A DNA stretch of 64,000 bases from an uncultured Pseudomonadota bacterium (GTDB lineage Bacteria > Pseudomonadota > Gammaproteobacteria > Steroidobacterales > Steroidobacteraceae): positions 62,001 to 126,000 of the forward strand of contig CAIYLH010000047.1 of the NCBI GenBank assembly GCA_903927005.1, read 5' to 3'. Below are positions 1 through 64,000 of the stretch, one piece after another; the first letter of the stretch is position 1; every line of letters begins with the position of its first letter. Made by a program: the position numbers and the translations under genes. Under the pieces are notes generated by a model. The model ran no database searches. It had not been told where the DNA came from and saw only the letters and a program-made list of their open reading frames with translations.

Positions 1-828
1 GTCGGCTCCACGCCGATCGCACGCTACATTCAGGAGCAGGCGCAGCAGCATGGCAAGCGTGTGCAGGCGCTCGGCGGCGCCAAGAACCACGCGGTCATCA
101 TGCCGGATGCGGACCTCGATGCCGCAACCGAGGCGATCATCGGCGCCGCCTACGGCTCAGCAGGCGAGCGTTGCATGGCAATCTCGGTGGCAGTGGCCGT
201 CGGTGACGCCACCGCGGACGCGCTGGTCGAGCGTCTGGCCCGTCGCGTCGGTACTCTCAAGGTCGGTGCGCCGGATGCTGCGGGTGTCGACATGGGTCCG
301 CTGGTGACCGATGCCGCGCGCGAGCGCGTGGTCGGCTACATCGATTCCGGCGTTGGCGAGGGCGCGACCCTCGTGACCGACGGTCGTGGCGTTTCGGTGC
401 CCGGGTGCGAACAGGGCTACTTCGTCGGTCCCACACTGTTCGATCGCGTGCGTCCCGAGATGCGCATCTATCGCGAAGAGATCTTCGGGCCGGTGCTGTC
501 GGTGGTGCGCGTGCCCGACTATGCCTCGGCGGTGAAGTTGATCAACAGTCACGAGTTCGCGAACGGTACTGCGGTGTTCACCCGCAGCGGCGCTGTCGCT
601 CATGCGTTCGTGCGTGACATCGAGGTTGGCATGGTTGGCGTCAATGTGCCGATTCCGGTGCCGATGGCGTTCCATAGCTTCGGTGGTTGGCGCTCGTCGC
701 TGTTCGGCGATCACCACATGCACGGCCCCGAAGGCGTGCGGTTCTACACGCGCCTGAAGACGGTGACGCAGCGCTGGCCGGAGCCGGAGTCGGTTCGCGC
801 CGACTTCTCCATTCCTACGATGAAGTGA
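1..828 (+). CDS. mmsA: CoA-acylating methylmalonate-semialdehyde dehydrogenase, 3' part
   Basis: The gene is cut by the left edge; the reading frame is open from base 1 and about 225 N-terminal residues are missing. Visible motifs are [10 protein letters not shown], the family-typical LGGAKNH, the catalytic cysteine in SAGERCMA (codon 172-174) and [13 protein letters not shown]. Replacement of the usual ALDH ELGG glutamate segment by ALGGAKNH is typical of the CoA-dependent MMSDH branch. The enzyme oxidises methylmalonate or malonate semialdehyde to propionyl-CoA or acetyl-CoA in valine, inositol or beta-alanine breakdown. Because beta-alanine catabolism ends in malonate semialdehyde, its position beside the peptide/amine gene set downstream may matter, but the 219-bp gap after it suggests a separate transcript. 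Confidence 0.93.
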
Positions 829-935
829 TGCTTCGATAAGCGCTGGTGATGAGCCCCGGCCCTTGTCGGTGGTAGCCTAAGTCCACATGATCGAGCCGGC
901 CAGCCGCTGGCGGACCTCGCGGTTCGCCGGCGGAT

Positions 936-951
936 GTTGCGATCACGCAAC
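936..951. promoter_or_regulatory. Candidate operator dyad upstream of TonB receptor
   Basis: GTTGCG and CGCAAC are perfect inverted 6-bp arms around ATCA. The dyad lies about 95 bp before the receptor start, in the only sizeable gap between mmsA and the receptor. A dimeric repressor site is plausible; no regulator gene is present in the window to pair with it. It could also be a chance dyad in GC-rich DNA. Confidence 0.3.
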
Positions 952-1046
952 GGGCCGGCGGTACATTGGAAATCGGGCTGCCCCTGCCTGTCCGCGCCCG
1001 GGGTGGCAGCCCGCAGGTGTCGGGCGTCGTTGACCGGAGTATTCAG

Positions 1047-3311
1047 ATGAATTCCACCAAGATTTTCTACTCCCGCGTTGCGTTGGTAGTCTCAGGCGTC
1101 CTTGCGGCAGCAACCGCCGCTGCCGCCCCGGCGATCGATACCGGCCGGCTCGAAGAAGTCGTCGTCACGGCCCAGCGACGCGCCGAGTCGGCGCAGGACG
1201 TCGGCATCGCGCTGTCGGTGCTGTCGGTCGACAGCCTCAAGGACGCTGGCGTCGCGAACGTCAACGATCTGCAGAATGCCACGCCGAGCCTCGAGGTCGA
1301 GCCGGCGTTCGGCAGCGGCCAGCCTCAGTTCCGCCTGCGCGGCGTGGGCTTCATCGACTACACCTCAAACAACAGCTCGCCGGTCGGCGTCAGCGTCGAT
1401 GGTGTCGCGCTGCCGTTTCCGATCCAGACGCAGGGGCAGGTGTTCGACGTGAGCCGCATCGAAGTGCTGCGCGGCCCGCAGGGCACGCTCTATGGCCGCA
1501 ACACGACTGGCGGTGCGGTCAACTTCATTTCGAACCGGCCGACGCGCGAGTTGCATGCTGGCGCCGACGTCGAGTTCGGCTCCCATAATGCGCTGGTGAC
1601 CGAGGCCTTCCTGTCCGGTCCGCTCGGTGAGTCTCTCAGTGGCCGCATCGCGGTTGCCGCCGAACAGGGGGGTGCCTGGCAGCGCAATCGCGCCACCGGC
1701 GAGGAGCTGGGCGACAAGGACAAGCTCGCGGCCCGCGTTCAGCTGCTGTGGACGATCTCCGATGGCACGGACGTGCGGTTGTCGCTGCACTCCTCCAAGG
1801 ACAAGTCGGACGCCTACGGTCTGCAGCTGTTCTCGTCGTTCACGCCGGCGCCGACCGATGGCGAGGGCGTGCCGCTGTTCCCGAATCTTGCGGCAGACAC
1901 GAGCCCCTACGCGACCGGCTGGAGCCTTCGCCCGGCCTTCGCGCAGGCGGTCGGTATCTCGCCGAACTCCAAGCCCGGGGTCAACAACACCAATAACGGC
2001 GCCAGTCTCGACGTCAACGTTGACCTCGGCGCGGCCACACTGACCAGCATCACGGCCTATAACAAGCTGGCCCGCCACGAGCTCAACGACTGGGATGCGA
2101 CCGCATACATCGAGTCGGACGTCTACTTTGAGAGCGGCGCAAAATCGTTCTCGCAGGAAGTGCGCATCGCATCGAAGCCAGCTGCCACGCTCGACTGGCT
2201 TGCCGGCCTCTATTACGCGGACGACAAGCTGCACGAACAGTTCAACAACGATTTCGCACAGCGCCTGGGTGGTGCGGCGCGTACCGAGTACTCCCAGAAT
2301 GGCACGTCATTCGGGTTGTTCGGTCAGACTGGCTACAAGTTCACTGACAAGCTGAAGGGTGTACTCGGCCTGCGCTACGAGCATGAAAAGCGTGAGCTGG
2401 AGGGGCTGACGACCCTGTTCGCGGTGGGCAATCCGCCGAATTTCGCCGACGTCGCCAGCGCCGCCAACCCCACTGGCCTGACCTTCGACCTCAGCAGCGG
2501 CTCGCAGTCGCGCTCGCTTACCAACTCCGACGTCTCCGGTAAGATTGGCCTTGAGTACCAGCTAGCGCCGCGCGATCTGCTCTACGCAACCATCAGTCGC
2601 GGCACGAAGTCCGGTGGCTTCACGGCGCACAACACCCTCACGCCACATGCAGTCGACGGCTTCAAGCCCGAGACGCTGACGGCGCTTGAAGTGGGCGTGA
2701 AGAGTGAATTTTCGTCGACGCTGCGCCTCAATTCGTCAGTGTTCCACTACGAGTACCGCGACCAGCAGATCCTGTCGAAGATCTTCGATCCGTTCTCGCA
2801 GTCCGACGTCGGTCGCTTCATCAATGCGCCGAAGTCGCGTATTGACGGCATCGAAGTGGAGCTCGAGTGGCATCCGCTGCAGGGGCTCGATATCAGCCAG
2901 TACGTCGGCTACAAGAAGGGTAAGTTCACCGAGACGATCCTCAACAGCAGCGATGTCGACTTCAACGGCCATGACATCGACTTCCCGAAGACCAGTTATG
3001 GCGGTCAGCTCGCCTACACCGTTCCGGTCGGCATTTTCAATCTGCGCGCCGAAACCAACTACAGCTACCACGACAAGTATCCACAGCTGTTCCTGCTCGG
3101 GCCTGTGTTCACCAATGACTCGTACTGGCTCGCCAATGCCAGCGTGACGTTGTCGCCGCAGGCCGGGGCGAGCTGGGGCGTGTCGCTCTGGGTGCGCAAC
3201 CTGACCGATCAGAAGTACTACCTGACCAAGAATTACTTCCTGCCGAACACCAATGTTGCTGCGGCTGGCGAGCCGACGACCTTTGGCGTGCGCCTGAAGT
3301 GGTCGTTCTGA
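1047..3311 (+). CDS. TonB-dependent outer-membrane receptor
   Basis: A 754-residue outer-membrane receptor that would take up a bulky ligand using TonB energy. Residues 1-27 form a signal peptide, EEVVVTAQRR (36-45) is a TonB-box-like segment, a plug domain follows to about residue 155 (including RIEVLRGPQGTLYGRNTTGG), and the rest is a 22-strand barrel ending in the terminal aromatic KWSF. I start it at ATG 1047 because GGAG at 1036-1039 is well spaced and the signal peptide begins there; the frame is open 27 codons further upstream. Receptors of this sequence type are common in oligotrophic proteobacteria and their ligands cannot be read from sequence. It heads the plus-strand half of the accessory region and may supply substrate to the hydrolases behind it. 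Confidence 0.92.
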   Translation: MNSTKIFYSRVALVVSGVLAAATAAAAPAIDTGRLEEVVVTAQRRAESAQDVGIALSVLSVDSLKDAGVANVNDLQNATPSLEVEPAFGSGQPQFRLRGVGFIDYTSNNSSPVGVSVDGVALPFPIQTQGQVFDVSRIEVLRGPQGTLYGRNTTGGAVNFISNRPTRELHAGADVEFGSHNALVTEAFLSGPLGESLSGRIAVAAEQGGAWQRNRATGEELGDKDKLAARVQLLWTISDGTDVRLSLHSSKDKSDAYGLQLFSSFTPAPTDGEGVPLFPNLAADTSPYATGWSLRPAFAQAVGISPNSKPGVNNTNNGASLDVNVDLGAATLTSITAYNKLARHELNDWDATAYIESDVYFESGAKSFSQEVRIASKPAATLDWLAGLYYADDKLHEQFNNDFAQRLGGAARTEYSQNGTSFGLFGQTGYKFTDKLKGVLGLRYEHEKRELEGLTTLFAVGNPPNFADVASAANPTGLTFDLSSGSQSRSLTNSDVSGKIGLEYQLAPRDLLYATISRGTKSGGFTAHNTLTPHAVDGFKPETLTALEVGVKSEFSSTLRLNSSVFHYEYRDQQILSKIFDPFSQSDVGRFINAPKSRIDGIEVELEWHPLQGLDISQYVGYKKGKFTETILNSSDVDFNGHDIDFPKTSYGGQLAYTVPVGIFNLRAETNYSYHDKYPQLFLLGPVFTNDSYWLANASVTLSPQAGASWGVSLWVRNLTDQKYYLTKNYFLPNTNVAAAGEPTTFGVRLKWSF

Positions 3312-3334
3312 GCGGTACTGCGGGGGAGGCTTAA

Positions 3335-4303
3335 GTGAGCATCGCCGCAAGGATCTCGATCGGACTGGCGCTGGGGCTCACGCTCGCAGTGCTCGGGCTC
3401 TGGGCGTGGCTGCGTGGCCCGGACATTCCGTATCAGGAGCTGGAGGCGCGTTACGCGAGCAAGGGCTCGGCTTACGTCGACCTGCCCGGTGGCGTGCACC
3501 TGCACTATCGCGCCAGCGGTGACGCGGCCGCGCCGGTGCTCGTGCTGGTGCACGGCTACGGTGACTCGTTCACCTCCTGGGATGGCTGGACCGAGGTGCT
3601 GGCGACGAAGTTCCGCGTGCTCAGTGTCGACTTGCCGGGACACGGGCTGACGCGCGCACCGGATGGCTATGCGCTTTCTTCCGACAGCTACGTCGACCTG
3701 CTCGAGGCGTTCGCCGCGCAGCTGGGCCTGCCGAAGTTCGCGCTCGCCGGAAATTCAATGGGCGGTGGAGTGGCGTGGCGATATGCGGTGAGCCACGCTG
3801 AGCGCTTGAGCGCGCTGGTGCTGGTGGACGCGGCTGGCTGGCCATTGGCGGCGCCGAAGGAGCTGCCGTTGGCGTTCCGTATCCTGCAGTACCGTGCTGG
3901 TCGCTGGCTGCTCGCACATATCGATAACCGGCCGCTGATTGAGCAAGGACTGAAGCAGGACGTCTACGATCCGGCTGTGATTGCCGACGCATTCGTCGAT
4001 CGCTGGGCGGCGCTGCAGCGCGCGCCTGGCCATCGGGCGATCCTGATGTCGGCAAATCCGAGCTCCTTCACCAGCGCGAGCGACGAGCTGCTGTCGGTGA
4101 TCCACGTGCCGACGCTCGTGCTGCACGGCGAGTCGGACACGCTGATTCCGATTGCCGCTGGCCGGCGCTTCGCCGCAGCGATTGCCGGCGCGCGGCTGCT
4201 GAGCTATCCGAACGTCGGCCATCTGCCACAGGTCGAGATCCCGGCGCGTTCCGCTGCCGATGTTGGGGCGTTCCTGGAGGCGCTGCAGGCCGGCACGCCG
4301 TGA
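3335..4303 (+). CDS. Alpha/beta hydrolase, membrane-anchored
   Basis: A 322-residue alpha/beta hydrolase. An N-terminal hydrophobic helix (about residues 5-25) suggests a membrane anchor or uncleaved signal. The core shows the oxyanion segment HGYGDS, the nucleophile elbow GNSMGG with Ser141, the acid region LHGESDTLIP and the C-terminal histidine in NVGHLPQ. These predict an esterase, lipase, haloalkane dehalogenase or C-C hydrolase; the family does not fix the substrate. It starts with GTG 23 bp after the receptor gene and overlaps the next gene by 4 bp (GTGA), so receptor, hydrolase and TPR protein are probably one transcript. Confidence 0.85.
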   Translation: MSIAARISIGLALGLTLAVLGLWAWLRGPDIPYQELEARYASKGSAYVDLPGGVHLHYRASGDAAAPVLVLVHGYGDSFTSWDGWTEVLATKFRVLSVDLPGHGLTRAPDGYALSSDSYVDLLEAFAAQLGLPKFALAGNSMGGGVAWRYAVSHAERLSALVLVDAAGWPLAAPKELPLAFRILQYRAGRWLLAHIDNRPLIEQGLKQDVYDPAVIADAFVDRWAALQRAPGHRAILMSANPSSFTSASDELLSVIHVPTLVLHGESDTLIPIAAGRRFAAAIAGARLLSYPNVGHLPQVEIPARSAADVGAFLEALQAGTP

Positions 4304-5670
4304 GTGTCGTGCACGACTACCTGGGCAACCCCGTGACGGCCGGTGGTGCTGCGACCCTTGCCGCGATCGACGGCTTTGTCGCGGGCTTCCTCGGCTACGA
4401 GCCGCGCATCCTCGAGGTGCTAGCGGCCGCCGACGCTGACCCGGATCACTGCCTCGCGAACACTTACGCCGGTTGGCTATGGATGTTCGCCGAGTCGCCC
4501 ATCGGGCCGGTGAATGCAGCGCGTTATCTGCAGCGCGCCCGTGCGAGCCAGGCAGGGGCGACTTTGCGCGAGCGGCAGAACGTCGATTTGCTGGCGCGCT
4601 GGATAGCGGCCGACATCGACGGCGCTACCGCGGTCGCCGACCTGATCCTGGAGCGCTCGCCGCGGGATCTGGCGGCACTGAAACTGCACCAGTACCTGAA
4701 CTTTAACCGTGGCAACTGCCCCGCAATGCTGCGGGTGGCGCTCGGTTCGCTGCCGGCGGCGGGCGATATCGCCCAGCTGCACGGCATGCTGGCGTTCGCC
4801 TACGAGCAGTGCCACCTGCTGCCGGAGGCCGAGGCGGCAGCGCGTGCGGCGCTGGCGCTCTATGCGCGCGAGCCGTGGGCGCAGCACGCGCTCGCGCACG
4901 TGATGCTCACGCAGGGCCGCATCCTCGAGGGGATCGACCTGCTCGAGGCGGCAACAGCCGACTGGGATGGCCTGACGTCGTTCCTGTACACCCACAACTG
5001 GTGGCATCTGGCGGTGTTCTACATCTCCGAGGGTCGATTCGATGAGGCGCTCGGGATCTACGACCGGCATGTCTGGGGGCGCGACCGGGATTACTCGCAG
5101 GACCAGATCGGGGCGGTGTCGTTGCTTGCGCGCCTGGAGCTGGCCGGCCAGTCGGTCGGCGAGCGCTGGTCAGCCGTGGCGCATTACCTCGCAGAACGGC
5201 GTGGCGACGTGGTCGAGCCGTTCCTGACGCTGCAGTACCTGTATGGCCTCGCGCGGGCCGGGCGCGCGGAGGCGGACGAGCTGCTGGACGCCATCGGTCG
5301 GCACGCCAATGAGGCACCAGCCGCCGTACGCGGCGTCTGGGCCGATATCGCGCGGCCGGCGGCCTATGGGTTGGTCGCTCATGCGCGCGGCGACTACGTG
5401 ACCTGCAGGGCGCAGCTGCGGCCCGCGCTGGGCCGGCTGCTGGAGATTGGGGGTAGCCACGCGCAGCGTGACCTGTTCCAGCAGATCTATCTGGACAGCC
5501 TCGTGCATAGCGGCGCGTGCACCGCCGCGCAGCAGTTGCTGGAGGAGCGTCGGCGGGCAGAGCCTGATGGGGTTGCCCTCAACCGTACGCTCGCCGCTCT
5601 GTATGGGCAGTTGCGCCTGCCCGCGCAGGCGGCGGCCGCCGCTGCCCGCGCTGATCGGCCGCGTCGCTGA
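4300..5670 (+). CDS. TTC38-family TPR protein
   Basis: A 456-residue soluble alpha-helical protein of the tetratricopeptide repeat 38 type. Family-like segments are the aromatic-rich HNWWHLAVFYI, the GRFDEALGIYDRHVW repeat and HALAHVMLTQGR. Its length is close to eukaryotic TTC38 (about 470 residues). TPR proteins usually bind protein partners; bacterial members of this family have no assigned function that I know of. The GTG start overlaps the preceding hydrolase stop by 4 bp and the next hydrolase starts 11 bp downstream, so it sits inside a hydrolase-TTC38-hydrolase unit. No signal peptide is visible. Confidence 0.75.
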   Translation: MSVVHDYLGNPVTAGGAATLAAIDGFVAGFLGYEPRILEVLAAADADPDHCLANTYAGWLWMFAESPIGPVNAARYLQRARASQAGATLRERQNVDLLARWIAADIDGATAVADLILERSPRDLAALKLHQYLNFNRGNCPAMLRVALGSLPAAGDIAQLHGMLAFAYEQCHLLPEAEAAARAALALYAREPWAQHALAHVMLTQGRILEGIDLLEAATADWDGLTSFLYTHNWWHLAVFYISEGRFDEALGIYDRHVWGRDRDYSQDQIGAVSLLARLELAGQSVGERWSAVAHYLAERRGDVVEPFLTLQYLYGLARAGRAEADELLDAIGRHANEAPAAVRGVWADIARPAAYGLVAHARGDYVTCRAQLRPALGRLLEIGGSHAQRDLFQQIYLDSLVHSGACTAAQQLLEERRRAEPDGVALNRTLAALYGQLRLPAQAAAAAARADRPRR

Positions 5671-5681
5671 CAGGGGCGCCG

Positions 5682-6491
5682 ATGGCGATTTTCGCGCGCC
5701 CCGGAGTGGAGCTGTACTACGAGCTGGACGGCACGGGCCCGTCTTTGCTGCTGCTACCCGGGCTTGCCAGCGACTCGCAGAGCTGGGCGCCGGTGCGCGC
5801 GGCCTTGGCGCGGAACTTCCGCCTGGTACTGCCCGATATCCGCGGCGCGGGCCGCACGTTGCCCCATGACGCACCGGTGTCTATGGAGCTGCTGGCGGAG
5901 GACGCGCTCGCGCTGCTCGACCACCTCGGGATTGCTCGCGCGCATGTGCTGGGTCACTCGCTCGGTGGGCTCGTCGCGCACCGACTCGCGGTGGCGGCGC
6001 CGGATCGGGTGGATCAGCTCGTGCTGGCGGCCAGTGGCGCGATCGACGCGCGCGGCGCTGGACTGCTGGGTGACCTTGCCACGGCCCGCGAGGCCGGGCT
6101 GCCGGCTGACTTGTGGTTCCGCCTGCTCTTCCAGTGGTTGTTCCGGCCTGACTTCTTCGCCGACCCCCGTCGCGTCGCCGATGCCGCTCGGCTGGCAGCG
6201 GCCTACCCGTATCCGCAGCCCGCAGCCGCGTTTCGGGCGCAGCTCGCGGCGGCCGTAGCCGGCGCGCCGCGGGGCGGTGACAGGATTACGGCGCCGACGC
6301 TGGTGCTGTGTGGGGCGTTGGACCTGTTGCTCGTGCCGGCCGCAAGTCGAGCGAGCTTTGCGGACCTGAACGGGGTCCACTGCAGCGAGTTGGCGGACGC
6401 CGCCCACTCGCTGCACTGGGATCAGCCGGCGGCGTTCGTAGCGGCCGTGACCGAGTTCCTCACTGCGGGCAGAGCAGCATTCCGCCGATGA
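5682..6491 (+). CDS. Alpha/beta hydrolase
   Basis: A 269-residue cytoplasmic alpha/beta hydrolase. It begins at ATG with no signal peptide. LLLPGLASDSQSW is the oxyanion loop, GHSLGG holds the nucleophile Ser93, the acid is in CGALDLL and the base in DAAHSLHWDQP. The style resembles 3-oxoadipate enol-lactonase and related hydrolases, but the substrate is open. It starts 11 bp after the TTC38 gene. Its last 32 bases overlap the 3' end of the convergent EamA transporter gene on the other strand. Confidence 0.85.
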   Translation: MAIFARPGVELYYELDGTGPSLLLLPGLASDSQSWAPVRAALARNFRLVLPDIRGAGRTLPHDAPVSMELLAEDALALLDHLGIARAHVLGHSLGGLVAHRLAVAAPDRVDQLVLAASGAIDARGAGLLGDLATAREAGLPADLWFRLLFQWLFRPDFFADPRRVADAARLAAAYPYPQPAAAFRAQLAAAVAGAPRGGDRITAPTLVLCGALDLLLVPAASRASFADLNGVHCSELADAAHSLHWDQPAAFVAAVTEFLTAGRAAFRR

Positions 6492-7347
6492 TCGCGGCGA
6501 TGCAGGCGTATTGCAGCCTGCTGATGTTTTCCTTCAGCACCAGGGCGGCGAACACCAGCGTCACGACCGGATAGGCGCCGGTCAGCGGCGTCACGAACGA
6601 GATCGGTCCGTAGCGGTTGGCGATGATCACGCCCAGATCCCCGCCAGCCAGCATTCCCATCGGCACGAACGAGTGCACCCATCCGCGCACCGAGTGGCTG
6701 CCGCTGCGGCCCTTGAGCAGGCCATAGATGCCGAGCGTGAGTGCGCCGCCAATCGTGCTGCACAGCGCGAGGTTGACCTCGTCCGCCTGCGCCAATCCGT
6801 AAGAGTACTTCACCAGTGTCTGGGATGAAGCCCACATCACCAGCGCGATCAGAGACAGGGGAATCCAGCGCCGGCCGGTCAGCTTCTGCTCGGCATCGGG
6901 CGGCGAGTAGGACAGGCCCAGGCAACCGCCGATCACAAGCGTGACCGCGCCGTACTGCAGGGGGCTTAGTGTTTCGCCAAGAAACCAGTGTGCGAACACG
7001 ACCGTTAGCGCCGGATACGCGGCGGAAAGCGTCCCGACGATGGTGATGGGGCCTGCGACGATCGACTCGAAGTAGAGGATCCAGCCGGTGCCCTCCAGCA
7101 TGTAGGCCAGTACGCCATAGACGAGAAACGGGTGTCCGTCCGACGCCAGCAGCGAGGGATGGTCCTGGCTGAGGAAGTAGCTCAGGTTGATCACGGATTT
7201 GGCCAGCACAAAGTACAGGCAGAAGCGGGCCGGCGGCACTTCGCCGATCCATTTCTTCACCAGTCCCTGGCCGAGGCCATACAGCAGCAGGGCGATCATG
7301 GCCGGCGTGAGCCACATCAGCAGCGGGGCGGAGGCGGGTGCGTTCAT
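6460..7347 (-). CDS. EamA/DMT-family transporter
   Basis: A 295-residue integral membrane protein with about ten hydrophobic segments and two repeated halves, the pattern of the drug/metabolite transporter (EamA) superfamily. Conserved-type pieces are GTLSAAYPALTVVFAHW in the first half and PLTGAYPVVTLVFAALVL in the second, each followed by an ENIS/ETLS loop. Members export amino acids, amines or metabolites, but the substrate cannot be assigned. It is the only gene here opposed to the surrounding plus-strand array; it is divergent from the aldehyde dehydrogenase gene, with about 100 bp between the two starts. Confidence 0.88.
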   Translation of the reverse strand: MNAPASAPLLMWLTPAMIALLLYGLGQGLVKKWIGEVPPARFCLYFVLAKSVINLSYFLSQDHPSLLASDGHPFLVYGVLAYMLEGTGWILYFESIVAGPITIVGTLSAAYPALTVVFAHWFLGETLSPLQYGAVTLVIGGCLGLSYSPPDAEQKLTGRRWIPLSLIALVMWASSQTLVKYSYGLAQADEVNLALCSTIGGALTLGIYGLLKGRSGSHSVRGWVHSFVPMGMLAGGDLGVIIANRYGPISFVTPLTGAYPVVTLVFAALVLKENISRLQYACIAAIIGGMLLCPQ

Positions 7348-7435
7348 CGCGCATTGTGGCGTGCCCTGTACGGCGACGCTACCGGCCCGGAACGGCTCTC
7401 GGGCATGATAGCCGCAGGCCGGGTTCGGCCCTGCT

Positions 7436-7441
7436 AAGGAG
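7436..7441 (+). promoter_or_regulatory. Ribosome binding site fixing GTG start of ALDH
   Basis: AAGGAG lies 9 bases before the GTG at 7451. It supports the GTG start, which also aligns with the ALDH N-terminus INGAWVDAQTD. Confidence 0.6.
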
Positions 7442-7450
7442 CGAGGCTAC

Positions 7451-8941
7451 GTGCACAAGATCCTGATCAACGGAGCGTGGGTTGACGCGCAGACGGATGC
7501 TAGCCGCGAGATCCAGAATCCCGCGACACTCAAGCCGCTCGGCGTCGTGCCGGAGTGTGGGCCTGAGGATGTGGCACGGGCGGTGGCGGCCGCGCGTGCC
7601 GCCCAGCGCGACTGGTGGAAGGTCCCTGCGGTGGAGAAGGCGGGCCTGATGCGTGAGATCGGCGCGCGGATCCGCGCGCGTGAGCAGGCGTTGGCCACGC
7701 TCATGACGCAGGAAACCGGCAAGCCGCTGGTCGAGTCGATCGACTGCATTGACTGGGTCGCGGCGTGCTTCGAGTACTACGGCGAGGTAGCTCGTTCAAG
7801 CTACGGCAATTCGATTCCGCCCGTGGCGCCGCACCAGATCAATTTCACCATCAAGGAGCCGTTTGGCGTGGTCGCGGCGATAGCGCCGTTCAATTTCCCG
7901 CTGTTGCTGATGGCGTGGAAGGTGGCGCCGGCTATCGCGGCCGGCAATACGGTCGTCTGCAAGCCGCCACACCAGAATCCGTTGTCGAACCTTTTGCTCG
8001 CCGAGGTCTACGACATTCTGCCGCCGGGTGTCGTGAACGTGCTGACCGGAGGGCCCGACACCGGCGCGGCGCTAGTCGATCACCCGGATGTCGACATGAT
8101 CGCGTTCACCGGCTCCACTGCCGTGGGTCGCAAGGTCGCCGCGGCGGCCGGCGCGGCACTGAAGAAGGTCAACCTCGAGCTCGGCTCGGTCGACCCATTT
8201 ATCGTCTGCAAGGACGCCGATCTTGATGTCGCTGTGCCCGGTGTCGCCTGGGCGCGGCTGCTCAACTCAGGCCAGGTTTGCACCTCTGCCAAGCGCATCT
8301 ACGTGGATCGCTCGATCGCGGACGAATTCGTCATGCGGCTGCACATGTATATCGGTGAGCTGTCAGTGGGCGATGGCATGAAGGCCGACAACGACATGGG
8401 GCCGCTGATCTCGCGAGAGGCGTCACGACGGGTCGAGGATCAGGTCGCCCGCTCGATCCGTGATGGTGCGCAGCTCGTTCTGGGCGGTTTCCGCTTCCGG
8501 CCCGAGGGCCTGCCCGGGCATTTCTTCCAGCCGACCATCCTCAAGAACGTCCGCCACGGCAGCCTGCCGACGCGTGAGGAGATCTTCGGTCCCGTATTGT
8601 CGGTCACGCCGTTCGACGACACGGACGAGGCCATTCGGTTTGCCAATGATTCGGAGTACGGCCTTGGCGCGTGCATCTACACGAACGATCTGAAGGTCGC
8701 GATGCAGGCGATGGAGTTCATCAAGGCGGGCACTTTCTGGATCAATGATCCACTCACCGACAACGAGGCGGGGCCGTTTGGCGGCATGCGCCACAGTGGT
8801 ATCGGTCGTGAACTGGGCGCCGAGGGCCTCGATGCATTCCGCGAGTCCAAGCATGTCCACATGGATTACGTGATGGAGCGCAAGAGCTGGTGGTTTCCGT
8901 ACCGCAACCGTCGCTCGCCAGGCTCCGGGGGGCACCGTTGA
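7451..8941 (+). CDS. NAD(P)-dependent aldehyde dehydrogenase
   Basis: A 496-residue ALDH-superfamily enzyme that oxidises an aldehyde to the acid. The Rossmann segment AFTGSTAVGRKVA, general-base Glu243 and catalytic Cys277 (GQVCTSAKRIY) are present, as is [10 protein letters not shown]. The normally near-invariant ELGG around the glutamate reads ELGSVDPF here, so the second glycine is replaced. The sequence is closest by eye to the succinate-semialdehyde or betaine/amino-aldehyde dehydrogenase groups. It overlaps the FAD oxidoreductase start in a TTGA junction, and such pairs typically oxidise an amine to an aldehyde and then to an acid. The true substrate is unknown. Confidence 0.9.
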   Translation: MHKILINGAWVDAQTDASREIQNPATLKPLGVVPECGPEDVARAVAAARAAQRDWWKVPAVEKAGLMREIGARIRAREQALATLMTQETGKPLVESIDCIDWVAACFEYYGEVARSSYGNSIPPVAPHQINFTIKEPFGVVAAIAPFNFPLLLMAWKVAPAIAAGNTVVCKPPHQNPLSNLLLAEVYDILPPGVVNVLTGGPDTGAALVDHPDVDMIAFTGSTAVGRKVAAAAGAALKKVNLELGSVDPFIVCKDADLDVAVPGVAWARLLNSGQVCTSAKRIYVDRSIADEFVMRLHMYIGELSVGDGMKADNDMGPLISREASRRVEDQVARSIRDGAQLVLGGFRFRPEGLPGHFFQPTILKNVRHGSLPTREEIFGPVLSVTPFDDTDEAIRFANDSEYGLGACIYTNDLKVAMQAMEFIKAGTFWINDPLTDNEAGPFGGMRHSGIGRELGAEGLDAFRESKHVHMDYVMERKSWWFPYRNRRSPGSGGHR

Positions 8942-10215
8942 GCAGCGTGGACCGTTGCTACTGGCAGGATGACGTGCCGCTGCCGGTGGCGCCTGCCACT
9001 GCGCTGCCGGCGCAGGTCGACGTGCTGGTCGTAGGCAGCGGCTATACCGGCCTTGCAGCTGCGCGGGAGACCGCGCTGGCGGGTCGCTCGACGCTGGTGC
9101 TGGACGCGGGCCCACTGGGTGGCGGCTGCTCGTCGCGCAATGGTGGCCAGGTCGCCTTCAGCATCAAGCCCAGTCACGCAGAGCTTGTCGCCCGCCACGG
9201 TCGTGCGATTGCCGACGGCATCTATCGCGAAGGGATGGAGGCAGTTGCTGAGCTGCGGGAGCGCGCCATCAGCGGCGAACTGGATTGCGACTGGCGCGAT
9301 GTCGGCGCCTTCGTCGGGGCGCATACGCGCCGTCACTACCAGGCACTGGTGCGTTCCGTCGAGCAGCAGCCGCGTGGATTTGAGGTGCCCTTCGAGGTCG
9401 TGCCTGCGGCGCGCCAGGCCGAAGCGATCGACAGCCCGCTGTATCACGGTGGTGTCGTGTTTCCCGGCGAGGCGGCGGTGCAGCCGCTGCGCCTTGTGGT
9501 CGCCATGCACCGCCAGGCTGTCGAGGCCGGCGCGCAGTTTGCCAGTCACTGCGAGGTGCGCAGCATCGATCGCAACCGCGATGGCCTCGAGGTTGCAACC
9601 GCCGCAGGAACCGTGCGCGCACGGCGCGTGCTGCTCGCTACCAACGGCTATAGCGGACCGCTGTCGCCGTGGCATCGACGGCGGGTGTTCCCGATCGGCA
9701 GCTACATCGTTGCGACCGAGCTGCTCGATCCGGCCGTTGTTGCGCGTCTGATACCGCACGGCAGGAACCTGGGCGACACGCGCCGGGTGGTGGTCTATAT
9801 CCGCCCCTCGCCAGATGGCCGGCGCATCCTGTTCGGCGGTCGTGCCGCCGCCGGCGAAACCGATATCGCACGCTGTGTACCGCGCCTTCGGCAGATGCTT
9901 GGGGAGGTTTTTCCGGAACTCGCCCAGGTGGGCATCACGCACGCGTGGATGGGCTTTGTAGGCTTTACGTTCGACACAATGCCGCATCTCGGCGAGCGTG
10001 ACGGGGTCTACTACAGCATGGGGTATTGCGGCCAGGGTGTTCCAAGTGCGACCTACTATGGGCGGCGTGTAGGGCGGTGGATGGCGGATCGGCCGGGTGG
10101 CGAGTCGGCGCTGCGTAACTTGCCGTTCCCATCACGGCCGTATTACACCGGCCGACCCTGGTTTTTGCCGATCGCCGTGCAGGGTTACCGCTGGCTTGAT
10201 CGGCTCGGACTGTAG
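8938..10215 (+). CDS. FAD-dependent amine oxidoreductase (PuuB/OrdL-like)
   Basis: A DAO-family flavoprotein of about 425 residues. It carries the FAD dinucleotide motif VLVVGSGYTGLAAA and the segment GGGCSSRNGGQV seen in gamma-glutamylputrescine oxidase relatives, plus the C-terminal GYCGQGVPSATYYGR. I place the start at TTG 8938, whose TTGA overlaps the ALDH stop and is preceded by a G-run at about 8928-8932; GTG 8947 is an alternative, and the frame is open to ATG 8890 inside the ALDH gene. The family oxidatively deaminates secondary or primary amines and glycine-type substrates, giving the aldehyde that the upstream ALDH could use. The exact substrate cannot be read. Confidence 0.85.
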   Translation: MSSVDRCYWQDDVPLPVAPATALPAQVDVLVVGSGYTGLAAARETALAGRSTLVLDAGPLGGGCSSRNGGQVAFSIKPSHAELVARHGRAIADGIYREGMEAVAELRERAISGELDCDWRDVGAFVGAHTRRHYQALVRSVEQQPRGFEVPFEVVPAARQAEAIDSPLYHGGVVFPGEAAVQPLRLVVAMHRQAVEAGAQFASHCEVRSIDRNRDGLEVATAAGTVRARRVLLATNGYSGPLSPWHRRRVFPIGSYIVATELLDPAVVARLIPHGRNLGDTRRVVVYIRPSPDGRRILFGGRAAAGETDIARCVPRLRQMLGEVFPELAQVGITHAWMGFVGFTFDTMPHLGERDGVYYSMGYCGQGVPSATYYGRRVGRWMADRPGGESALRNLPFPSRPYYTGRPWFLPIAVQGYRWLDRLGL

Positions 10216-10223
10216 GGGGCCTG

Positions 10224-10826
10224 ATGAGCGACAGGGAAGCCCAGCTGCGTCGGTCCGTGCTGCAGCACGATGACGGCGTGCTGCGATGCGCGTGGTGTGG
10301 CACCGATCCGTTATATGTCGCCTATCATGATGCCGAGTGGGGCGTGGCGGTCCATGACGATGCGCTGTTGTTCGAGATGCTGTGCCTGGAAGGGGCGCAG
10401 GCGGGTCTCAGCTGGATCACGGTGCTGCGCAAGCGTGAGCGCTACCGAAAGGTTCTCGATGGATTCGATGCGGCGCGCATGGCGCGCTATACGCCGGCGC
10501 GCATCGAGCGGCTGATGCAGGATGCCGGGATTATCCGCAACCGCCTCAAGCTCGAGTCGCTGGTGTCCAATGCGCGTGCGTACCTGCAATTGGGCGGCGG
10601 CGAGGGCGGCCTTGAAGCGTTGCTATGGAGCTTTGCGCCGCCGCAGGCGCGGCGGCGGCCGCGCACTCTGGGTGAGTTGCCGGTGTCCACGCCGCAGAGC
10701 GACGCCATGAGCCGTGCGCTCAAGAAGGCGGGCTTTCGTTTCGTCGGAACGACGATCTGCTATGCGTTCATGCAGGCGGTAGGCATCGTCGACGACCATC
10801 AGGCGCGCTGTCACCGCGCGCTCTGA
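10224..10826 (+). CDS. tag: DNA-3-methyladenine glycosylase I
   Basis: A 200-residue base-excision enzyme removing 3-methyladenine from alkylated DNA. The opening is diagnostic: RCAWCGTDPLYVAYHDAEWG, then EGAQAGLSWITVLRKRE with the catalytic acid. The zinc ligands are all present: Cys22, His35 and the C-terminal HQARC pair with the right spacing. The length is slightly over the E. coli protein (187 residues) owing to an N-terminal extension. It starts 8 bp after the flavoprotein gene and ends 11 bp from the convergent P1 peptidase gene. A repair gene at the end of a catabolic string looks like chance co-transcription. Confidence 0.95.
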   Translation: MSDREAQLRRSVLQHDDGVLRCAWCGTDPLYVAYHDAEWGVAVHDDALLFEMLCLEGAQAGLSWITVLRKRERYRKVLDGFDAARMARYTPARIERLMQDAGIIRNRLKLESLVSNARAYLQLGGGEGGLEALLWSFAPPQARRRPRTLGELPVSTPQSDAMSRALKKAGFRFVGTTICYAFMQAVGIVDDHQARCHRAL

Positions 10827-10837
10827 GGCGGGACAAC

Positions 10838-11863
10838 TCAACCGCGTTGCTGCGCCTCGTAGACACCGCGCGCGATAGCGCGGGCGAGGCAGTCGGCGGC
10901 AGCGGATCCTAGTCGCGCAACCAGCGAGGGTGGCGCCGGCCCATCTGTACCGGCTACACCTGTGGCAACTGCAAAGATCGTGTCGCCATCGAACGGCGTG
11001 TGTGACGGGCGTACGGCCCGGGCGATGCCGTCGTGTGCCATGACCGCGATGCGTCTGCAATCCGCGCGCGATAGCGCCGCGGAGGTCGCTACGATCGCGA
11101 TGACCGTGCTCGTGCCGGGCTGGAGTGCGGCGAGGTCGCCCAGGCGTGACTCAGGCGGCGCCGGGTCGATCAGTGGCGCTGTGTCGACTGGCCGCCGACC
11201 TCCAAACTCGCCGTCGATCTCGTAGGGCCAGGCGTGAAATGTGCGGCCGTCGGGTAGAAACACGCTGCCGATCGAGTTGACGGCGACCAAAGCGCCGACG
11301 ATCAGTCCGTCGCCGAGGTCCAGCGAGGCGGAGCCCAGACCGCCGCGCTGCTGGCCTGCGCGTGCGCCACGGCCGGCGCCGATCGCGCCCAGTGCAAACC
11401 GGGTGGTGGCTGACTGCAGCGATGCGGCGCCGAGCGCCTGGTAGGGCGATTCGGTCCAGCTCTTGTCGCCGCTGCCGGCAAGGTCGTGCAGCACCGCTGC
11501 CGGCACGATCGGGATCGCGCGCGTGTGCGTCATGATATGCAGGCCAACGCCGGCGTTCGACAGGGCGATGGCGACACCGTCCGCGGCCGCCAGTCCGAAC
11601 ACGGAGCCGCCGGCGAGCACGATCGCATGCGCGTGTCCGATCAGCGCATCGGGAGCGAGAGTGTCGGTCTCGCGAACGCCGGGTGCGCCACCGCGAACAT
11701 CGACGCCCGCCACCAGCGGCTGGTCGCCGCACAGTGTCGTCACGCCGCTGTGCGAGCGCTCGTCGGTGGCGTGTCCGACCCGCAGGCCGGGTACGTCGGT
11801 GATCAGGTTCAGGGGGCCTGGGCGCAAGTTCCTCTCCCGTTCTTCAAATGCAGCGGCCGCCAT
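10838..11863 (-). CDS. P1/S58-family peptidase (DmpA/NylC-like)
   Basis: A 341-residue member of the self-cleaving P1 family that includes DmpA, beta-peptidyl aminopeptidases and the nylon-oligomer hydrolase NylC. Family marks are ITDVPGLRVGHATD at the N-terminus, GGAPGVRETD, VLAGGSVFGLAAADGV, SIGSVFLPDGR and the C-terminal SHTPFDGDTIFAVATG. Members cut themselves to expose an N-terminal nucleophile. By eye the cleavage region reads GTSTVIAIVATSAAL, where NylC-type proteins have Asn-Thr-Thr; Thr is kept but the Asn position is Ser. It would hydrolyse amide bonds of unusual peptides, beta-peptides, D-amino-acid amides or omega-amino-acid oligomers. It is the last gene of the minus-strand operon and overlaps the SDR gene by 20 bp. 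No signal peptide is seen. Confidence 0.88.
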   Translation of the reverse strand: MAAAAFEERERNLRPGPLNLITDVPGLRVGHATDERSHSGVTTLCGDQPLVAGVDVRGGAPGVRETDTLAPDALIGHAHAIVLAGGSVFGLAAADGVAIALSNAGVGLHIMTHTRAIPIVPAAVLHDLAGSGDKSWTESPYQALGAASLQSATTRFALGAIGAGRGARAGQQRGGLGSASLDLGDGLIVGALVAVNSIGSVFLPDGRTFHAWPYEIDGEFGGRRPVDTAPLIDPAPPESRLGDLAALQPGTSTVIAIVATSAALSRADCRRIAVMAHDGIARAVRPSHTPFDGDTIFAVATGVAGTDGPAPPSLVARLGSAAADCLARAIARGVYEAQQRG

Positions 11864-12590
11864 CGACCTCGAGGGCGACGCCGGTGATCATGCCGGCTTC
11901 ATCGGAACACAGGAACGTCGCCGTGTTCGCCATGTCCTCCGCCGTCGCGAAGCGACCGAGCGGAATCGAGGCGAGGAACCGCGCGCGGGTCTCCGGCGTA
12001 TCGCTGCCCATGAATGTCGCCAGCAGCGGCGTCTCGCTCGCTACCGGATTGATCGCGTTGACGCGGATGCCGAACGGCGCGAGCTCGACGGCCATAGAGC
12101 GCGTCGCGGTGATGACCCAGCCCTTGGAGGCGTTGTACCAGGTCAGCAGTGGCCGCGGACTGACGCCTGCGGTCGAGCCGATGTTGAGGATCACGCCGCG
12201 GCGGCGGGTCTTCATCGCCGGCACCAGTGCGCGCGCGGTCAGGTACACCGAACGCACGTTCACTGCCAGCAGGCGCTCGAACTCGTCGTCGGCAAGATCC
12301 TCGAGCGCCTGCGGGACGTGGCCGATGCCGGCATTGTTAATCAGTATGTCGATTGCGCCGAGCGCCGCAGTCGCTGCTGCAGCAAGTGCAGCGACGCTGT
12401 CCCGATCGGCGACGTCCACGGCGATTGCGATGGCCGCGTCGCCGAGCTCAGCTGCTAGTGCCGTTGCGGCGGCAGCGTTTATGTCGGCGATCACCACGCG
12501 CGCACCTTCGGCAACAAAGCGTCGCGCGATGCCGGCTCCGATGCCGGACGCCGCGCCGGTCACGACCGCTGTCTTGCCTGAAAGTCGCAT
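11844..12590 (-). CDS. SDR-family oxidoreductase
   Basis: A classical short-chain dehydrogenase/reductase of about 248 residues. It has the cofactor motif TGAASGIGAGIA, an acidic residue after beta-2 (VVIADINAA) favouring NAD(H), NNAG, and the active-site YNASK preceded by a serine-poor GSTAG segment. It would interconvert an alcohol and a ketone or aldehyde. I prefer ATG 12590 (MRLSGKTAVVTG) over an ATG 15 bases upstream. It lies 23 bp after the aldehyde dehydrogenase gene and overlaps the P1 peptidase gene downstream, so it belongs to the same operon. Confidence 0.9.
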   Translation of the reverse strand: MRLSGKTAVVTGAASGIGAGIARRFVAEGARVVIADINAAAATALAAELGDAAIAIAVDVADRDSVAALAAAATAALGAIDILINNAGIGHVPQALEDLADDEFERLLAVNVRSVYLTARALVPAMKTRRRGVILNIGSTAGVSPRPLLTWYNASKGWVITATRSMAVELAPFGIRVNAINPVASETPLLATFMGSDTPETRARFLASIPLGRFATAEDMANTATFLCSDEAGMITGVALEVDGGRCI

Positions 12591-12613
12591 CTGTGTGCCT
12601 CGCATATCGTCGT

Positions 12614-14065
12614 TCAGCGGTGACGGGCCGCGACCGTCTTGACGGTCGTGAATCCATACAACGCCTCGAATCCCTTCTCGCGACCATGGCCCGACCAGCC
12701 GACCCCACCGAATGGCAGTTCGACCCCGCCGGCGGCGCCGTAGTCGTTGAGAAACACCTGCCCTGCACGGAGTCGCCGGACCAGCCGATGCTGGCGACCG
12801 GCATCGCGCGTCCAGGCGCCTGCGACCAGACCGAAGCGGGTGCCATTGGCGAGCGCGATGGCCTCTTCCTCGGAGTCGAACGCCATCACCACCTGCACCG
12901 GCCCGAAGATTTCCTCTTGGGCCAGCGGCTGGTCGGGCCGCACGCTGCCCAGCAGGGCAGGCGCGACGTAGTGGCCGCGTTCGGGCGCGGTGTCGACCAC
13001 CTCGCCGGCGGCAAGAAGTTCGGCGCCGGCGCCCAGTCCGGCGGCGAGCAGTCCGCGCACTCGCTGCAGTTGCGCCGCCGAAATCAGTGGCCCCAGATCC
13101 AGATCCTGCGCGGCGGGCCCGACGCGTAGCGCGCGATAGCGGCTGACCAGCGCCTCGACGACCTGATCGTAGACGCTACGCTGCACCAGCAGACGTGAGC
13201 TTGCTGAGCAGGTTTGGCCAGCGTTCTGCAGGCCAGCGCGCACGAGGACCGGCAGTGCGACTTCGAGGTCGGCGTCGTCAAAAACCAGTTGCGGCGACTT
13301 GCCGCCCAGCTCGAGCGTGACCGGTGCGACGTGCCGAGCCGCGGCGGCCTGTACCGCGATGCCGACCTCGACCGAGCCGGTGAAGGACACGTGGTTGACG
13401 CCTGGATGGGCGGCCAGTGCGGCGCCGGCCTCCTCGCCGAGTCCAGGCACGACATTGATGGCTCCGGCGGGGAAGCCCACCTCCATCGCCAGACGGGCGA
13501 ACGCGAGCGTCGTCAGCGACGCTTCCTCAGCCGGCTTGATCACCACCGCATTGCCGGCGGCGAGAGCAGCACCGACGGAACGGCCGATGATCTGCATCGG
13601 GTAGTTCCACGGGATGATGTGCCCGGTGACGCCGTGCGGCTCCCGCAAGGTGTAAATCGTATAGTCCGCTAGATACGGAATCGTCGTGCCGTGCAGCTTG
13701 TCGGCGGCGCCCGCGTAGAACTCAAGGTAGCGGGCGAGGGCGACCACGTCGGCACGTGCCTGGCTCACTGGCTTGCCTACGTCGCGCACCTCGAGTGCGG
13801 CGAGCATGTCCACCTGCGCGCTTACCGCACGGCCAAGCTCGGCAAGCAGGCGACCGCGCTGCAGTGCCGTTAGGTTGCCATAGACGCCGTCAAACGCTTT
13901 ACGCGCCGCTCGAACGGCGACATCGACGTCCGCGGCGGTGCCGCGCGCGATACGTCCGATCTCGAGTCCCGTTGACGGGTCCTCGACGGGCAGCGTTGCG
14001 CCGCCGTCGGCATGACGCCATTCGCCGTCGATTAGCAGCAGGTCAGTCGTGAACGGCAGCGTCAT
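12614..14065 (-). CDS. Aldehyde dehydrogenase
   Basis: A 483-residue NAD(P)-dependent ALDH. VSFTGSVEVGIAV is the cofactor segment, ELGGKSPQLVF carries general-base Glu252, and GQTCSASSRLLVQ carries catalytic Cys286. EEIFGPVQVVMAF and ELPFGGVGWSGHGREKG complete the family pattern. It resembles the aldehyde dehydrogenases of betaine aldehyde, gamma-aminobutyraldehyde and gamma-glutamyl-aminobutyraldehyde oxidation more than the ALDH at 7451. ATG 14065 forms an ATGA overlap with the upstream ATPase gene stop; the frame is open further upstream but only as antisense of nothing conserved. Within the operon it probably oxidises an aldehyde made from the imported compound. Confidence 0.9.
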   Translation of the reverse strand: MTLPFTTDLLLIDGEWRHADGGATLPVEDPSTGLEIGRIARGTAADVDVAVRAARKAFDGVYGNLTALQRGRLLAELGRAVSAQVDMLAALEVRDVGKPVSQARADVVALARYLEFYAGAADKLHGTTIPYLADYTIYTLREPHGVTGHIIPWNYPMQIIGRSVGAALAAGNAVVIKPAEEASLTTLAFARLAMEVGFPAGAINVVPGLGEEAGAALAAHPGVNHVSFTGSVEVGIAVQAAAARHVAPVTLELGGKSPQLVFDDADLEVALPVLVRAGLQNAGQTCSASSRLLVQRSVYDQVVEALVSRYRALRVGPAAQDLDLGPLISAAQLQRVRGLLAAGLGAGAELLAAGEVVDTAPERGHYVAPALLGSVRPDQPLAQEEIFGPVQVVMAFDSEEEAIALANGTRFGLVAGAWTRDAGRQHRLVRRLRAGQVFLNDYGAAGGVELPFGGVGWSGHGREKGFEALYGFTTVKTVAARHR

Positions 14066-15687
14066 TCCGGGGAATCCTCTGCGCTGCGGCGCGCCAGTGC
14101 GCGGTCGAACAGCGGCGTTGCGGCGACCAGAGTGCGAGTGTACGGGTGTTCCGGCCGGTCGAGTATCCGGGCCGTTGCCCCTTGTTCGACGATCCGTCCT
14201 TCGTGCATCACCAGCAGTCGGTCGGTGACTGCCCGCGCCACCGCGAGGTCGTGGGTCACGAACAGATAGGCGAGGCCGCGCTCTCGCCACAGGCGGGCCA
14301 GCAGCTCCAGGATCTGTAGGCGGGTGGTGGCGTCGAGCGCGGAAACCGCCTCGTCCAGCACCAGCAGCCGCGGCTCGACGACCAGCGCGCGCGCGATCGC
14401 GATTCGCTGGCGTTGGCCGCCGGAAAACTGCTCGGGCCTGGCGCGGAGGTTGGCGGAGCCTAGCCCGACCGCTTCGAGGGCCGCCGTCACGCGCCGCTCA
14501 CGCTCCGGCCGCGGTAGTCGTTCTGGATACAGGTGCAGTGGCTCGGCGACGATGCGGCCGATGCTGTGGCGGGGGTTCAGGCTGCCATAGGGGTCCTGGA
14601 AGACCACCTGGACCAGGCGTCGTAGCGGTCGCAGCCGCTCGGCGCCCACGGCGTACAGCGCCTCGCCCGCGATCCGGACGGTGCCCGACTGCGCTCGGTC
14701 CAGGCCGAGCAGCGCCCGTACCAGAGTCGATTTGCCGCTGCCGGACTCGCCGACGAGGCCCACCCGCTCGCCGGCGGCGATGCGCAGGCTGACCCCGTCG
14801 AGCGCGCGCCGCGTCGGCGTAGGGCCGAAGAACGATCTGCGTGGCAACGGATAGTCACGTATCAGGTCCTCGGCCCGCAGCAACACTTCCGTCGGCTCGG
14901 TCAGTCGCGGCAGCAGTTCGGGCGGTTGGTAGTCGCGCAGCAGCTGCTGGGTATAGGGGTGCGCAGGCCGGGTCAGAATGGTTGTGAGCCGACCTTGTTC
15001 CACGATGCGACCCGAGCGCAGGATCGCGATCGAATGGGCGGATTCGGCGACGACCGCAAGATCGTGGCTGACGAGGACCATCGCCATGCCATCCTCGCTC
15101 GCCAGCGTCCGTAGCAGCGCGAGGATCTGCGCCTGAGTCGTCACGTCCAGTGCGGTTGTCGGCTCGTCGGCGATCAGCAGCGCCGGTCGCGCGGCGATGG
15201 CGATGGCGATCGCCACGCGCTGCCGCTGGCCGCCGGAGAGCTCGTGCGGGTAGCGTGTGGGTGGGATGCTTGCGGCGGGTAGTCCGACCCGTGCGAGCAC
15301 CGCCGCCGCGCGCATGGCGGCCTCTGCCGGCGTCGCTGCGCTGTTCGCGAGCAGGCCTTCGGTGACCTGTGCGCCGATCGTCAGCAGCGGATTGAGGGCC
15401 GTGGCGGGCTCCTGGAACACGATGCCGATGCCGCGGCCGCGGATCGTACAGAGCGTGGCCTCGTCCGCACCGAGCAATTCGTGCCCATCCAGCCTCACGC
15501 TGCCGCTGACGGTCGCACCTGCTGGCAGCAGTCCCATCAACGCCAAGGCGATCATCGACTTGCCAGATCCGGACTCGCCGACCAGTCCGTAGACCTCGCC
15601 TGCGTTGACCTCAAGCTCGATGGCCGTCACAAGCGGGTGCCCGTCGAGCGAAACGCTGAGGTCGCGGACCTGTAGTCGGACGGTCAC
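14062..15687 (-). CDS. Opp/Dpp-type ABC transporter, double ATPase
   Basis: A 541-residue protein joining two ATPase domains, equivalent to DppD plus DppF. Domain 1 (about 1-250) has Walker [12 protein letters not shown], signature [12 protein letters not shown] and Walker [13 protein letters not shown]. Domain 2 (about 270-530) has [26 protein letters not shown] and [12 protein letters not shown]. The oligopeptide-type C-terminal [14 protein letters not shown] follows each domain. It energises the permeases encoded just upstream. The GTG start overlaps the upstream permease stop by 4 bp (GTGA) and its stop overlaps the ALDH start (ATGA). Such fused ATPases are known in this transporter family. 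Confidence 0.93.
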
Positions 15688-16514
15688 GGTGATCCGGCCC
15701 TGGAGCGGGGGTCCAAGTGCGTGGCCATCGCGCTACCGACCAGGTTGAGTGCAAGCACTGCGAGCGCCAGCGCAAGGCCCGGAAACAGCGCCAGCCAGGG
15801 GGCGCTGCTCGCGAGCGTCTGCGCCTCGTTGAGCATGCGTCCCCAGCTGGGGTCCGGGGGCTGAACGCCGAGGCCGACGTATGACAGTCCCGCTTCAGCG
15901 ACGATCGCGAGCGACAGCTGGATCGTTGCCTGTACGACGATCAGTGTTGCTACGTTGGGCAGCAGGTGGTCGAAGGCGATCGCGGCGGTACTGCGTCCTG
16001 CGACGCGTGCCGCCATGACGAAGTCGCGCTGCATCAGGCTCAGTGCGTTGCCTCTAACCAAGCGCGCAAACACCGGCACGTTAAAGACGCCGATGGCGAT
16101 TACCGCGGTCATTGCCCCGGGGCCGGCGGCTGCCGCGAGCAGTACGGCGAGGAGCAGCGAAGGAAACGCAAAGACGAGGTCACCAGCGCGCGCCAGCGCG
16201 TCGTCGGCAAGTCCGCCACGGGCCGCTGCCAGCAGGCCTAGCGGTACGCCGCACAACAGTCCGGCGGCCACCGCGGCGAGTGCAACGCCGAGCGAGGTGC
16301 GCGTTCCGACCGCCACCAGCGCGAGTACGTCCCGACCCAGCGCATCGGTTCCGAACCAGTGCGCTGCCGACGGCGCGAGCAGGCGGGAGCCGACTTCTAT
16401 CGTCAGCCCGGCATCGTAGACCGAGCTTAGCGAGCTCAATGCCAGCGCGGCATAGACCGACAGCAATACTGTACCGATTTTCAGACCCACGGTTAAGCGC
16501 GCGGGCGGCATCAT
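15684..16514 (-). CDS. Opp/Dpp-type ABC permease (DppC-like)
   Basis: A 276-residue inner-membrane permease of the OppC/DppC type. It has about six hydrophobic segments, the DppC-type entry region AHWFGTDALGRDVLALVAVGTR, and the ATPase-coupling loop with FVMAARVAGRSTAAIAFDHLLPN. A late GLGVQPPDPSWGRML segment is characteristic. It pairs with the permease half of the fused protein upstream. ATG 16514 gives an ATGA overlap with the fused gene's stop. The N-terminus is short compared with E. coli DppC. Confidence 0.92.
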   Translation of the reverse strand: MMPPARLTVGLKIGTVLLSVYAALALSSLSSVYDAGLTIEVGSRLLAPSAAHWFGTDALGRDVLALVAVGTRTSLGVALAAVAAGLLCGVPLGLLAAARGGLADDALARAGDLVFAFPSLLLAVLLAAAAGPGAMTAVIAIGVFNVPVFARLVRGNALSLMQRDFVMAARVAGRSTAAIAFDHLLPNVATLIVVQATIQLSLAIVAEAGLSYVGLGVQPPDPSWGRMLNEAQTLASSAPWLALFPGLALALAVLALNLVGSAMATHLDPRSRAGSP

Positions 16515-19078
16515 CGTGCTCCAGTGTCGCGCAGGCGCGGATCGACGACCGCATACAGCAGTTCAACCAGGAAGTTGACCAGCACCACGGCCGCTACCAG
16601 CAACAGGACGACGCCGCGCACCACGATCAGATCGCGCTGCGCTGTGGCCTGGAACAGCAGTCGGCCAAGTCCCGGCAGCGCGAACACGGTCTCGATGATG
16701 ATTGCACCGGCCAGCAGGAACGAAAACTGCAGCCCGATGATGGTCAGCGCCGGGATCATCGCGTTGGGTAGCGCGTGCCGGCACAGTGCCTGCCAGCTGC
16801 TAAGCCCCTTGGCGCGCGCTGTGCGGACGTAGTCTTCTGCCAGTGCCAGTCCAAGTTCCGCCCGCAGCACGCGCGCCAGAATGCACGCCTGTGGCAGGGC
16901 GAGCGACACGGCAGGCAGCGTCAGCGCCCGCAGCGCCGGTCCTATGCCATCCTGCCAGCCAGGGAAGCCGCCGGCGGTGAACCAGTGCAGGTGTACGCTG
17001 AACGCCAGGATCAGCAGCAGCCCAAGCCAGAAGTTGGGCACGGCCAGTCCAACCTGCGCGATGCCCATCAGCAGCGAGTCCAGCGCCCGGCCCGGACGGC
17101 GCGCGGCGACGAGTGCCGCTGGCAGCGCTAGTGCGATCGAAAGGCACAGCGCATACAGCGCCAGCGGCAGCGATACCGTGAGTCGTTGGGCGACGAGGTC
17201 GGCGACCGGCACGCGGTAGGTGTAGCTGAGCCCGAGGTCGCCATGTGCGAGTGCTGCCAGCCACTGCAGGTACTGCTGCCAGGCCGGAACATCCAGTCCG
17301 TACTCGGCGCGCAGGTTCGCGACAGCGCTCTGACTCGCGTTCAGGCCCATCATGTAGGCGGCGGGATCACCCGGCAGGACGTTCACGAGCAAAAATATCA
17401 GCAACGAGGCGCCCAGCAGCGTGACTGCAAGCGTGATGCTGCGGCCCAAGAGGTGGCGGGCGCTGACGTGGCGGCGTAGTGCCAGTGCTGCAAGCGTGAA
17501 GATCACGAGCGCGAGCGCAGTGAATACGCCGCCGCTGGATCTGGTGATTGTGGCTGCCGCTGCATGGCCTGCCGGCCCATCGAGGTATGCCGCTGCCAGC
17601 GGGATGCCCTGTATCGGCGCCTCGCGCCACAGGCCATGCAGGTCGTGTCGCCAGACGCCGAGCTTGGGTAGCTCGAACAGGAAGACGTTGACGCAGTCGT
17701 CGGCCAGTTGCCGCTGCAGCTCGCTCAACAGGCGCAGACGCGAGGACTCGTCGCGGGTACGGGATAACGCCGCGAGGCGCGCCGCGTAAGTTGGGCTCGA
17801 GTAGCCGAAGTAGTAGCCGGGCCGCGCGTAAATGTCGTAGTCCATCGGCTCGGTGTGCGAGATGATCGTCAGGTCGAAGTCGCGGTTCTTGAAGACCTGC
17901 TCAAGCCACTGCGCCCACTCGATGTTCTCGATTCGCACACGTATGCCAATCGCTGCTAGCTGTGCTGCGATGATCTCCCCGCTGCGGCGCGCGTAGTACG
18001 GCGGCGGCAGGCGCAGCGTCAGGGCGAAGCCGTTCGGATAGCCTGCCTCGCGCAGTAGCGCACGCGCAGCGGCCGGATCGAACGGGTAGCGCGCGGTGAG
18101 GTCGACGTAGGCCGGGTCATGCGGCGGAAAGTGACTGCCGATCGGTTGGCCGTAGCCGTACATCGCACCCTGGATGATCGCGCGGCGGTCGACCGCGTAG
18201 GCCAGTGCCTGCCGCACGCGCAGGTCGTTGAAAGGTGGCCGTGCGTTGTTGATGGCCAGTAGCGTCTCGCCTTCCGTCGAGCCGATCGAGACGGTGAAAC
18301 GCCCATCGTGCTCAAGTGCCGCGACGCCCTCCGGCGCGGGGAAGTTGGAATAGCCGTCCACATCTCCAGCCAGCAAGGCCGCCAGTGCACTGCTGGCGTC
18401 GGGCACGATCCGGAATGTCACCCGTTGGAGGCGGGCTGGTGTGCCCCAGTAGTCGGGGTTGAGCTCCAGCACCACCGCGTCGCCCTTGCGCCACTCGACG
18501 AAGCGGTAGGGCCCGGTTCCCACCGGCGCGGTTGCGGCCCGTGTGGCGGTGGCTGGGCTGAGGATGACGAGATTGCCCCAGCCTAGGTAGGTGAGCAGGT
18601 CAGCGACCGGCCGTTCCAGCTCGAGCTCGACGGTCAGCTCGTCGACGATGTGGATCGCCTGCAAGGGTGCAAGCAGCTCGCGCAGGGGGTTGGTGGAGCC
18701 GGCCGCGCGCGCCCGGTCCAGCGACCAGCGTACGTCTGCCGCAGTGAGCGGCGTGCCGTCGTGGAAGTGCACGCCGCGGCGCAGATTGAAGCGGTAGCGC
18801 AGGCCGTCGTCGCTGACGGTCCAGCTTTGGGCGAGCCCCGCCGCGACGCGGCCCTGTTCGGTGATGCGCGTCAGGCCTTCATAGACGTTGCCGTAGACCA
18901 CATCCTGGGTGGCCTCGGCGGACGTTGCGGTCGGATCAAGGTTCGGTGGCTCGAGCGCAAGCCCGAGAGTGATCATGTTCGTTGCGGCGCTCGCGGTCGG
19001 CGAAAATAGCAGCGCGGCCCAGAGCACCAGCGCGAGGGCGGGAGCTGACCGGTCGCCGCGTCGCGACCCCACGCTCAT
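16511..19078 (-). CDS. Fused binding protein-permease of an Opp/Dpp ABC importer
   Basis: An 855-residue single frame with two complete functions. Residues 1-31 are a signal peptide. Residues about 35-505 are a family-5 solute-binding protein: LEPPNLDPTAT, the AQSWTVSDDGLRYRF entry, VGTGPYRFVEWRKGD and NNARPPFNDLRVRQALAYA. A hydrophobic helix at about 516-535 is followed by RR, and residues about 540-855 are a DppB-type permease with VNVLPGDPAAYMMG and the coupling loop DYVRTARAKGLSSWQALCRH. An extra helix with positive residues after it would place the permease N-terminus in the cytoplasm, as in normal DppB, while tethering the receptor in the periplasm. Both junctions with neighbours are ATGA overlaps. 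No stop or frameshift separates the halves. Confidence 0.93.
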   Translation of the reverse strand: MSVGSRRGDRSAPALALVLWAALLFSPTASAATNMITLGLALEPPNLDPTATSAEATQDVVYGNVYEGLTRITEQGRVAAGLAQSWTVSDDGLRYRFNLRRGVHFHDGTPLTAADVRWSLDRARAAGSTNPLRELLAPLQAIHIVDELTVELELERPVADLLTYLGWGNLVILSPATATRAATAPVGTGPYRFVEWRKGDAVVLELNPDYWGTPARLQRVTFRIVPDASSALAALLAGDVDGYSNFPAPEGVAALEHDGRFTVSIGSTEGETLLAINNARPPFNDLRVRQALAYAVDRRAIIQGAMYGYGQPIGSHFPPHDPAYVDLTARYPFDPAAARALLREAGYPNGFALTLRLPPPYYARRSGEIIAAQLAAIGIRVRIENIEWAQWLEQVFKNRDFDLTIISHTEPMDYDIYARPGYYFGYSSPTYAARLAALSRTRDESSRLRLLSELQRQLADDCVNVFLFELPKLGVWRHDLHGLWREAPIQGIPLAAAYLDGPAGHAAAATITRSSGGVFTALALVIFTLAALALRRHVSARHLLGRSITLAVTLLGASLLIFLLVNVLPGDPAAYMMGLNASQSAVANLRAEYGLDVPAWQQYLQWLAALAHGDLGLSYTYRVPVADLVAQRLTVSLPLALYALCLSIALALPAALVAARRPGRALDSLLMGIAQVGLAVPNFWLGLLLILAFSVHLHWFTAGGFPGWQDGIGPALRALTLPAVSLALPQACILARVLRAELGLALAEDYVRTARAKGLSSWQALCRHALPNAMIPALTIIGLQFSFLLAGAIIIETVFALPGLGRLLFQATAQRDLIVVRGVVLLLVAAVVLVNFLVELLYAVVDPRLRDTGAR

Positions 19079-20355
19079 GGTCCTAGATGCAGCAGCGCGT
19101 GAGCGGCACGTGCCATTACCTGTGCCGATGCGACGAGGTCGTCGATGCCGACATATTCGTCGGGCTGGTGGGCGAGATCGAGAATGCCTGGGCCGTAGGC
19201 GATGCAGTCCTTAAGACGACCGATGCGGTCGATGTGCTTCTGGTCGTAGGTGCCGGGGGAGCAGACGATCTGTGGCTCGCGGCCGAGCACTGCGCGTATC
19301 GCGGCGGTGGTCGCCTGGACGACCGGTCCGGCGGGGTCCGCCATTGTCGGCAGCACCTCGAACAGGTCGCGCAGCTTATAGCCGAAGCCCGGCCGTTCGG
19401 CGACGAGTCGTTCCAGCAATTCACGAACCTCGCCCTTGACCTCGCCGAGTGTTTCTTCGACGAGGAAGCGACGGTCGAGTACGACGCGGCAGGAGTCCGC
19501 GACGCAGGGCGACGGCAGGCCGTCATGGCCCTCCGGCTGTCCACCGTGGACCGAGTTGATGTTCAGCGTGGACTGCCGTGCGGCCTCCGGCACGACCGGC
19601 ATCATCGTTTGGCGCGCCGCGAGGCGCGGCAGCAGCTCGTGTTCGACTCGTTCGAGCAGCGCGCCCATGTGGCGGATCGCGGAGTCGCCCAGAAACGGCA
19701 TCGAGCCGTGCGCGATGCGGCCTAGAGTCTCGATTTCGGCCCACCAGACGCCGCGGTGGCCGATGCAGACCCGGTCGACGTTAAGCGGCTCCGGGATGAT
19801 CACGTGCTGGACGCGCTCTGGGGAGAACCAGCCACGCTCGGCGAGGTAGGCGACCCCGCCGTAGCCGCCGGATTCCTCGTCAACGGTGCCGGAGATCTCG
19901 ATCGCTCCGGGTAGCGGCAGGCCGGAGTCGATCAGCGCTTCGGTCGCTACGATCGCCGCGGCCAGACCCCCTTTCATGTCACAGGTGCCGCGGCCGTAGA
20001 TCCGTCCGTCGCGGACCACCGCCGCGAACGGGTCGACGCTCCAGCCTCTACCCGCCTCGACCACGTCGATGTGGCCATTGAAATGTACGCAGCGGCCGCG
20101 CGTGGCACCTTCGTGGCGGGCGATGACATTGATCCGCGGATAGCGGTCGGAATCCCCCGGGGCGCCGACGCCGCGCACGTACTCGATCGCGAAGCCGCGT
20201 GCCGCGAGCCGTCGGCCGATCGTCTCGGCACATTCGCGGTAGCAGTCCCCCGGCGGATTGGTGGTGGGAATGCGTACTAATTCACGCGTCAGTTCCACCA
20301 ACTCCTCGCGCCGGCTGGCGATGTCCTCGGCGACCCGCGCCAGCGCCTCGCTCAC
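19075..20355 (-). CDS. M20-family metallopeptidase/deacylase
   Basis: A 426-residue dizinc amidohydrolase of the ArgE/DapE group. Metal and catalytic motifs are HFNGHIDVVEAG (His and Asp), GRGTCDMKGG (bridging Asp), DEESGGYGG (catalytic Glu pair), IIPEP and the late AHQPDEYV histidine. The lid domain lies between about residues 190 and 305. Members remove N-acyl groups or cut short peptides in the cytoplasm. GTG 20355 overlaps the coaX stop (GTGA) and its own stop overlaps the fused transporter start (ATGA), so it is translationally tied to the import operon and probably trims the imported compound. ArgE, DapE or carboxypeptidase G2-like activity cannot be told apart here. Confidence 0.9.
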   Translation of the reverse strand: MSEALARVAEDIASRREELVELTRELVRIPTTNPPGDCYRECAETIGRRLAARGFAIEYVRGVGAPGDSDRYPRINVIARHEGATRGRCVHFNGHIDVVEAGRGWSVDPFAAVVRDGRIYGRGTCDMKGGLAAAIVATEALIDSGLPLPGAIEISGTVDEESGGYGGVAYLAERGWFSPERVQHVIIPEPLNVDRVCIGHRGVWWAEIETLGRIAHGSMPFLGDSAIRHMGALLERVEHELLPRLAARQTMMPVVPEAARQSTLNINSVHGGQPEGHDGLPSPCVADSCRVVLDRRFLVEETLGEVKGEVRELLERLVAERPGFGYKLRDLFEVLPTMADPAGPVVQATTAAIRAVLGREPQIVCSPGTYDQKHIDRIGRLKDCIAYGPGILDLAHQPDEYVGIDDLVASAQVMARAAHALLHLGP

Positions 20356-21080
20356 GGGGCGGGTCCTGCGGTGGCGACGATCGCAAGTCCTGTCAGGACG
20401 AGGTCGGTGACCGTCTCGACGGGCTGGGATAAGAGCGGTTGCAGCAGCCGGGCGTCACCGCCGGTCAGCAGCAGTCGCGGCACGACGCCGAGTTGCTCGG
20501 CAAACTCGCGGCAGGCCCGATCGGCCAGGGCCGCGAGCGTCAGCGCTACCGGGTCCGTCGGCAGATTGGGGAGTGCGACATTGTCGCGCAGCGCCGCTCC
20601 GCCGTGGTCCAGAGAAGCACGGGCTTCGCCAAGCATCAGTACGCCGGGCAGGATCAGCCCGCCGCGATGGCGGCCGGTGGCGTCGAGCGTATCGACGGTC
20701 AGCGCCGTGCCGCTGTGTACGATCAGGGTTGGCCGCGCGGCGCTGCGCCAGGCTGCGATCAGTCCCAGCCAGCGGTCCACGCCGAGCGCTGCGGGACGGA
20801 TATAGCCATTGGTCACGCCGAGCGCCTGACGGGTCGCGACGATGAATTCCGGCTCGACGGCGTAGTGATCGCGTGACCACAGCGTCAGCGCCGCGGCAAA
20901 CGCCGGGCCTGCGACGTTGGCGACGACGATGCGGGTCGGGCGGTGGCCATCGGCCTCGATTTCGCGCTGCCAGCTGCGGTGCGTGGCATCGTGCGCGATC
21001 GCGCCAGCGGGCGCGATCTCGAGATACTCGAGCCACGCCCACTTGACCCGCGTATTACCGGCGTCCAGCAGGAGAATCAT
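20352..21080 (-). CDS. coaX: Type III pantothenate kinase
   Basis: A 242-residue ASKHA-fold kinase making 4'-phosphopantothenate, the first step of coenzyme A synthesis. Motifs are the phosphate loop LLDAGNTRVKWAW, the GVDRWLGLIA segment, SGTALTVDTLDATGRHRGG and the C-terminal LLTGGDARLL. Length is normal for the family. In many proteobacteria coaX follows birA; here it is first in the minus-strand gene string and overlaps the M20 gene by 4 bp. As a housekeeping gene it may have been captured at the head of the catabolic operon or simply provide its promoter. Confidence 0.94.
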   Translation of the reverse strand: MILLLDAGNTRVKWAWLEYLEIAPAGAIAHDATHRSWQREIEADGHRPTRIVVANVAGPAFAAALTLWSRDHYAVEPEFIVATRQALGVTNGYIRPAALGVDRWLGLIAAWRSAARPTLIVHSGTALTVDTLDATGRHRGGLILPGVLMLGEARASLDHGGAALRDNVALPNLPTDPVALTLAALADRACREFAEQLGVVPRLLLTGGDARLLQPLLSQPVETVTDLVLTGLAIVATAGPAP

Positions 21081-21126
21081 GCTGCAGAGTCTAGGCGATT
21101 CGGCGGCCCGGCGGCGTAACCGTGTG

Positions 21127-22338
21127 TTACCGGACCCTAACTCGATAGGAGATGCTGAAACTGGGCAGGGGGCTGGTGGTCCCCGCCTTCATCGAGCCGT
21201 TCGGCGAGATCCGGATGCCGGTCACCAGCGGGTCATAGCCGGCCGCGTTGGCGACCGGGGTGTAGGTGTAGGGCGAAACGCCGCCAGCCTGCTTCGAATA
21301 GGTGACGCTGGACCCGCCGAGCCCGATGCCGCTGGTGGGTGAGCCGTCGGTGAATGTCACGATCGGGTTCGACGCTACGTACAGGTCAGTATTTGCCGGT
21401 ACCGGTTCAGCGATCACCAGGGTGCCGGAATCGACCGTTGAGGTGCCGCTGTTGGCGACGGTGGTGGTGTAGGCGAGCACGCTGCCCGGGATGCGCTTCG
21501 GCTGGCTGCTGCCGTTGACCGGATCCGAGACGACGCTTGAGACTCGCGTGACGGTCAGCGAGGCCGCCGGCACGATTGCAAAGCGCAGGCCGGAATTGTT
21601 CGCCGGCAGTCCCGTCGCGGCGTAGTAGTCGCTATTGGATAGTTCCCAGCCAAGCTGGGCTGGTCCCATCGCGGTCGTGCCTGGGCTGGTATCGTCGGAG
21701 CTGCCGTACATGAACCAGAACTCGCCGTTCTCGTAGAGCTGCACCTGCAGGTTGTAGGCGGTCTGGCCGGTTGTGCTCCACTGTGGCACGCCATTCCAGC
21801 TGACGACGAAGGTCCGGTTCGGCGCGGTACCGACGGTCGCATAGGTGATCGTGCCCCCACCGGCGGTCGAGGCGTCGAGGTCGGCGCCGTAGATGCGCAG
21901 CGTGTTGGCCAGGTTGTTCGCCGGCATCGGGTCGATGTAGGTGCGCGGCGGCCCCACGGCGTTGGTGCCGAACGAACAGCGTGTATTGTTGAACTGCACG
22001 CGGCCGTTGCTGAAAATGCGCAGCTGCGTGTAGCTGGTGGTGCCGAACTTGAAGGTGAAGCCGATCGGCAGCGATTGGCTGAGGCTGTCATCACCACTGG
22101 TGTTTGGGCAGCCGACGCTGCCGTCCCAGGTCGTGAGGGCGGTGTGGCCGACCGTCGGCAGCCAATTGTAGGTCAGCGGGGTAACGTTGTAGGTGGCGGC
22201 CGCCGCCAGCGGTGTGACCAGCAGCAGTGCAGCGAGCGCGAATAGTCGAGCCCGGCCCGTACATGGTGCGGGCGCCGGGTCGGGCGTCGGGGCGGCGAGG
22301 GCGCGATGTTCCATCATCGGGGCGCGAAGACCTTCCAT
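21127..22338 (-). CDS. Secreted beta-rich protein with DUF11-like C-terminus
   Basis: A protein of about 403 residues with no recognised function. A signal peptide lies behind a proline/alanine-rich leader, with the cleavage region LLVTPLAAAATYNV. The first half has repeated beta-strand pieces such as IGFTFKFGTTSYTQL, FSNGRVQFNN and RTFVVSWNGVPQW, resembling nidogen-like or MshQ-like extracellular domains. The second half resembles a DUF11 domain: AYTTTVANSGTSTVDSGTL. It is probably exported or surface-displayed. The start is uncertain: ATG 22338 has GGGAC 7 bases upstream, with ATG 22344, 22317 and 22314 as alternatives. It is divergent from folA. Confidence 0.65.
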   Translation of the reverse strand: MEGLRAPMMEHRALAAPTPDPAPAPCTGRARLFALAALLLVTPLAAAATYNVTPLTYNWLPTVGHTALTTWDGSVGCPNTSGDDSLSQSLPIGFTFKFGTTSYTQLRIFSNGRVQFNNTRCSFGTNAVGPPRTYIDPMPANNLANTLRIYGADLDASTAGGGTITYATVGTAPNRTFVVSWNGVPQWSTTGQTAYNLQVQLYENGEFWFMYGSSDDTSPGTTAMGPAQLGWELSNSDYYAATGLPANNSGLRFAIVPAASLTVTRVSSVVSDPVNGSSQPKRIPGSVLAYTTTVANSGTSTVDSGTLVIAEPVPANTDLYVASNPIVTFTDGSPTSGIGLGGSSVTYSKQAGGVSPYTYTPVANAAGYDPLVTGIRISPNGSMKAGTTSPLPSFSISYRVRVR

Positions 22339-22383
22339 TGTCATGTCCCGTACCGGCACGTGCGGTCAGAGAGGCTGGCAGGA

Positions 22384-22389
22384 TATAAA
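22384..22389 (+). promoter_or_regulatory. Candidate -10 element of folA
   Basis: TATAAA lies 46 bases before the folA ATG in otherwise GC-rich DNA. No convincing -35 box is seen at 16-18 bp spacing, so the call rests on the -10 alone. Confidence 0.35.
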
Positions 22390-22435
22390 CTGCCGGGCCG
22401 CCAGAGCACCGAACCGGTCACAGTTCAGAGCCGTT

Positions 22436-22975
22436 ATGTCAATCGATGCCCCGAATGTCCTGCCCCGCCTCGAACTGGTCGTCGCCGTCGCCCGTAATGG
22501 CGTGATTGGCCGCGGCAATGCGCTGCCGTGGCGGTTGCCGGCGGATCTTGGGCACTTCAAGCAGGTGACAATGGGCCACCCGATCCTGATGGGGCGCCGT
22601 ACCTGGGACAGCATCGGCCGCCCGTTACCGGGTCGCCTGAATCTCGTCCTGACGCGCGATGTCGCTTGCGTGGCTACCGGTGCGCAGGTCGTCCACTGCC
22701 TGGACGAGGCGTTGCAGCAGGCGGGTGCCGGGCCGTTGATGGTGATAGGCGGTGCCGAGCTCTATCGGGCCTGCCTGCCAAGCGCTGCTGTCTTACACCT
22801 CACGGAGGTGGAGGCCGACGTCGAGGGTGACGTCCGCTTCCCGGACTGGCCGCGCGACGAGTGGTGTGAGGTCTGGCGCGAATCGCACCCGGCCGATGAG
22901 CGCCATGCCTACCCGTTCAGTTTCCTGCGGCTGGAGCGGCGCACGGGTCAACGCGTGAGTCCCATCGCGCGTTAG
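22436..22975 (+). CDS. folA: Dihydrofolate reductase
   Basis: A 179-residue enzyme reducing dihydrofolate to tetrahydrofolate with NADPH; it is the trimethoprim target. Diagnostic parts are VVAVARNGVIGRGNALPWRLPADL at the N-terminus (split here for reading: NGVIGRGNALPW, then RLPADLGHFK), MGRRTWDSIGRPLPGR, and MVIGGAELYR near residue 100. The acidic catalytic residue is the Asp in LPADLGHFK. ATG 22436 fits the family N-terminus; the open frame continues upstream without conservation. It lies near apaH-apaG-rsmA, a frequent gammaproteobacterial neighbourhood, but here it is separated by a secreted-protein gene. Confidence 0.95.
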   Translation: MSIDAPNVLPRLELVVAVARNGVIGRGNALPWRLPADLGHFKQVTMGHPILMGRRTWDSIGRPLPGRLNLVLTRDVACVATGAQVVHCLDEALQQAGAGPLMVIGGAELYRACLPSAAVLHLTEVEADVEGDVRFPDWPRDEWCEVWRESHPADERHAYPFSFLRLERRTGQRVSPIAR

Positions 22976-23073
22976 GACCTGCGACGACCCCTGAGGATGA
23001 ACTCGCCGCCGGGATAGTTCTGTTGAGTGAGCGACTGGACGCATTTGTAGCACCGGCGTCGTTAGGGCAGCTG

Positions 23074-23082
23074 CCCCCCCCC
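23074..23082 (+). repeat. C9 homopolymer in intergenic region
   Basis: Nine consecutive C lie 69 bp before the start of the downstream secreted-protein gene. Such runs can slip during replication and alter promoter spacing. It is intergenic, so it does not change any reading frame. Confidence 0.7.
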
Positions 23083-23151
23083 GGCGCGGGAACCTGATCG
23101 AGTTGCGGCGGTCACAAGTTAGGTGGAGACCACATCAGAATGGAGCTGGCT

Positions 23152-23799
23152 ATGAATACGAACAAGGGATTCTGGATGTCGGGCGTGCTGCTGGCGCTGG
23201 CATCGTTTGTTGCGCTGGGTGCCGCAGTCGAGCCTGCCGCGGAGGCCACGCCGGTGGATGCGGTGTGGGTCAAGCACGAGCGGAACTTCACGTTCATGGG
23301 CTTCACTTCCCATTATTCGTGTGATGGGCTTGAGTACAAGCTCAAGTCGCTACTGCGCCTGTCGGGTGCACGCGATGATCTCAAGGTCTGGTCGAGCTGC
23401 TCCGAGCCGCGTGGTGGACCGTCACGGATCGCTTCGGCGCGGATGACCTACTGGACTCTCGCGCTGCCGGGCTCGCCGCAGGCGACGGCACCGGCTGCCG
23501 ATACCAAGAACCTCGGCCACGCGCCCAAGGAACTAAAGGCGGCTGAATCGCCCGTATCGGCCGTGGGTCAGTGGAAGAAGGTCCAGATACGCGCTGGCCG
23601 CCCGCGTGAGTTCGACAGTGGCGACTGCGAACTGGTGGAGCAGTTCGATCGCGCAGTGCTGGCCGACTTCACGCTTCGCAACCACGCCAGCCGCTATACC
23701 TGCATACCGCATCAGGTCTCCCTGAACGGCATACAGACGGATTTTGAGGTGCTGGCGCCGCTGCCGAAGGCGGCAGCTCCCAAGCCGATCAGTCGCTGA
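23152..23799 (+). CDS. Hypothetical secreted four-cysteine protein
   Basis: A 215-residue protein I do not recognise. A signal peptide (GVLLALASFVALGAA) precedes a mature part containing exactly four cysteines, in YSCDG, SSCSEP, GDCEL and YTCIPH, which suggests two disulfides in the periplasm. A central Ala/Pro-rich linker (ATAPAADTKN) separates two cysteine pairs, so two small domains are possible. ATG 23152 has GGAG at 23142-23145; ATG 23140 is the alternative. It is convergent with apaH, their ends overlapping by 11 bp, and it sits behind an intergenic C9 run. Confidence 0.7.
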   Translation: MNTNKGFWMSGVLLALASFVALGAAVEPAAEATPVDAVWVKHERNFTFMGFTSHYSCDGLEYKLKSLLRLSGARDDLKVWSSCSEPRGGPSRIASARMTYWTLALPGSPQATAPAADTKNLGHAPKELKAAESPVSAVGQWKKVQIRAGRPREFDSGDCELVEQFDRAVLADFTLRNHASRYTCIPHQVSLNGIQTDFEVLAPLPKAAAPKPISR

Positions 23800-24640
23800 T
23801 CGCATCCTGCGGGGCGCCGATCTCGCGCGCCCCGCGGCACGCCAGCTGTACCGGTGGCGCGGGGGCGTCCAGGCGCACAGCGGTTAACGCGCCGCCCCAT
23901 ACGCAGCCGCTGTCGAGCGACACGACGCCGTCACCGGCGTGGTAGCCGAGCGCCGACCAGTGACCGAACACGATGCGTTCGCCGGCACTGCGTCTGCCGG
24001 GTGCGCGAAACCACGGCACCGCATCTGGCGGCGCGTCGGCCAGTCCGCCTTTGTATTTCAGCAGCAGTTTTCCGTCGTGATCGACCACGCGCAGGCGCGT
24101 CATGCAATTGACCGTGAAGCGCAGCCTATCGTTGCCCTGCAGGTCGTCGGACCAGCGGTCGGGCTTGTTGCCGTACATCGCACGATAGAAGTCGGCAGGG
24201 GCTGTCCGCATCGCGGCCGAGACTTCTGCCGCGCAGGCCGTCGCCATCGTCAGGTCCCACTGCGGCGGTAGTCCGGCGTGCACCATGGTACAGCCGAGGT
24301 GTCTGTCGTGATGCAGCAGTGGTTGCTGACTCAGCCAGTCGAGCAGTTCGTCGCGGTCGGGCGCCGCGAGCACTTCATCGAGCGTGTCGCCGCGCCGCAG
24401 CCCGCGTTCCGGGATTGCCGCGGCGGCCAGCAGGTGCAGGTCGTGGTTGCCAAGTACGATCGAGGCGGACTGCCCGAGCGCCTTCACGTAGCGTAGCGCC
24501 GCCAGTGAGCCGGGTCCGCGATTGACTAGATCTCCCGTCAGCCACACCCGGTCGCTGGCCGGGTCGAAGGCAAGCAGATCCAGCAGCGTTCGGAACTCGT
24601 CGTAGCAGCCCTGCAGGTCGCCGATGGCGTAGACGGCCAT
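23789..24640 (-). CDS. apaH: Symmetrical bis(5'-nucleosyl)-tetraphosphatase
   Basis: A 283-residue calcineurin-type phosphoesterase splitting Ap4A into two ADP and also able to remove NpnN caps from RNA. The metal motifs are IGDLQGCYDE, LTGDLVNRGPGS and LGNHDLHLLA, then TMVHAGLPPQWD. Family length is about 280. It is the last gene of the lptD-surA-pdxA-rsmA-usp-apaG-apaH string and starts 6 bp after apaG. Confidence 0.96.
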   Translation of the reverse strand: MAVYAIGDLQGCYDEFRTLLDLLAFDPASDRVWLTGDLVNRGPGSLAALRYVKALGQSASIVLGNHDLHLLAAAAIPERGLRRGDTLDEVLAAPDRDELLDWLSQQPLLHHDRHLGCTMVHAGLPPQWDLTMATACAAEVSAAMRTAPADFYRAMYGNKPDRWSDDLQGNDRLRFTVNCMTRLRVVDHDGKLLLKYKGGLADAPPDAVPWFRAPGRRSAGERIVFGHWSALGYHAGDGVVSLDSGCVWGGALTAVRLDAPAPPVQLACRGAREIGAPQDAISD

Positions 24641-24646
24641 CGCGGA

Positions 24647-25027
24647 TCAGTGAACGATGCCGGGCTTCGCCAGAGAGAAAGGCGCGATCGGAGCATCGAA
24701 GCGCTCGCCGGTATCGGTGATCATCTGGTAGCTGCCCTGCATGACGCCCACCGGTGTTTCCAGCACTGCGCCGCTGGAATACCTAAAGCCCTGGCCTGGC
24801 GTCAGGTGCGGTTGTTCGCCGACGACGCCGTCGCCGCGAACTTCCTGCACCCGGCCTTCGGCGTCGGTGATGACCCAGTGCCGAGTCAGCAGTCGCGCAG
24901 GTTCCTTTCCTTCGTTACGGATGGTGATCGTGTACGAGAACACGTAGCGGTTCTCACGCGGATCCGACTGGTCCTCTACGTAGTGTGTGGACACGTCGAC
25001 GGCGATGCGGTGGGGAGTGGCGTCCAT
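24647..25027 (-). CDS. apaG: ApaG protein
   Basis: A 126-residue single-domain beta-sandwich protein of the ApaG/DUF525 family. Segments include VSTHYVEDQSDP, YTITIRNEG, LLTRHWVITDAEGRVQEV and GSYQMITDTGERFD. Its biochemical role is unsettled; Salmonella ApaG (CorD) affects cobalt and magnesium handling. It keeps its usual place next to apaH, but a universal stress gene separates it from rsmA. Confidence 0.95.
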   Translation of the reverse strand: MDATPHRIAVDVSTHYVEDQSDPRENRYVFSYTITIRNEGKEPARLLTRHWVITDAEGRVQEVRGDGVVGEQPHLTPGQGFRYSSGAVLETPVGVMQGSYQMITDTGERFDAPIAPFSLAKPGIVH

Positions 25028-25030
25028 GAA

Positions 25031-25483
25031 TTATTTCAGTCGCACGGCGAGCACGTCACACGGTGCCGCGTGCAGGACTGAGTCCTCGGTAAAGTTGATA
25101 AGGATCGACAGGCCATGCCGCTCGCGGCTGCCGAGGACGACGAGATCAGCGCCGGCCTCGGTCACGACACGCACGATCTCGCTCTTGATGTTGCCGGTTT
25201 CGACGCGGGTCGGGGCATCCGGCAGGCCTAGCGAGACTGCCAGCTCGGTGAGTCGCACTTTCGCGCGTTTGATCAGTTCCTCCTCGATCTCAACCGCCGG
25301 CAGCAAGGTCTCGCCTAGCGGCTCGACCGGCACGTACTCGACGACGTGCAGCAGGCTGATTCGTGCGCCACAGGCGGCAGCAATCGCACGGGCGCGGGCG
25401 CCGATGATCGGGCTGTCGTCGGTGAGGTCCACCACCAGCAGCAGGTGCTGGTAGAGGCCGGTCGATGGGCGCGGCTCGGTCAT
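25031..25483 (-). CDS. Universal stress protein (UspA family)
   Basis: A 150-residue single-domain Usp protein. It begins YQHLLLVVDLTDDS and ends APCDVLAVR, the standard alpha/beta nucleotide-binding layout. The phosphate-binding loop reads GSRERHGLSILINFTEDS; the usual glycine after GSH is a glutamate here and the second glycine-serine is replaced, so ATP binding may be weak, as in E. coli UspA. It is inserted between rsmA and apaG with 3 bp to apaG and 24 bp from rsmA, so it appears co-transcribed. Confidence 0.88.
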   Translation of the reverse strand: MTEPRPSTGLYQHLLLVVDLTDDSPIIGARARAIAAACGARISLLHVVEYVPVEPLGETLLPAVEIEEELIKRAKVRLTELAVSLGLPDAPTRVETGNIKSEIVRVVTEAGADLVVLGSRERHGLSILINFTEDSVLHAAPCDVLAVRLK

Positions 25484-25507
25484 AGGTGGCTCCCGGTTAG
25501 GAGCAGA

Positions 25508-26308
25508 TTATAGCGGTGCCGGTGTCAGTGCTAGGTTGGCAAATTCGGCCGGTGAGAGTGTCTCGGCGCGGCGGGCCGGATCGATCCCCATGGCCGCGAA
25601 GCCCTCAGGGCTGACTACTCCTGCAAGGGAGTTGCGCAGCGTCTTGCGGCGCTGTCCAAATGCCGCGGCGACGACCGCGGCGAACCGGATCGGATCGGGC
25701 ACCGGGAACGGTGGTTTGTCGTAGGGCAGAACGCGAACTACCGCCGAATCCACCTGCGGCGGCGGCCGGAACGATTCTGGGCCGACGTCGAACAGGTGCT
25801 CGCAAGTGCAGTGTGCCGCCAGCATCACCGTCAGTCGGCCATAAGTCTTGCTGCCAGGTGGCGCTGCCATACGGGCGACGACTTCCTTCTGCAGCATGAA
25901 ATGCATGTCGGAGATCACTGCGCGCGACTCGAGCAGGTGGAATAGCAGCGGGGTTGAGATGTTGTACGGCAGGTTGCCGCAGATCCGCAGCTTTGGCCCG
26001 CTGCCGGCGAAGGCGACGAAATCGAAGTTCAGCACGTCGGCGCTGTGGATCACCAGTTCGCCATAGGGCCCGGCGCGTTCAGCCAGCCGCGGGATCACGT
26101 CACGATCCAGTTCGATCGCCTCGAGCCGGCCCGCGCGCTCCAGCAAAGGGATCGTAAGGGCTCCGAGACCCGGGCCGATTTCGAGCAGGCGCTCGCCGGG
26201 CTGCGGACTGATCGCCTCGACGATCATCGCCAGTACGTTGCGGTCGTGCAGGAAGTGTTGGCCGAAGCGCTTGCGGGCGCGGTGCGGCGGCGGTTCGCGC
26301 TTGCTCAT
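25508..26308 (-). CDS. rsmA: 16S rRNA dimethyladenosine transferase
   Basis: A methyltransferase of about 266 residues that dimethylates A1518 and A1519 of 16S rRNA late in 30S assembly; its loss gives kasugamycin resistance. The opening KRFGQHFLHDRNV, SAM motif LLEIGPGLGALTIPLL and catalytic GNLPYNIS are all present. ATG 26308 makes an ATGA overlap with the pdxA stop; ATG 26320, four codons upstream, is possible. Neither has a clear ribosome site, in line with coupling to pdxA. Confidence 0.96.
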   Translation of the reverse strand: MSKREPPPHRARKRFGQHFLHDRNVLAMIVEAISPQPGERLLEIGPGLGALTIPLLERAGRLEAIELDRDVIPRLAERAGPYGELVIHSADVLNFDFVAFAGSGPKLRICGNLPYNISTPLLFHLLESRAVISDMHFMLQKEVVARMAAPPGSKTYGRLTVMLAAHCTCEHLFDVGPESFRPPPQVDSAVVRVLPYDKPPFPVPDPIRFAAVVAAAFGQRRKTLRNSLAGVVSPEGFAAMGIDPARRAETLSPAEFANLALTPAPL

Positions 26309-27300
26309 GGTTTGAGGCATCCGAGTGCCAGCTCTAGCGCTGCAAACAAGCTGCCGGGATCGGCCCGTCCAGTACCGGCCAGGTCGAGTGCCGTACCGTG
26401 GTCGACTGAGGTGCGAATGATCGGCAGTCCCAGCGTGACGTTGACCGCATGGCCGAAGCCTGCGTACTTCAGCACCGGCAGTCCCTGATCGTGGTACATC
26501 GCCAGCACCGCATCGGTGTCGGTCAAGTGGCGTGGCGTGAAGGCGGTGTCGGCTGGCAGCGGGCCGCGGGCGTCGATGCCCTCAGCGACTGCGCGGGAGA
26601 CGGCCGGCTGGATAACGTCTATGTCTTCGCGGCCCATGTGGCCGGATTCACCGGCGTGGGGATTAAGGCCGAGCACCGCGATGCGCGGTCTGGCGAGCCC
26701 GAAATGGTCGCGCAGTGCTGCGGACAGGACACGCAGGGTCTGCAGCAGGCCGTCGCTCGTCAGGGAATCCGGGACGGCTCGTAGTGGCAGGTGCGTGGTG
26801 GCAAGCGCCACGCGCAGTTTGCCTGCGACCAGCATCATGACCGGGCGCGCTGTGCCGGTACGTTCGGCCAGGAACTCGGTATGGCCGCTGAACGGCACGC
26901 CGGCGTCGTTGATCGTGCTTTTCTGAACCGGCGCGGTGACCATCGCCTGGTAGCGGCCGTTGCTGCAGCCGTCCGCCGCGGCGGCGAGCATTTGCAGTAC
27001 ATAGGTCGCGTTGCGAGGGTCGAGTTTGCCGGCGACGACGGGCGCCGCCGTGCGAAACGGCACGACCTGCAGTCGGCCTTTGCGATGCAGCCCGGCGCTA
27101 CCCGGGGCGGGCGTATCTAGCTCGATCTGCAGTCCGATCTCTGCGGCACGCTGTGCGAGCAGCTCGGGATCTGCTGCGATCAGCAGGCGTGCCGGGAAGT
27201 CGCGCGTGGCGAGCGCAAGGCACAGGTCTGGGCCGACGCCTGCCGGCTCGCCCGAGGTGACGATGACCGTAGGCGACTCGTCACGGGGCGCGGCCGCCAT
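26305..27300 (-). CDS. pdxA: 4-hydroxythreonine-4-phosphate dehydrogenase
   Basis: A 331-residue NAD-dependent enzyme of pyridoxal phosphate synthesis. Recognisable segments are VTSGEPAGVGPDL at the start, APVQKSTINDAGVPFSGHTEFL with metal and substrate residues, LGLNPHAGESG and the late VDHGTALDLAGTG. The metal-binding histidines are in FSGHTE, NPHAGE and MYHDQG. It lies 4 bp after surA and overlaps rsmA, the standard gammaproteobacterial arrangement. Confidence 0.97.
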   Translation of the reverse strand: MAAAPRDESPTVIVTSGEPAGVGPDLCLALATRDFPARLLIAADPELLAQRAAEIGLQIELDTPAPGSAGLHRKGRLQVVPFRTAAPVVAGKLDPRNATYVLQMLAAAADGCSNGRYQAMVTAPVQKSTINDAGVPFSGHTEFLAERTGTARPVMMLVAGKLRVALATTHLPLRAVPDSLTSDGLLQTLRVLSAALRDHFGLARPRIAVLGLNPHAGESGHMGREDIDVIQPAVSRAVAEGIDARGPLPADTAFTPRHLTDTDAVLAMYHDQGLPVLKYAGFGHAVNVTLGLPIIRTSVDHGTALDLAGTGRADPGSLFAALELALGCLKP

Positions 27301-27304
27301 CGGA

Positions 27305-28612
27305 TCAGCTGCGGTAGTCGACGTAGGCCTCGTCGCGCATCCGGCGCAGCCACAGCTCGGTTTCTTCGTCGAGCTTGCTGGAGCGGATCTGTTCGAACGC
27401 GCGGCGTCGGCGTTCGTCGGTACTCATGTCCTGCGAGCGGCGGCCCAACGCCTGCGCGACGTGCCAGCCGTACTGTGTACGAAATGGCTGGCTGATCTCG
27501 TTTTCGGTGAGCTTCTGCAGCGTCGCCTCAAACTCAGGCACGAACGTGCCCGGCGTGGTCCAGCCCAGATCGCCGCCCTCGGCGCCCGATCCCGGATCCT
27601 CCGAGATGGCCTTGGCGATCGCCGCGAAGTCGTCCGTCCCCTTGGCGATACGGTCGCGGATGGTCTGCAGGCGGCCGCGGACGGTTTCGTCGTCCTGCAG
27701 TTCGTTGGTCTTGATCAGGATGTGGCGAGCATGCAGTTGCTCGACAATCAGCGGCTGGTTGTCGCTCTTCTTCTCATTGAGCCGAATGATGTGGAAGCCC
27801 GACGGCGTGCGTACCGGCGTGGAGACATCGCCCGCTTCCATCTTGCCGACCACGTCAGCCATGAATGTCGGCAGTTCGTTGCCCTTGCGCCAGCCGAGCA
27901 GGCCGCGGTCCAGCGCGGTCTGCGCCTGCGAGAAGGACACGGCCAGCTGGCCGAAGTCCTCGCCCTTGACGGCGCGGTCGCGGATCTCGTGGGCCTTCTT
28001 TTCCACGGCCTCGAGCTGGCCGGGGGAGGCTGCCTCGGGCAGTGCCAGCAGGATGTGGGAGACGTTATAGGAGGAGTCGCCGGTCTTGTCCGCGCTCTGG
28101 CGCAACAGGAACTGGTCGATTTCGCGCGGGCTCACGTAGATGTGCGCATACACGTCGCGCTGACGGAGCATCGACAGCGTCATTTCGCGGCGCATCTGCT
28201 CGCGGTATTCGGAGTAGACGATGCCTTCGCGCGCGAGCGCGGTCGGCAGCTCGGTGAATTCGATCTTGTTCTGCTGCGCGATGTCGCGGATCGCGTTGTT
28301 GAGCGCCTCGTCGGTCACCCGCAGGCCGATCTTCACCGCGCGCTGCAGCTGGATTTCCTGCAGCACCAGCCGTTCAGTGATCTGCTGGCGCAGCACCGAG
28401 GGCGCGGGCAGGGCGGTGGCCTGTTCGCGCAACCGATGGGTGATGGCGGTCACCTGGGCGTCGATCTGGCTCTGCAGGACCACTCCGTCGTTGACCACGA
28501 CGGCGATCCGGTCGAGCAGGTCGCCGCGGGACCCGATGTCACGGGTCTGGGCCAGGGCGCCCTGGGTGGCGAAAAGGGCGGCAAACAAAGCAATTGTCAG
28601 GAAGCGACGCAT
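27305..28612 (-). CDS. surA: Periplasmic chaperone/peptidyl-prolyl isomerase SurA
   Basis: A 435-residue outer-membrane-protein chaperone. After a signal peptide (residues 1-21) comes the N-terminal chaperone domain with DRIAVVVNDGVVLQSQID, then two parvulin domains at about 170-275 and 285-385, and a short C-terminal helix. The second parvulin has LHARHILIKTNE and GWTTPGTFVPEFE. It carries nascent porins, including LptD, whose gene lies directly upstream (7 bp gap). Confidence 0.96.
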   Translation of the reverse strand: MRRFLTIALFAALFATQGALAQTRDIGSRGDLLDRIAVVVNDGVVLQSQIDAQVTAITHRLREQATALPAPSVLRQQITERLVLQEIQLQRAVKIGLRVTDEALNNAIRDIAQQNKIEFTELPTALAREGIVYSEYREQMRREMTLSMLRQRDVYAHIYVSPREIDQFLLRQSADKTGDSSYNVSHILLALPEAASPGQLEAVEKKAHEIRDRAVKGEDFGQLAVSFSQAQTALDRGLLGWRKGNELPTFMADVVGKMEAGDVSTPVRTPSGFHIIRLNEKKSDNQPLIVEQLHARHILIKTNELQDDETVRGRLQTIRDRIAKGTDDFAAIAKAISEDPGSGAEGGDLGWTTPGTFVPEFEATLQKLTENEISQPFRTQYGWHVAQALGRRSQDMSTDERRRRAFEQIRSSKLDEETELWLRRMRDEAYVDYRS

Positions 28613-28619
28613 GTATGGC

Positions 28620-30836
28620 CTATTCTGACCCGGCGAAGGCCTGGGCCGCGGAGTATCCCCGAATCGACCGCGCTAGGAAAGCGTCGGCCCTCTCTCCGAC
28701 ACTGGAGAGGCCATTCAGTTCCAGTTGCAGGGAGATTGTGGTGTCCCGGGTGCCGGTACGGCTGCTGACGTAGTGCCGTGCCACGACCCTGACCCGCCAG
28801 CAGCAGGCCTGGTACTCAAAGCCGCCGAAAGACTCGATCGAGGTCTTGTCCTTGAGCGAGTAGACCTCCCGGCCGTAGACGTTCCAGGCGTTGGCGATGG
28901 GCCAGGCGAACGAGCCCTCCACCTGTTCCAGCAGCCCGCGGCGGTAGCGGTAGCCGAGGTTGGCGACCTTGTTGCCGGCCGGCTGGTACTGCAGGCGCAA
29001 CTGGCTGCGCGCCGACTGCGCCTGGTGGGGATTCCACTCCTCGCCGAGCTGGACGTTCCAGTGTCGATAGGCGGATACGGCCACCTGGCCGACGATGTCC
29101 GAGGAACTCGTCCCGCTGTCCGGCTCGTTCGGCAGGCGCACCTTGGGGGGCGTGAAGTAGTAGATCTGTCCGAGGGTTGCGCTCAGCAGCTGACGGCCTG
29201 ACTGCGTGTCGACGAAGCGGGTGGTCGCGCCGATCGCCAGCTGATTGGCGTCGCTGATGCGGTCGCCGCCGACGTAGCGTTGGGAGCGGAAAAGCTGCAC
29301 GAGGTTCAGGTCCGGCAGCCCGGTGTCGAACAGCGGCAACGACGACTGATCCTTATAGGGAACGTAGGTGTACAGCAGTCGTGGCTCGAGCGTCTGCACG
29401 CGCTTGCCGGCGTCGCGCTCGAAATTGAGCCCGGCGTCCAGTGTCGCAATCGCAGCCGATACGGACGGCGAGGTGTTGCCGCCGTTGGTATTGCTCAGCG
29501 CGTAGCGCACGGTCTGCAAGCCGACGGCCGGCACGACGAACGCGCCGGGCCGGCGCCAGGCATAGCTTGCGGTCGGCGCCAGCCCGTAGCGCTGGCCCTC
29601 GACGCCAGTCGGGCGGACGAAATCGGCGGCCGACGCCTGCAGCTCGAAGCCCGGCCCGTTGCCCTGGTTCCAGCGGCCGCTGAGGATGATTTCTGGCGCG
29701 CGCGTGTAAGGCCGGTCTTCCGGCGCGATCGTTCTGTCGATGGTCTGGAACTGCTCCACGATGCCAATCGCCCGCCAGTGCTCGTCCAGGTACGTCAGCC
29801 GCGCGATGCGCTGCAGATAGGTCACGCTGGTGCCTTCCGGGCCAAGGCCGAAGTCCTGGAAATAGTTGCTGTCGCTGGCCTGCGCGAGGGTTGTGTCAAA
29901 GCGCAGGCTCGGGCTGATGTTGGTTGTCTCAGCGAAGCGCAGGTAACTGCGGTCGCGGCCACTGCTGGCGTCCGACGGCAGCCAGTCGCTGCTGAACTGA
30001 CCGTGCGACGATTCGGTGAGGTAGCGGAACTCCGCGCCGAGGCTGAGCCCGCGCTTGGACATGTAACCCGGTGTGATCGTCGCGTCGTAGTTCGGCGCGA
30101 TGTTCCAGTAGTACGGTGTCGCCAGCTCAAAGCCGTTGCGGTTTGACTGACCGATCGCCGGGAACAGGAAGCCGGACTTGCGTGCATCGCCGACCGGGAA
30201 GGAGACGATGGGCAGGTAGAGCAGCGGCAGGCCCTTGAAGTCGATGCGCACGTTGCGACCGATGCCTTGCTGTGCGGCCTGGTCGATATCGATCTTCTGC
30301 GCGTGCAGCAGCCAGTCGCGGCGACCGGCCGGGCAGGCGGTGTACTCCACGCGGGTCATGTGCAACTCGCCGTTGGGGTCGAGTCGAATGGCATCGGCGT
30401 GGCCGCGTGCCGGCCGGGTTGGCAGTTCGAACGAGGCGTGGTTGAACTCCCCGCCGCCGCCGGTGCTCCAGGTCGCCCATTCACCACCGAGGATCATCAG
30501 CGGGTCGCGGTACTCGACGTTGCCGCGCACATCGAAGGATTCGGTGACCGGGTCGTAGCTGCCGTCCTGCGCGGTCAGCGTGCGCACGCCCTGGCGGACG
30601 CGGATCGGGCCGGTCTGGTGGCCGGCGCCGGTCGCATCCACTTCGGCGCCGGCCGTCGACACTACGACTCGATTCGGATCTGTCGGGGCGGCAGCGGCAT
30701 CCGCCACCGGCAGCGCCAGCGGACTGGGTGGGGAGGCGCAGGGCGTATCGGCCTGAACGCCGCCAGCGCCGAGCGTCATGGCGAGGCTGAGCAGTGTGGA
30801 TGCGGGCCAGCGGAACAGGGTCGGACGTGGGGGCAC
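28620..30836 (-). CDS. lptD: LPS-assembly protein LptD
   Basis: A 738-residue outer-membrane barrel that, with the lipoprotein LptE, places lipopolysaccharide in the outer leaflet. A signal peptide ends near residue 29; an OstA/jellyroll domain follows (GQVRVRQ-type repeats such as AQDGSYDPVTESFDVRGNV), and a barrel fills the rest. The four cysteines used for disulfide maturation are recognisable: Cys33, one in EYTACPAGR, and the adjacent pair in FEYQACCWRV. The length is slightly shorter than the E. coli protein (784). It heads the operon and is divergent from amgK. Confidence 0.96.
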   Translation of the reverse strand: MPPRPTLFRWPASTLLSLAMTLGAGGVQADTPCASPPSPLALPVADAAAAPTDPNRVVVSTAGAEVDATGAGHQTGPIRVRQGVRTLTAQDGSYDPVTESFDVRGNVEYRDPLMILGGEWATWSTGGGGEFNHASFELPTRPARGHADAIRLDPNGELHMTRVEYTACPAGRRDWLLHAQKIDIDQAAQQGIGRNVRIDFKGLPLLYLPIVSFPVGDARKSGFLFPAIGQSNRNGFELATPYYWNIAPNYDATITPGYMSKRGLSLGAEFRYLTESSHGQFSSDWLPSDASSGRDRSYLRFAETTNISPSLRFDTTLAQASDSNYFQDFGLGPEGTSVTYLQRIARLTYLDEHWRAIGIVEQFQTIDRTIAPEDRPYTRAPEIILSGRWNQGNGPGFELQASAADFVRPTGVEGQRYGLAPTASYAWRRPGAFVVPAVGLQTVRYALSNTNGGNTSPSVSAAIATLDAGLNFERDAGKRVQTLEPRLLYTYVPYKDQSSLPLFDTGLPDLNLVQLFRSQRYVGGDRISDANQLAIGATTRFVDTQSGRQLLSATLGQIYYFTPPKVRLPNEPDSGTSSSDIVGQVAVSAYRHWNVQLGEEWNPHQAQSARSQLRLQYQPAGNKVANLGYRYRRGLLEQVEGSFAWPIANAWNVYGREVYSLKDKTSIESFGGFEYQACCWRVRVVARHYVSSRTGTRDTTISLQLELNGLSSVGERADAFLARSIRGYSAAQAFAGSE

Positions 30837-30892
30837 TCGGCGGCCTAGGTGATCGTGCGGCGGGTCGCCGCGGCGCGGCGGGCTCTAGGCAT

Positions 30893-30898
30893 TATAAT
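30893..30898 (+). promoter_or_regulatory. Consensus -10 box just upstream of amgK
   Basis: A perfect TATAAT ends 9 bases before the amgK ATG, so transcription would start within about 3 bases of the start codon. No good -35 box is seen at 17 bp. It is either a leaderless-type promoter or a chance match in the lptD-amgK divergent gap. Confidence 0.4.
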
Positions 30899-30907
30899 CA
30901 GGCACTC

Positions 30908-31948
30908 ATGGCGACCGACACCAACGAATACCTAGATCCCCGTCGCGTCCTGCTGGAGGCTTGGCTGGCGCAGGCGTTGGGGGCGGGACAAATAGAGGTC
31001 GCGCCGGCCTCGGCCGACGCAAGCTTCCGGCGATATTTCCGCATACATCATGCCGGTCGCGCCCTGATTGCGATGGATGCGCCGCCGGATCGGGAGGACT
31101 TGGGCCCATTTGTCACGGTGGCGTCCCGCCTCGCCGGCATCGGCGTCACCGTGCCTAAGGTGCTCGCCGAGGATCACGGGCAGGGTTTCCTGCTGCTGAC
31201 CGACCTCGGTTCGACGCACTACCTGGCGGCACTGCAAGCCGGTGGGGACGTCGACCAGCTCTACCGTGACGCCGCCGACGCGCTGCTCACGATCCAGCTC
31301 CGTGGTGAGCCGGCGGCGGCGGCGCTGCCGCCTTATGGCGTCGAACTGCTCGAGCGGGAGCTGCAGTTGTTCCCCGACTGGTTCCTCGGCCGCCATCTCG
31401 GTCTGCAACTGGGTGCCGCCGAGCGGGCGCTCCTCGGGCGGCTGTCGGCGCAGCTTGTCGGCGCCGCGCTCGAGCAACCGCAGGTGTTTGTGCACCGTGA
31501 CTACCATTCCCGCAACCTGATGGTGCTCGGCGAGGGCAACCCCGGCATCCTTGATTTTCAGGACGCGGTTCGCGGCGCGGTGACCTACGACCTCGTCTCG
31601 CTGTACAAGGATTGTTACGTCACCTGGCCCCGCGAGCGGGTACTCGGCTGGGTCGAGGACTACCGCCGTCGCGCCGTTGCGGCGGGTCTGGCGTTGCCGG
31701 GGTCTGCAGAATTCGTGCGTTGGTTCGACCTGATGGGCCTGCAGCGGCACCTCAAGGTGCTGGGGATCTTCGCCCGGCTCTGGTACCGCGACGGCAAGCG
31801 GTCCTATCTGGGCGACCTGCCGGTGGTGCTTGCCTACGTGCGCGAGACTGCCTCTGCCTACGCGGAGCTACGCGAACTTGCCGGGTTGCTCGACGATCTG
31901 GTCGAGCCGTGCTTTGCGGCCGCGCAGACCCGGGCAGGGGCGCCATGA
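30908..31948 (+). CDS. amgK: N-acetylmuramate/N-acetylglucosamine anomeric kinase
   Basis: A 346-residue aminoglycoside-phosphotransferase-fold kinase. The catalytic loop FVHRDYHSRNLMV and metal-binding ILDFQDAVRG are present, with SADASFRRYFRI near the N-terminus. AmgK phosphorylates the anomeric carbon of MurNAc and GlcNAc in the cell-wall recycling route that bypasses de novo UDP-MurNAc synthesis. The identification rests on the linked murU gene (4-bp overlap) and the divergent lptD, the arrangement known from Pseudomonas. ATG 30908 is taken because a TATAAT box lies immediately upstream and the protein begins MATDTNEYLDPR. Confidence 0.92.
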   Translation: MATDTNEYLDPRRVLLEAWLAQALGAGQIEVAPASADASFRRYFRIHHAGRALIAMDAPPDREDLGPFVTVASRLAGIGVTVPKVLAEDHGQGFLLLTDLGSTHYLAALQAGGDVDQLYRDAADALLTIQLRGEPAAAALPPYGVELLERELQLFPDWFLGRHLGLQLGAAERALLGRLSAQLVGAALEQPQVFVHRDYHSRNLMVLGEGNPGILDFQDAVRGAVTYDLVSLYKDCYVTWPRERVLGWVEDYRRRAVAAGLALPGSAEFVRWFDLMGLQRHLKVLGIFARLWYRDGKRSYLGDLPVVLAYVRETASAYAELRELAGLLDDLVEPCFAAAQTRAGAP

Positions 31949-32613
31949 GGCCGACCCGTGCGCTCATCTTAGCCGCGGGCCGCGGCGAGCGGATGCGGCC
32001 GCTGACGGACACGACCCCCAAGCCGCTGTTATGCGTTGGAGGTCGGCCGCTGATCGTCTGGCATCTGCAGAAGCTCGCGGCCGCCGGTGTGAGCCAGGTC
32101 GCGATCAATACCTCCTGGCGCGGTGACGCGCTGCGCGCGGCGCTAGGCGATGGCTCGACCCACGGCGTTGCGATCCACTGGTTCGAGGAGGGCCCGGAGC
32201 CGCTGGAAACCGCCGGTGGGATCCGCAACGCCCTGGCGCTGTTTGGGGGTGAGCCGTTTGCGGTGGTCAACGGCGACGTCTGGAGCGATCTGCCGCTGCC
32301 GCCGCCCGTGCCGGCGCCGGGTCGCCTCGGCCATCTGGTGCTGGTGCCGAACCCCGTGCAACACCCACGCGGCGACTTTGCGCTCGAGTGCGGTGAACTG
32401 CGACTCACCGGGCCCATCCGCTACACCTTCGCAGGCATTGCGACCTACCGGCCAGCCCTGTTTGAGGCGCTGCTGCCTGGCCGCAGGGCCTTAAAGCCGG
32501 TTCTGGACCTGGCGGCTGCCGCGGGGCTTGTCACCGCCGAGGTCTACGGCGGTCGCTGGGTCGACGTGGGCACGCCCGAGCGCCTGGCCCAGCTGGACGC
32601 CTCGCTCGCGTAG
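31945..32613 (+). CDS. murU: N-acetylmuramate-1-phosphate uridylyltransferase
   Basis: A 222-residue sugar-nucleotidyltransferase. The signature LILAAGRGERMRPLTDTTPK is at residues 6-25, VVNGDVWSDL holds the metal-binding aspartate, and GRWVDVGTPERL ends the fold. It converts MurNAc-1-phosphate made by AmgK to UDP-MurNAc. The ATG overlaps the amgK stop (ATGA). Generic glucose-1-phosphate thymidylyltransferases share the fold, but the short length and the amgK partner favour MurU. Confidence 0.93.
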   Translation: MRPTRALILAAGRGERMRPLTDTTPKPLLCVGGRPLIVWHLQKLAAAGVSQVAINTSWRGDALRAALGDGSTHGVAIHWFEEGPEPLETAGGIRNALALFGGEPFAVVNGDVWSDLPLPPPVPAPGRLGHLVLVPNPVQHPRGDFALECGELRLTGPIRYTFAGIATYRPALFEALLPGRRALKPVLDLAAAAGLVTAEVYGGRWVDVGTPERLAQLDASLA

Positions 32614-32649
32614 AATGAGCGCCCCCGCCCGACGCCAGGATGACTTCTC

Positions 32650-33642
32650 GTGACCGATTTCAAGGGCATCCCACTGGTGAGCGCCCGGAGCGGCGAGAAA
32701 TACGTGACGCCGCAGGGCTTTACGGCGATCCGTGACGGCATCAAGGCGGGCGCGGAAGCGGCGCCACTCGTGGTCGGCCGCAAGCCGCCCTGGCTGCGGG
32801 CGCAGATGCCCGCCGGGGCGCGCTTCGACGGCGTGCGCGAGGTCGTGCGTGAGCACCGCCTTGCGACGGTCTGTGAGGAAGCCAAGTGCCCCAATATCGG
32901 CGAGTGCTGGAATGCCGGGACCGCGACAATCATGCTGATGGGCGCGGTCTGCACGCGCGCCTGCCGCTTCTGTGCGGTAGACACCGGCAACCCGCGTGGC
33001 TGGCTCGATGCGGAGGAGCCGGCCAACACTGCCCGCACCGTGGCTCTGATGAAGCTCAGCTACGTGGTGCTGACCTCCGTCAATCGCGATGACCTCGCCG
33101 ATGGTGGTGCGGCGCATTACGCCGCCTGCGTGCGCGAGATCAAGACAGTCAGTCCCGCAACCGCCGTCGAGGCGCTCACCCCCGACTTCCAGGGCAGCCT
33201 CGCGGCCGTGGAGGTTGTCGTGGACAGTGGCCTCGAGGTGTTTGCGCAGAACATCGAGACGGTGCGTCGCCTGACCCATCCCGTGCGCGATCCGCGCGCA
33301 GGTTACGAGCAGACGCTCAACGTGCTTGCGCACGCCAAGCAGCACCGCGCTGGCGTTTTGACCAAGTCGAGTCTGATGCTCGGGCTCGGTGAAACGATTG
33401 CTGAGATTGAGCAGTGCATGGTCGACCTGCGTGCCGCCCAGGTCGACATCCTCACGCTGGGTCAGTACCTGCGCCCGACCGCCAATCACCTGCCAATCGA
33501 GCGTTACGTGCCGCCGGAGGAGTTTCAGTCGCTGCGCCAGCGCGCGTTGGAACTCGGCTTTCTCGAGTGCGTCTCGGGTCCGCTGGTGCGTTCCAGCTAC
33601 CGGGCGGAACGTGCGCTCGAGCGCAACAACGCAGGGCTGTAG
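32650..33642 (+). CDS. lipA: Lipoyl synthase
   Basis: A 330-residue radical-SAM enzyme inserting two sulfurs into octanoyl groups on lipoyl domains. The radical cluster motif CTRACRFC and the auxiliary-cluster motif [12 protein letters not shown] are complete, and the C-terminal RSSYRAE serine ligand is present. It starts at GTG 32650 with AGGA 9 bases upstream and is immediately followed by lipB. The usual gammaproteobacterial order is lipB then lipA, on the strand of ybeD; here the pair is reversed. Confidence 0.97.
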
Positions 33643-34275
33643 GTGAGCGCGCTCGCGCGCTGGCTCGGCTGCGTCGACTATGAGTCGACGTGGCGGGCGA
33701 TGCAGCGCTTCACCGATCAACGCGCTGGCGACACGCCCGACGAGCTTTGGGCGCTGGAGCACCCGCCGGTCTTCACGCTGGGCATGAACAGCCGCCCCGA
33801 ACACCTGCTTGCGCCAGGCGACATTCCGGTGATCGCCATCGACCGAGGCGGACAGGTCACGTATCACGGGCCGGGGCAGCTGGTGGTCTACCCGCTGGTG
33901 GACCTGCGGCGTTCGGGGCTCGGCGTACGCGATCTGGTCACGGCATTGGAAGGGGCGCTGATCGCGTTTCTGGATGATCTGGGGGTCAAGGCGCTGGCCC
34001 GGCGCGACGCGCCGGGCGTCTATGTCGATGGCTGCAAACTCGCCAGCGTCGGGTTGCGCATTCGGCGTGGCTGCAGTTATCACGGGCTCGCGCTCAACGT
34101 CGCGATGGATCTGGAGCCGTACGGCCGCATTAATCCGTGCGGCTATGCGGGCCTGCAGATAGTGGATCTGGCACGGCTTGGGGTCACGCTCACGCCGGCG
34201 GAGGCCGCTCGCTCGCTGGTGCCGCATCTGTGGCGGACGTTGCGATTGACCGGTGAGGTCAGCTGGCTGAGCTGA
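33643..34275 (+). CDS. lipB: Octanoyltransferase LipB
   Basis: A 210-residue enzyme moving octanoate from acyl carrier protein to lipoate-dependent enzymes. [18 protein letters not shown], the lysine in [15 protein letters not shown] and [10 protein letters not shown] are family hallmarks; the acyl-carrying cysteine is in [12 protein letters not shown] 33643 directly abuts the lipA stop with no gap. It ends 21 bp from the convergent DUF493 gene. Confidence 0.97.
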
Positions 34276-34296
34276 GGGGCGTTGCTGCTCGCAAGC

Positions 34297-34557
34297 CTAT
34301 AGCGCGTACAGCACCAGGCCGGTCTTATGAAGTGCGCGATAGCTGCGCTCCAGATCGTCACGCGAGGCGACGTGCACCGTGCAGGTCAGCGACAGGAACG
34401 TCCCTTCACGGCTGGCACGCACGCGGATCCTGTCGGCGGCGCCAACGCCCAGTTCCTCGACCAGCACCGCGGCGATGCGCGGCAGGAATGACGGCTCGTT
34501 TCTGCCCATCACCTTGATGTCGTGGTCCGATGGGAACTCGAGCGGGGAATTCTCCAT
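34297..34557 (-). CDS. ybeD: DUF493/YbeD-family protein
   Basis: An 86-residue small alpha/beta protein of the YbeD (UPF0250) family, with ACT-like ferredoxin fold. It begins LEFPSDHDIKVMGRN and ends SYRALHKTGLVLYAL. It is thought to be regulatory but no activity is established. It keeps its family position next to the dacA region, downstream of the aminotransferase gene by 6 bp. Confidence 0.93.
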   Translation of the reverse strand: MENSPLEFPSDHDIKVMGRNEPSFLPRIAAVLVEELGVGAADRIRVRASREGTFLSLTCTVHVASRDDLERSYRALHKTGLVLYAL

Positions 34558-34563
34558 GGCCCT

Positions 34564-35448
34564 TTAGCCTGCGGGTAGCAGCGGCGTTCCGGCCAGCGCC
34601 TGCCGGTGCGCCTCGAAGGCAGCCGCGAGGCGCGACCACACCGGCCCCGGCCGGCCAGCGCCTACCGCAGCGCCGTCCAGTCGCGTGACCGGCAGGACGC
34701 CTCGGGTCGCGAAAGACAGCAGAATCTCGTCCGCAGTGCGCAGCTGCTCTTCGGTGATCGGCCCAACACAGACCGCGATGCCGGCTTCGGCTGCGAGCTT
34801 GAGCGCAAGGTCGCGCGTGGTGCCTGGCAGGATCTCCGGCCCGTAGGGCGGGGCGTGCAGCACGGAGTCCTTCACGACCATGGTCGAGCTCGATGAGCCT
34901 TCACGCAGTTTGCCGTTGGCCAGCAGGATCGCCTCGGTTTCGCCTGCGTCCGCCGCGCGGCTCTTGGCAAGCACGTTGGCGAGCAGCGACGTGCTCTTGA
35001 TGTCGCAGCGACCCCAGCGCTCGTCCGGCAGGGTGATCGCGCCGACGCCCGTGAGGCGCACGGACTCGTCCAGTGGGGCGAGCGGGCAGGCCATCAGGAA
35101 CACGGTCGGCGCCAGCGCCGGGTTGAGCGCGTGGTTGCGTCCCTCTTCGGCGCCACGTGTGACCTGCACGTACAGGTACATGTCACCGCCGCCATTGCGT
35201 TCGACCAGTTCGGTCAACAGTGCCGCCCACGCCGGCCGTGTCAGCGGTGAGCGCATGCGGATCTCGCCGAGGCTGCGCTCGAGCCGTGCGATGTGCTCGA
35301 CGAACAGGAACGGCCTGCCTGCGTAGACCGGCAGCACTTCGTAGACGGCGTCCGCGAACAGGAAACCGCGGTCGAGCGGTGAGATGCGCGCTTCAGCCAG
35401 CGGCTGGAAAGCACCGTTGAGCCAGGCAATCGGCAGTGGCGCGGCCAT
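34564..35448 (-). CDS. dat: Class IV PLP aminotransferase (D-amino-acid aminotransferase)
   Basis: A 294-residue fold-type IV PLP enzyme. WLNGAFQPLAEARISPLDRGFLF (in parts: LNGAFQPL, ISPLDRGFLFAD), the Lys-containing CDIKSTSLLANVLAK and the cofactor segment EGSSSTMVVKD support a D-alanine or branched-chain-like specificity; the context beside D,D-carboxypeptidase dacA favours D-amino acid transamination. 4-amino-4-deoxychorismate lyase is the main alternative. It starts 2 bp after dacA. Confidence 0.87.
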   Translation of the reverse strand: MAAPLPIAWLNGAFQPLAEARISPLDRGFLFADAVYEVLPVYAGRPFLFVEHIARLERSLGEIRMRSPLTRPAWAALLTELVERNGGGDMYLYVQVTRGAEEGRNHALNPALAPTVFLMACPLAPLDESVRLTGVGAITLPDERWGRCDIKSTSLLANVLAKSRAADAGETEAILLANGKLREGSSSSTMVVKDSVLHAPPYGPEILPGTTRDLALKLAAEAGIAVCVGPITEEQLRTADEILLSFATRGVLPVTRLDGAAVGAGRPGPVWSRLAAAFEAHRQALAGTPLLPAG

Positions 35449-35450
35449 GA

Positions 35451-36593
35451 TCAGCTGAACCAGAGGCGGACCGTGTCGACCAGGCGCCGGTAGAGGCTGC
35501 CGGTGGGCACGGCCGCTGCCGGGTACACAGCTACGTCGGCGATCACCTTGTCGTCCAGCGTCAGTCGCAGGCGGCCGACCGGGGTCGTGGCGGCGAGGGG
35601 GGCGACTAGGCGTGGGTTCAGTGCGAGCTGCGCTTTCACGCCCGACAGTTCGCCGCGCGCGGCGGTCGCGTAGACGTCATTGCGCACCACGATGGCTACC
35701 GGATCGCCGACCTTGAAGACATGGGCCTCGCTGATCTTCTGTGCGGCGGCGTACAGGCGACGGGTCTCGAAGAAGTTGAAGCCGAAGCCGAGCAGAGCGG
35801 CACTCGCGTCCTCGCGGACCTTCGGGCTGGCGGTTCCCATCACCACGGACACCAGACGCATGCCGTCGCGCAGGGCGGACGTCGCCAGGCAGTATCCGGC
35901 AGCCTCGGTGTGCCCGGTCTTGATGCCGTCGACCGTCGGGTCGCGCTCGAGCAGGCCGTTGCGGTTCTGCTGCGTGATGTTGTTGTACGTGAACGAGCGC
36001 TGCGAGAACCACTTGTAATACTCTGGGAACTCACGAATCAGCGCCGCGCCGAGTAGAGCGATGTCACGCGCCGTTGTGTAGTGCTGTGGGTCGGGCAGAC
36101 CGTCGGTGTTCGCCCAGTGCGAGCCCTTGAGCCCGAGCCGCTGGCTGTACTGGTTCATCAGGGCGGCAAACGTGCCTTCAGAGCCCGCCACGGCCTCGGC
36201 CAGCGCGATAGTGGCATCGTTGCCGGATTGCACGATCATCCCCTGCACCAGCAGGTCGACGCGTACGCGCGTGCCGACGTCGACGAACGTGCGTGAGCCC
36301 TCGGCCTTCCAGGCGTGCTCGGAGATCGGCACTGCCTGATCTAGGCGCAGCTTGCCTTCCTTGAGTGCGTGGAAGACGACGTAGGAGGTCATCAGTTTGG
36401 TCAGACTGGCAGGCTCCAGCCGCTCATTGTCGTTCTGCCCAACGAGAATGCGGCCGCTGAATGCGTCAAGCAGCACGTAGCCTTTGGCCGGCAGCGAGGG
36501 GGGTGGCGGAACCGGCGTGCTGGCGACGGAGGGACTCGCGGCGATCAGCGCCGTCAGCAGGAGGAACGCGGCTCGCAGGGTCAGTCTCGGCAT
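35451..36593 (-). CDS. dacA: D-alanyl-D-alanine carboxypeptidase (PBP5/6 type)
   Basis: A 380-residue periplasmic penicillin-binding protein that trims the terminal D-Ala from wall peptides. A signal peptide (LRAAFLLLTALIAASPSVAS) comes first. The three active motifs are SLTK in EPASLTKLMTSYV, SGN in IVQSGNDATIALAE, and KTG in GIKTGHTEAAGYC. A C-terminal beta domain and an amphipathic membrane-binding helix (YRRLVDTVRLWFS) follow. ATG 36593 is chosen over an upstream in-frame TTG. It lies 81 bp after rlpA. Confidence 0.96.
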   Translation of the reverse strand: MPRLTLRAAFLLLTALIAASPSVASTPVPPPPSLPAKGYVLLDAFSGRILVGQNDNERLEPASLTKLMTSYVVFHALKEGKLRLDQAVPISEHAWKAEGSRTFVDVGTRVRVDLLVQGMIVQSGNDATIALAEAVAGSEGTFAALMNQYSQRLGLKGSHWANTDGLPDPQHYTTARDIALLGAALIREFPEYYKWFSQRSFTYNNITQQNRNGLLERDPTVDGIKTGHTEAAGYCLATSALRDGMRLVSVVMGTASPKVREDASAALLGFGFNFFETRRLYAAAQKISEAHVFKVGDPVAIVVRNDVYATAARGELSGVKAQLALNPRLVAPLAATTPVGRLRLTLDDKVIADVAVYPAAAVPTGSLYRRLVDTVRLWFS

Positions 36594-36674
36594 CGTGCTA
36601 CTCGGCTTCAAAAGCGATGTGGGGGTGTCGCATTGTACCGCGCGCGGCCCGCCGCTGCCGCTGCGTAGGTGTGG

Positions 36675-37514
36675 TCAATTACCGACGAGAGTGACGGCAG
36701 GGATGCCGGCCGCGTGCAGGCGCTCCACGATTGCGTCGTACGCCGGAACCGAGTCGATCGGCCCCAGGCGAACGCGGTGAATCACGTGGCCAGCGACATC
36801 GTCGCTGCGCACGAATACGGCACCCAGCCCCGCTGCGGCGAGCCGGTCGCGCAGGCGTAATGCGTTCGCCTCGACCCCGAACGCGCCGGCTTGCGCGTAC
36901 AGGGCGGCAGGTGGCGTCGGTTCTGGAATGGCGCCATCGGCGGGATCCAGAGCCTGCACCTCGACCAGCGTCGTGCCCTCCCGGACCATGCCGAGCTTCA
37001 GTGCCGCCGCGTACGACAGGTCGATGATGCGGTTGGCCTTGAACGGGCCTCGATCATTGATCCGCACCGTCACTGCTTGCCCGTTGCGCAGATTGGTCAC
37101 CCGCGCGTAGGCCGGCAGCGGCAGCGTACGGTGTGCGGCTGTCATCGAATACATGTTGTACGGCTCGCCGGTGGAGGTGCGGATGCCGTGGAAGTCCGGC
37201 CCATACCAGGACGCCACACCGCGCTCGACGAAGCCGTGCGCCGCATGCAGGACCGTGTAGCGCTGGCCGAAGACCTCGTAGAACGTCGGATTGCCGAGCC
37301 GAGCGCGCGGCTCGCTCACGGGCACAGCGTCCGGTAGTGCCAGTAGCTCGCTGTCCGGTGGCCGTTGCGCCGGCAGGGGAGCTGTTGCAGCGGCTGGCGT
37401 CGACGCGACCGGCTCCGGCTGGGGTGGCGCGGGGCGGCGAATGGGGCCTGCGCAACCGCTCAGCAGCGCCAGTGCCAGCGCGATCGCAGCGGTGGGTGTC
37501 CAGCGCAGGCTCAT
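36675..37514 (-). CDS. rlpA: Septal ring lytic transglycosylase RlpA
   Basis: A 279-residue lipoprotein. The lipobox LLSGC puts the lipidated residue at Cys21. A proline/alanine-rich linker leads to a double-psi barrel with ERGVASWYGPDFHG, TASGEPY-like STGEPYNMYSM and VRINDRGPF, whose Asp and the earlier acidic residue are catalytic in Pseudomonas RlpA. A SPOR domain (about 205-279) binds denuded glycan at the septum. ATG 37514 overlaps the mltB stop (ATGA). Confidence 0.95.
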   Translation of the reverse strand: MSLRWTPTAAIALALALLSGCAGPIRRPAPPQPEPVASTPAAATAPLPAQRPPDSELLALPDAVPVSEPRARLGNPTFYEVFGQRYTVLHAAHGFVERGVASWYGPDFHGIRTSTGEPYNMYSMTAAHRTLPLPAYARVTNLRNGQAVTVRINDRGPFKANRIIDLSYAAALKLGMVREGTTLVEVQALDPADGAIPEPTPPAALYAQAGAFGVEANALRLRDRLAAAGLGAVFVRSDDVAGHVIHRVRLGPIDSVPAYDAIVERLHAAGIPAVTLVGN

Positions 37515-38500
37515 TCGCTCGCGCCCGTGGCGACGGGGGCCGCTATCGCTGCAGCCAGTTCGCTGACCGCGAGCGCGTACATGGCGCTGTGGTTGTAGCG
37601 GGTGATCACCCAGAAGTTGTGGAAGCCCACCCGGTAGGTCGGGCCGTCGACCTCGCGCAGCGCCACGAACATGGCCTTCGAATCGTCCGCGAGCGTGGTC
37701 GTGAACTCGACGCTGCGTGCGCGCAGCCCGGCGAGCGTCTGGGCGAGCTCGAGGCGATTGCCCGGCAGATCCTCGACATCGGGATCCCACAGGTCCGCAA
37801 CCGCGACCACCGGCTCGTCGCGTCGCCAGCCGTGTTCGACAAAGTAGTGGGCGACGCTTTCGATGATGTCCGGCCAGCTGTTCCACAGGTCAATGTGCCC
37901 GTCATGATCACCATCGCGGGCGAACGAGCGGTAACTGCGCGGCATGAACTGGGGAGCGCCCATCGCGCCGGCGTAGGAGCCGGTTGCCTTCAGCGGGTCG
38001 AAGCCCGCCTCGCGCGACAGCAGCAGGTATTGCGCCAACTCGGCTCGAAAATAGGGTGCGCGTGCCGGGTAGTCGAAAGCCAGCGTCGCCAATGCGTCAA
38101 GGACCCGGTAGCGCCCGGTCTTGGTGCCGTAGGAGGTTTCGACGCCGACGATTGCAGCGATGATTTCACCCGGCACGCCGGTACGGGTACTGGCGTCCTG
38201 TAGCAATGCGCGGTGCTCAGCGTAGAACGCGCGCCCATCCCGGATGCGCTGCTCGGTCATGAAGATCTTGCGGTAGCCGTGCCACTGCATCACTCGCTCG
38301 GCCGGCTTGCTCATCGTGTCGACGATCGCGCTCTTGATTTCGGCGGCACCGACGACCCGCTCGACCCACTTGCGCTCTAGATGTTGCTTGTCGACCATCT
38401 CTTCGACGAACGAGCGGACCTCGGTTCGCCCAAGGTCCAGCGCCTGCGCGGCGCCAGAGGCCAGCAGCGAGATCAGCAGCGCCAGCGCCAGCGGGCGCAT
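37511..38500 (-). CDS. mltB: Membrane-bound lytic murein transglycosylase B
   Basis: A 329-residue periplasmic enzyme of the SltB1/MltB family cutting glycan strands with 1,6-anhydro ends. A signal peptide (LALALLISLLASGAAQA) has no lipobox cysteine, so this version is probably soluble rather than lipid-anchored. The catalytic glutamate is in IVGVETSYGTKTGRY; GAMGAPQFMPRSYRSFARDGD is a family signature. ATG 38500 overlaps the rodA stop by one base (TGATG). Confidence 0.95.
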   Translation of the reverse strand: MRPLALALLISLLASGAAQALDLGRTEVRSFVEEMVDKQHLERKWVERVVGAAEIKSAIVDTMSKPAERVMQWHGYRKIFMTEQRIRDGRAFYAEHRALLQDASTRTGVPGEIIAAIVGVETSYGTKTGRYRVLDALATLAFDYPARAPYFRAELAQYLLLSREAGFDPLKATGSYAGAMGAPQFMPRSYRSFARDGDHDGHIDLWNSWPDIIESVAHYFVEHGWRRDEPVVAVADLWDPDVEDLPGNRLELAQTLAGLRARSVEFTTTLADDSKAMFVALREVDGPTYRVGFHNFWVITRYNHSAMYALAVSELAAAIAAPVATGASE

Positions 38501-39633
38501 CAGGCGCCAACCAGTTTGCGGTGGCTGTTCAGGGACATCAGTACGCCGAAACTCGCCAGCAGTGTCACCATCGCGGTACCGCCATAGCTGACCAGTGGCA
38601 GTGGCACGCCGACCACCGGCAGGATGCCGCTGACCATGCCGGTGTTGACGAACGCGTAGACGAAGAACGTCAGCGCAAAGCTGCCGCATACCAGCCGCGC
38701 GTAGGTGTTCTGCGCCTCGGAAGCCATGTACAGCGCGCGGCCTATCACGATCAGGTAAAGCACTATCAGAAACACCTGGCCGAGCAGGCCGAGCTCCTCG
38801 CCGATGACGGCGAAGATGAAGTCGGTCGAGCGCTCCGGCAGGAACTCCAGCTGCGCCTGACTGCCGTTCATCCAGCCCTTGCCGAAGACTCCACCAGAGC
38901 CGATCGCGATCTGCGATTGGATGCTGTGGTAGCCGGCACCGAGCGGATCGGTGGAGGGATCGATGAACGTCAGCACGCGCTGGCGCTGGTAGTCGTGCAT
39001 GAAGTGCCACGCGAATGGCACGGCGGCGCCGACCGCCGCGAGGCCGAGCACGATCACCGCCGTCGACATGCCGGCGAGGAACAGCACCAGCAGCCCGGCC
39101 GAGGCGACCAGCAGGGCCGTGCCAAGGTCCGGCTGCTTGGCGATCAGCAACGAGGGAACGAGAATCAGCGCCATCACCACCGCGACATCGCGCCACGACG
39201 GCGGCAGTGGCCGCTCGTGCAGGTACCACGCGCACATCATCGGTACGGCAAGCTTCATGATCTCGGAGGGTTGAAAGCGAACGACCTTGAGGTCGAGCCA
39301 GCGCTGGGCGCCGTTGCCGACGCTGCCGTGCACGGCCACGGCCACCAGCAGTACCACGCCGATGGCGTAAAGCAGCGGCGAGATCCGGCGCAGCCATGCT
39401 GGCGGTACCTGAGCCAGTGCAACCAGCGTCACCAACGCGAGCGCGAGACGCTCGAGCTGGTTCAGCCATTGGCCGAAGTTTTCGCCGGTGGCGCTGTAAA
39501 GAACGAATAGCCCGAATGCGACCACAGCAGCGAGTGCGGCCAGCAGCGGGCCGTCCAGGTGCATGCGACGCAGCAGCCAGCCGGTGGCTGTCAGCGTGCG
39601 GCGGGTCTGCGAGCGGGTGTTGGGAAGCAGCAC
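38500..39633 (-). CDS. rodA: Rod-shape peptidoglycan polymerase RodA
   Basis: A 377-residue SEDS glycosyltransferase with about ten membrane helices, partner of PBP2 in elongation. Family pieces are FGLFVLYSATG, WLDLKVVRFQPSEIMKLA, KQPDLGTALLVA, GVFGKGWMNGSQ and PLVSYGGTAMVT; the essential aspartate is in KQPDLGTA. GTG 39633 sits 1 base after the mrdA stop and fits the usual length. The C-terminal end is short, as in other RodA proteins. Confidence 0.95.
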   Translation of the reverse strand: MLLPNTRSQTRRTLTATGWLLRRMHLDGPLLAALAAVVAFGLFVLYSATGENFGQWLNQLERLALALVTLVALAQVPPAWLRRISPLLYAIGVVLLVAVAVHGSVGNGAQRWLDLKVVRFQPSEIMKLAVPMMCAWYLHERPLPPSWRDVAVVMALILVPSLLIAKQPDLGTALLVASAGLLVLFLAGMSTAVIVLGLAAVGAAVPFAWHFMHDYQRQRVLTFIDPSTDPLGAGYHSIQSQIAIGSGGVFGKGWMNGSQAQLEFLPERSTDFIFAVIGEELGLLGQVFLIVLYLIVIGRALYMASEAQNTYARLVCGSFALTFFVYAFVNTGMVSGILPVVGVPLPLVSYGGTAMVTLLASFGVLMSLNSHRKLVGA

Positions 39634-39634
39634 C

Positions 39635-41572
39635 TCAGTGCTCCGTAGGTGGCGGTGGTAGCGCCGGCAGCGCTGGTAACGCCGGCGGTGGCGCTGGCGT
39701 GTCGGTATCGTACTTGCCGAGCAGGTAGGCATCGAAGATGCGCCGTGCGATCGGCGCGGCGACGGAGCCGCCGTGGCCGCCGTTCTCGACCAGCACCGCG
39801 ATCGCGATCTTGGGGGCGTCGGCTGGCGCGAAGGCGATGAACAGTGCGTGGTCGCGCAGCCGTTCCGATACCTGGCTTGCGTTGTACTTCTCATTCTGGC
39901 CGATGCTGAAGACCTGCGCGGTGCCGGTCTTCGCGGCAATCCGGTACGGCGCGCCGCGTGTTGCCGCGACCGCTGTGCCGCCGGCTTCGGTGACCATCTC
40001 CATGCCCTGCACGACGACGTCCCACATGCCTGGATCGTTGAGCACTAGTGGGGTTTCGGCGACCGGTGCCAACTTCGTGATGCGGCCAGTACTCGCGTCG
40101 CGCACGGCGGTCACCAGGCGTGGCTGGAAGCTGCGGCCACGCGCGGCGATGATGGCGGCGGCGTGCGCCAGCTGGATCGGGGTTGCCAGCAGGTATCCCT
40201 GGCCGATGCCGACGATGACGGTGTCGCCCGGGTACCATTGCTGCTTGTAGGTCTGCATCTTCCAGGCCTGTGAGGGCATGAGGCCCGCGCGTTCGCCGCC
40301 GACGTCGATCCCCGTCGGCTTGCCGAAGCCGAGCAGCGTCAGCGCGTCGTGCACCCGGTCGATGCCCAGCACCTCGGCGAGTCCGTAGAAGTAAACGTCG
40401 CAGGAGGTCGCGATCGCATGGCGCATATCGACCGAGCCGTGCCCGTCCTTCTTCCAGTCGCGGTAATGATGCGTGGAGCCGGGCAGCGTGTAGTAGCCAT
40501 GGCAGGGACGCGATGCGTTGGGATCGATGACGCCGTACTGGAGTCCTGCCAACGCCATCATCGGTTTGACCGTCGAGCCCGGCGGGTACGTGCCGCGCAG
40601 CGCGCGATTGAACAGCGGCCGGTCGATGTCATCGCGCAGCACAGAGTACTCGCGGGTGGAGATGCCGCGGGTGAACTTGTTCGGGTCGTAGGTGGGCACG
40701 GAGGCCAACGCGATGATGTCGCCGGTCTCCGGCTGGATCGCGACCACGGCGCCGCGTTTGCCGGCTAGCGCTTCCTCCGCGATATGCTGCACACGCATGT
40801 CCAGCCCCAGGAAAATGTCGTTGCCTGCATGAGGGGGCAGCGTCTCGAGGTGCACGGGCGTCGTGCCGAGGCGGTCGACGCGGCGGCCCTGCGCGTTCAC
40901 CAGTACCTGGCGGTGGCCGGCGGTGCCATGCAGCTGCCGCTCGTACGCGCTCTCCAGTCCGATCTTGCCTATCAGCGCGGAGCCTGCGTACTGGTCGCGG
41001 TCGATGTGCTGCAGGTCGTCCTCCGAAATCGCCGCGACGTAGCCGAGCGCATGCACGGCCTCGTGGCCGAACGGGTACCAGCGCGCCAGTCGTGTCTGGA
41101 TTTCGACGCCCGGAAACTCATGTTGATGCACCGAGAACGACGCCATGTCCGCGTCCGACAGCGACAGCCGTAGCGGAATGGCCTCGAACTTGCGTCCGGA
41201 CCGGACCAGTCGCGTCAGCGTTGGGACTTGTTCGGCATCGATCAGTTCGATGGCGGCCAGTCGCTGCAGTGTGTCGGGAACATCGACGACCTGTTCCGGT
41301 GTGATTTCGAGCTGGTAGGCGGGCGTGTTCTCCGCGATCACCGTACCGTTGCTGTCGTAGATCAGCCCGCGATCGGGTGGCAGCGGCTCCAGTCGCACGC
41401 GGTTGCCCTGTGATAGGTCGGCGTAGTACTCGTGTCGCACGACCTGCAGTACGAACAGGCGGCCGATGACGATCAGCAATAGCAGTGCGCTGGCGATGCC
41501 GGCGAACACGGTGCGGCCGGTGAACAGCCGCTGCTCGCCCCAGTGGTCCTTGATCCGGACGGCGCGCATCAT
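39635..41572 (-). CDS. mrdA: Penicillin-binding protein 2
   Basis: A 645-residue D,D-transpeptidase for side-wall elongation. An N-terminal membrane helix (VFAGIASALLLLIVIGRLF) is followed by the pedestal domain with NRVRLEPLPPDRGLIYD. The transpeptidase has YPPGSTVKPMMAL (active serine), ATSCDVYFY (SxN equivalent with D) and AKTGTAQVFS. It is the mecillinam target in E. coli. It lies 4 bp after mreD and 1 bp before rodA. Confidence 0.97.
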   Translation of the reverse strand: MMRAVRIKDHWGEQRLFTGRTVFAGIASALLLLIVIGRLFVLQVVRHEYYADLSQGNRVRLEPLPPDRGLIYDSNGTVIAENTPAYQLEITPEQVVDVPDTLQRLAAIELIDAEQVPTLTRLVRSGRKFEAIPLRLSLSDADMASFSVHQHEFPGVEIQTRLARWYPFGHEAVHALGYVAAISEDDLQHIDRDQYAGSALIGKIGLESAYERQLHGTAGHRQVLVNAQGRRVDRLGTTPVHLETLPPHAGNDIFLGLDMRVQHIAEEALAGKRGAVVAIQPETGDIIALASVPTYDPNKFTRGISTREYSVLRDDIDRPLFNRALRGTYPPGSTVKPMMALAGLQYGVIDPNASRPCHGYYTLPGSTHHYRDWKKDGHGSVDMRHAIATSCDVYFYGLAEVLGIDRVHDALTLLGFGKPTGIDVGGERAGLMPSQAWKMQTYKQQWYPGDTVIVGIGQGYLLATPIQLAHAAAIIAARGRSFQPRLVTAVRDASTGRITKLAPVAETPLVLNDPGMWDVVVQGMEMVTEAGGTAVAATRGAPYRIAAKTGTAQVFSIGQNEKYNASQVSERLRDHALFIAFAPADAPKIAIAVLVENGGHGGSVAAPIARRIFDAYLLGKYDTDTPAPPPALPALPALPPPPTEH

Positions 41573-41576
41573 CGCA

Positions 41577-42056
41577 TCAGCCGCGGGCCGTGATGCGGTC
41601 CATCAGCCCTGCGAATACCGGCCATAGCAGTGTGCCGGTGAGCGCGGGTAGCCAGCGCGCCCAATCAGTCAGCGGATGTCCGGTCACGCCGTCGACCCAA
41701 AACAGTGTGAACTGATAGAGCCATAGCAAAGACATCACAAACAGTGATTGTTGGCTCAGCGGGAACATCCGCACGCGCAGGTGAAAGCGGTGTACCAGAA
41801 ACGCGATCATCACGAACGCCAGCGCGTTCTGACCCAGCACGATGCCGCGGAATGCGTCGAGCGCGAGGCCGGCGAGCCACGCGTACACAAGTCCGCCAGC
41901 GCGCGGCTTCATCAGCGCGAACCAGATCACCACTAGCAGCAGCAGGTCCGGTCGCAGGGCGTCAACCGCTCGCGGCAGCGGCAGGCCGCATAGCAGCAGC
42001 GCCAGCAGCGAGCTTACGATCAGTGTCAGCCGAGGGGCGCGCTGCTGATCGCTCAC
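41577..42056 (-). CDS. mreD: Rod-shape protein MreD
   Basis: A 159-residue inner-membrane protein with five or six predicted helices. It works with MreC, RodA and PBP2 in the elongasome. The pattern RPDLLLLVVIWFALMKPRAGG then GLALDAFRGIVLGQNALAF is typical of the family. It overlaps mreC by 4 bp and is followed by mrdA after 4 bp. Confidence 0.93.
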   Translation of the reverse strand: MSDQQRAPRLTLIVSSLLALLLCGLPLPRAVDALRPDLLLLVVIWFALMKPRAGGLVYAWLAGLALDAFRGIVLGQNALAFVMIAFLVHRFHLRVRMFPLSQQSLFVMSLLWLYQFTLFWVDGVTGHPLTDWARWLPALTGTLLWPVFAGLMDRITARG

Positions 42057-42982
42057 GGTGAGCGCTCCTTGGCTTTGGTCGGCGCGGTCGTGTCGCGAGG
42101 GCTAGCTGCCGGCGGCTCGTTCGCGGGCAGCGGTACGCGCGGGCGGTACCACAGCAGCAGGATTTCGCGGTCGCGATCAAGCGCCGCCGCTGGCGTCGCG
42201 TTGACGATTGCCAGCGGCAGGCTCGGATCACGCCTGACCTCGGTGATGCGCCCGACGGGTAGGCCAGCCGGGAACACCCCGCCGAGGCCAGATGACACCA
42301 GCAGATCGTCTACCTGCACGTCGGCGTTGCGTGGCAGATAGGGAAGGGCGAGGCGGCTGGCGTCGCCGGTGCCAACCGCGATCGTGCGCAGGCCGTTGCG
42401 TTCGATCCGCACCGGCATCGCATGCGTGGGATCGGACAGCAGGATGACCTCCGAGGCCATCAGGCCTGCATTGGTCGTTTGACCTACGACGCCACCGGCG
42501 TCGATGATCGGCTGACCTCGGGTCACGCCATCGGAGGTGCCGCGATCGATCAGCACGCGGTGGCGCAACGGATCGAGGTCGACGCGCAGTACCGTGGCCG
42601 CTTGCACCCGCTCGGCGTCCGGCGGCGCGGCGTTGAGCAGAGCGCGCAGTCGCACGTTTTCCTGCTCGATGGATTCCAGGCGTAGCAGCTTGAGGTCGTT
42701 CTCGCGGGCACTGCCGTGCAGTGTCTCGATCTCCGCCAGTAGCGAGCGGTGAGTGGCGATGGCGTCGGCGACGGATTCCCACGCGGTGACTGGCGAGTGC
42801 ACCAGTCGCTGTAGCGGCCAGACGGCCGCTGACATCGCCGAGCGAATTGCGCCGAGTTCATTCTGGCGGTGATCGACGACCATCAGGCCGATCGAGACCG
42901 CCATTAGTACGAGCGCCCTCAGGCCGAGCGCAGATGCGCGCGGCGGAGCGTAACGGGCACCGGGGTCTCTCAGTGCCGCCAA
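42053..42982 (-). CDS. mreC: Rod-shape protein MreC
   Basis: A 309-residue bitopic protein. One N-terminal helix (about 24-42), a coiled coil (about 70-110, ENDLKLLRLESIEQENVR) and a periplasmic double beta-barrel with AATVLRVDLDPLRHRVLIDRG (in two pieces here: TVLRVDLDPLRH and RVLIDRGTSDGV) are visible. It is the periplasmic scaffold activating PBP2. A charged, proline-rich tail ends the protein. It starts 21 bp after mreB. Confidence 0.94.
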   Translation of the reverse strand: MAALRDPGARYAPPRASALGLRALVLMAVSIGLMVVDHRQNELGAIRSAMSAAVWPLQRLVHSPVTAWESVADAIATHRSLLAEIETLHGSARENDLKLLRLESIEQENVRLRALLNAAPPDAERVQAATVLRVDLDPLRHRVLIDRGTSDGVTRGQPIIDAGGVVGQTTNAGLMASEVILLSDPTHAMPVRIERNGLRTIAVGTGDASRLALPYLPRNADVQVDDLLVSSGLGGVFPAGLPVGRITEVRRDPSLPLAIVNATPAAALDRDREILLLWYRPRVPLPANEPPAASPRDTTAPTKAKERSP

Positions 42983-43003
42983 CCGGATTCTCCGTTCAGC
43001 GGA

Positions 43004-44136
<1,133 letters not shown>

Positions 44137-44145
<9 letters not shown>

Positions 44146-44165
44146 ACGGACACGACAATCCACAA
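44137..44165 (-). promoter_or_regulatory. Candidate mreB promoter
   Basis: On the minus strand TTGTGG (44165-44160) is separated by exactly 17 bp from TAAATT (44142-44137), which lies in the gatC-proximal copy of the 13-bp repeat. Its -35 sits inside the spacer of the candidate gatC promoter, so the two may compete. The boxes match the sigma-70 consensus at 3/6 and 4/6. Confidence 0.4.
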
Positions 44166-44180
44166 GGCGACGTGTATGAT
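44152..44180 (+). promoter_or_regulatory. Candidate gatC promoter
   Basis: ACGACA (44152-44157) and TATGAT (44175-44180) are spaced by 17 bp. The -10 matches at 5 of 6 and the -35 at 4 of 6. A start near 44187 would give a leader of about 30 bases before gatC. Confidence 0.45.
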
Positions 44181-44218
44181 TGATAAGGAAATTTTCAGCC
44201 CCTCCCGATACACCGCTT

Positions 44219-44509
44219 ATGAGCCTTACCCGTAAAGATGTCGAGGGCATTGCCCATCTCGCGCGCCTAGAGATCACCGAAGCGGAGCTTCCGGTGTACA
44301 CCGACAGTCTCTCCAAGATCCTGTCGTTCGTGGAACAGCTCGGCGCCGCCGAAACCGGCGAGATCGAGCCGATGGCCCACCCGCTGGAGGGCGAGAGCCA
44401 GCGTCTGCGTCCGGACGCCGTGACCGAGCGCGACCAGCACGCAAAATTCCAGCAGAACGCACCGGCGGTTGCCGGCGCGCTGTACGTCGTACCCAAGGTG
44501 ATCGAGTGA
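44219..44509 (+). CDS. gatC: Asp-tRNA(Asn)/Glu-tRNA(Gln) amidotransferase subunit C
   Basis: A 96-residue small subunit that clamps GatA and GatB together. [17 protein letters not shown] and [19 protein letters not shown] are typical of the family, as is the late [15 protein letters not shown] 44219 gives the normal N-terminus, although no ribosome site is apparent before it. It overlaps gatA by 4 bp (GTGA). Confidence 0.95.
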
Positions 44510-45966
44510 CGCTCCATACCCGCTCGGTCGCGGAGCTCGCGGCCGGACTTGCCCGCAAGGAATTTTCGGCCGTTGAGCTCGCGCAGCATTTCCTGTCGCG
44601 TATCGAGCGATCGAACGCCGCCCTTAACGCCTATGTGACCGTGACCGCCGAGCGTGCGCTGGCCGACGCCCGTGCCGCCGACGAGGTCCGCGCCGCCGGT
44701 CGAGCCGGCCCGCTGACTGGTATGCCGCTGGCCCATAAGGATATTTTCTGCACTGACGGGGTCCGTACCGCCTGTGGTTCGAAGATGCTCGACAACTTCG
44801 TCGCGCCGTACGACGCAACCGTCGTCGAACGATTGCGTGCTGCCGGCACGGTCATGCTCGGCAAGACGAACATGGACGAGTTCGCGATGGGCTCGTCCAA
44901 TGAGACCAGCTGGTACGGCCCGGTCAGGAATCCGTGGGACCTCAAGAAGGTTCCCGGTGGCTCCTCCGGCGGCAGTGCCGCGGTGGTCGCTGCACGCCTG
45001 GCGCCGGTTGCCACGGGTACCGATACCGGCGGCTCGATCCGCCAGCCAGCCGCGCTGGTGGGCATTTCGGGCATCAAGCCCACCTACGGCCGGGTTTCCC
45101 GCTACGGGATGATCGCCTTCGCGTCCAGCCTGGACCAGGCCGGCATCATGGCCCCGTCGGCGGAGGACTGCGCGCTGTTGCTCGGCACGATGGCCGGCTT
45201 CGATAGCCGCGATTCCACCTCGGTGGACCGGCCAGTGCCGGATTACGTGGCCGAGCTGAACGCGCCGCTCGCGGGCGTGAGGATCGGCGTGCTGAAGGAA
45301 TTCTTCGCGCATGGGCTCGAAGGTGCCACGGGCGCGCTCGTTCAGGCGGCGATCGACCAGTATCGAGCGCTCGGCGCTACGATCGTCGAGGTGAGCTGCC
45401 CGAGCCTGCCGTTGTCGGTGCCAACCTACTATGTGGTCGCGCCGGCCGAGTGCTCCTCGAACCTGTCGCGTTTCGACGGTGTGCGTTTCGGCCACCGCTG
45501 CAAGGATCCGCGTGACCTGATGGACCTGTATAAGCGCTCGCGTGGCGAGGGCTTCGGCGCCGAGGTCAAGCGTCGCATCATGACGGGCACGTACGTGCTG
45601 TCGGCGGGCTACTACGACGCCTACTACATCAAGGCGCAGAAGGTTCGCAGCCTGATCAGCGCTGAATTCAAGGCGGCGTTTGACAAGGTCGACCTGCTCA
45701 TCGGCCCGACTTCGCCGAGCCCGGCCTTCGACATTGGCGCCAAGGTGGACGACCCGATCACGATGTACCTGAACGATATCTATACGATTGGCGCCAACCT
45801 CGCGGGTCTGCCGGCGATGTCCATTCCCTGCGGCTTCGACGGCATTCTGCCGGTCGGCTTGCAGCTTATCGGTCCGCACTTCGGCGAGAGCCGACTGCTG
45901 TCGGCGGCGCACGCTTATCAGCGTCACACCGACTTCCACCGCCGGGTTCCGGCGGCGTACGCATAA
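44506..45966 (+). CDS. gatA: Asp/Glu-tRNA amidotransferase subunit A
   Basis: A 486-residue amidase-signature glutaminase that frees ammonia for the transamidation of Glu-tRNA(Gln) or Asp-tRNA(Asn). The Ser-cisSer-Lys set is visible: Lys in [11 protein letters not shown], cis-Ser in [11 protein letters not shown] and the nucleophile in [24 protein letters not shown]-type [17 protein letters not shown] lies near the C-terminus. GTG start; a gap of 11 bp to gatB. Confidence 0.97.
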
Positions 45967-45977
45967 GGGTACGGACC

Positions 45978-47444
<1,467 letters not shown>

Positions 47445-48365
47445 TTGGTCGTGCACGACGGCGACATCCTCAGGCGCTTCGTGTTCGATCACTTCCCGGT
47501 GCGAGGCTACCTCGTGCGTCTGGACGCGTCGTGGCGCGCGCTCATTGAGCATCATTCATACCCAGATGTGATTCGCGCGCCGTTGGGTGAAGCCGTGGCG
47601 GCGACGACCCTGCTCGCCGCGACGGTTAAGTTTGATGGCCGGCTGACGCTGCAGGTGCAGGGCCCTGGCCCGATGCATCTGTTGGTCGTGCAGGCGACGC
47701 CGGGGCTGGCGGTGCGTGGTGTCGCGCGCTGGCGCGGCGAACTGCCTTTGGCGCCGCTGAGCGTCGCGGCGCTGTCCGGTGGCGGCCAGATGACGGTGAC
47801 GGTCGAGAGCGAGGACCATAGAAATCGCTATCAGGGCATCGTGCCGCTGCAGGGCGAGACGCTGGCGCAGTGCTTCGAGGCCTATTTTTCCCAGTCCGAG
47901 CAGCTACCGACGCGCTTGTGGCTGGCCTCGACTGGCGAGCGCGCGGCGGGCCTGCTGCTGCAGCGGTTGCCGTCAGGGGCGAGCGGCTCAGCTGCGGAGA
48001 TCGAGCACTCGGCGGCTGAGGGCGATGAGGACTGGAACCGCGTGGCGCATCTTGCTGCGACCCTGAGCGATGCGGAGCTCATTGAGTTGCCGGCCGACGA
48101 GCTGCTTCACCGGTTGTTTCACGAGGAAGACATCAGGGTCTTCGAACCGGCGCCGGTCTATTTCCAGTGCACGTGCTCGCGCGATCGCGTCAACGGCATC
48201 CTGCGTTCGTTAGGCGAGCCCGAGGTGCGCGATATCCTGAAAGAGCGGGGCGACGTCGAGGTTCGCTGCGAATTCTGCAACCGCGCCTGGCAGTACGATG
48301 CAGTGGACGTCGGCGCCCTGTTTGCGGCGGCCGATCCGCTCGGCGGTCCGCGCGCGGTCCAGTAG
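47445..48365 (+). CDS. hslO: Redox-regulated chaperone Hsp33
   Basis: A 306-residue cytoplasmic holdase activated by oxidation. The zinc-binding redox switch is complete: CTCSRD and, after a linker, CEFC, in the C-terminal quarter. The N-terminal domain has RGYLVRLDASW and the middle VQGPGPMHLLVVQ. It directly abuts gatB: TTG 47445 or GTG 47451 is the start, and neither has a clear ribosome site, so it is probably translated by coupling. I keep TTG 47445 as the longest abutting option. Confidence 0.93.
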   Translation: MVVHDGDILRRFVFDHFPVRGYLVRLDASWRALIEHHSYPDVIRAPLGEAVAATTLLAATVKFDGRLTLQVQGPGPMHLLVVQATPGLAVRGVARWRGELPLAPLSVAALSGGGQMTVTVESEDHRNRYQGIVPLQGETLAQCFEAYFSQSEQLPTRLWLASTGERAAGLLLQRLPSGASGSAAEIEHSAAEGDEDWNRVAHLAATLSDAELIELPADELLHRLFHEEDIRVFEPAPVYFQCTCSRDRVNGILRSLGEPEVRDILKERGDVEVRCEFCNRAWQYDAVDVGALFAAADPLGGPRAVQ

Positions 48366-48384
48366 TCCAACGGCGGCGTCGCTT

Positions 48385-49095
48385 TCAGCGCCGACCGCTG
48401 TCCACACCTCGGATGTACTGCGTGCCGCCCAGCGCGTTCATCTGTCCCATGATCCAGGCCTGCCGCCGGTAGAGATAGGCGCTGGGTCGGTCTACGTGCA
48501 GGTGCGTCGGGCTCGGTAGTACGGCCGCCAGCAGTGCCGCCTGCGACTGGCTCAGCCGTTCGGGTTCGGTGTGGAAGAAGCGCGGTGCCGCGGCGCCGAC
48601 GCCGTAGATGCCCGGCCCAAACTCGGCGAGGTTGAGATATACCTCGAGGATTCGCTGCTTGGGCCAGCAGATCTCGATCACAAGGGTGAGATACGCCTCC
48701 AGCCCCTTGCGCAGGTAGCTCTGGCCTGGCCAGAGGAACAGGTTCTTCGCAACCTGCTGCGAGATGGTGCTCGCCCCGCGCAGACGCTTGCCACTCTCGC
48801 GGTCCTTGATGGCCTTGTCGATCGAGTCGAAGTCAAAGCCTGGATGGAACGCAAACTTCTGGTCTTCGGAGGCGATGACGGCGAGCTTGGCGTGTCTGGA
48901 GAGATGCTCGTAGGCCGTCCAGCGATAGTCGGCGTGGTAGCGCCAGTTGCCATCCGACCATGCCGTGACGTAGCTGTTGACGATGAAAGCGCTGGTGAGT
49001 GGCGGCACCCAGCGCATCAGCAGCACGGCGCCGACCGTCAGCGTGAAGAAGCCCCCGACGAGCCAGAACAGGGTCCTACGCAGCCAGCGCAGCAC
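48385..49095 (-). CDS. mtgA: Monofunctional peptidoglycan glycosyltransferase
   Basis: A 236-residue GT51 enzyme polymerising lipid II. One N-terminal helix (LFWLVGGFFTLTVGAVLLM) anchors it. The catalytic glutamate is in IASEDQKFAFHPGFD, and RGASTISQQVAKNLFLWPGQ is the second signature motif. No transpeptidase domain follows. It is convergent with hslO (19 bp gap) and follows ppiB by 27 bp. Confidence 0.96.
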   Translation of the reverse strand: MLRWLRRTLFWLVGGFFTLTVGAVLLMRWVPPLTSAFIVNSYVTAWSDGNWRYHADYRWTAYEHLSRHAKLAVIASEDQKFAFHPGFDFDSIDKAIKDRESGKRLRGASTISQQVAKNLFLWPGQSYLRKGLEAYLTLVIEICWPKQRILEVYLNLAEFGPGIYGVGAAAPRFFHTEPERLSQSQAALLAAVLPSPTHLHVDRPSAYLYRRQAWIMGQMNALGGTQYIRGVDSGRR

Positions 49096-49122
49096 GGTGT
49101 TGGTCGTATGGGGGCTGTGGTG

Positions 49123-49611
49123 TCAGCGCTTGACGACGGTGACCGACTCCAGCACCACCGGCTCGACCGGAACGTCCTCATGGAAGCCCTTGGACCCGGT
49201 TTGTACGGCGGCGATCTTATCGACCACTTCCATGCCTTCCATGACATGCGCGAACACCGCGTAGCCGGCGTTGCCGCGGCTGGGGTCGAGGAACGCGTTG
49301 TCCTTGAGGTTGACGAAGAACTGCGAGGTTGCGCTGTCCGCGTCGTTGGTGCGTGCCATCGACAGGCTGCCACGGCGGTTCTTGAGACCGTTGGAGGCCT
49401 CGTTCTTGATGGGCGCGCGAGTCTTCTTCTGGTTCATGTCGGCCGTCATCCCGCCGCCCTGAATCATGAAGTTGGGGATCACCCGATGGAATACCGTGCC
49501 GTCGAAGTGACCGGCGGCGACATAGTCGAGAAAGTTCTTGCTGGAAATAGGCGCGTCTTCGGAGTGCAGTTCGACGAGGAAGCTGCCGAGCGAGGTCTGA
49601 AACTTGAGCAC
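49123..49611 (-). CDS. ppiB: Cyclophilin-type peptidyl-prolyl isomerase
   Basis: A 162-residue cyclophilin without a signal peptide, so cytoplasmic. FHRVIPNFMIQGGGMTADM carries the catalytic arginine; SMARTNDADSATSQFFVNLK and GYAVFAHVMEGMEVVDKI follow. The size equals E. coli PpiB (164). It lies 44 bp downstream of prmC and 27 bp before mtgA. Confidence 0.95.
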   Translation of the reverse strand: MLKFQTSLGSFLVELHSEDAPISSKNFLDYVAAGHFDGTVFHRVIPNFMIQGGGMTADMNQKKTRAPIKNEASNGLKNRRGSLSMARTNDADSATSQFFVNLKDNAFLDPSRGNAGYAVFAHVMEGMEVVDKIAAVQTGSKGFHEDVPVEPVVLESVTVVKR

Positions 49612-49655
49612 AGGTAGTCTCCGGGCGGGCAGATCGTGCCGCCGCTTGGTTGATT

Positions 49656-50492
49656 CTAATTGCCGCAGGTGCCCTGCGTCGCACGTTCGAGTCCGGCAAG
49701 GTCACGCCGGGTCCGGATGGCCCGGAATCCAGCCGCCCGCAGTCGCTCCCGGACCGCCTCCCCTTGGCTGGAGCCATGCTCCAGGGCGAGTACGCCGCCT
49801 GCGAGCAGATGTTCGGGGGCCGCGGCGGCGATCGCAGCCAGCGCCTCAAGTCCGGTAGCGCCCGACACCAGCGCGCCGCCTGGCTCGTGCCGCAATTCCA
49901 GGGTCGCGAGATGTGGGTCGTCAGCGGCGAGGTAGGGGGGGTTGCTGACAATGACGTCGTAGCGGACGCCTGCGACTGGCCCGAACCAGTCGCCTAACAG
50001 CGTCTGGGCGTTGTTTAGGCCCAGTCGCAGTCGGTTGGACTCGGCCACCTCTAGCGCCGCGGCGCTGCTGTCGACAAGGTCCACGCTTGCGTCGGGCCGC
50101 TCTGCGGCAAGTGCCAGGCCTATCGCGCCACTGCCGGTGCCCAGGTCGAGCAGTCGTGGTGCAGTGCGATCGGCCGCGGCTTGCAGCGCTATTTCGACCA
50201 ACAACTCGCTATCTGGGCGTGGCACGAGGACCGCAGGCCCGACCTCCAGCGTCAGTGTCCAGAAATCGCGTCTACCTAGCAGGTAGGCGACCGGCTCGCC
50301 TGTGCCACGTCGTGCGATGAGTGCGGCGAACGCGGCGGTGATATTCGGCGCGAGCGATTCCTCGGCCAGCACGATCAGGCGCGCCCGGTCGGTGTCCAGC
50401 AGGTGCGCGAGCAGTAGTTCGGCGTCGAGGCGGGGCGTTACGGAGACGCCGGCGAGGCGGGTGGCGGCGTCAGCGAGCGCGGCGCCGATCAT
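49656..50492 (-). CDS. prmC: Release-factor glutamine N5-methyltransferase
   Basis: A 278-residue SAM enzyme methylating the GGQ glutamine of release factors. [16 protein letters not shown] binds SAM and [15 protein letters not shown] is the NPPY substrate motif; an N-terminal five-helix domain precedes them. ATG 50492 overlaps the prfA stop (ATGA), coupling modifier and target. The open frame extends upstream into prfA but without conservation. Confidence 0.97.
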
Positions 50493-51568
50493 TCGAGTGC
50501 GGCGAGCTCTTCCGCCTCGTGCTCGCGTGCAAGCGGGCCGAGCACGTCGTCGAGGTCGCCCTCGATGATGTGATCGAGCTTGTACAGCGTCAGCTCGATA
50601 CGGTGGTCGGTGAGCCGTCCCTGCGGGAAGTTGTAGGTGCGGATGCGTTCGGCCCGATCGCCCGTGCCGACCTGCAGCTTGCGCGCGGCCGCCTGCTGTG
50701 AGGCCTGCTTGTCGCGCTCTGCCTGCAGTAGCCGTGACTTGAGCAGCGACATCGCGCGCGAGCGGTTCTTGTGCTGCGAGCGTTCGTCCTGACACTCGAC
50801 CACGACACCGGTCGGGATGTGCGTGATGCGTACGGCCGAGTCAGTCTTGTTGACGTGCTGGCCGCCTGCGCCGGATGCGCGGTAGGTGTCGACGCGCAGG
50901 TCGCCGTCGGCGATCGGGATTTCATCGACCTCGGCCAGTTCCGGCAGGATCGCCACCGTGCAGGTCGAGGTGTGGATGCGTCCCTGTGCCTCGGTAGCCG
51001 GTACGCGCTGCACGCGGTGGGTGCCGGACTCGAATTTGAGGCGCGAGTACGCGCCTTGACCTACGAGTCGGCAGATAACCTCGCGATAGCCGCCGTGTTC
51101 GCCGCGACTCTCCGACAGCAACTCCACCTTCCAGCGCTGCGCGTCCGCGTAGCGCGAGTACATGCGCAGCAGGTCGCCGGCAAAGATCGCCGCCTCGTCG
51201 CCGCCGGTGCCGGCGCGGATCTCCAGGTAGATGTTGCCGTCGTCGTGCGGATCCTTGGGGATCAGCAGGCGTTGCAGCTGTGCTTCCGCTTCAATCAGTC
51301 GTGCTGCGACCTGACGCTGCTCGTCGACTGCCATCGCGCGCATTTCGGGATCGGCATCGTTCGCCATGTCGGCGGCGCCACGGGCGTCGGCCTCCAGGTC
51401 GGTGAAGGCGCGGAAGTGCTGCGTGACCGGCTCGAGTTTGGCGTATTCCATCGACAGCTCGCGGAAGCGGTCGCTGCGTCCCTGCAGGGCGGGATCGGAC
51501 AGCAGCCGGCCCACTTCCTCGTAGCGGTCGATGAGCCGCTCGAGGCGTCGGCGTATGGAGTCTCTCAT
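50489..51568 (-). CDS. prfA: Peptide chain release factor 1
   Basis: A 359-residue class I release factor reading UAA and UAG. The codon-recognition tripeptide is PAT in [12 protein letters not shown], which marks RF1 rather than RF2 (SPF), and the GGQ motif is in [15 protein letters not shown]. The length is normal. Start and stop overlap its neighbours hemA and prmC by 4 bp each, so the three genes are coupled. Confidence 0.97.
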
Positions 51569-52815
51569 TCGTCGTCCGCGTCGAGCTGGAACAGGCGCCG
51601 CGCGGCTGAGACCAGCGCCTCGTCACCAATTTCGCCAGCCTCGCGCAGCACGTGGCTGGGGGCGTGTACGAGCCGGTGCGTGAGCGTATCGGCGAGGTAC
51701 TTCATCGCGTCCTCCGGTGTGCGGCCGGAGTGCAGCAGCCGAACGGCCTGCTCGAGCGTCTGTGCGCGGACGTTTTCGGCGGTCGTGCGCAGTTCGCGGA
51801 TCGTCGGCACGGCGTGCTGGCCGCGCAATCCAGACATGAAGCGGCCGACTTCCTCCTCGATCAGGATGCGCGCTTCGCGCGCCTCGTCCTCGCGTGCCTT
51901 GAGGTTCTGTGTGACGAAGCTCTGCAGGTCGTCGATCGTGTAGAGGTAGACATCCTCGAAGTCGCCGACACCTGGCTCAATGTCACGCGGCACGGCGATA
52001 TCGACCATGAACATTGGTTTGCGGCGACGGGCGGCCAGGGCCGCGGCCACGTCGGCGGTGGTGATGACCGCGTGCGGGCTCGCGGTAGAGCTGATGACGA
52101 TGTCCGCCTCGGCGAGGTGGTTTTGCAGTGCGTCGAGCGTAATCGCCGAGCCGTTGAATTCCGCCGCCAGCGCCTGTGCGCGGTCGAGGCTGCGGTTGGC
52201 GATGATCATCTTCTTCAGGCCCTGCGAGTGCAGGTGCCGGGCGGCGAGGGCGATCGTCTCGCCGGCGCCTACCAGCAGCGCCGTGTGCTGCGAGAAGCCG
52301 GCGAAGATCTGTCGTGCGAGGCTGACGGCGGCATAGGCGACCGAGACGGCGTTGGCGCCGATGCGGGTCTCGGTGCGCACTCGCTTGGCGACCGAGAAGG
52401 TGGACTGGAACAGCCGGTTCAGCAGCGGCCCGACGGTGCCGTAGTCCTGCGCGGCGCGGTAGGCGTCCTTCAGCTGGCCGAGAATCTGCGGCTCGCCCAG
52501 CACCATGGAGTCGAGGCCCGAGGCGACCGCGAAGGCGTGTTCGACCGCGCGCTCATCATGGTGCTCGTACAGGCAGTCGCTGAGGCTGTGGGCGACGCCG
52601 TGATAGTTGGCGAGCCAGAGGCCGAGATCGGCCGGCGCGTCGACCACGCAGTACAGCTCGGTACGGTTGCAGGTCGAGACGATGACGTTCTCGCGGGCGC
52701 CGCCATGAGCGAGCGCCTGCAGCGCGGCAGGGAGGTGGGCGGGGTCGAAGACCACCTTCTCACGCACCTCCAGAGGTGCAGTGCGATGGTTGATCCCGAC
52801 GACAACGAGGGGCAT
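51565..52815 (-). CDS. hemA: Glutamyl-tRNA reductase
   Basis: A 416-residue enzyme giving glutamate-1-semialdehyde, the first committed step of C5 haem synthesis. The catalytic cysteine is in [27 protein letters not shown] is the NADPH motif and [11 protein letters not shown] follows. The C-terminal dimerisation helix covers about 320-416. The start is ATG with [15 protein letters not shown]. It heads hemA-prfA-prmC and is divergent from the TPR lipoprotein gene. Confidence 0.97.
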
Positions 52816-52927
52816 GCGTGGCCTAGGGCTGGTCGGGGGCGGGCTGGATTGTCAGGTACGCAGGCGCTGCCGGCAAGCACCGCCGTCGTCGCAGCGGTGG
52901 GTCGGGGGGCTGGGATATAGTGCCGGC

Positions 52928-54592
52928 ATGATTCAACCACGGTTAAAGCCGCTGCGGGACGCCATGCTGGCCGCGACGCTAATGCTGCTCGGGGGCTGCG
53001 CCACGACCGGCGTGGGGCTGGCGGGCGGCTCGCTGGTAGTGGCCGAGGTGGCCCTCGAGCGGGCCGATTACGCCACCGCCGCCTCTACCTACGCCAGGGT
53101 TGCCGCCGAGCGGCACGATAACGCTCTGGCCGAGCGGGCGCTGCGTATCGCGTTCGACAACGACCAGGAGCGCACGCTGGTTGCCCTCGCCACGCAGTGG
53201 CTCAAGCGCGCGCCGAAGAACGAGACGGCACGGCGGTTCCTGGTGGTTGGTCTGCTCGAGCTCGACGACCGGCTGGCGGCAGAGCGGGAGCTCGCCATCC
53301 TGCTCGCGACGGGCTATCCGTCCCCGGCGGAGGGCTTCACCTCGCTGGGCCAGTCCTTGGCGCAGCTGCGCAACGACACCGGTGTTGCCGCCGTGATGGC
53401 GCGCCTGGCGGCCCGTTATCCGGAGGTGCCCGCCGCGGCATTGGCCGTGGCGGGCCTGTCGCTGTCGGCGGGCGATTCGCGCGGCGCCCTGGTGGCGACG
53501 GCGCGGGCGCTGGCGCTGCGGCCTGGCTGGCGCGCCGCGCGCGCGATCGAGGCGCGCGCACGGGTCGCTGGCGGCGACTGCGACGGCGGCCTGCGCGTCA
53601 GCGGCAGCCTCGCGGCTGACGCGGCCGATGGCGACCGGTTGCTCAACGCCTGGCTGCTCAGTGCCTGCGACCGGGGTGCTGAGGCGCGTGCCGCGTTCTC
53701 GGACCTGCTGGCGTCGCGAGTTGCCCGTCCCGAGGCCCTGGCGGGGCTCGCCGGATTCGATATCGACGCTCATCGCTACGATGAGGCGACGATGCGGTTG
53801 TCCGAGCTGTTGGCGAGTGGGCGTAATGGCGACCGCGCGCTGTATGACCTCGCGCTGATTGCAGACCGGCGTGGGGAGACCCAGCGCGCGACGCTGTTGT
53901 ATGCCCGTATCACCGCCGGCGGCCGAGCAGTGCCTGCGCAGTTGCGCGCTTATCGCTTGCAGCTGGAGCACGGCAATCCGCTTGGCGCCGCGCATCAGCT
54001 TGACGAATTCCTGGCCGGCGCCGCGGAATCCCGCGTGGAAGTGACGGCTGGGCGGGCGCAGATTCTTGCCGATCAGAGTCGCGCCGATGATGCGCTGGCG
54101 CTGCTGGCGCGGGCCGGCGTGGCCTATCCCGATCGGCACGATCTGCGCTACGCGCGCGCGACCGTACTTGAGCGTGCCGGCCGCATCGACGCGGCGCTCG
54201 CTGAGCTGCGCGCGGTGGTCCGCAGTCGGCCGGCCGACCCCGTGGGTCTAAATGCGCTGGGCTACACGCTTGCCGACCATGGCCGGTCGCTGGGCGAGGC
54301 TGAAGCGCTGATTCGTTCCGCCTATGCGGTGCGCCCGGACAGCGCCGCGATCCGTGACAGCCTCGGCTGGGTCCTGCATCGGCGTGGCCGCGACGCCGAG
54401 GCGCTGCCCTGCCTGCAGCAGGCCTATAGGCTGGAGTCGGATCCGGAGATTGCCGCACACCTGGGCGAGGTGCAGTGGGCCCTCGGCGATACGACCGGCG
54501 CCGAAGCGACTTGGCGGTCGGCACTCGAGCGCGTGCCTGGCGACGCGCGCTTGCTACAGGCGCTTGCACGTCGCGTCGGGCCGGCCTCGTGA
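52928..54592 (+). CDS. TPR-repeat lipoprotein next to lolB
   Basis: A 554-residue probable outer-membrane lipoprotein. The lipobox MLLGGC places the lipidated cysteine at 24. The rest is helical TPR-like repeats from about 45 to the C-terminus, ending in consensus-like units LGWVLHRRGRDAEALPCLQ and AYRLESDPEIAAHLGEVQWA. It corresponds in position to Pseudomonas PA4667, between hemA and lolB. Its function is not known; a scaffold for envelope assembly is a guess. ATG 52928 is preceded 7 bases upstream by TATAGT (52916-52921), so a leaderless transcript is possible. GTGA overlap with lolB. Confidence 0.85.
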   Translation: MIQPRLKPLRDAMLAATLMLLGGCATTGVGLAGGSLVVAEVALERADYATAASTYARVAAERHDNALAERALRIAFDNDQERTLVALATQWLKRAPKNETARRFLVVGLLELDDRLAAERELAILLATGYPSPAEGFTSLGQSLAQLRNDTGVAAVMARLAARYPEVPAAALAVAGLSLSAGDSRGALVATARALALRPGWRAARAIEARARVAGGDCDGGLRVSGSLAADAADGDRLLNAWLLSACDRGAEARAAFSDLLASRVARPEALAGLAGFDIDAHRYDEATMRLSELLASGRNGDRALYDLALIADRRGETQRATLLYARITAGGRAVPAQLRAYRLQLEHGNPLGAAHQLDEFLAGAAESRVEVTAGRAQILADQSRADDALALLARAGVAYPDRHDLRYARATVLERAGRIDAALAELRAVVRSRPADPVGLNALGYTLADHGRSLGEAEALIRSAYAVRPDSAAIRDSLGWVLHRRGRDAEALPCLQQAYRLESDPEIAAHLGEVQWALGDTTGAEATWRSALERVPGDARLLQALARRVGPAS

Positions 54593-55179
54593 CCCGCGGC
54601 TGGCTCGTGTTGCTGGCCCTTGTGGCGCTGGGAGCATGCAGCCATGCGCCGGTGCGTCAGGCGCCCATGCCTGCGCCGGCTGATGCGATCGCGCTTGCCG
54701 CGATCGAATATTGGCAGGCCTCTGGCCGGATCGCCGTACGCACCGCGCAGGATGGGTTTAGCGCGCACTTTGATTGGCGTCAGGCCGGCGCTCGGGCTGA
54801 GCTGGGCGTGCGCGGCCCGTTCGGTGCGGGCGCAGCGCGCCTGTCGGTCGGGCCGGATTCGGTTCGCATCGAGTCCGGCAATGAGCCGCCGATGGAGGTG
54901 AGCGCGCCGTTCGAGGCGCTGGAGCCGCAACTCGTTGCGCGGTTGGGTTTCCCGTTGCCGCTGACGTCGCTGCGCTATTGGATCCTGGGAGTGCCGGCCC
55001 CGTCGCCGGCTTCTGTCGGCGACGCGCCGGCCTTCGATCAGGCGGGCTGGCACGTAGTGGCGAGCCAGTTCGCCGCCGTCGATCAGGCTCCGGGTAGTTT
55101 GCCGGCCCGCCTGGAGCTGACGCGCGGCGCTACGCGTATCCGCGTGATCGTTGATCGCTGGCGGGTCGGGGTCCCGTGA
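54589..55179 (+). CDS. lolB: Outer-membrane lipoprotein receptor LolB
   Basis: A 196-residue lipoprotein that accepts lipoproteins from LolA and inserts them in the outer membrane. The lipobox ALGAC gives Cys17. WQASGRIAVRTAQDGFSAHFDW opens the conserved fold, and the protruding-loop region and a C-terminal LTRGATRIRVIVDRWRV end it. The GTG start overlaps the upstream TPR gene and its stop overlaps ispE, each by 4 bp. Confidence 0.93.
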   Translation: MTRGWLVLLALVALGACSHAPVRQAPMPAPADAIALAAIEYWQASGRIAVRTAQDGFSAHFDWRQAGARAELGVRGPFGAGAARLSVGPDSVRIESGNEPPMEVSAPFEALEPQLVARLGFPLPLTSLRYWILGVPAPSPASVGDAPAFDQAGWHVVASQFAAVDQAPGSLPARLELTRGATRIRVIVDRWRVGVP

Positions 55180-56072
55180 GCGGCTTGCCCTGGCCGGCCC
55201 CGGCCAAGCTCAACTTGTTCCTGCACGTGACCGGCAGGCGCGCAGACGGCTATCACGAGCTGGAAACGTTGTTCCAGATCATAGACTTAGCCGATGAGAT
55301 GGCGATCGAGGTCCACTTTGACGGCCGCCTCGAGCGTCTCGGCGGGGCGCCTGGCGTGGCGGCCGAGCAGGACCTTGTCGTGCGTGCGGCGCAGCTGTTG
55401 CGCGAGCGGGCGGGTAACCCGCGGCTCGGGGCAACGCTGACCCTGACCAAGCGCATCCCGCTCGGCGCCGGTCTTGGCGGCGGCAGCTCGGATGCCGCGA
55501 CGACGCTGGTGGCGCTGAACGAGCTGTGGGGCCTGCATCTGACCCTCGAGACGCTCGCGGAGCTTGGGCTCGCGCTGGGCGCGGACGTGCCGGTGTTCGT
55601 GCGTGGCGAGAATGCGGTGGCGCGGGGCATAGGCGAGCGACTGGAGCCGGTAAAGCTGCCGGAAAGAGCCTATGCAGTGCTCTTCCCGGGCACGCCGGTG
55701 GCGACCGCCGAAGTCTTCCAGGCGCCTGAATTGACAAGAAATTCTCCGTCGATCACAATGCCCGGCTTGCTCTTGCCCGGTATTGACTGCGCGGTGTTGC
55801 CCGGCCGAAACGATCTCGAGTCGGTGGTCGCCGCGCGATATCCTGTTGTGCGCGCTGCGCTCCAGTGGCTGGGCGCGCGCGGTGCGGCGCGAATGACGGG
55901 ATCGGGCGCTTGTGTCTTTGCGGTCTTTGCCGATCGCGAAACGGCGCAGGCGGCGCTGGCAGATTTGCCAGCGGGATGGACAGGTTTTGCGGCCGTGGGG
56001 CTGGGGGCTTCGCCGCTGATCGCGCGACTGGCGATCGAGCGCGCTGCGGGGTCTTCGACACGGAATCGCTAG
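55176..56072 (+). CDS. ispE: 4-diphosphocytidyl-2-C-methyl-D-erythritol kinase
   Basis: A 298-residue GHMP kinase of the non-mevalonate isoprenoid path. APAKLNLFLHVTGRRADGYH, the ATP loop PLGAGLGGGSSDAATTL and the C-terminal ARMTGSGACVFAVF are diagnostic. GTG 55176 overlaps the lolB stop (GTGA). A tRNA-Gln gene begins 9 bp after its stop, so it is likely co-transcribed with it. Confidence 0.97.
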   Translation: MSGLPWPAPAKLNLFLHVTGRRADGYHELETLFQIIDLADEMAIEVHFDGRLERLGGAPGVAAEQDLVVRAAQLLRERAGNPRLGATLTLTKRIPLGAGLGGGSSDAATTLVALNELWGLHLTLETLAELGLALGADVPVFVRGENAVARGIGERLEPVKLPERAYAVLFPGTPVATAEVFQAPELTRNSPSITMPGLLLPGIDCAVLPGRNDLESVVAARYPVVRAALQWLGARGAARMTGSGACVFAVFADRETAQAALADLPAGWTGFAAVGLGASPLIARLAIERAAGSSTRNR

Positions 56073-56081
56073 GGTTGCCGT

Positions 56082-56156
56082 TGGGGCGTAGCCAAGTGGT
56101 ACGGCAGCGGGTTTTGATCCCGCCATGCGAAGGTTCGAATCCTTCCGCCCCAGCCA
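56082..56156 (+). tRNA. tRNA-Gln (UUG)
   Basis: A 75-base cloverleaf with encoded CCA. The acceptor arms are TGGGGCG and CGCCCCA, the anticodon stem GCGGG/CCCGC with loop TTTTGAT, anticodon TTG at 56114-56116, and T-loop TTCGAAT. The U1-A72 first pair is the normal glutamine identity element. It lies between ispE and prs as in Pseudomonas and relatives. Confidence 0.97.
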
Positions 56157-56200
56157 CTTTAAACGGTGCCTTCGGTTGAGACGTTCGCGGGGAGCATGCA

Positions 56201-57154
56201 GTGTCAGAGATCCAGATGGCCGTGTTTACGGGTAGCGCAAATCCAGCGCTGGCTCAGGACATATCACGCCATTTGAAGATGCCACTGGGTCGAGCCCACG
56301 TCGGTCGCTTCAGCGACGGCGAGGTCACGGTCGAGTTGATGGAGAACGTCCGCGGCAAGGACATCTTCATCGTGCAGCCGACGTGCCCGCCGGCCAACGA
56401 TCACCTGATGGAGCTGCTGTTGATGGCGGACGCCTGCAAGCGCGCCAGTGCCGGCAGAATTACGGCGGTGATCCCTTATTTCGGCTATGCCCGTCAGGAT
56501 CGCCGCCCGCGTGCGACCCGCGTCTCGATCGCCGCCAAGGTGGTCGCGAACATGATCGTCGGCGCGGGCGTTAACCGCGTGCTGACGGTGGACCTGCACG
56601 CCGACCAGATTCAGGGATTTTTCGACATCCCGGTGGACAACGTGTACGCCTCGCCCGTGCTGCTTGGCGATGCGTGGAAGCAGACGTACGACAACATGGT
56701 CGTGGTGTCGCCCGACGTCGGCGGCGTGGTGCGTGCCCGTGCACTTGCCAAGCGGCTTGATGACGCGGATCTGGCGATCATCGACAAGCGCCGTCCGCGG
56801 CCAAACGAGTCGAAGGTGATGAACATCATCGGCGACGTCGAGGGCAAGGCCTGCGTGATGGTGGACGACATGGTCGACACCGCCGGTACGCTCTGTCTGG
56901 CGGCGCAGGCGCTGAAGGACGAGGGCGCGACGCGTGTGGTCGCCTACATCACCCATCCGGTGCTGTCCGGTGCGGCGATAGAGCGCATCTCCGCGTCGGT
57001 GCTCGATGAGTTGGTCGTGACCGACACGATTCCGCTGACGGCAGCGGCGGTGGCCTGCCCGAAAATTCGGCAGCTGTCGGTAGCGGGCCTGCTCGCCGAG
57101 ACGATGCGTCGCATCCGCGATGAGGAGTCGGTCAGCTCCCTGTACGTCGATTGA
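56201..57154 (+). CDS. prs: Ribose-phosphate pyrophosphokinase
   Basis: A 317-residue enzyme making PRPP for nucleotide, histidine, tryptophan and NAD synthesis. SGNANPALA-like [12 protein letters not shown] opens it; [30 protein letters not shown] and the PRPP loop [13 protein letters not shown] are present. GTG 56201 has GGGGAG 6 bases upstream. It is followed by rplY after 93 bp. Confidence 0.97.
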
Positions 57155-57247
57155 TATTTGGCCTCGCGGCGTGTTGCCGCGGGGTGTTGCAGAGACGGGA
57201 TGTTCTTGGTCGCGGGACTCCCGGACTCTTTCTGAAGGAGACGATAG

Positions 57248-57949
57248 ATGAAGACCTCTTTTGAATTGATCGCGGAGTTCCGTGATGACCAGGGGAAGGG
57301 TGCGAGCCGCCGCCTGCGTCACGCTGGACGCGTTCCGGCGATCCTCTATGGCGGCAAGCGCGATCCCCGCGCCCTGTCGCTGGATCACAACAAGGTCCAG
57401 CTCGCGCTGGCAAACGAGAAGTTCTACTCGTCGATCATGCAGCTGAAGGTGGGCGATCAGACCCAGTCGGCGCTGCTGCGCGATGTGCAGCGTCACCCGT
57501 GGAAGAACCAGATCGTCCACATCGACCTGCAGCGCGTTTATGAAGACGAGAAGATCCGCCTGTCGGTGCCGCTGCACTTTGTCGGCGAGGCCGGTTCGCC
57601 TGGCGTCAAGACCCAGGGCGGCATGATGTCGCATCTCAAGAACGAGCTCGTGGTCGAGTGCCTGCCGAAGGACCTGCCGGAGTACCTGACGGTCGACGTG
57701 TCGGAACTGTCGCTGAACCAGGCGCTGAAGATCTCCGACATCAAGCTGCCGGAAGGCGTGTCGTCGGTCGATCTCGATGGCGGCAAGGACGTGGTCGTCG
57801 TATCCGTCCATGCGTTGCGCGCCGAAGAAGCCGAGACGCCGAAGGCGGCGGCTGAAGCGGCAGCACCTGCGGCGGCCGACAAGAAGGCGGCAGGCGACAA
57901 GAAGGGCGACGCCGCGAAGGCCGAGCCGAAGAAGGACGCCAAGAAGTAA
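57248..57949 (+). CDS. rplY: Ribosomal protein bL25, CTC type
   Basis: A 233-residue bL25 with the general-stress (Ctc) C-terminal domain. The 5S-rRNA-binding part has GKGASRRLRHAGRVPAILYGG, and the C-terminal beta domain has LNQALKISDIKLPEGV. A low-complexity Ala/Lys tail of about 40 residues (KAAAEAAAPAAADKKAAGD) ends it and may contact rRNA. ATG 57248 has AAGGAG 7 bases upstream. Confidence 0.95.
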   Translation: MKTSFELIAEFRDDQGKGASRRLRHAGRVPAILYGGKRDPRALSLDHNKVQLALANEKFYSSIMQLKVGDQTQSALLRDVQRHPWKNQIVHIDLQRVYEDEKIRLSVPLHFVGEAGSPGVKTQGGMMSHLKNELVVECLPKDLPEYLTVDVSELSLNQALKISDIKLPEGVSSVDLDGGKDVVVVSVHALRAEEAETPKAAAEAAAPAAADKKAAGDKKGDAAKAEPKKDAKK

Positions 57950-58030
57950 CGCGCCCGTCGTCCTGGGGCGCTGGGCCGTATTCCCTCGTGGAAGCGGCCC
58001 GGTGGCCTCCGGCGGCTGCGCTGTACTGTC

Positions 58031-58621
58031 ATGGCGGGGCTGACGCTCAAGCTGGTGGTGGGGCTCGGCAACCCGGGCCCGGAGCACGCCGATACCCGGC
58101 ACAACGCCGGGTTCTGGTGCGTGGATCGGCTGGCCGCCGCTGCGGCGGGCAGCCTTCGCCCGCATGCGCGTTACCACGGTGAGGCCGGACGCATCGTGCT
58201 CGGTGGTCAGGAAATCTGGCTGCTCAAGCCGACGACCTACATGAACCGCAGCGGGCAGTCGGTGCGGGCACTGGCCGACTACATGAGAATTTCGCCGGCT
58301 GAGGCGCTGGTCGTCCACGATGACCTCGACCTGCCGGTAGGCGCGACGCGCCTTAAGTTGGGTGGCGGCGCGGGCGGCCACAACGGGCTCAAGGACATCA
58401 TCGCGCACATTGGCGACGGTTTCTGGCGGCTCAGGCTCGGTATCGGACATCCGACCTCGCGTAGCGAGGTCATCGATTACGTACTGCGACGGGCGCCTGC
58501 GTCCGAGCAGTCACTCTTGGACGAGGCCGTCGAGGCCGGTGCCGCGGCAATTCCGCGGTTACTGGTCGACGGGGCCGAAAAAGTCATGAACGGCCTGCAC
58601 CGGCGTACGCCGGGGGCCTAG
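58031..58621 (+). CDS. pth: Peptidyl-tRNA hydrolase
   Basis: A 196-residue enzyme releasing peptides from stalled peptidyl-tRNA. VGLGNPGPEHADTRHNAGFW carries the catalytic histidine (RHNAG); KPTTYMNRSGQSV and VVHDDLDLPVG with the base-positioning Asp follow, then GGAGGHNGLKDI. ATG 58031. It follows rplY after 81 bp and precedes ychF by 9 bp. Confidence 0.97.
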   Translation: MAGLTLKLVVGLGNPGPEHADTRHNAGFWCVDRLAAAAAGSLRPHARYHGEAGRIVLGGQEIWLLKPTTYMNRSGQSVRALADYMRISPAEALVVHDDLDLPVGATRLKLGGGAGGHNGLKDIIAHIGDGFWRLRLGIGHPTSRSEVIDYVLRRAPASEQSLLDEAVEAGAAAIPRLLVDGAEKVMNGLHRRTPGA

Positions 58622-58630
58622 GGAGACGCT

Positions 58631-59722
58631 GTGGCGATCAAGTGTGGCATCGTCGGCCTGCCGAACGTTGGCAAGTCGACCCTCTTCAACGCGCTCACGC
58701 GCGCGCAGATCCCGGCAGAGAACTACCCGTTCTGCACGATCGACCCGAACGTGGGCGTGGTACCGCTGCCGGATCCGCGCCTGCAGGCGCTGGCAGGCAT
58801 CGCCAGCCCCGAGCGGATCCTGCCGACCACCGTCGAGTTCGTCGACATCGCCGGCATCGTCAAGGGCGCCGCCGAGGGCGAGGGCCTGGGCAACAAGTTC
58901 CTGGCGCACATCCGTGAGGTGGACGCGATCACTCACGTGGTGCGCTGCTTCGTCGATGACGATGTGATCCACGTGGCGGGCGGCGTCAATCCGCTGGCCG
59001 ACATCGAGACGATCAATACCGAACTTGCGCTCGCGGACCTGGATACCGCCGAGAAGGGCCTCGCCCGAGCGGAAAAGCTCTGCCGCGCCCAGGACAAGGA
59101 GGCCGTCAAGGCCCGCGACGTGATCAAGCGCGTACGCGACGCGCTCAACAACGGCACACCCGCCCGTGCGGTGACGCTGGATGAGCAGGAGCGGCTGATC
59201 GTCCGCGAACTGCAGCTGCTGACCATGAAGCCGGTGCTGTATGTCGCCAACGTTAACGAATCGGGCTTCCACGACAACCCGCTGCTGGCGGCCGTCGAGG
59301 CCCTCGCCGTGCGCGAGGGCGCCCAGGTGGTGCCGGTGTGCGCCGCGATCGAGGCGGAGATCGCCCAGCTCGAAGATGCCGACCGGGCTGACTTCCTCAC
59401 GGAACTCGGACTGGACGAGCCGGGTCTCAACCGGGTGATCCGCGCCGCCTACACGCTCCTGGGCCTGCAGACCTACTTCACCGTGGGTCCGAAGGAAGTC
59501 CGTGCCTGGACGGTCCGCAAGGGCGCCACGGCGCCGCAGGCGGCGGCCGTGATTCATACGGACTTTGAGCGCGGATTCATCCGCGCCGAGGTCATCGGCT
59601 ACGAGGATTACATTGCCTGCAAGGGCGAGTCCGGGGCCCGCGAGGCGGGCAAGATGCGCCTCGAGGGCAAGGAATACCTGGTCCGCGAAGGCGATGTAAT
59701 GCACTTTCGGTTCAACGTCTGA
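58631..59722 (+). CDS. ychF: Redox-responsive ATPase YchF
   Basis: A 363-residue Obg-family protein using ATP rather than GTP. G1 is [17 protein letters not shown]3 is [19 protein letters not shown], and the base-specificity motif reads NVNE in place of NKxD, as in YchF. A coiled coil lies at about 130-210 and a TGS domain ends the protein ([14 protein letters not shown]). GTG 58631 follows GGGAG. It closes the prs-rplY-pth-ychF string. Confidence 0.97.
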
Positions 59723-59783
59723 GGCCGCCGGGCGCTATGCTCTGCGCCGCGCTTGCCCGTCACGATCGATGCGAGGAATGCCT

Positions 59784-61793
59784 GTGAAGAATGCACTTCT
59801 GGTCCGCCTCGCCGCGGTCTTCTGCTCCTTGGCCCTTGCGGGCTGTGGCGGGGGCTCGAAGGCGGCCTCGACCGCCGTCGGCGTCGGTATCGGCGTATCG
59901 CTGTCCGCGCCGTCTGCGACCACCCTGGTGGCCGAGGGCGCGACCGCCGAGATCGACGCAACGGTGTCGAACGACACCAGCGCGGCGGGCGTCAGCTGGA
60001 CGCTGTCACCGGCCACCGGAGCCGGTTCGATCCAGAGCAGTGACAAGGGCAAGGCCATTTACCTGGCGCCTTCCGGCGTCACCGGAGCGGTGTTCGCCAC
60101 GCTGGTCGCGACCTCGATCACCGACCCGACCATGGCCTCCTCAGTAACGCTGACCGTCAACGGCACACCGGTGATTGCGACGCCAGTGCTGTTCCCGGCC
60201 AACCAGAATGTCATCTATACGACCTACATCAGCGTCGCAGGCGGCACCGCCCCCTACACCTGGACGACCAGCGTAGGCACGCTGCCGGCGGGTCTGACGC
60301 TGAACGGCAGCACGACCGCGTCGCTCGCGATCAGCGGTACGCCGACCGCAATCGGCAGCTCAACCTTCACAATCAAAGTCGCGGATTCTGCGAGCCCCAC
60401 CCGCATCGCGACGGTAACGCTGACGCTGGTGGTGAACGCACAGACCGCCTGCCTGTTGTCGGGCCGCTATGCGTACATGCTCACCGGCTATACCAGCGGC
60501 AGTCCGGTCGTGCGCGCGGGCAGCTTCAACGTAGGCAGTGACGGCACGGTCACTGGCATCGAGGACTACAAGGACCCGACGACTGGGCATTCGGCGTCGG
60601 CAATCACCAGTGGCCTGTGCAAGACACTGACGCAGAACCGCGGCACGCTGCTGCTGACGACGGCTGCGGGCAGCGCGACCTATGACTACGGCACCAGAAG
60701 TTCGCTGCAGTCCGGCCAGATGCAGGAGAACGACGGCAGCAGCATCGTCGGCTCCGGTCAGTTCTTCCATCAGGACGAGAGCGCATTCAGCGCGGGCGTG
60801 CTGGCGGGCGATTATGCGTTCGGGCTGGTGGGCGATGACGGCGCGTCGAAGCGCCTTGCCATTGCCGGCCGTTTCACCCTCGGCGCGAACGGCGTGCTCA
60901 GCGGTGGCCTGGCCGACGCCAATCCGACGACGCCGATCGCGGCCGGCGCACTGACCGCCACGCTGGCGGCGCCGGATGCCAATGGCCGCGGCAGCGGCAC
61001 GCTGGTGATTGGCTCCCTGTCGCTCCCCGTGGCGTACTACGTGATCGGCCCGGACAAGGCGTTCATCGTCAGCGACGACACCTCCGGCTCGACGCCGCGT
61101 CTGGCAGGCCAGTGGCAGCGCCAGACCGGGGCGGGCACGCTCAATTCCAATGCCCTGGCCGCGCCTGCGATCCTGAGCTTGTGGGGCTCGTCGCTGGGTA
61201 ACGGCGTGCCGCTTGCGACCATGGCGGCGGGGCGCCTGTCAGGCGCTGTTGCCAGCGGCGGCGCAGGCACTGTCGATGTCATGCTCGACGTCACCGCGCC
61301 CTCCAGCGCGCTGGTCAACTCGTCCTACACCGCAATGCCCTATGCGGTCGCGACCAATGGCCGCACGACGCTGTCGACGGGCACGGGCGCCGCACAGCGC
61401 AATTTCATCATCTACGCCGATGGCGCCGGTGGCGGCTTCGTGGTCGAGCCGTCGAGCACGACGGGTAATTTCGGCATTCTCGAGCCGCAGATCGGCGCGC
61501 CGTTCACGACCTTCCCGACCGCCTACTACGTCGGCGGTACGCTGTACGCCGGGTCGACCTCGCCGATCACGCTTGCGCCGCAGCTGTTGTTTCAGAGCGG
61601 CTCGGTGGGTGGCAACCTCACCGGCAGCTACGCGATCGACTCGGTCAACGGCCGGATCGTCATGGCCGTGACCCGGAACATCCTCGGTGGCACGGGCCTC
61701 GTGGCGTATATCGTGTCGAGCGAGAAGCTCGTGATCCTCGGCAACGGGGTCAACGCGTTGAACAGCCAGCTGGCCTGGTTCGAGCACTTCTGA
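59784..61793 (+). CDS. Large Ig-like lipoprotein of unknown role
   Basis: A 669-residue putative lipoprotein. GTG 59784, 6 bases after GAGGA, gives KNALLVRLAAVFC with lipobox LAGC and Cys21; ATG 59778 and 59769 are in frame but badly spaced. An Ig-like domain at about 30-130 is followed by a putative-Ig (He_PIG) repeat with PYTWTTSVGTLPAGLTLNG and LAISGTPTAIGSSTFTIKV. The C-terminal 400 residues are Gly/Ser/Thr-rich beta strands of no family I recognise. A surface-exposed or periplasmic role is likely; adhesion is only a guess. It is separate from the ychF string by 61 bp. Confidence 0.75.
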   Translation: MKNALLVRLAAVFCSLALAGCGGGSKAASTAVGVGIGVSLSAPSATTLVAEGATAEIDATVSNDTSAAGVSWTLSPATGAGSIQSSDKGKAIYLAPSGVTGAVFATLVATSITDPTMASSVTLTVNGTPVIATPVLFPANQNVIYTTYISVAGGTAPYTWTTSVGTLPAGLTLNGSTTASLAISGTPTAIGSSTFTIKVADSASPTRIATVTLTLVVNAQTACLLSGRYAYMLTGYTSGSPVVRAGSFNVGSDGTVTGIEDYKDPTTGHSASAITSGLCKTLTQNRGTLLLTTAAGSATYDYGTRSSLQSGQMQENDGSSIVGSGQFFHQDESAFSAGVLAGDYAFGLVGDDGASKRLAIAGRFTLGANGVLSGGLADANPTTPIAAGALTATLAAPDANGRGSGTLVIGSLSLPVAYYVIGPDKAFIVSDDTSGSTPRLAGQWQRQTGAGTLNSNALAAPAILSLWGSSLGNGVPLATMAAGRLSGAVASGGAGTVDVMLDVTAPSSALVNSSYTAMPYAVATNGRTTLSTGTGAAQRNFIIYADGAGGGFVVEPSSTTGNFGILEPQIGAPFTTFPTAYYVGGTLYAGSTSPITLAPQLLFQSGSVGGNLTGSYAIDSVNGRIVMAVTRNILGGTGLVAYIVSSEKLVILGNGVNALNSQLAWFEHF

Positions 61794-62033
61794 GGGCCAG
61801 ACCCGTGGCGCTCCCCACCCGGGGGCGCCGGCGGGCCCACCCGGGGCCGGAATGGCCCTAGTCCGGGCGCGTAAGCCCCATGGCGGTACGCTTCTCTTAG
61901 ACAGATGCGGCGCTGTTGGCTAGACTGCGCGCCCGCCCAGCGGGGCGGGAGTCTCGACTGTTGTCGGCCGGGTTTATGACCGGTCCGGCTGGCCCCCTGC
62001 AGGGGGTTGGCAACGACGGCGACGATGTTGATT
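61794..62033 (+). other. Non-coding stretch between lipoprotein and tRNA-Met
   Basis: About 240 bases of GC-rich DNA with no supportable gene. It holds a GC-rich hairpin just after the lipoprotein stop and a perfect 14-bp palindrome, CCCCCTGCAGGGGG, at 61993-62006, 27 bases before the tRNA. Neither strand shows a convincing promoter pair; a start for the tRNA must lie within it. The 152 bases after the tRNA (62111-62262) also hold no gene. Confidence 0.6.
61807..61829 (+). terminator. GC-rich hairpin, possible terminator
   Basis: GGCGCTCCC pairs with GGGGGCGCC (one T-G pair) around a CACCC loop, 13 bases after the lipoprotein stop codon. There is no T-run behind it, so it is not a standard intrinsic terminator. 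It may only be a 3'-end-protecting hairpin. Confidence 0.35.
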
Positions 62034-62110
62034 GGCTAGGTAGCTCAGCTGGTTAGAGCACGGGATTCATAACCCCGGGGTCGCGGGTTCGATTCCCGCC
62101 CTAGCCACCA
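62034..62110 (+). tRNA. tRNA-Met (CAU), elongator
   Basis: A 77-base cloverleaf with encoded CCA. Acceptor GGCTAGG/CCTAGCC, D-arm TAGCTCAGCTGGTTAGA, anticodon loop TTCATAA with CAT at 62067-62069, T-arm GCGGG TTCGATT CCCGC. The paired first position G1-C72 excludes an initiator. The anticodon stem CGGGA/CCCCG ends in an A31-C39 mismatch. Ile2 (lysidine-type CAT) is the alternative; the overall sequence resembles elongator Met. Confidence 0.9.
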
Positions 62111-62262
62111 CCCTTTCCAGCCGATCGGCTAGCATTCGGCGGCCCGGCCCGGCATGTCCCAGACCGGCCTTTTGGCAGCTAGTCCATCGCGAGGCCCCCC
62201 TTGGCGATATTCCCACCCTGTTCGATCCTGCCGGGCGTAGCCGCTATCTCTGGCGCCCAGCC

Positions 62263-63087
62263 GTGAGCGCCGGCGTGCCAGAGTTTCTCGCGCCGCCCCC
62301 GGTCGTGACCGTTACGGTTGACCGCTGGAGTGCCGGTCGGACCGAGCGGGTCGTCGATGAGGTTGCCGACGAGCGGCCGGTCGCGTTCCGTTACCACGGC
62401 GTTTCGCACGTGGTGATGCTGGCGACTCCGGCGGATCTTGAAGATCTCGCGGTCGGTTTCACGCTCAGCGAGGCGATCGTCACATCGCCCACGCAGATTC
62501 GCTCGGTCGCGCTCAAGGTGCTAGACGATGCCCTCGAGGTCGACCTCGACATCGCGCCCGAACGCTTCTCACTGCTGCTGCAGCGGCACCGTAACCTGAC
62601 CGGGCGGACCGGCTGCGGCATGTGCGGTGCAGAGACGCTTGCCGATGCGATCCGCCCCCCGCCTACGCTCGAGGGCGGGCTGCGATTGGATGCGACCGAC
62701 CTGCACGCGGCGCTCGACGCCCTGCAGGCCGGCCAGGCATTGAATGCGCGTACCGGCAGCATCCACGCCGCGGCCTGGGTCGTGCCCGGCCAGGGCGTGG
62801 TGCTGGTGCGTGAAGACGTCGGCCGCCACAACGCGCTGGACAAGCTGATCGGCGCGCTGGTGCGCGACGGCGCGGATCTCGCTACCGGCTACGTGATCAT
62901 CACCAGCCGCGCCAGCTACGAGATCGTGCAGAAGGCCGCCACGGTCGGCATCGCCGCAATCGTCGCTGTGTCAGCCCCGACTGCGTTCGCGATCCGTGCT
63001 GCGACCGAGTTCGGGGTGACGCTGGTCGGCTTCGCCCGGCCGGGCCGTCATGTTGTGTACGCCCATGGCGAGCGCGTAATTCCCTAA
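62263..63087 (+). CDS. fdhD: Formate dehydrogenase accessory sulfurtransferase FdhD
   Basis: A 274-residue protein that carries sulfur from IscS to the molybdenum cofactor of formate dehydrogenases. The catalytic CxxC is in RTGCGMCGAETL; FTLSEAIV, REDVGRHNALDKLIG and IITSRASYEIVQKAA are family signatures. GTG 62263. No formate dehydrogenase genes are in the window, so its client lies elsewhere. It precedes a RutE-like gene by 24 bp. Confidence 0.95.
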   Translation: MSAGVPEFLAPPPVVTVTVDRWSAGRTERVVDEVADERPVAFRYHGVSHVVMLATPADLEDLAVGFTLSEAIVTSPTQIRSVALKVLDDALEVDLDIAPERFSLLLQRHRNLTGRTGCGMCGAETLADAIRPPPTLEGGLRLDATDLHAALDALQAGQALNARTGSIHAAAWVVPGQGVVLVREDVGRHNALDKLIGALVRDGADLATGYVIITSRASYEIVQKAATVGIAAIVAVSAPTAFAIRAATEFGVTLVGFARPGRHVVYAHGERVIP

Positions 63088-63111
63088 TTTGACTCCGCTG
63101 GAGATCTGCCG

Positions 63112-63714
63112 ATGACGACTGTGCCCGGGACTCGAGTGAGCGATGAAGTGCTGGCTCAGCTGTACGCCGAGGCGCGCACGTTCTCGCGTTGGCTGCCGCG
63201 GTCGGTGGAGCCGGCGCTGCTGCATGAGCTGTATGAGTGGGTGAAGTTCGGGCCGACGTCGGCGAACAGCCAGCCGGGGAGATTCTGGTTCGTGACCAGC
63301 GCCAAGGCTAAGGAACAACTCAAGGCTGCGCTGGCGCCGGGTAACGTCGACAAGACGATGGCGGCGCCGGTGACCGTGATTGTCGCCTACGACACGCGCT
63401 TCCATGATCTGCTGCCCAAGGCATTCCCGCAGGTCGATGCGCGCAGTTGGTTCGAGGGCAACGACGAGCTGATCGAGCAGACTGGACGTCGCAACAGTGC
63501 GCTGCAGGGCGGCTACCTGATGATCGCGGCGCGGGCGCTCGGACTCGATTGCGGGCCGATGTCTGGTTTCGACGCGGCGCTAGTAGACCGAACGTTCTTC
63601 CCGGACGGGCGCTATCGCAGCAATTTCCTCTGCAACCTTGGTTACGGCGAGCGTGCGTCGCTGCACGGTCGCAATCCTCGGCTCAGTTTCGACGAGGCGT
63701 GTCGCCTCGTCTGA
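63112..63714 (+). CDS. RutE/HadB-like nitroreductase (malonic semialdehyde reductase)
   Basis: A 200-residue FMN-dependent nitroreductase-fold enzyme. The pattern YEWVKFGPTSANSQPGRFWF and the mid-part GNVDKTMAAPVTVIVAYDTRFHD match the RutE group, which reduces malonic semialdehyde in pyrimidine breakdown. No rut genes adjoin, so that reaction is unproven. ATG 63112. It is convergent with the desaturase gene. Confidence 0.85.
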   Translation: MTTVPGTRVSDEVLAQLYAEARTFSRWLPRSVEPALLHELYEWVKFGPTSANSQPGRFWFVTSAKAKEQLKAALAPGNVDKTMAAPVTVIVAYDTRFHDLLPKAFPQVDARSWFEGNDELIEQTGRRNSALQGGYLMIAARALGLDCGPMSGFDAALVDRTFFPDGRYRSNFLCNLGYGERASLHGRNPRLSFDEACRLV

Positions 63715-63737
63715 GGGCTAGCCAGTCGCGGCGGGCC

Positions 63738-64000
63738 TCAGGCCCGGCCGCGGGCCGCGCGGGGAAAGCCCACCCAGACGCGCCGTTCGAAGTCGAACAG
63801 CTTGCACTGGCGCACGGTGCGCCAGTACTGGCGCATCGACAGTTCGATCACCGGAATATCGGGTACCAGCCGCGCCAGTTCCGCCTGTGCCGCCTTCAGG
63901 CGATACAGCGGGATGCGCGCGTCCAGATGATGGGCCGCGTGTTCCATGATGTTGTGCAGCAGCAGGTTCCACCATGGCCGGATCTTGTAACGGACCGTGC
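63738..64000 (-). CDS. Fatty acid desaturase, C-terminal part
   Basis: The last 87 residues of a minus-strand gene running off the right edge. The third histidine box is visible in HNIMEHAAHHLDARIPLY, a membrane di-iron desaturase signature, followed by AELARLVPDI. The N-terminal boxes and membrane helices lie outside the window. Hydroxylases of the same fold cannot be excluded. Confidence 0.85.
   Translation of the reverse strand, partial: TVRYKIRPWWNLLLHNIMEHAAHHLDARIPLYRLKAAQAELARLVPDIPVIELSMRQYWRTVRQCKLFDFERRVWVGFPRAARGRA

Follow-up and report, generated by a model that had tools for sequence, protein, structure and literature searches.

A peptide-class ABC importer whose receptor appears to be lastingly tethered to its gate by an extra helix in little-known bacteria

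Can the receptor of a peptide-class importer be built into the very chain of the permease that it serves? The question is raised by an 855-codon open frame that joins a receptor and a permease in one gene, at positions 16511 to 19078 on the minus strand of the 64,000-nucleotide stretch of DNA analysed here (the window). The sequence-only reading of the window had proposed this single frame and left its strand unstated; on the plus strand, the same interval is interrupted by stops. The predicted precursor (92.4 kDa) begins with a Sec-type signal sequence recognised by eye (residues 1-32, 18983 to 19078), within which AlphaFold2 places a helix at 11-23 with low confidence; no lipobox Cys was seen in it by eye, and cleavage would fall near TASA/A. 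A family-5 solute-binding domain follows (residues 33-499, 17582 to 18982, from Pfam PF00496 and Foldseek), and the chain ends in a DppB-type permease (residues 541-850, 16529 to 17458). Pfam matches SBP_bac_5 (PF00496) to residues 79-409 at 306 bits against a cut-off of 32.4, BPD_transp_1_N (PF19300) to 541-613 at 39 bits, and BPD_transp_1 (PF00528) to 652-850 at 133 bits, the last two likewise above their cut-offs, so that the proposed combination of a family-5 binding protein and a whole DppB permease in one chain stands.

Further comparisons divide the protein in the same way. DppB/NikB/Opp2B-type NCBIfam models cover about residues 541-852 and GsiB/NikA/DppA-type models the N-terminal part; among the 25 of 27 NCBIfam matches listed, none reaches an equivalog cut-off, and each of these models, like each Pfam model listed, covers one half of the fusion. 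The receptor domain has the fold of AgaA (6hlx, TM-score 0.88 by target, Foldseek) and also matches that of DppA, and the nearest solved receptors have varied ligands. The permease part matches solved DppB (8z1v, E 3.7e-63) and OppB (8z21) and carries an EAA-like loop, DYVRTARAKG, at residue 749. Of 108 solved chains that matched, the 60 listed each correspond to one half, receptor or permease. The AlphaFold2 model of the whole fusion, a check that had been suggested beforehand, reaches a pLDDT of 83 and a pTM of 0.79.

The two halves are joined by a flexible spacer of about 17 residues (500-516, 17531 to 17581), marked by low pLDDT and low identity, and by an extra transmembrane helix, TM0 (residues 517-535, 17474 to 17530, mean hydropathy 2.33). 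In the model, residues 502-517 have a pLDDT below 50, residues 515-537 form one helix and TM1 follows at 540-567; confidence over 511-540 is modest (block means 41, 65 and 68). An additional helix at about 516-535 followed by Arg-Arg had been anticipated, and the hydrophobic stretch is indeed closed by Arg535-Arg536-His. Such a stretch is kept in all 27 distinct fused orthologues (best 19-residue mean hydropathy 1.64-2.90), and Lys and Arg are commoner after it than before it in 21 of these and not in the other 6. The linker between receptor and permease ranges from 47 to 84 residues, and its identity over 25 fused sequences is only about 0.18 (about 0.19 for spacer plus helix), against 0.59 for the receptor and 0.64 for the permease; since the stretch nevertheless stays hydrophobic, it is the property that is kept and not the letters. 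Among six sequences from the same genus, six pairwise comparisons give pN/pS values of 0.20-0.34 for the receptor, 0.18-0.42 for the permease and 0.57-0.78 for the linker, which places the receptor under purifying selection like that on the permease.

Seventy distinct split orthologues, mostly from Alphaproteobacteria and Betaproteobacteria, provide the counterpart. In 69 of the 70, the remaining one being cut by a contig end and left out of the tail count, the receptor ends where the linker would start and lacks a hydrophobic stretch; these tails run 10-15 residues beyond the matched domain, with a best hydropathy of 0.82. The derivation of TM0 from an anchored free receptor is not supported, such a helix being present in none of the 69 judgeable split relatives. 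Some split relatives have adjacent receptor and permease genes that share a reading frame and are separated by just one stop, and the fused genes, compared with split ones, carry about 30 or more extra residues that include the hydrophobic stretch.

The fusion is embedded in a set of genes for the remaining subunits. Overlapping it by 4 nt lies the gene of a DppC/NikC-type permease of 276 residues (15684 to 16514, minus strand), which matches PF00528 at 105 bits, has Opp2C and NikC as its best NCBIfam models, both below their equivalog cut-offs, and contains no receptor domain detectable with Pfam. Beyond it, a DppD-DppF-like double ATPase in one chain (14062 to 15687, minus strand) shows, in Pfam matches and motif reading, two complete motif sets with both sites intact and an oligo_HPY extension. 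The features of the Opp/Dpp/Nik class found here are thus a family-5 receptor, DppB- and DppC-type permeases and two oligo_HPY ATPase domains; a separate receptor protein, usual in this class but not essential to it, is what the fusion lacks. The single SBP_bac_5 match in the source genome (97% complete, 139 contigs) is the fusion itself, and no other family-5 receptor was found there. As far as genes can tell, the importer is therefore made of three polypeptides, as the sequence-only reading had supposed, and its heterodimeric gate would carry one tethered receptor.

The reading that best accommodates these observations, and that we consider probably correct, is that receptor and permease form a single chain in a type I ABC importer of the Opp/Dpp/Nik class, with a periplasmic receptor tethered through TM0 and delivering in cis. 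The signal sequence would direct the binding domain into the periplasm, and from the C-terminus of the receptor a floppy spacer would lead into TM0, returning the chain to the cytoplasm; because TM0 would cross back, the DppB permease could have its N-terminus in the cytoplasm, where it has to be. This orientation of TM0, and the topology of the chain as a whole, are predictions. The DppB part would pair with the receptor-free DppC subunit and the double ATPase, so that each gate would have a single tethered receptor. The tethered domain would then catch small peptide-like or amide-like solutes and pass them to its own permease without loss by diffusion, and the cytoplasmic M20 and S58 hydrolases of the operon would cut what has been imported. 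The persistence of the full-length chain, the delivery in cis and the class of substrate are thus predicted features of this importer.

Other accounts of the locus are considerably less probable. An assembly or sequencing artefact that deleted a stop between two normal genes might be suspected in a genome split over 139 contigs, the more so as some relatives have the two genes in frame and one stop apart, but its chance is close to negligible: no stop or frameshift occurs near position 17520 (codon 521, inside the extra helix), where the earlier reading had placed the weak point of its claim, and that doubt is in practice excluded by the many genomes with the same frame. The 27 distinct fused sequences include ones from named metagenome bins and from Caulobacter sp. 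602-1, and the additional residues, some 30 or more with a hydrophobic stretch, would not arise from a stop that was merely lost. The same open frame in 27 distinct orthologues thus rules out a sequencing accident, and the frame is confirmed as genuine at the level of sequence. The whole chain could, in another account, be made and then cut in the spacer, which would release the receptor into the periplasm and leave the permease with one additional helix at its N-terminus, so that the fusion merely couples synthesis. The spacer is predicted by AlphaFold2 to be disordered, spacer and linker evolve fast and the receptor is free in split orthologues, all of which would suit such a cut; however, the linkers of 47-84 residues share no motif visible by eye, and we consider this outcome unlikely.

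It is very improbable that a second start within the linker also yields a free permease, with fused and unfused gates coexisting. The candidate start codons are GTG (codon 525) and TTG (codons 544 and 559), but none of the five Shine-Dalgarno-like words tested lies upstream of them, ATG is absent from codons 481-560, and translation from codon 525 would begin within TM0. Slighter still is the chance that the tethered domain senses or regulates the gate and no longer delivers substrate, an idea that the diverse ligands of the nearest receptors would at most allow; against it, receptor and permease show comparable purifying selection, and the genome holds no other family-5 receptor to supply the gate. 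The reading as a receptor fused to an Opp/Dpp-class permease is supported by domains, structure prediction and conservation.

Twenty-four fused orthologues that could be aligned to the protein of the window are 50-82% identical to it over the length, and the likeness is therefore more than chance; 25 of the 27 fall in one clade (support 99/98). A split group from Robiginitomaculum (56-57% identical in the best segment) is placed among the fused rows, so that the fusion is either dispensable or has arisen twice, and the tree, as reconstructed from the sequences, requires two changes, namely one fusion and one split, or two fusions. A constraint grouping all fused rows is not rejected (p-AU 0.09), and the linker alignment is too poor to tell one origin from two. 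Since no fused copy was seen in 7 of the 15 same-genus genomes and in 199 of the 217 family genomes searched, the fusion is an accessory trait.

Among the matches listed from three phylum samples, no independent fusion spans both halves without a stop: counted by eye, matches spanning both halves numbered 7, 24 and 29 in the phyla of a Desulfurococcaceae archaeon (181 genomes), a Corynebacterium (178) and a Chloroflexi member (181), all with stops. These samples and other genome searches also gave receptor or permease matches in an open frame long enough for a fusion, and a part of these loci was read in sequence; 65 of the first 70 held both genes, fused only in the known Caulobacter gene, and 18 of a further 20 held both, none of them fused. 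From 666 matching plasmid records, 3 were opened among 40 listed, and all were split. These searches start from the fusion protein, report strong matches only and score a small number of candidates in each genome, and thus could miss unrelated receptor-permease fusions. No account of an Opp/Dpp-class receptor-permease fusion was found in the literature searched, which consisted mostly of papers outside subscription, and sequence databases may already list the architecture.

The operon also bears on what is imported. Upstream, with a 4-nt overlap, lies an M20 amidohydrolase/peptidase gene of PRK13013 type (19075 to 20355), itself overlapped by 4 nt by a type III pantothenate kinase gene, coaX (20352 to 21080). 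Beyond the ATPase are an aldehyde dehydrogenase (12614 to 14065), which likely starts at the ATG at 14065, overlapping the ATPase stop, a short-chain dehydrogenase (11844 to 12605) and, overlapping the latter, an S58 aminopeptidase family protein (10838 to 11863) whose closest solved chain is ThnT (3tm1, 163 bits); all are on the minus strand, and the M20 and dehydrogenase assignments come from Pfam and NCBIfam. With the window included, M20 adjoins the fusion in 20 and S58 is near it in 23 of 25 judgeable fused loci. An initial count of S58 (9 of 10 fused loci against none of 26 split loci of at least 10 kb) had made it a candidate marker of the fused form; this is ruled out by a second control, 19-20 kb around 20 other hand-picked split orthologues, in which S58 occurs in 6 and M20 in 13. 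These genes therefore track the transporter subfamily and not the fusion, and several split orthologues share the M20, double ATPase, dehydrogenase and S58 neighbours. coaX was in none of the 20 second-control loci against 16 of 26 fused loci, some fused stretches being shortened by contig ends.

Together, the M20, S58, dehydrogenase and kinase genes would point to the uptake of small amides or peptides. A more specific and rather doubtful proposal is that the one-receptor importer serves vitamin B5-type amides: pantothenate or pantetheine-like beta-alanyl amides would be imported and cleaved by the ThnT-like S58 protein and M20, the alcohol set free oxidised by the dehydrogenases, and pantothenate passed to the kinase. 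The proposal draws on a pantoate oxidation route and on the activity of ThnT. If this proposal were true, the M20 gene would be a candidate for pantothenase, whose protein identity is called currently unknown in a 2023 paper (PMC10393543).

If the chain stays whole, the peptide-importer class has its own natural equivalent of OpuA and GlnPQ, and one tethered receptor on a gate that is already asymmetric offers a clean test of tethering, since fused and split orthologues (as in Robiginitomaculum), or cutting of the spacer, allow the effect of the tether to be compared. The altered transport kinetics that the sequence-only reading expected of a tethered receptor would be one such predicted effect. 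A 16-residue tether would give a local receptor concentration of about 1 mM by the reckoning of the OpuA paper, with an assumed receptor radius of 3 nm. Moreover, the linker would illustrate one route for attaching a domain that lies outside to a permease starting inside, namely a helix whose letters hardly matter.

Tethering of receptor to permease is known from other importer classes, and the genes described here would extend it to the Opp/Dpp class. The comparison with GlnPQ and OpuA made at the outset is apt: in OpuA (OpuABC) of Lactococcus lactis and in GlnPQ the receptor is covalently tied to the permease, as it is here on the evidence of the gene. OpuA is described (PMC11065425) as having an anchoring helix and an 11-residue linker that are not conserved among species, a likeness to the poorly conserved helix and short linker of the fusion, and GlnP (PMC8025302) as having a linker of 19 residues. 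However, OpuA and GlnPQ belong to other transporter classes and have homodimeric gates, which gives two receptor domains in OpuA and four in GlnPQ, whereas the fusion places a family-5 receptor on one half of a predicted heterodimer, next to a receptor-free DppC-type gene, inserts an extra helix between an N-terminal receptor and TM1, and is of the DppB/OppB class instead of the betaine or polar amino acid permease class. Bacillus subtilis ArtRQP, another transporter, is described from predicted structures (PMC11466899) as carrying a single receptor joined to one membrane subunit, as here. The DppABCDF, OppABCDF, GsiABCD and NikABCDE systems of E. coli share the receptor family, the DppB/DppC permeases and the oligo_HPY ATPases, but their receptor is a separate chain; the split orthologues, in turn, belong to the subfamily of the fusion, but have a free receptor and no TM0.

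The fusion gene lies on the minus strand at 16511–19078 and holds, as the sequence-only reading had proposed, a single frame of 855 residues with recognizable domains in both halves: Pfam places SBP_bac_5 at residues 79–409, BPD_transp_1_N at 541–613 and BPD_transp_1 at 652–850, and NCBIfam models of the DppB/NikB type cover residues about 541–852. That reading had also suggested an AlphaFold prediction, and the AlphaFold2 model (input alignment of 25 fused sequences; pLDDT 83, pTM 0.79) contains, from the N- to the C-terminus, a whole receptor, a low-confidence segment (502–517), a helix (515–537), and the permease helices from 540. Foldseek matches of the receptor part are AgaA, DppA, and their relatives, and the 50 matches listed of 447 have receptor-sized chains of 474–543 residues. 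E. coli DppB is the best permease chain by sequence among the solved-chain matches listed. Judged from the sequence of every component tested, the importer is of the Opp/Dpp class.

The two halves are joined by a linker that comprises a spacer and an additional transmembrane helix. Split receptors, encoded apart from the permease, terminate a few residues past the conserved domain (e.g., YLEN-stop in Robiginitomaculum), and fused receptors continue from that point for 47–84 residues until the matched permease starts. Receptors of this class end outside the membrane and DppB permeases start inside, a topology that requires an added helix between them. In all 27 fused sequences the linker contains a 19-residue window with a mean hydropathy of 1.64 or more, and its peak exceeds the best receptor window of the same protein in every case, most narrowly in L043, an alphaproteobacterial locus (2.20 vs. 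1.73). In 21 of the 27, the 15 residues that follow the helix contain more Lys and Arg than the 15 that precede it, which fits a helix running from outside to inside, and this is not so in the other 6. Mean pairwise identity among 25 sequences is 0.18–0.19 for spacer and helix, 0.59 for the receptor and 0.64 for the permease; for six pairs taken among six sequences of one genus, the pN/pS values are 0.57–0.78 for the linker, 0.20–0.34 for the receptor and 0.18–0.42 for the permease (0.56–1.33, noisy, for the 18-codon helix alone). Thus, at the sequence level, it is the open frame and the hydrophobic stretch that are retained in the linker and not its letters.

The genome carries one copy of the fusion gene. 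A single-frame match across both halves occurs in 18 of 217 genomes of the family and in 8 of 15 of the genus, own genome included in both counts. At E 1e-75 or better, the order sample (n = 396) gave matches in 20 genomes, 19 of them fused, including G410, whose gene is cut by the contig end inside the permease, and one with stops. The class sample (n = 369) gave 13, where match rows and loci reveal only the own gene as fused, and the phylum sample (n = 398) gave 73, with a single frame over both halves only in the own genome and G1162 among the matches listed; the other phylum-sample matches whose sequence was read (28 loci and three more) are all split. A genome contig scan provided 59 loci, the fused ones including Caulobacter sp. 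602-1, an unclassified alphaproteobacterium and a Woeseiaceae bin with a gene cut by the contig end. After removal of duplicates, 27 fused and 70 split sequences remained with receptor scores of at least 330 bits. Fused genes are found in two families of the order, in G1162 from another class and in Caulobacter, a distribution that makes horizontal transfer likely. One of the two families appears to be Woeseiaceae, since the same truncated gene turns up in G410 (L116) and in the Woeseiaceae bin (L044).

A tree of 51 rows, built on receptor plus permease, groups 25 of the fused rows in one clade (support 99/98), and the remaining two, L112 and L131, stand beside a split Robiginitomaculum pair in a group of four (97/86). 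This grouping implies two changes, either a fusion plus a fission or two separate fusions. A tree constrained to keep every fused row in one group scores 4.9 log units worse, and the AU test does not reject it (p-AU 0.09). A quickly built tree of 97 rows likewise requires two changes; only one of these is forced by well-supported branches. The split Robiginitomaculum loci (L035–L037) lie among fused rows of the tree, and their form may represent a fission with loss of the helix. At split loci such as L117, L167, L172, L184, and others, the receptor gene often stands next to the permease gene in the same frame, only a few codons away, so that in principle the two could become fused if a stop were lost; despite this, among the loci read, the fused form is found solely in the helix-bearing lineage.

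The fusion belongs to a tight minus-strand operon (10838–21080) of coaX, M20, fusion, dppC, double ATPase, aldehyde dehydrogenase, short-chain dehydrogenase, and S58 peptidase genes. The first five overlap each with the next by 4 nt, the aldehyde dehydrogenase gene follows with a likely ATGA overlap, the short-chain dehydrogenase gene begins 8 nt beyond it and is overlapped by the S58 gene. Just past the operon, the plus strand encodes another aldehyde dehydrogenase and an FAD-dependent (DAO-type) oxidoreductase (7451–8941 and 8890–10215). Among the 27 distinct fused loci, window included, minus those cut off by a contig end, M20 adjoins the fusion at 20 of 25 (absent in G119, G120, G123, L038, and L043), S58 lies inside the fetched stretch at 23 of 25 (absent in G007 and G123), and coaX is near 16 of 26, with 15 of the 17 examined in family f1, window included. 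Of 20 split orthologues, each taken with 19–20 kb, 13 have M20 nearby, 6 have S58 and none has coaX. The whole set except coaX surrounds at least one of them (L252) and parts of it surround others, so the M20, transporter, dehydrogenase, and S58 genes look, from sequence, like a conserved cluster for amide catabolism. At L230, L232–L235, L244, and L246 these neighbours are found in other orders and on other strands; dehydrogenases precede M20 at several loci of family f7, and S58 and coaX are on the opposite strand in genera g3 and g7.

The hydrolases of the operon suggest a cargo with an amide or peptide bond that is cut inside the cell. ThnT is the closest solved chain to the S58 protein, which, together with coaX in the operon, makes pantetheine or pantothenate a candidate cargo. 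Nevertheless, coaX may be a mere neighbour kept by descent; it is absent beside both alphaproteobacterial fusions (Caulobacter L038 and L043).

One chain makes up the whole ATPase and has the Walker A, Walker B, signature, and His motifs in duplicate, in agreement with the fused double ATPase proposed earlier. Pfam finds no receptor domain in the dppC product, and the gate should be a heterodimer of the DppB part of the fusion with DppC; thus, each transporter would carry a single tethered receptor. The genome encodes 24 BPD_transp_1 domains and this SBP_bac_5 domain only, which leaves the gate with no free family-5 competitor within the 97% of the genome covered. Neither a Shine-Dalgarno-like word nor an ATG was found at the receptor–permease junction, which argues against separate synthesis of the permease.

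Receptor–permease fusions as such are already known: a paper on glutathione-binding proteins states that Gram-negative receptors are sometimes fused to the membrane domain (PMC3295651), and Gram-positive receptor–membrane fusions are named in another (PMC9732360). For the Opp/Dpp class, no account was found in the literature searched, whose coverage excludes most subscription journals. Local receptor concentration has been reckoned from tether length for OpuA (PMC11065425), and the same reckoning, assuming a receptor radius of 3 nm, would give roughly 1 mM for a 16-residue tether. The importer would resemble OpuA and GlnPQ in its tethered receptor but differ from both in having one receptor per gate.
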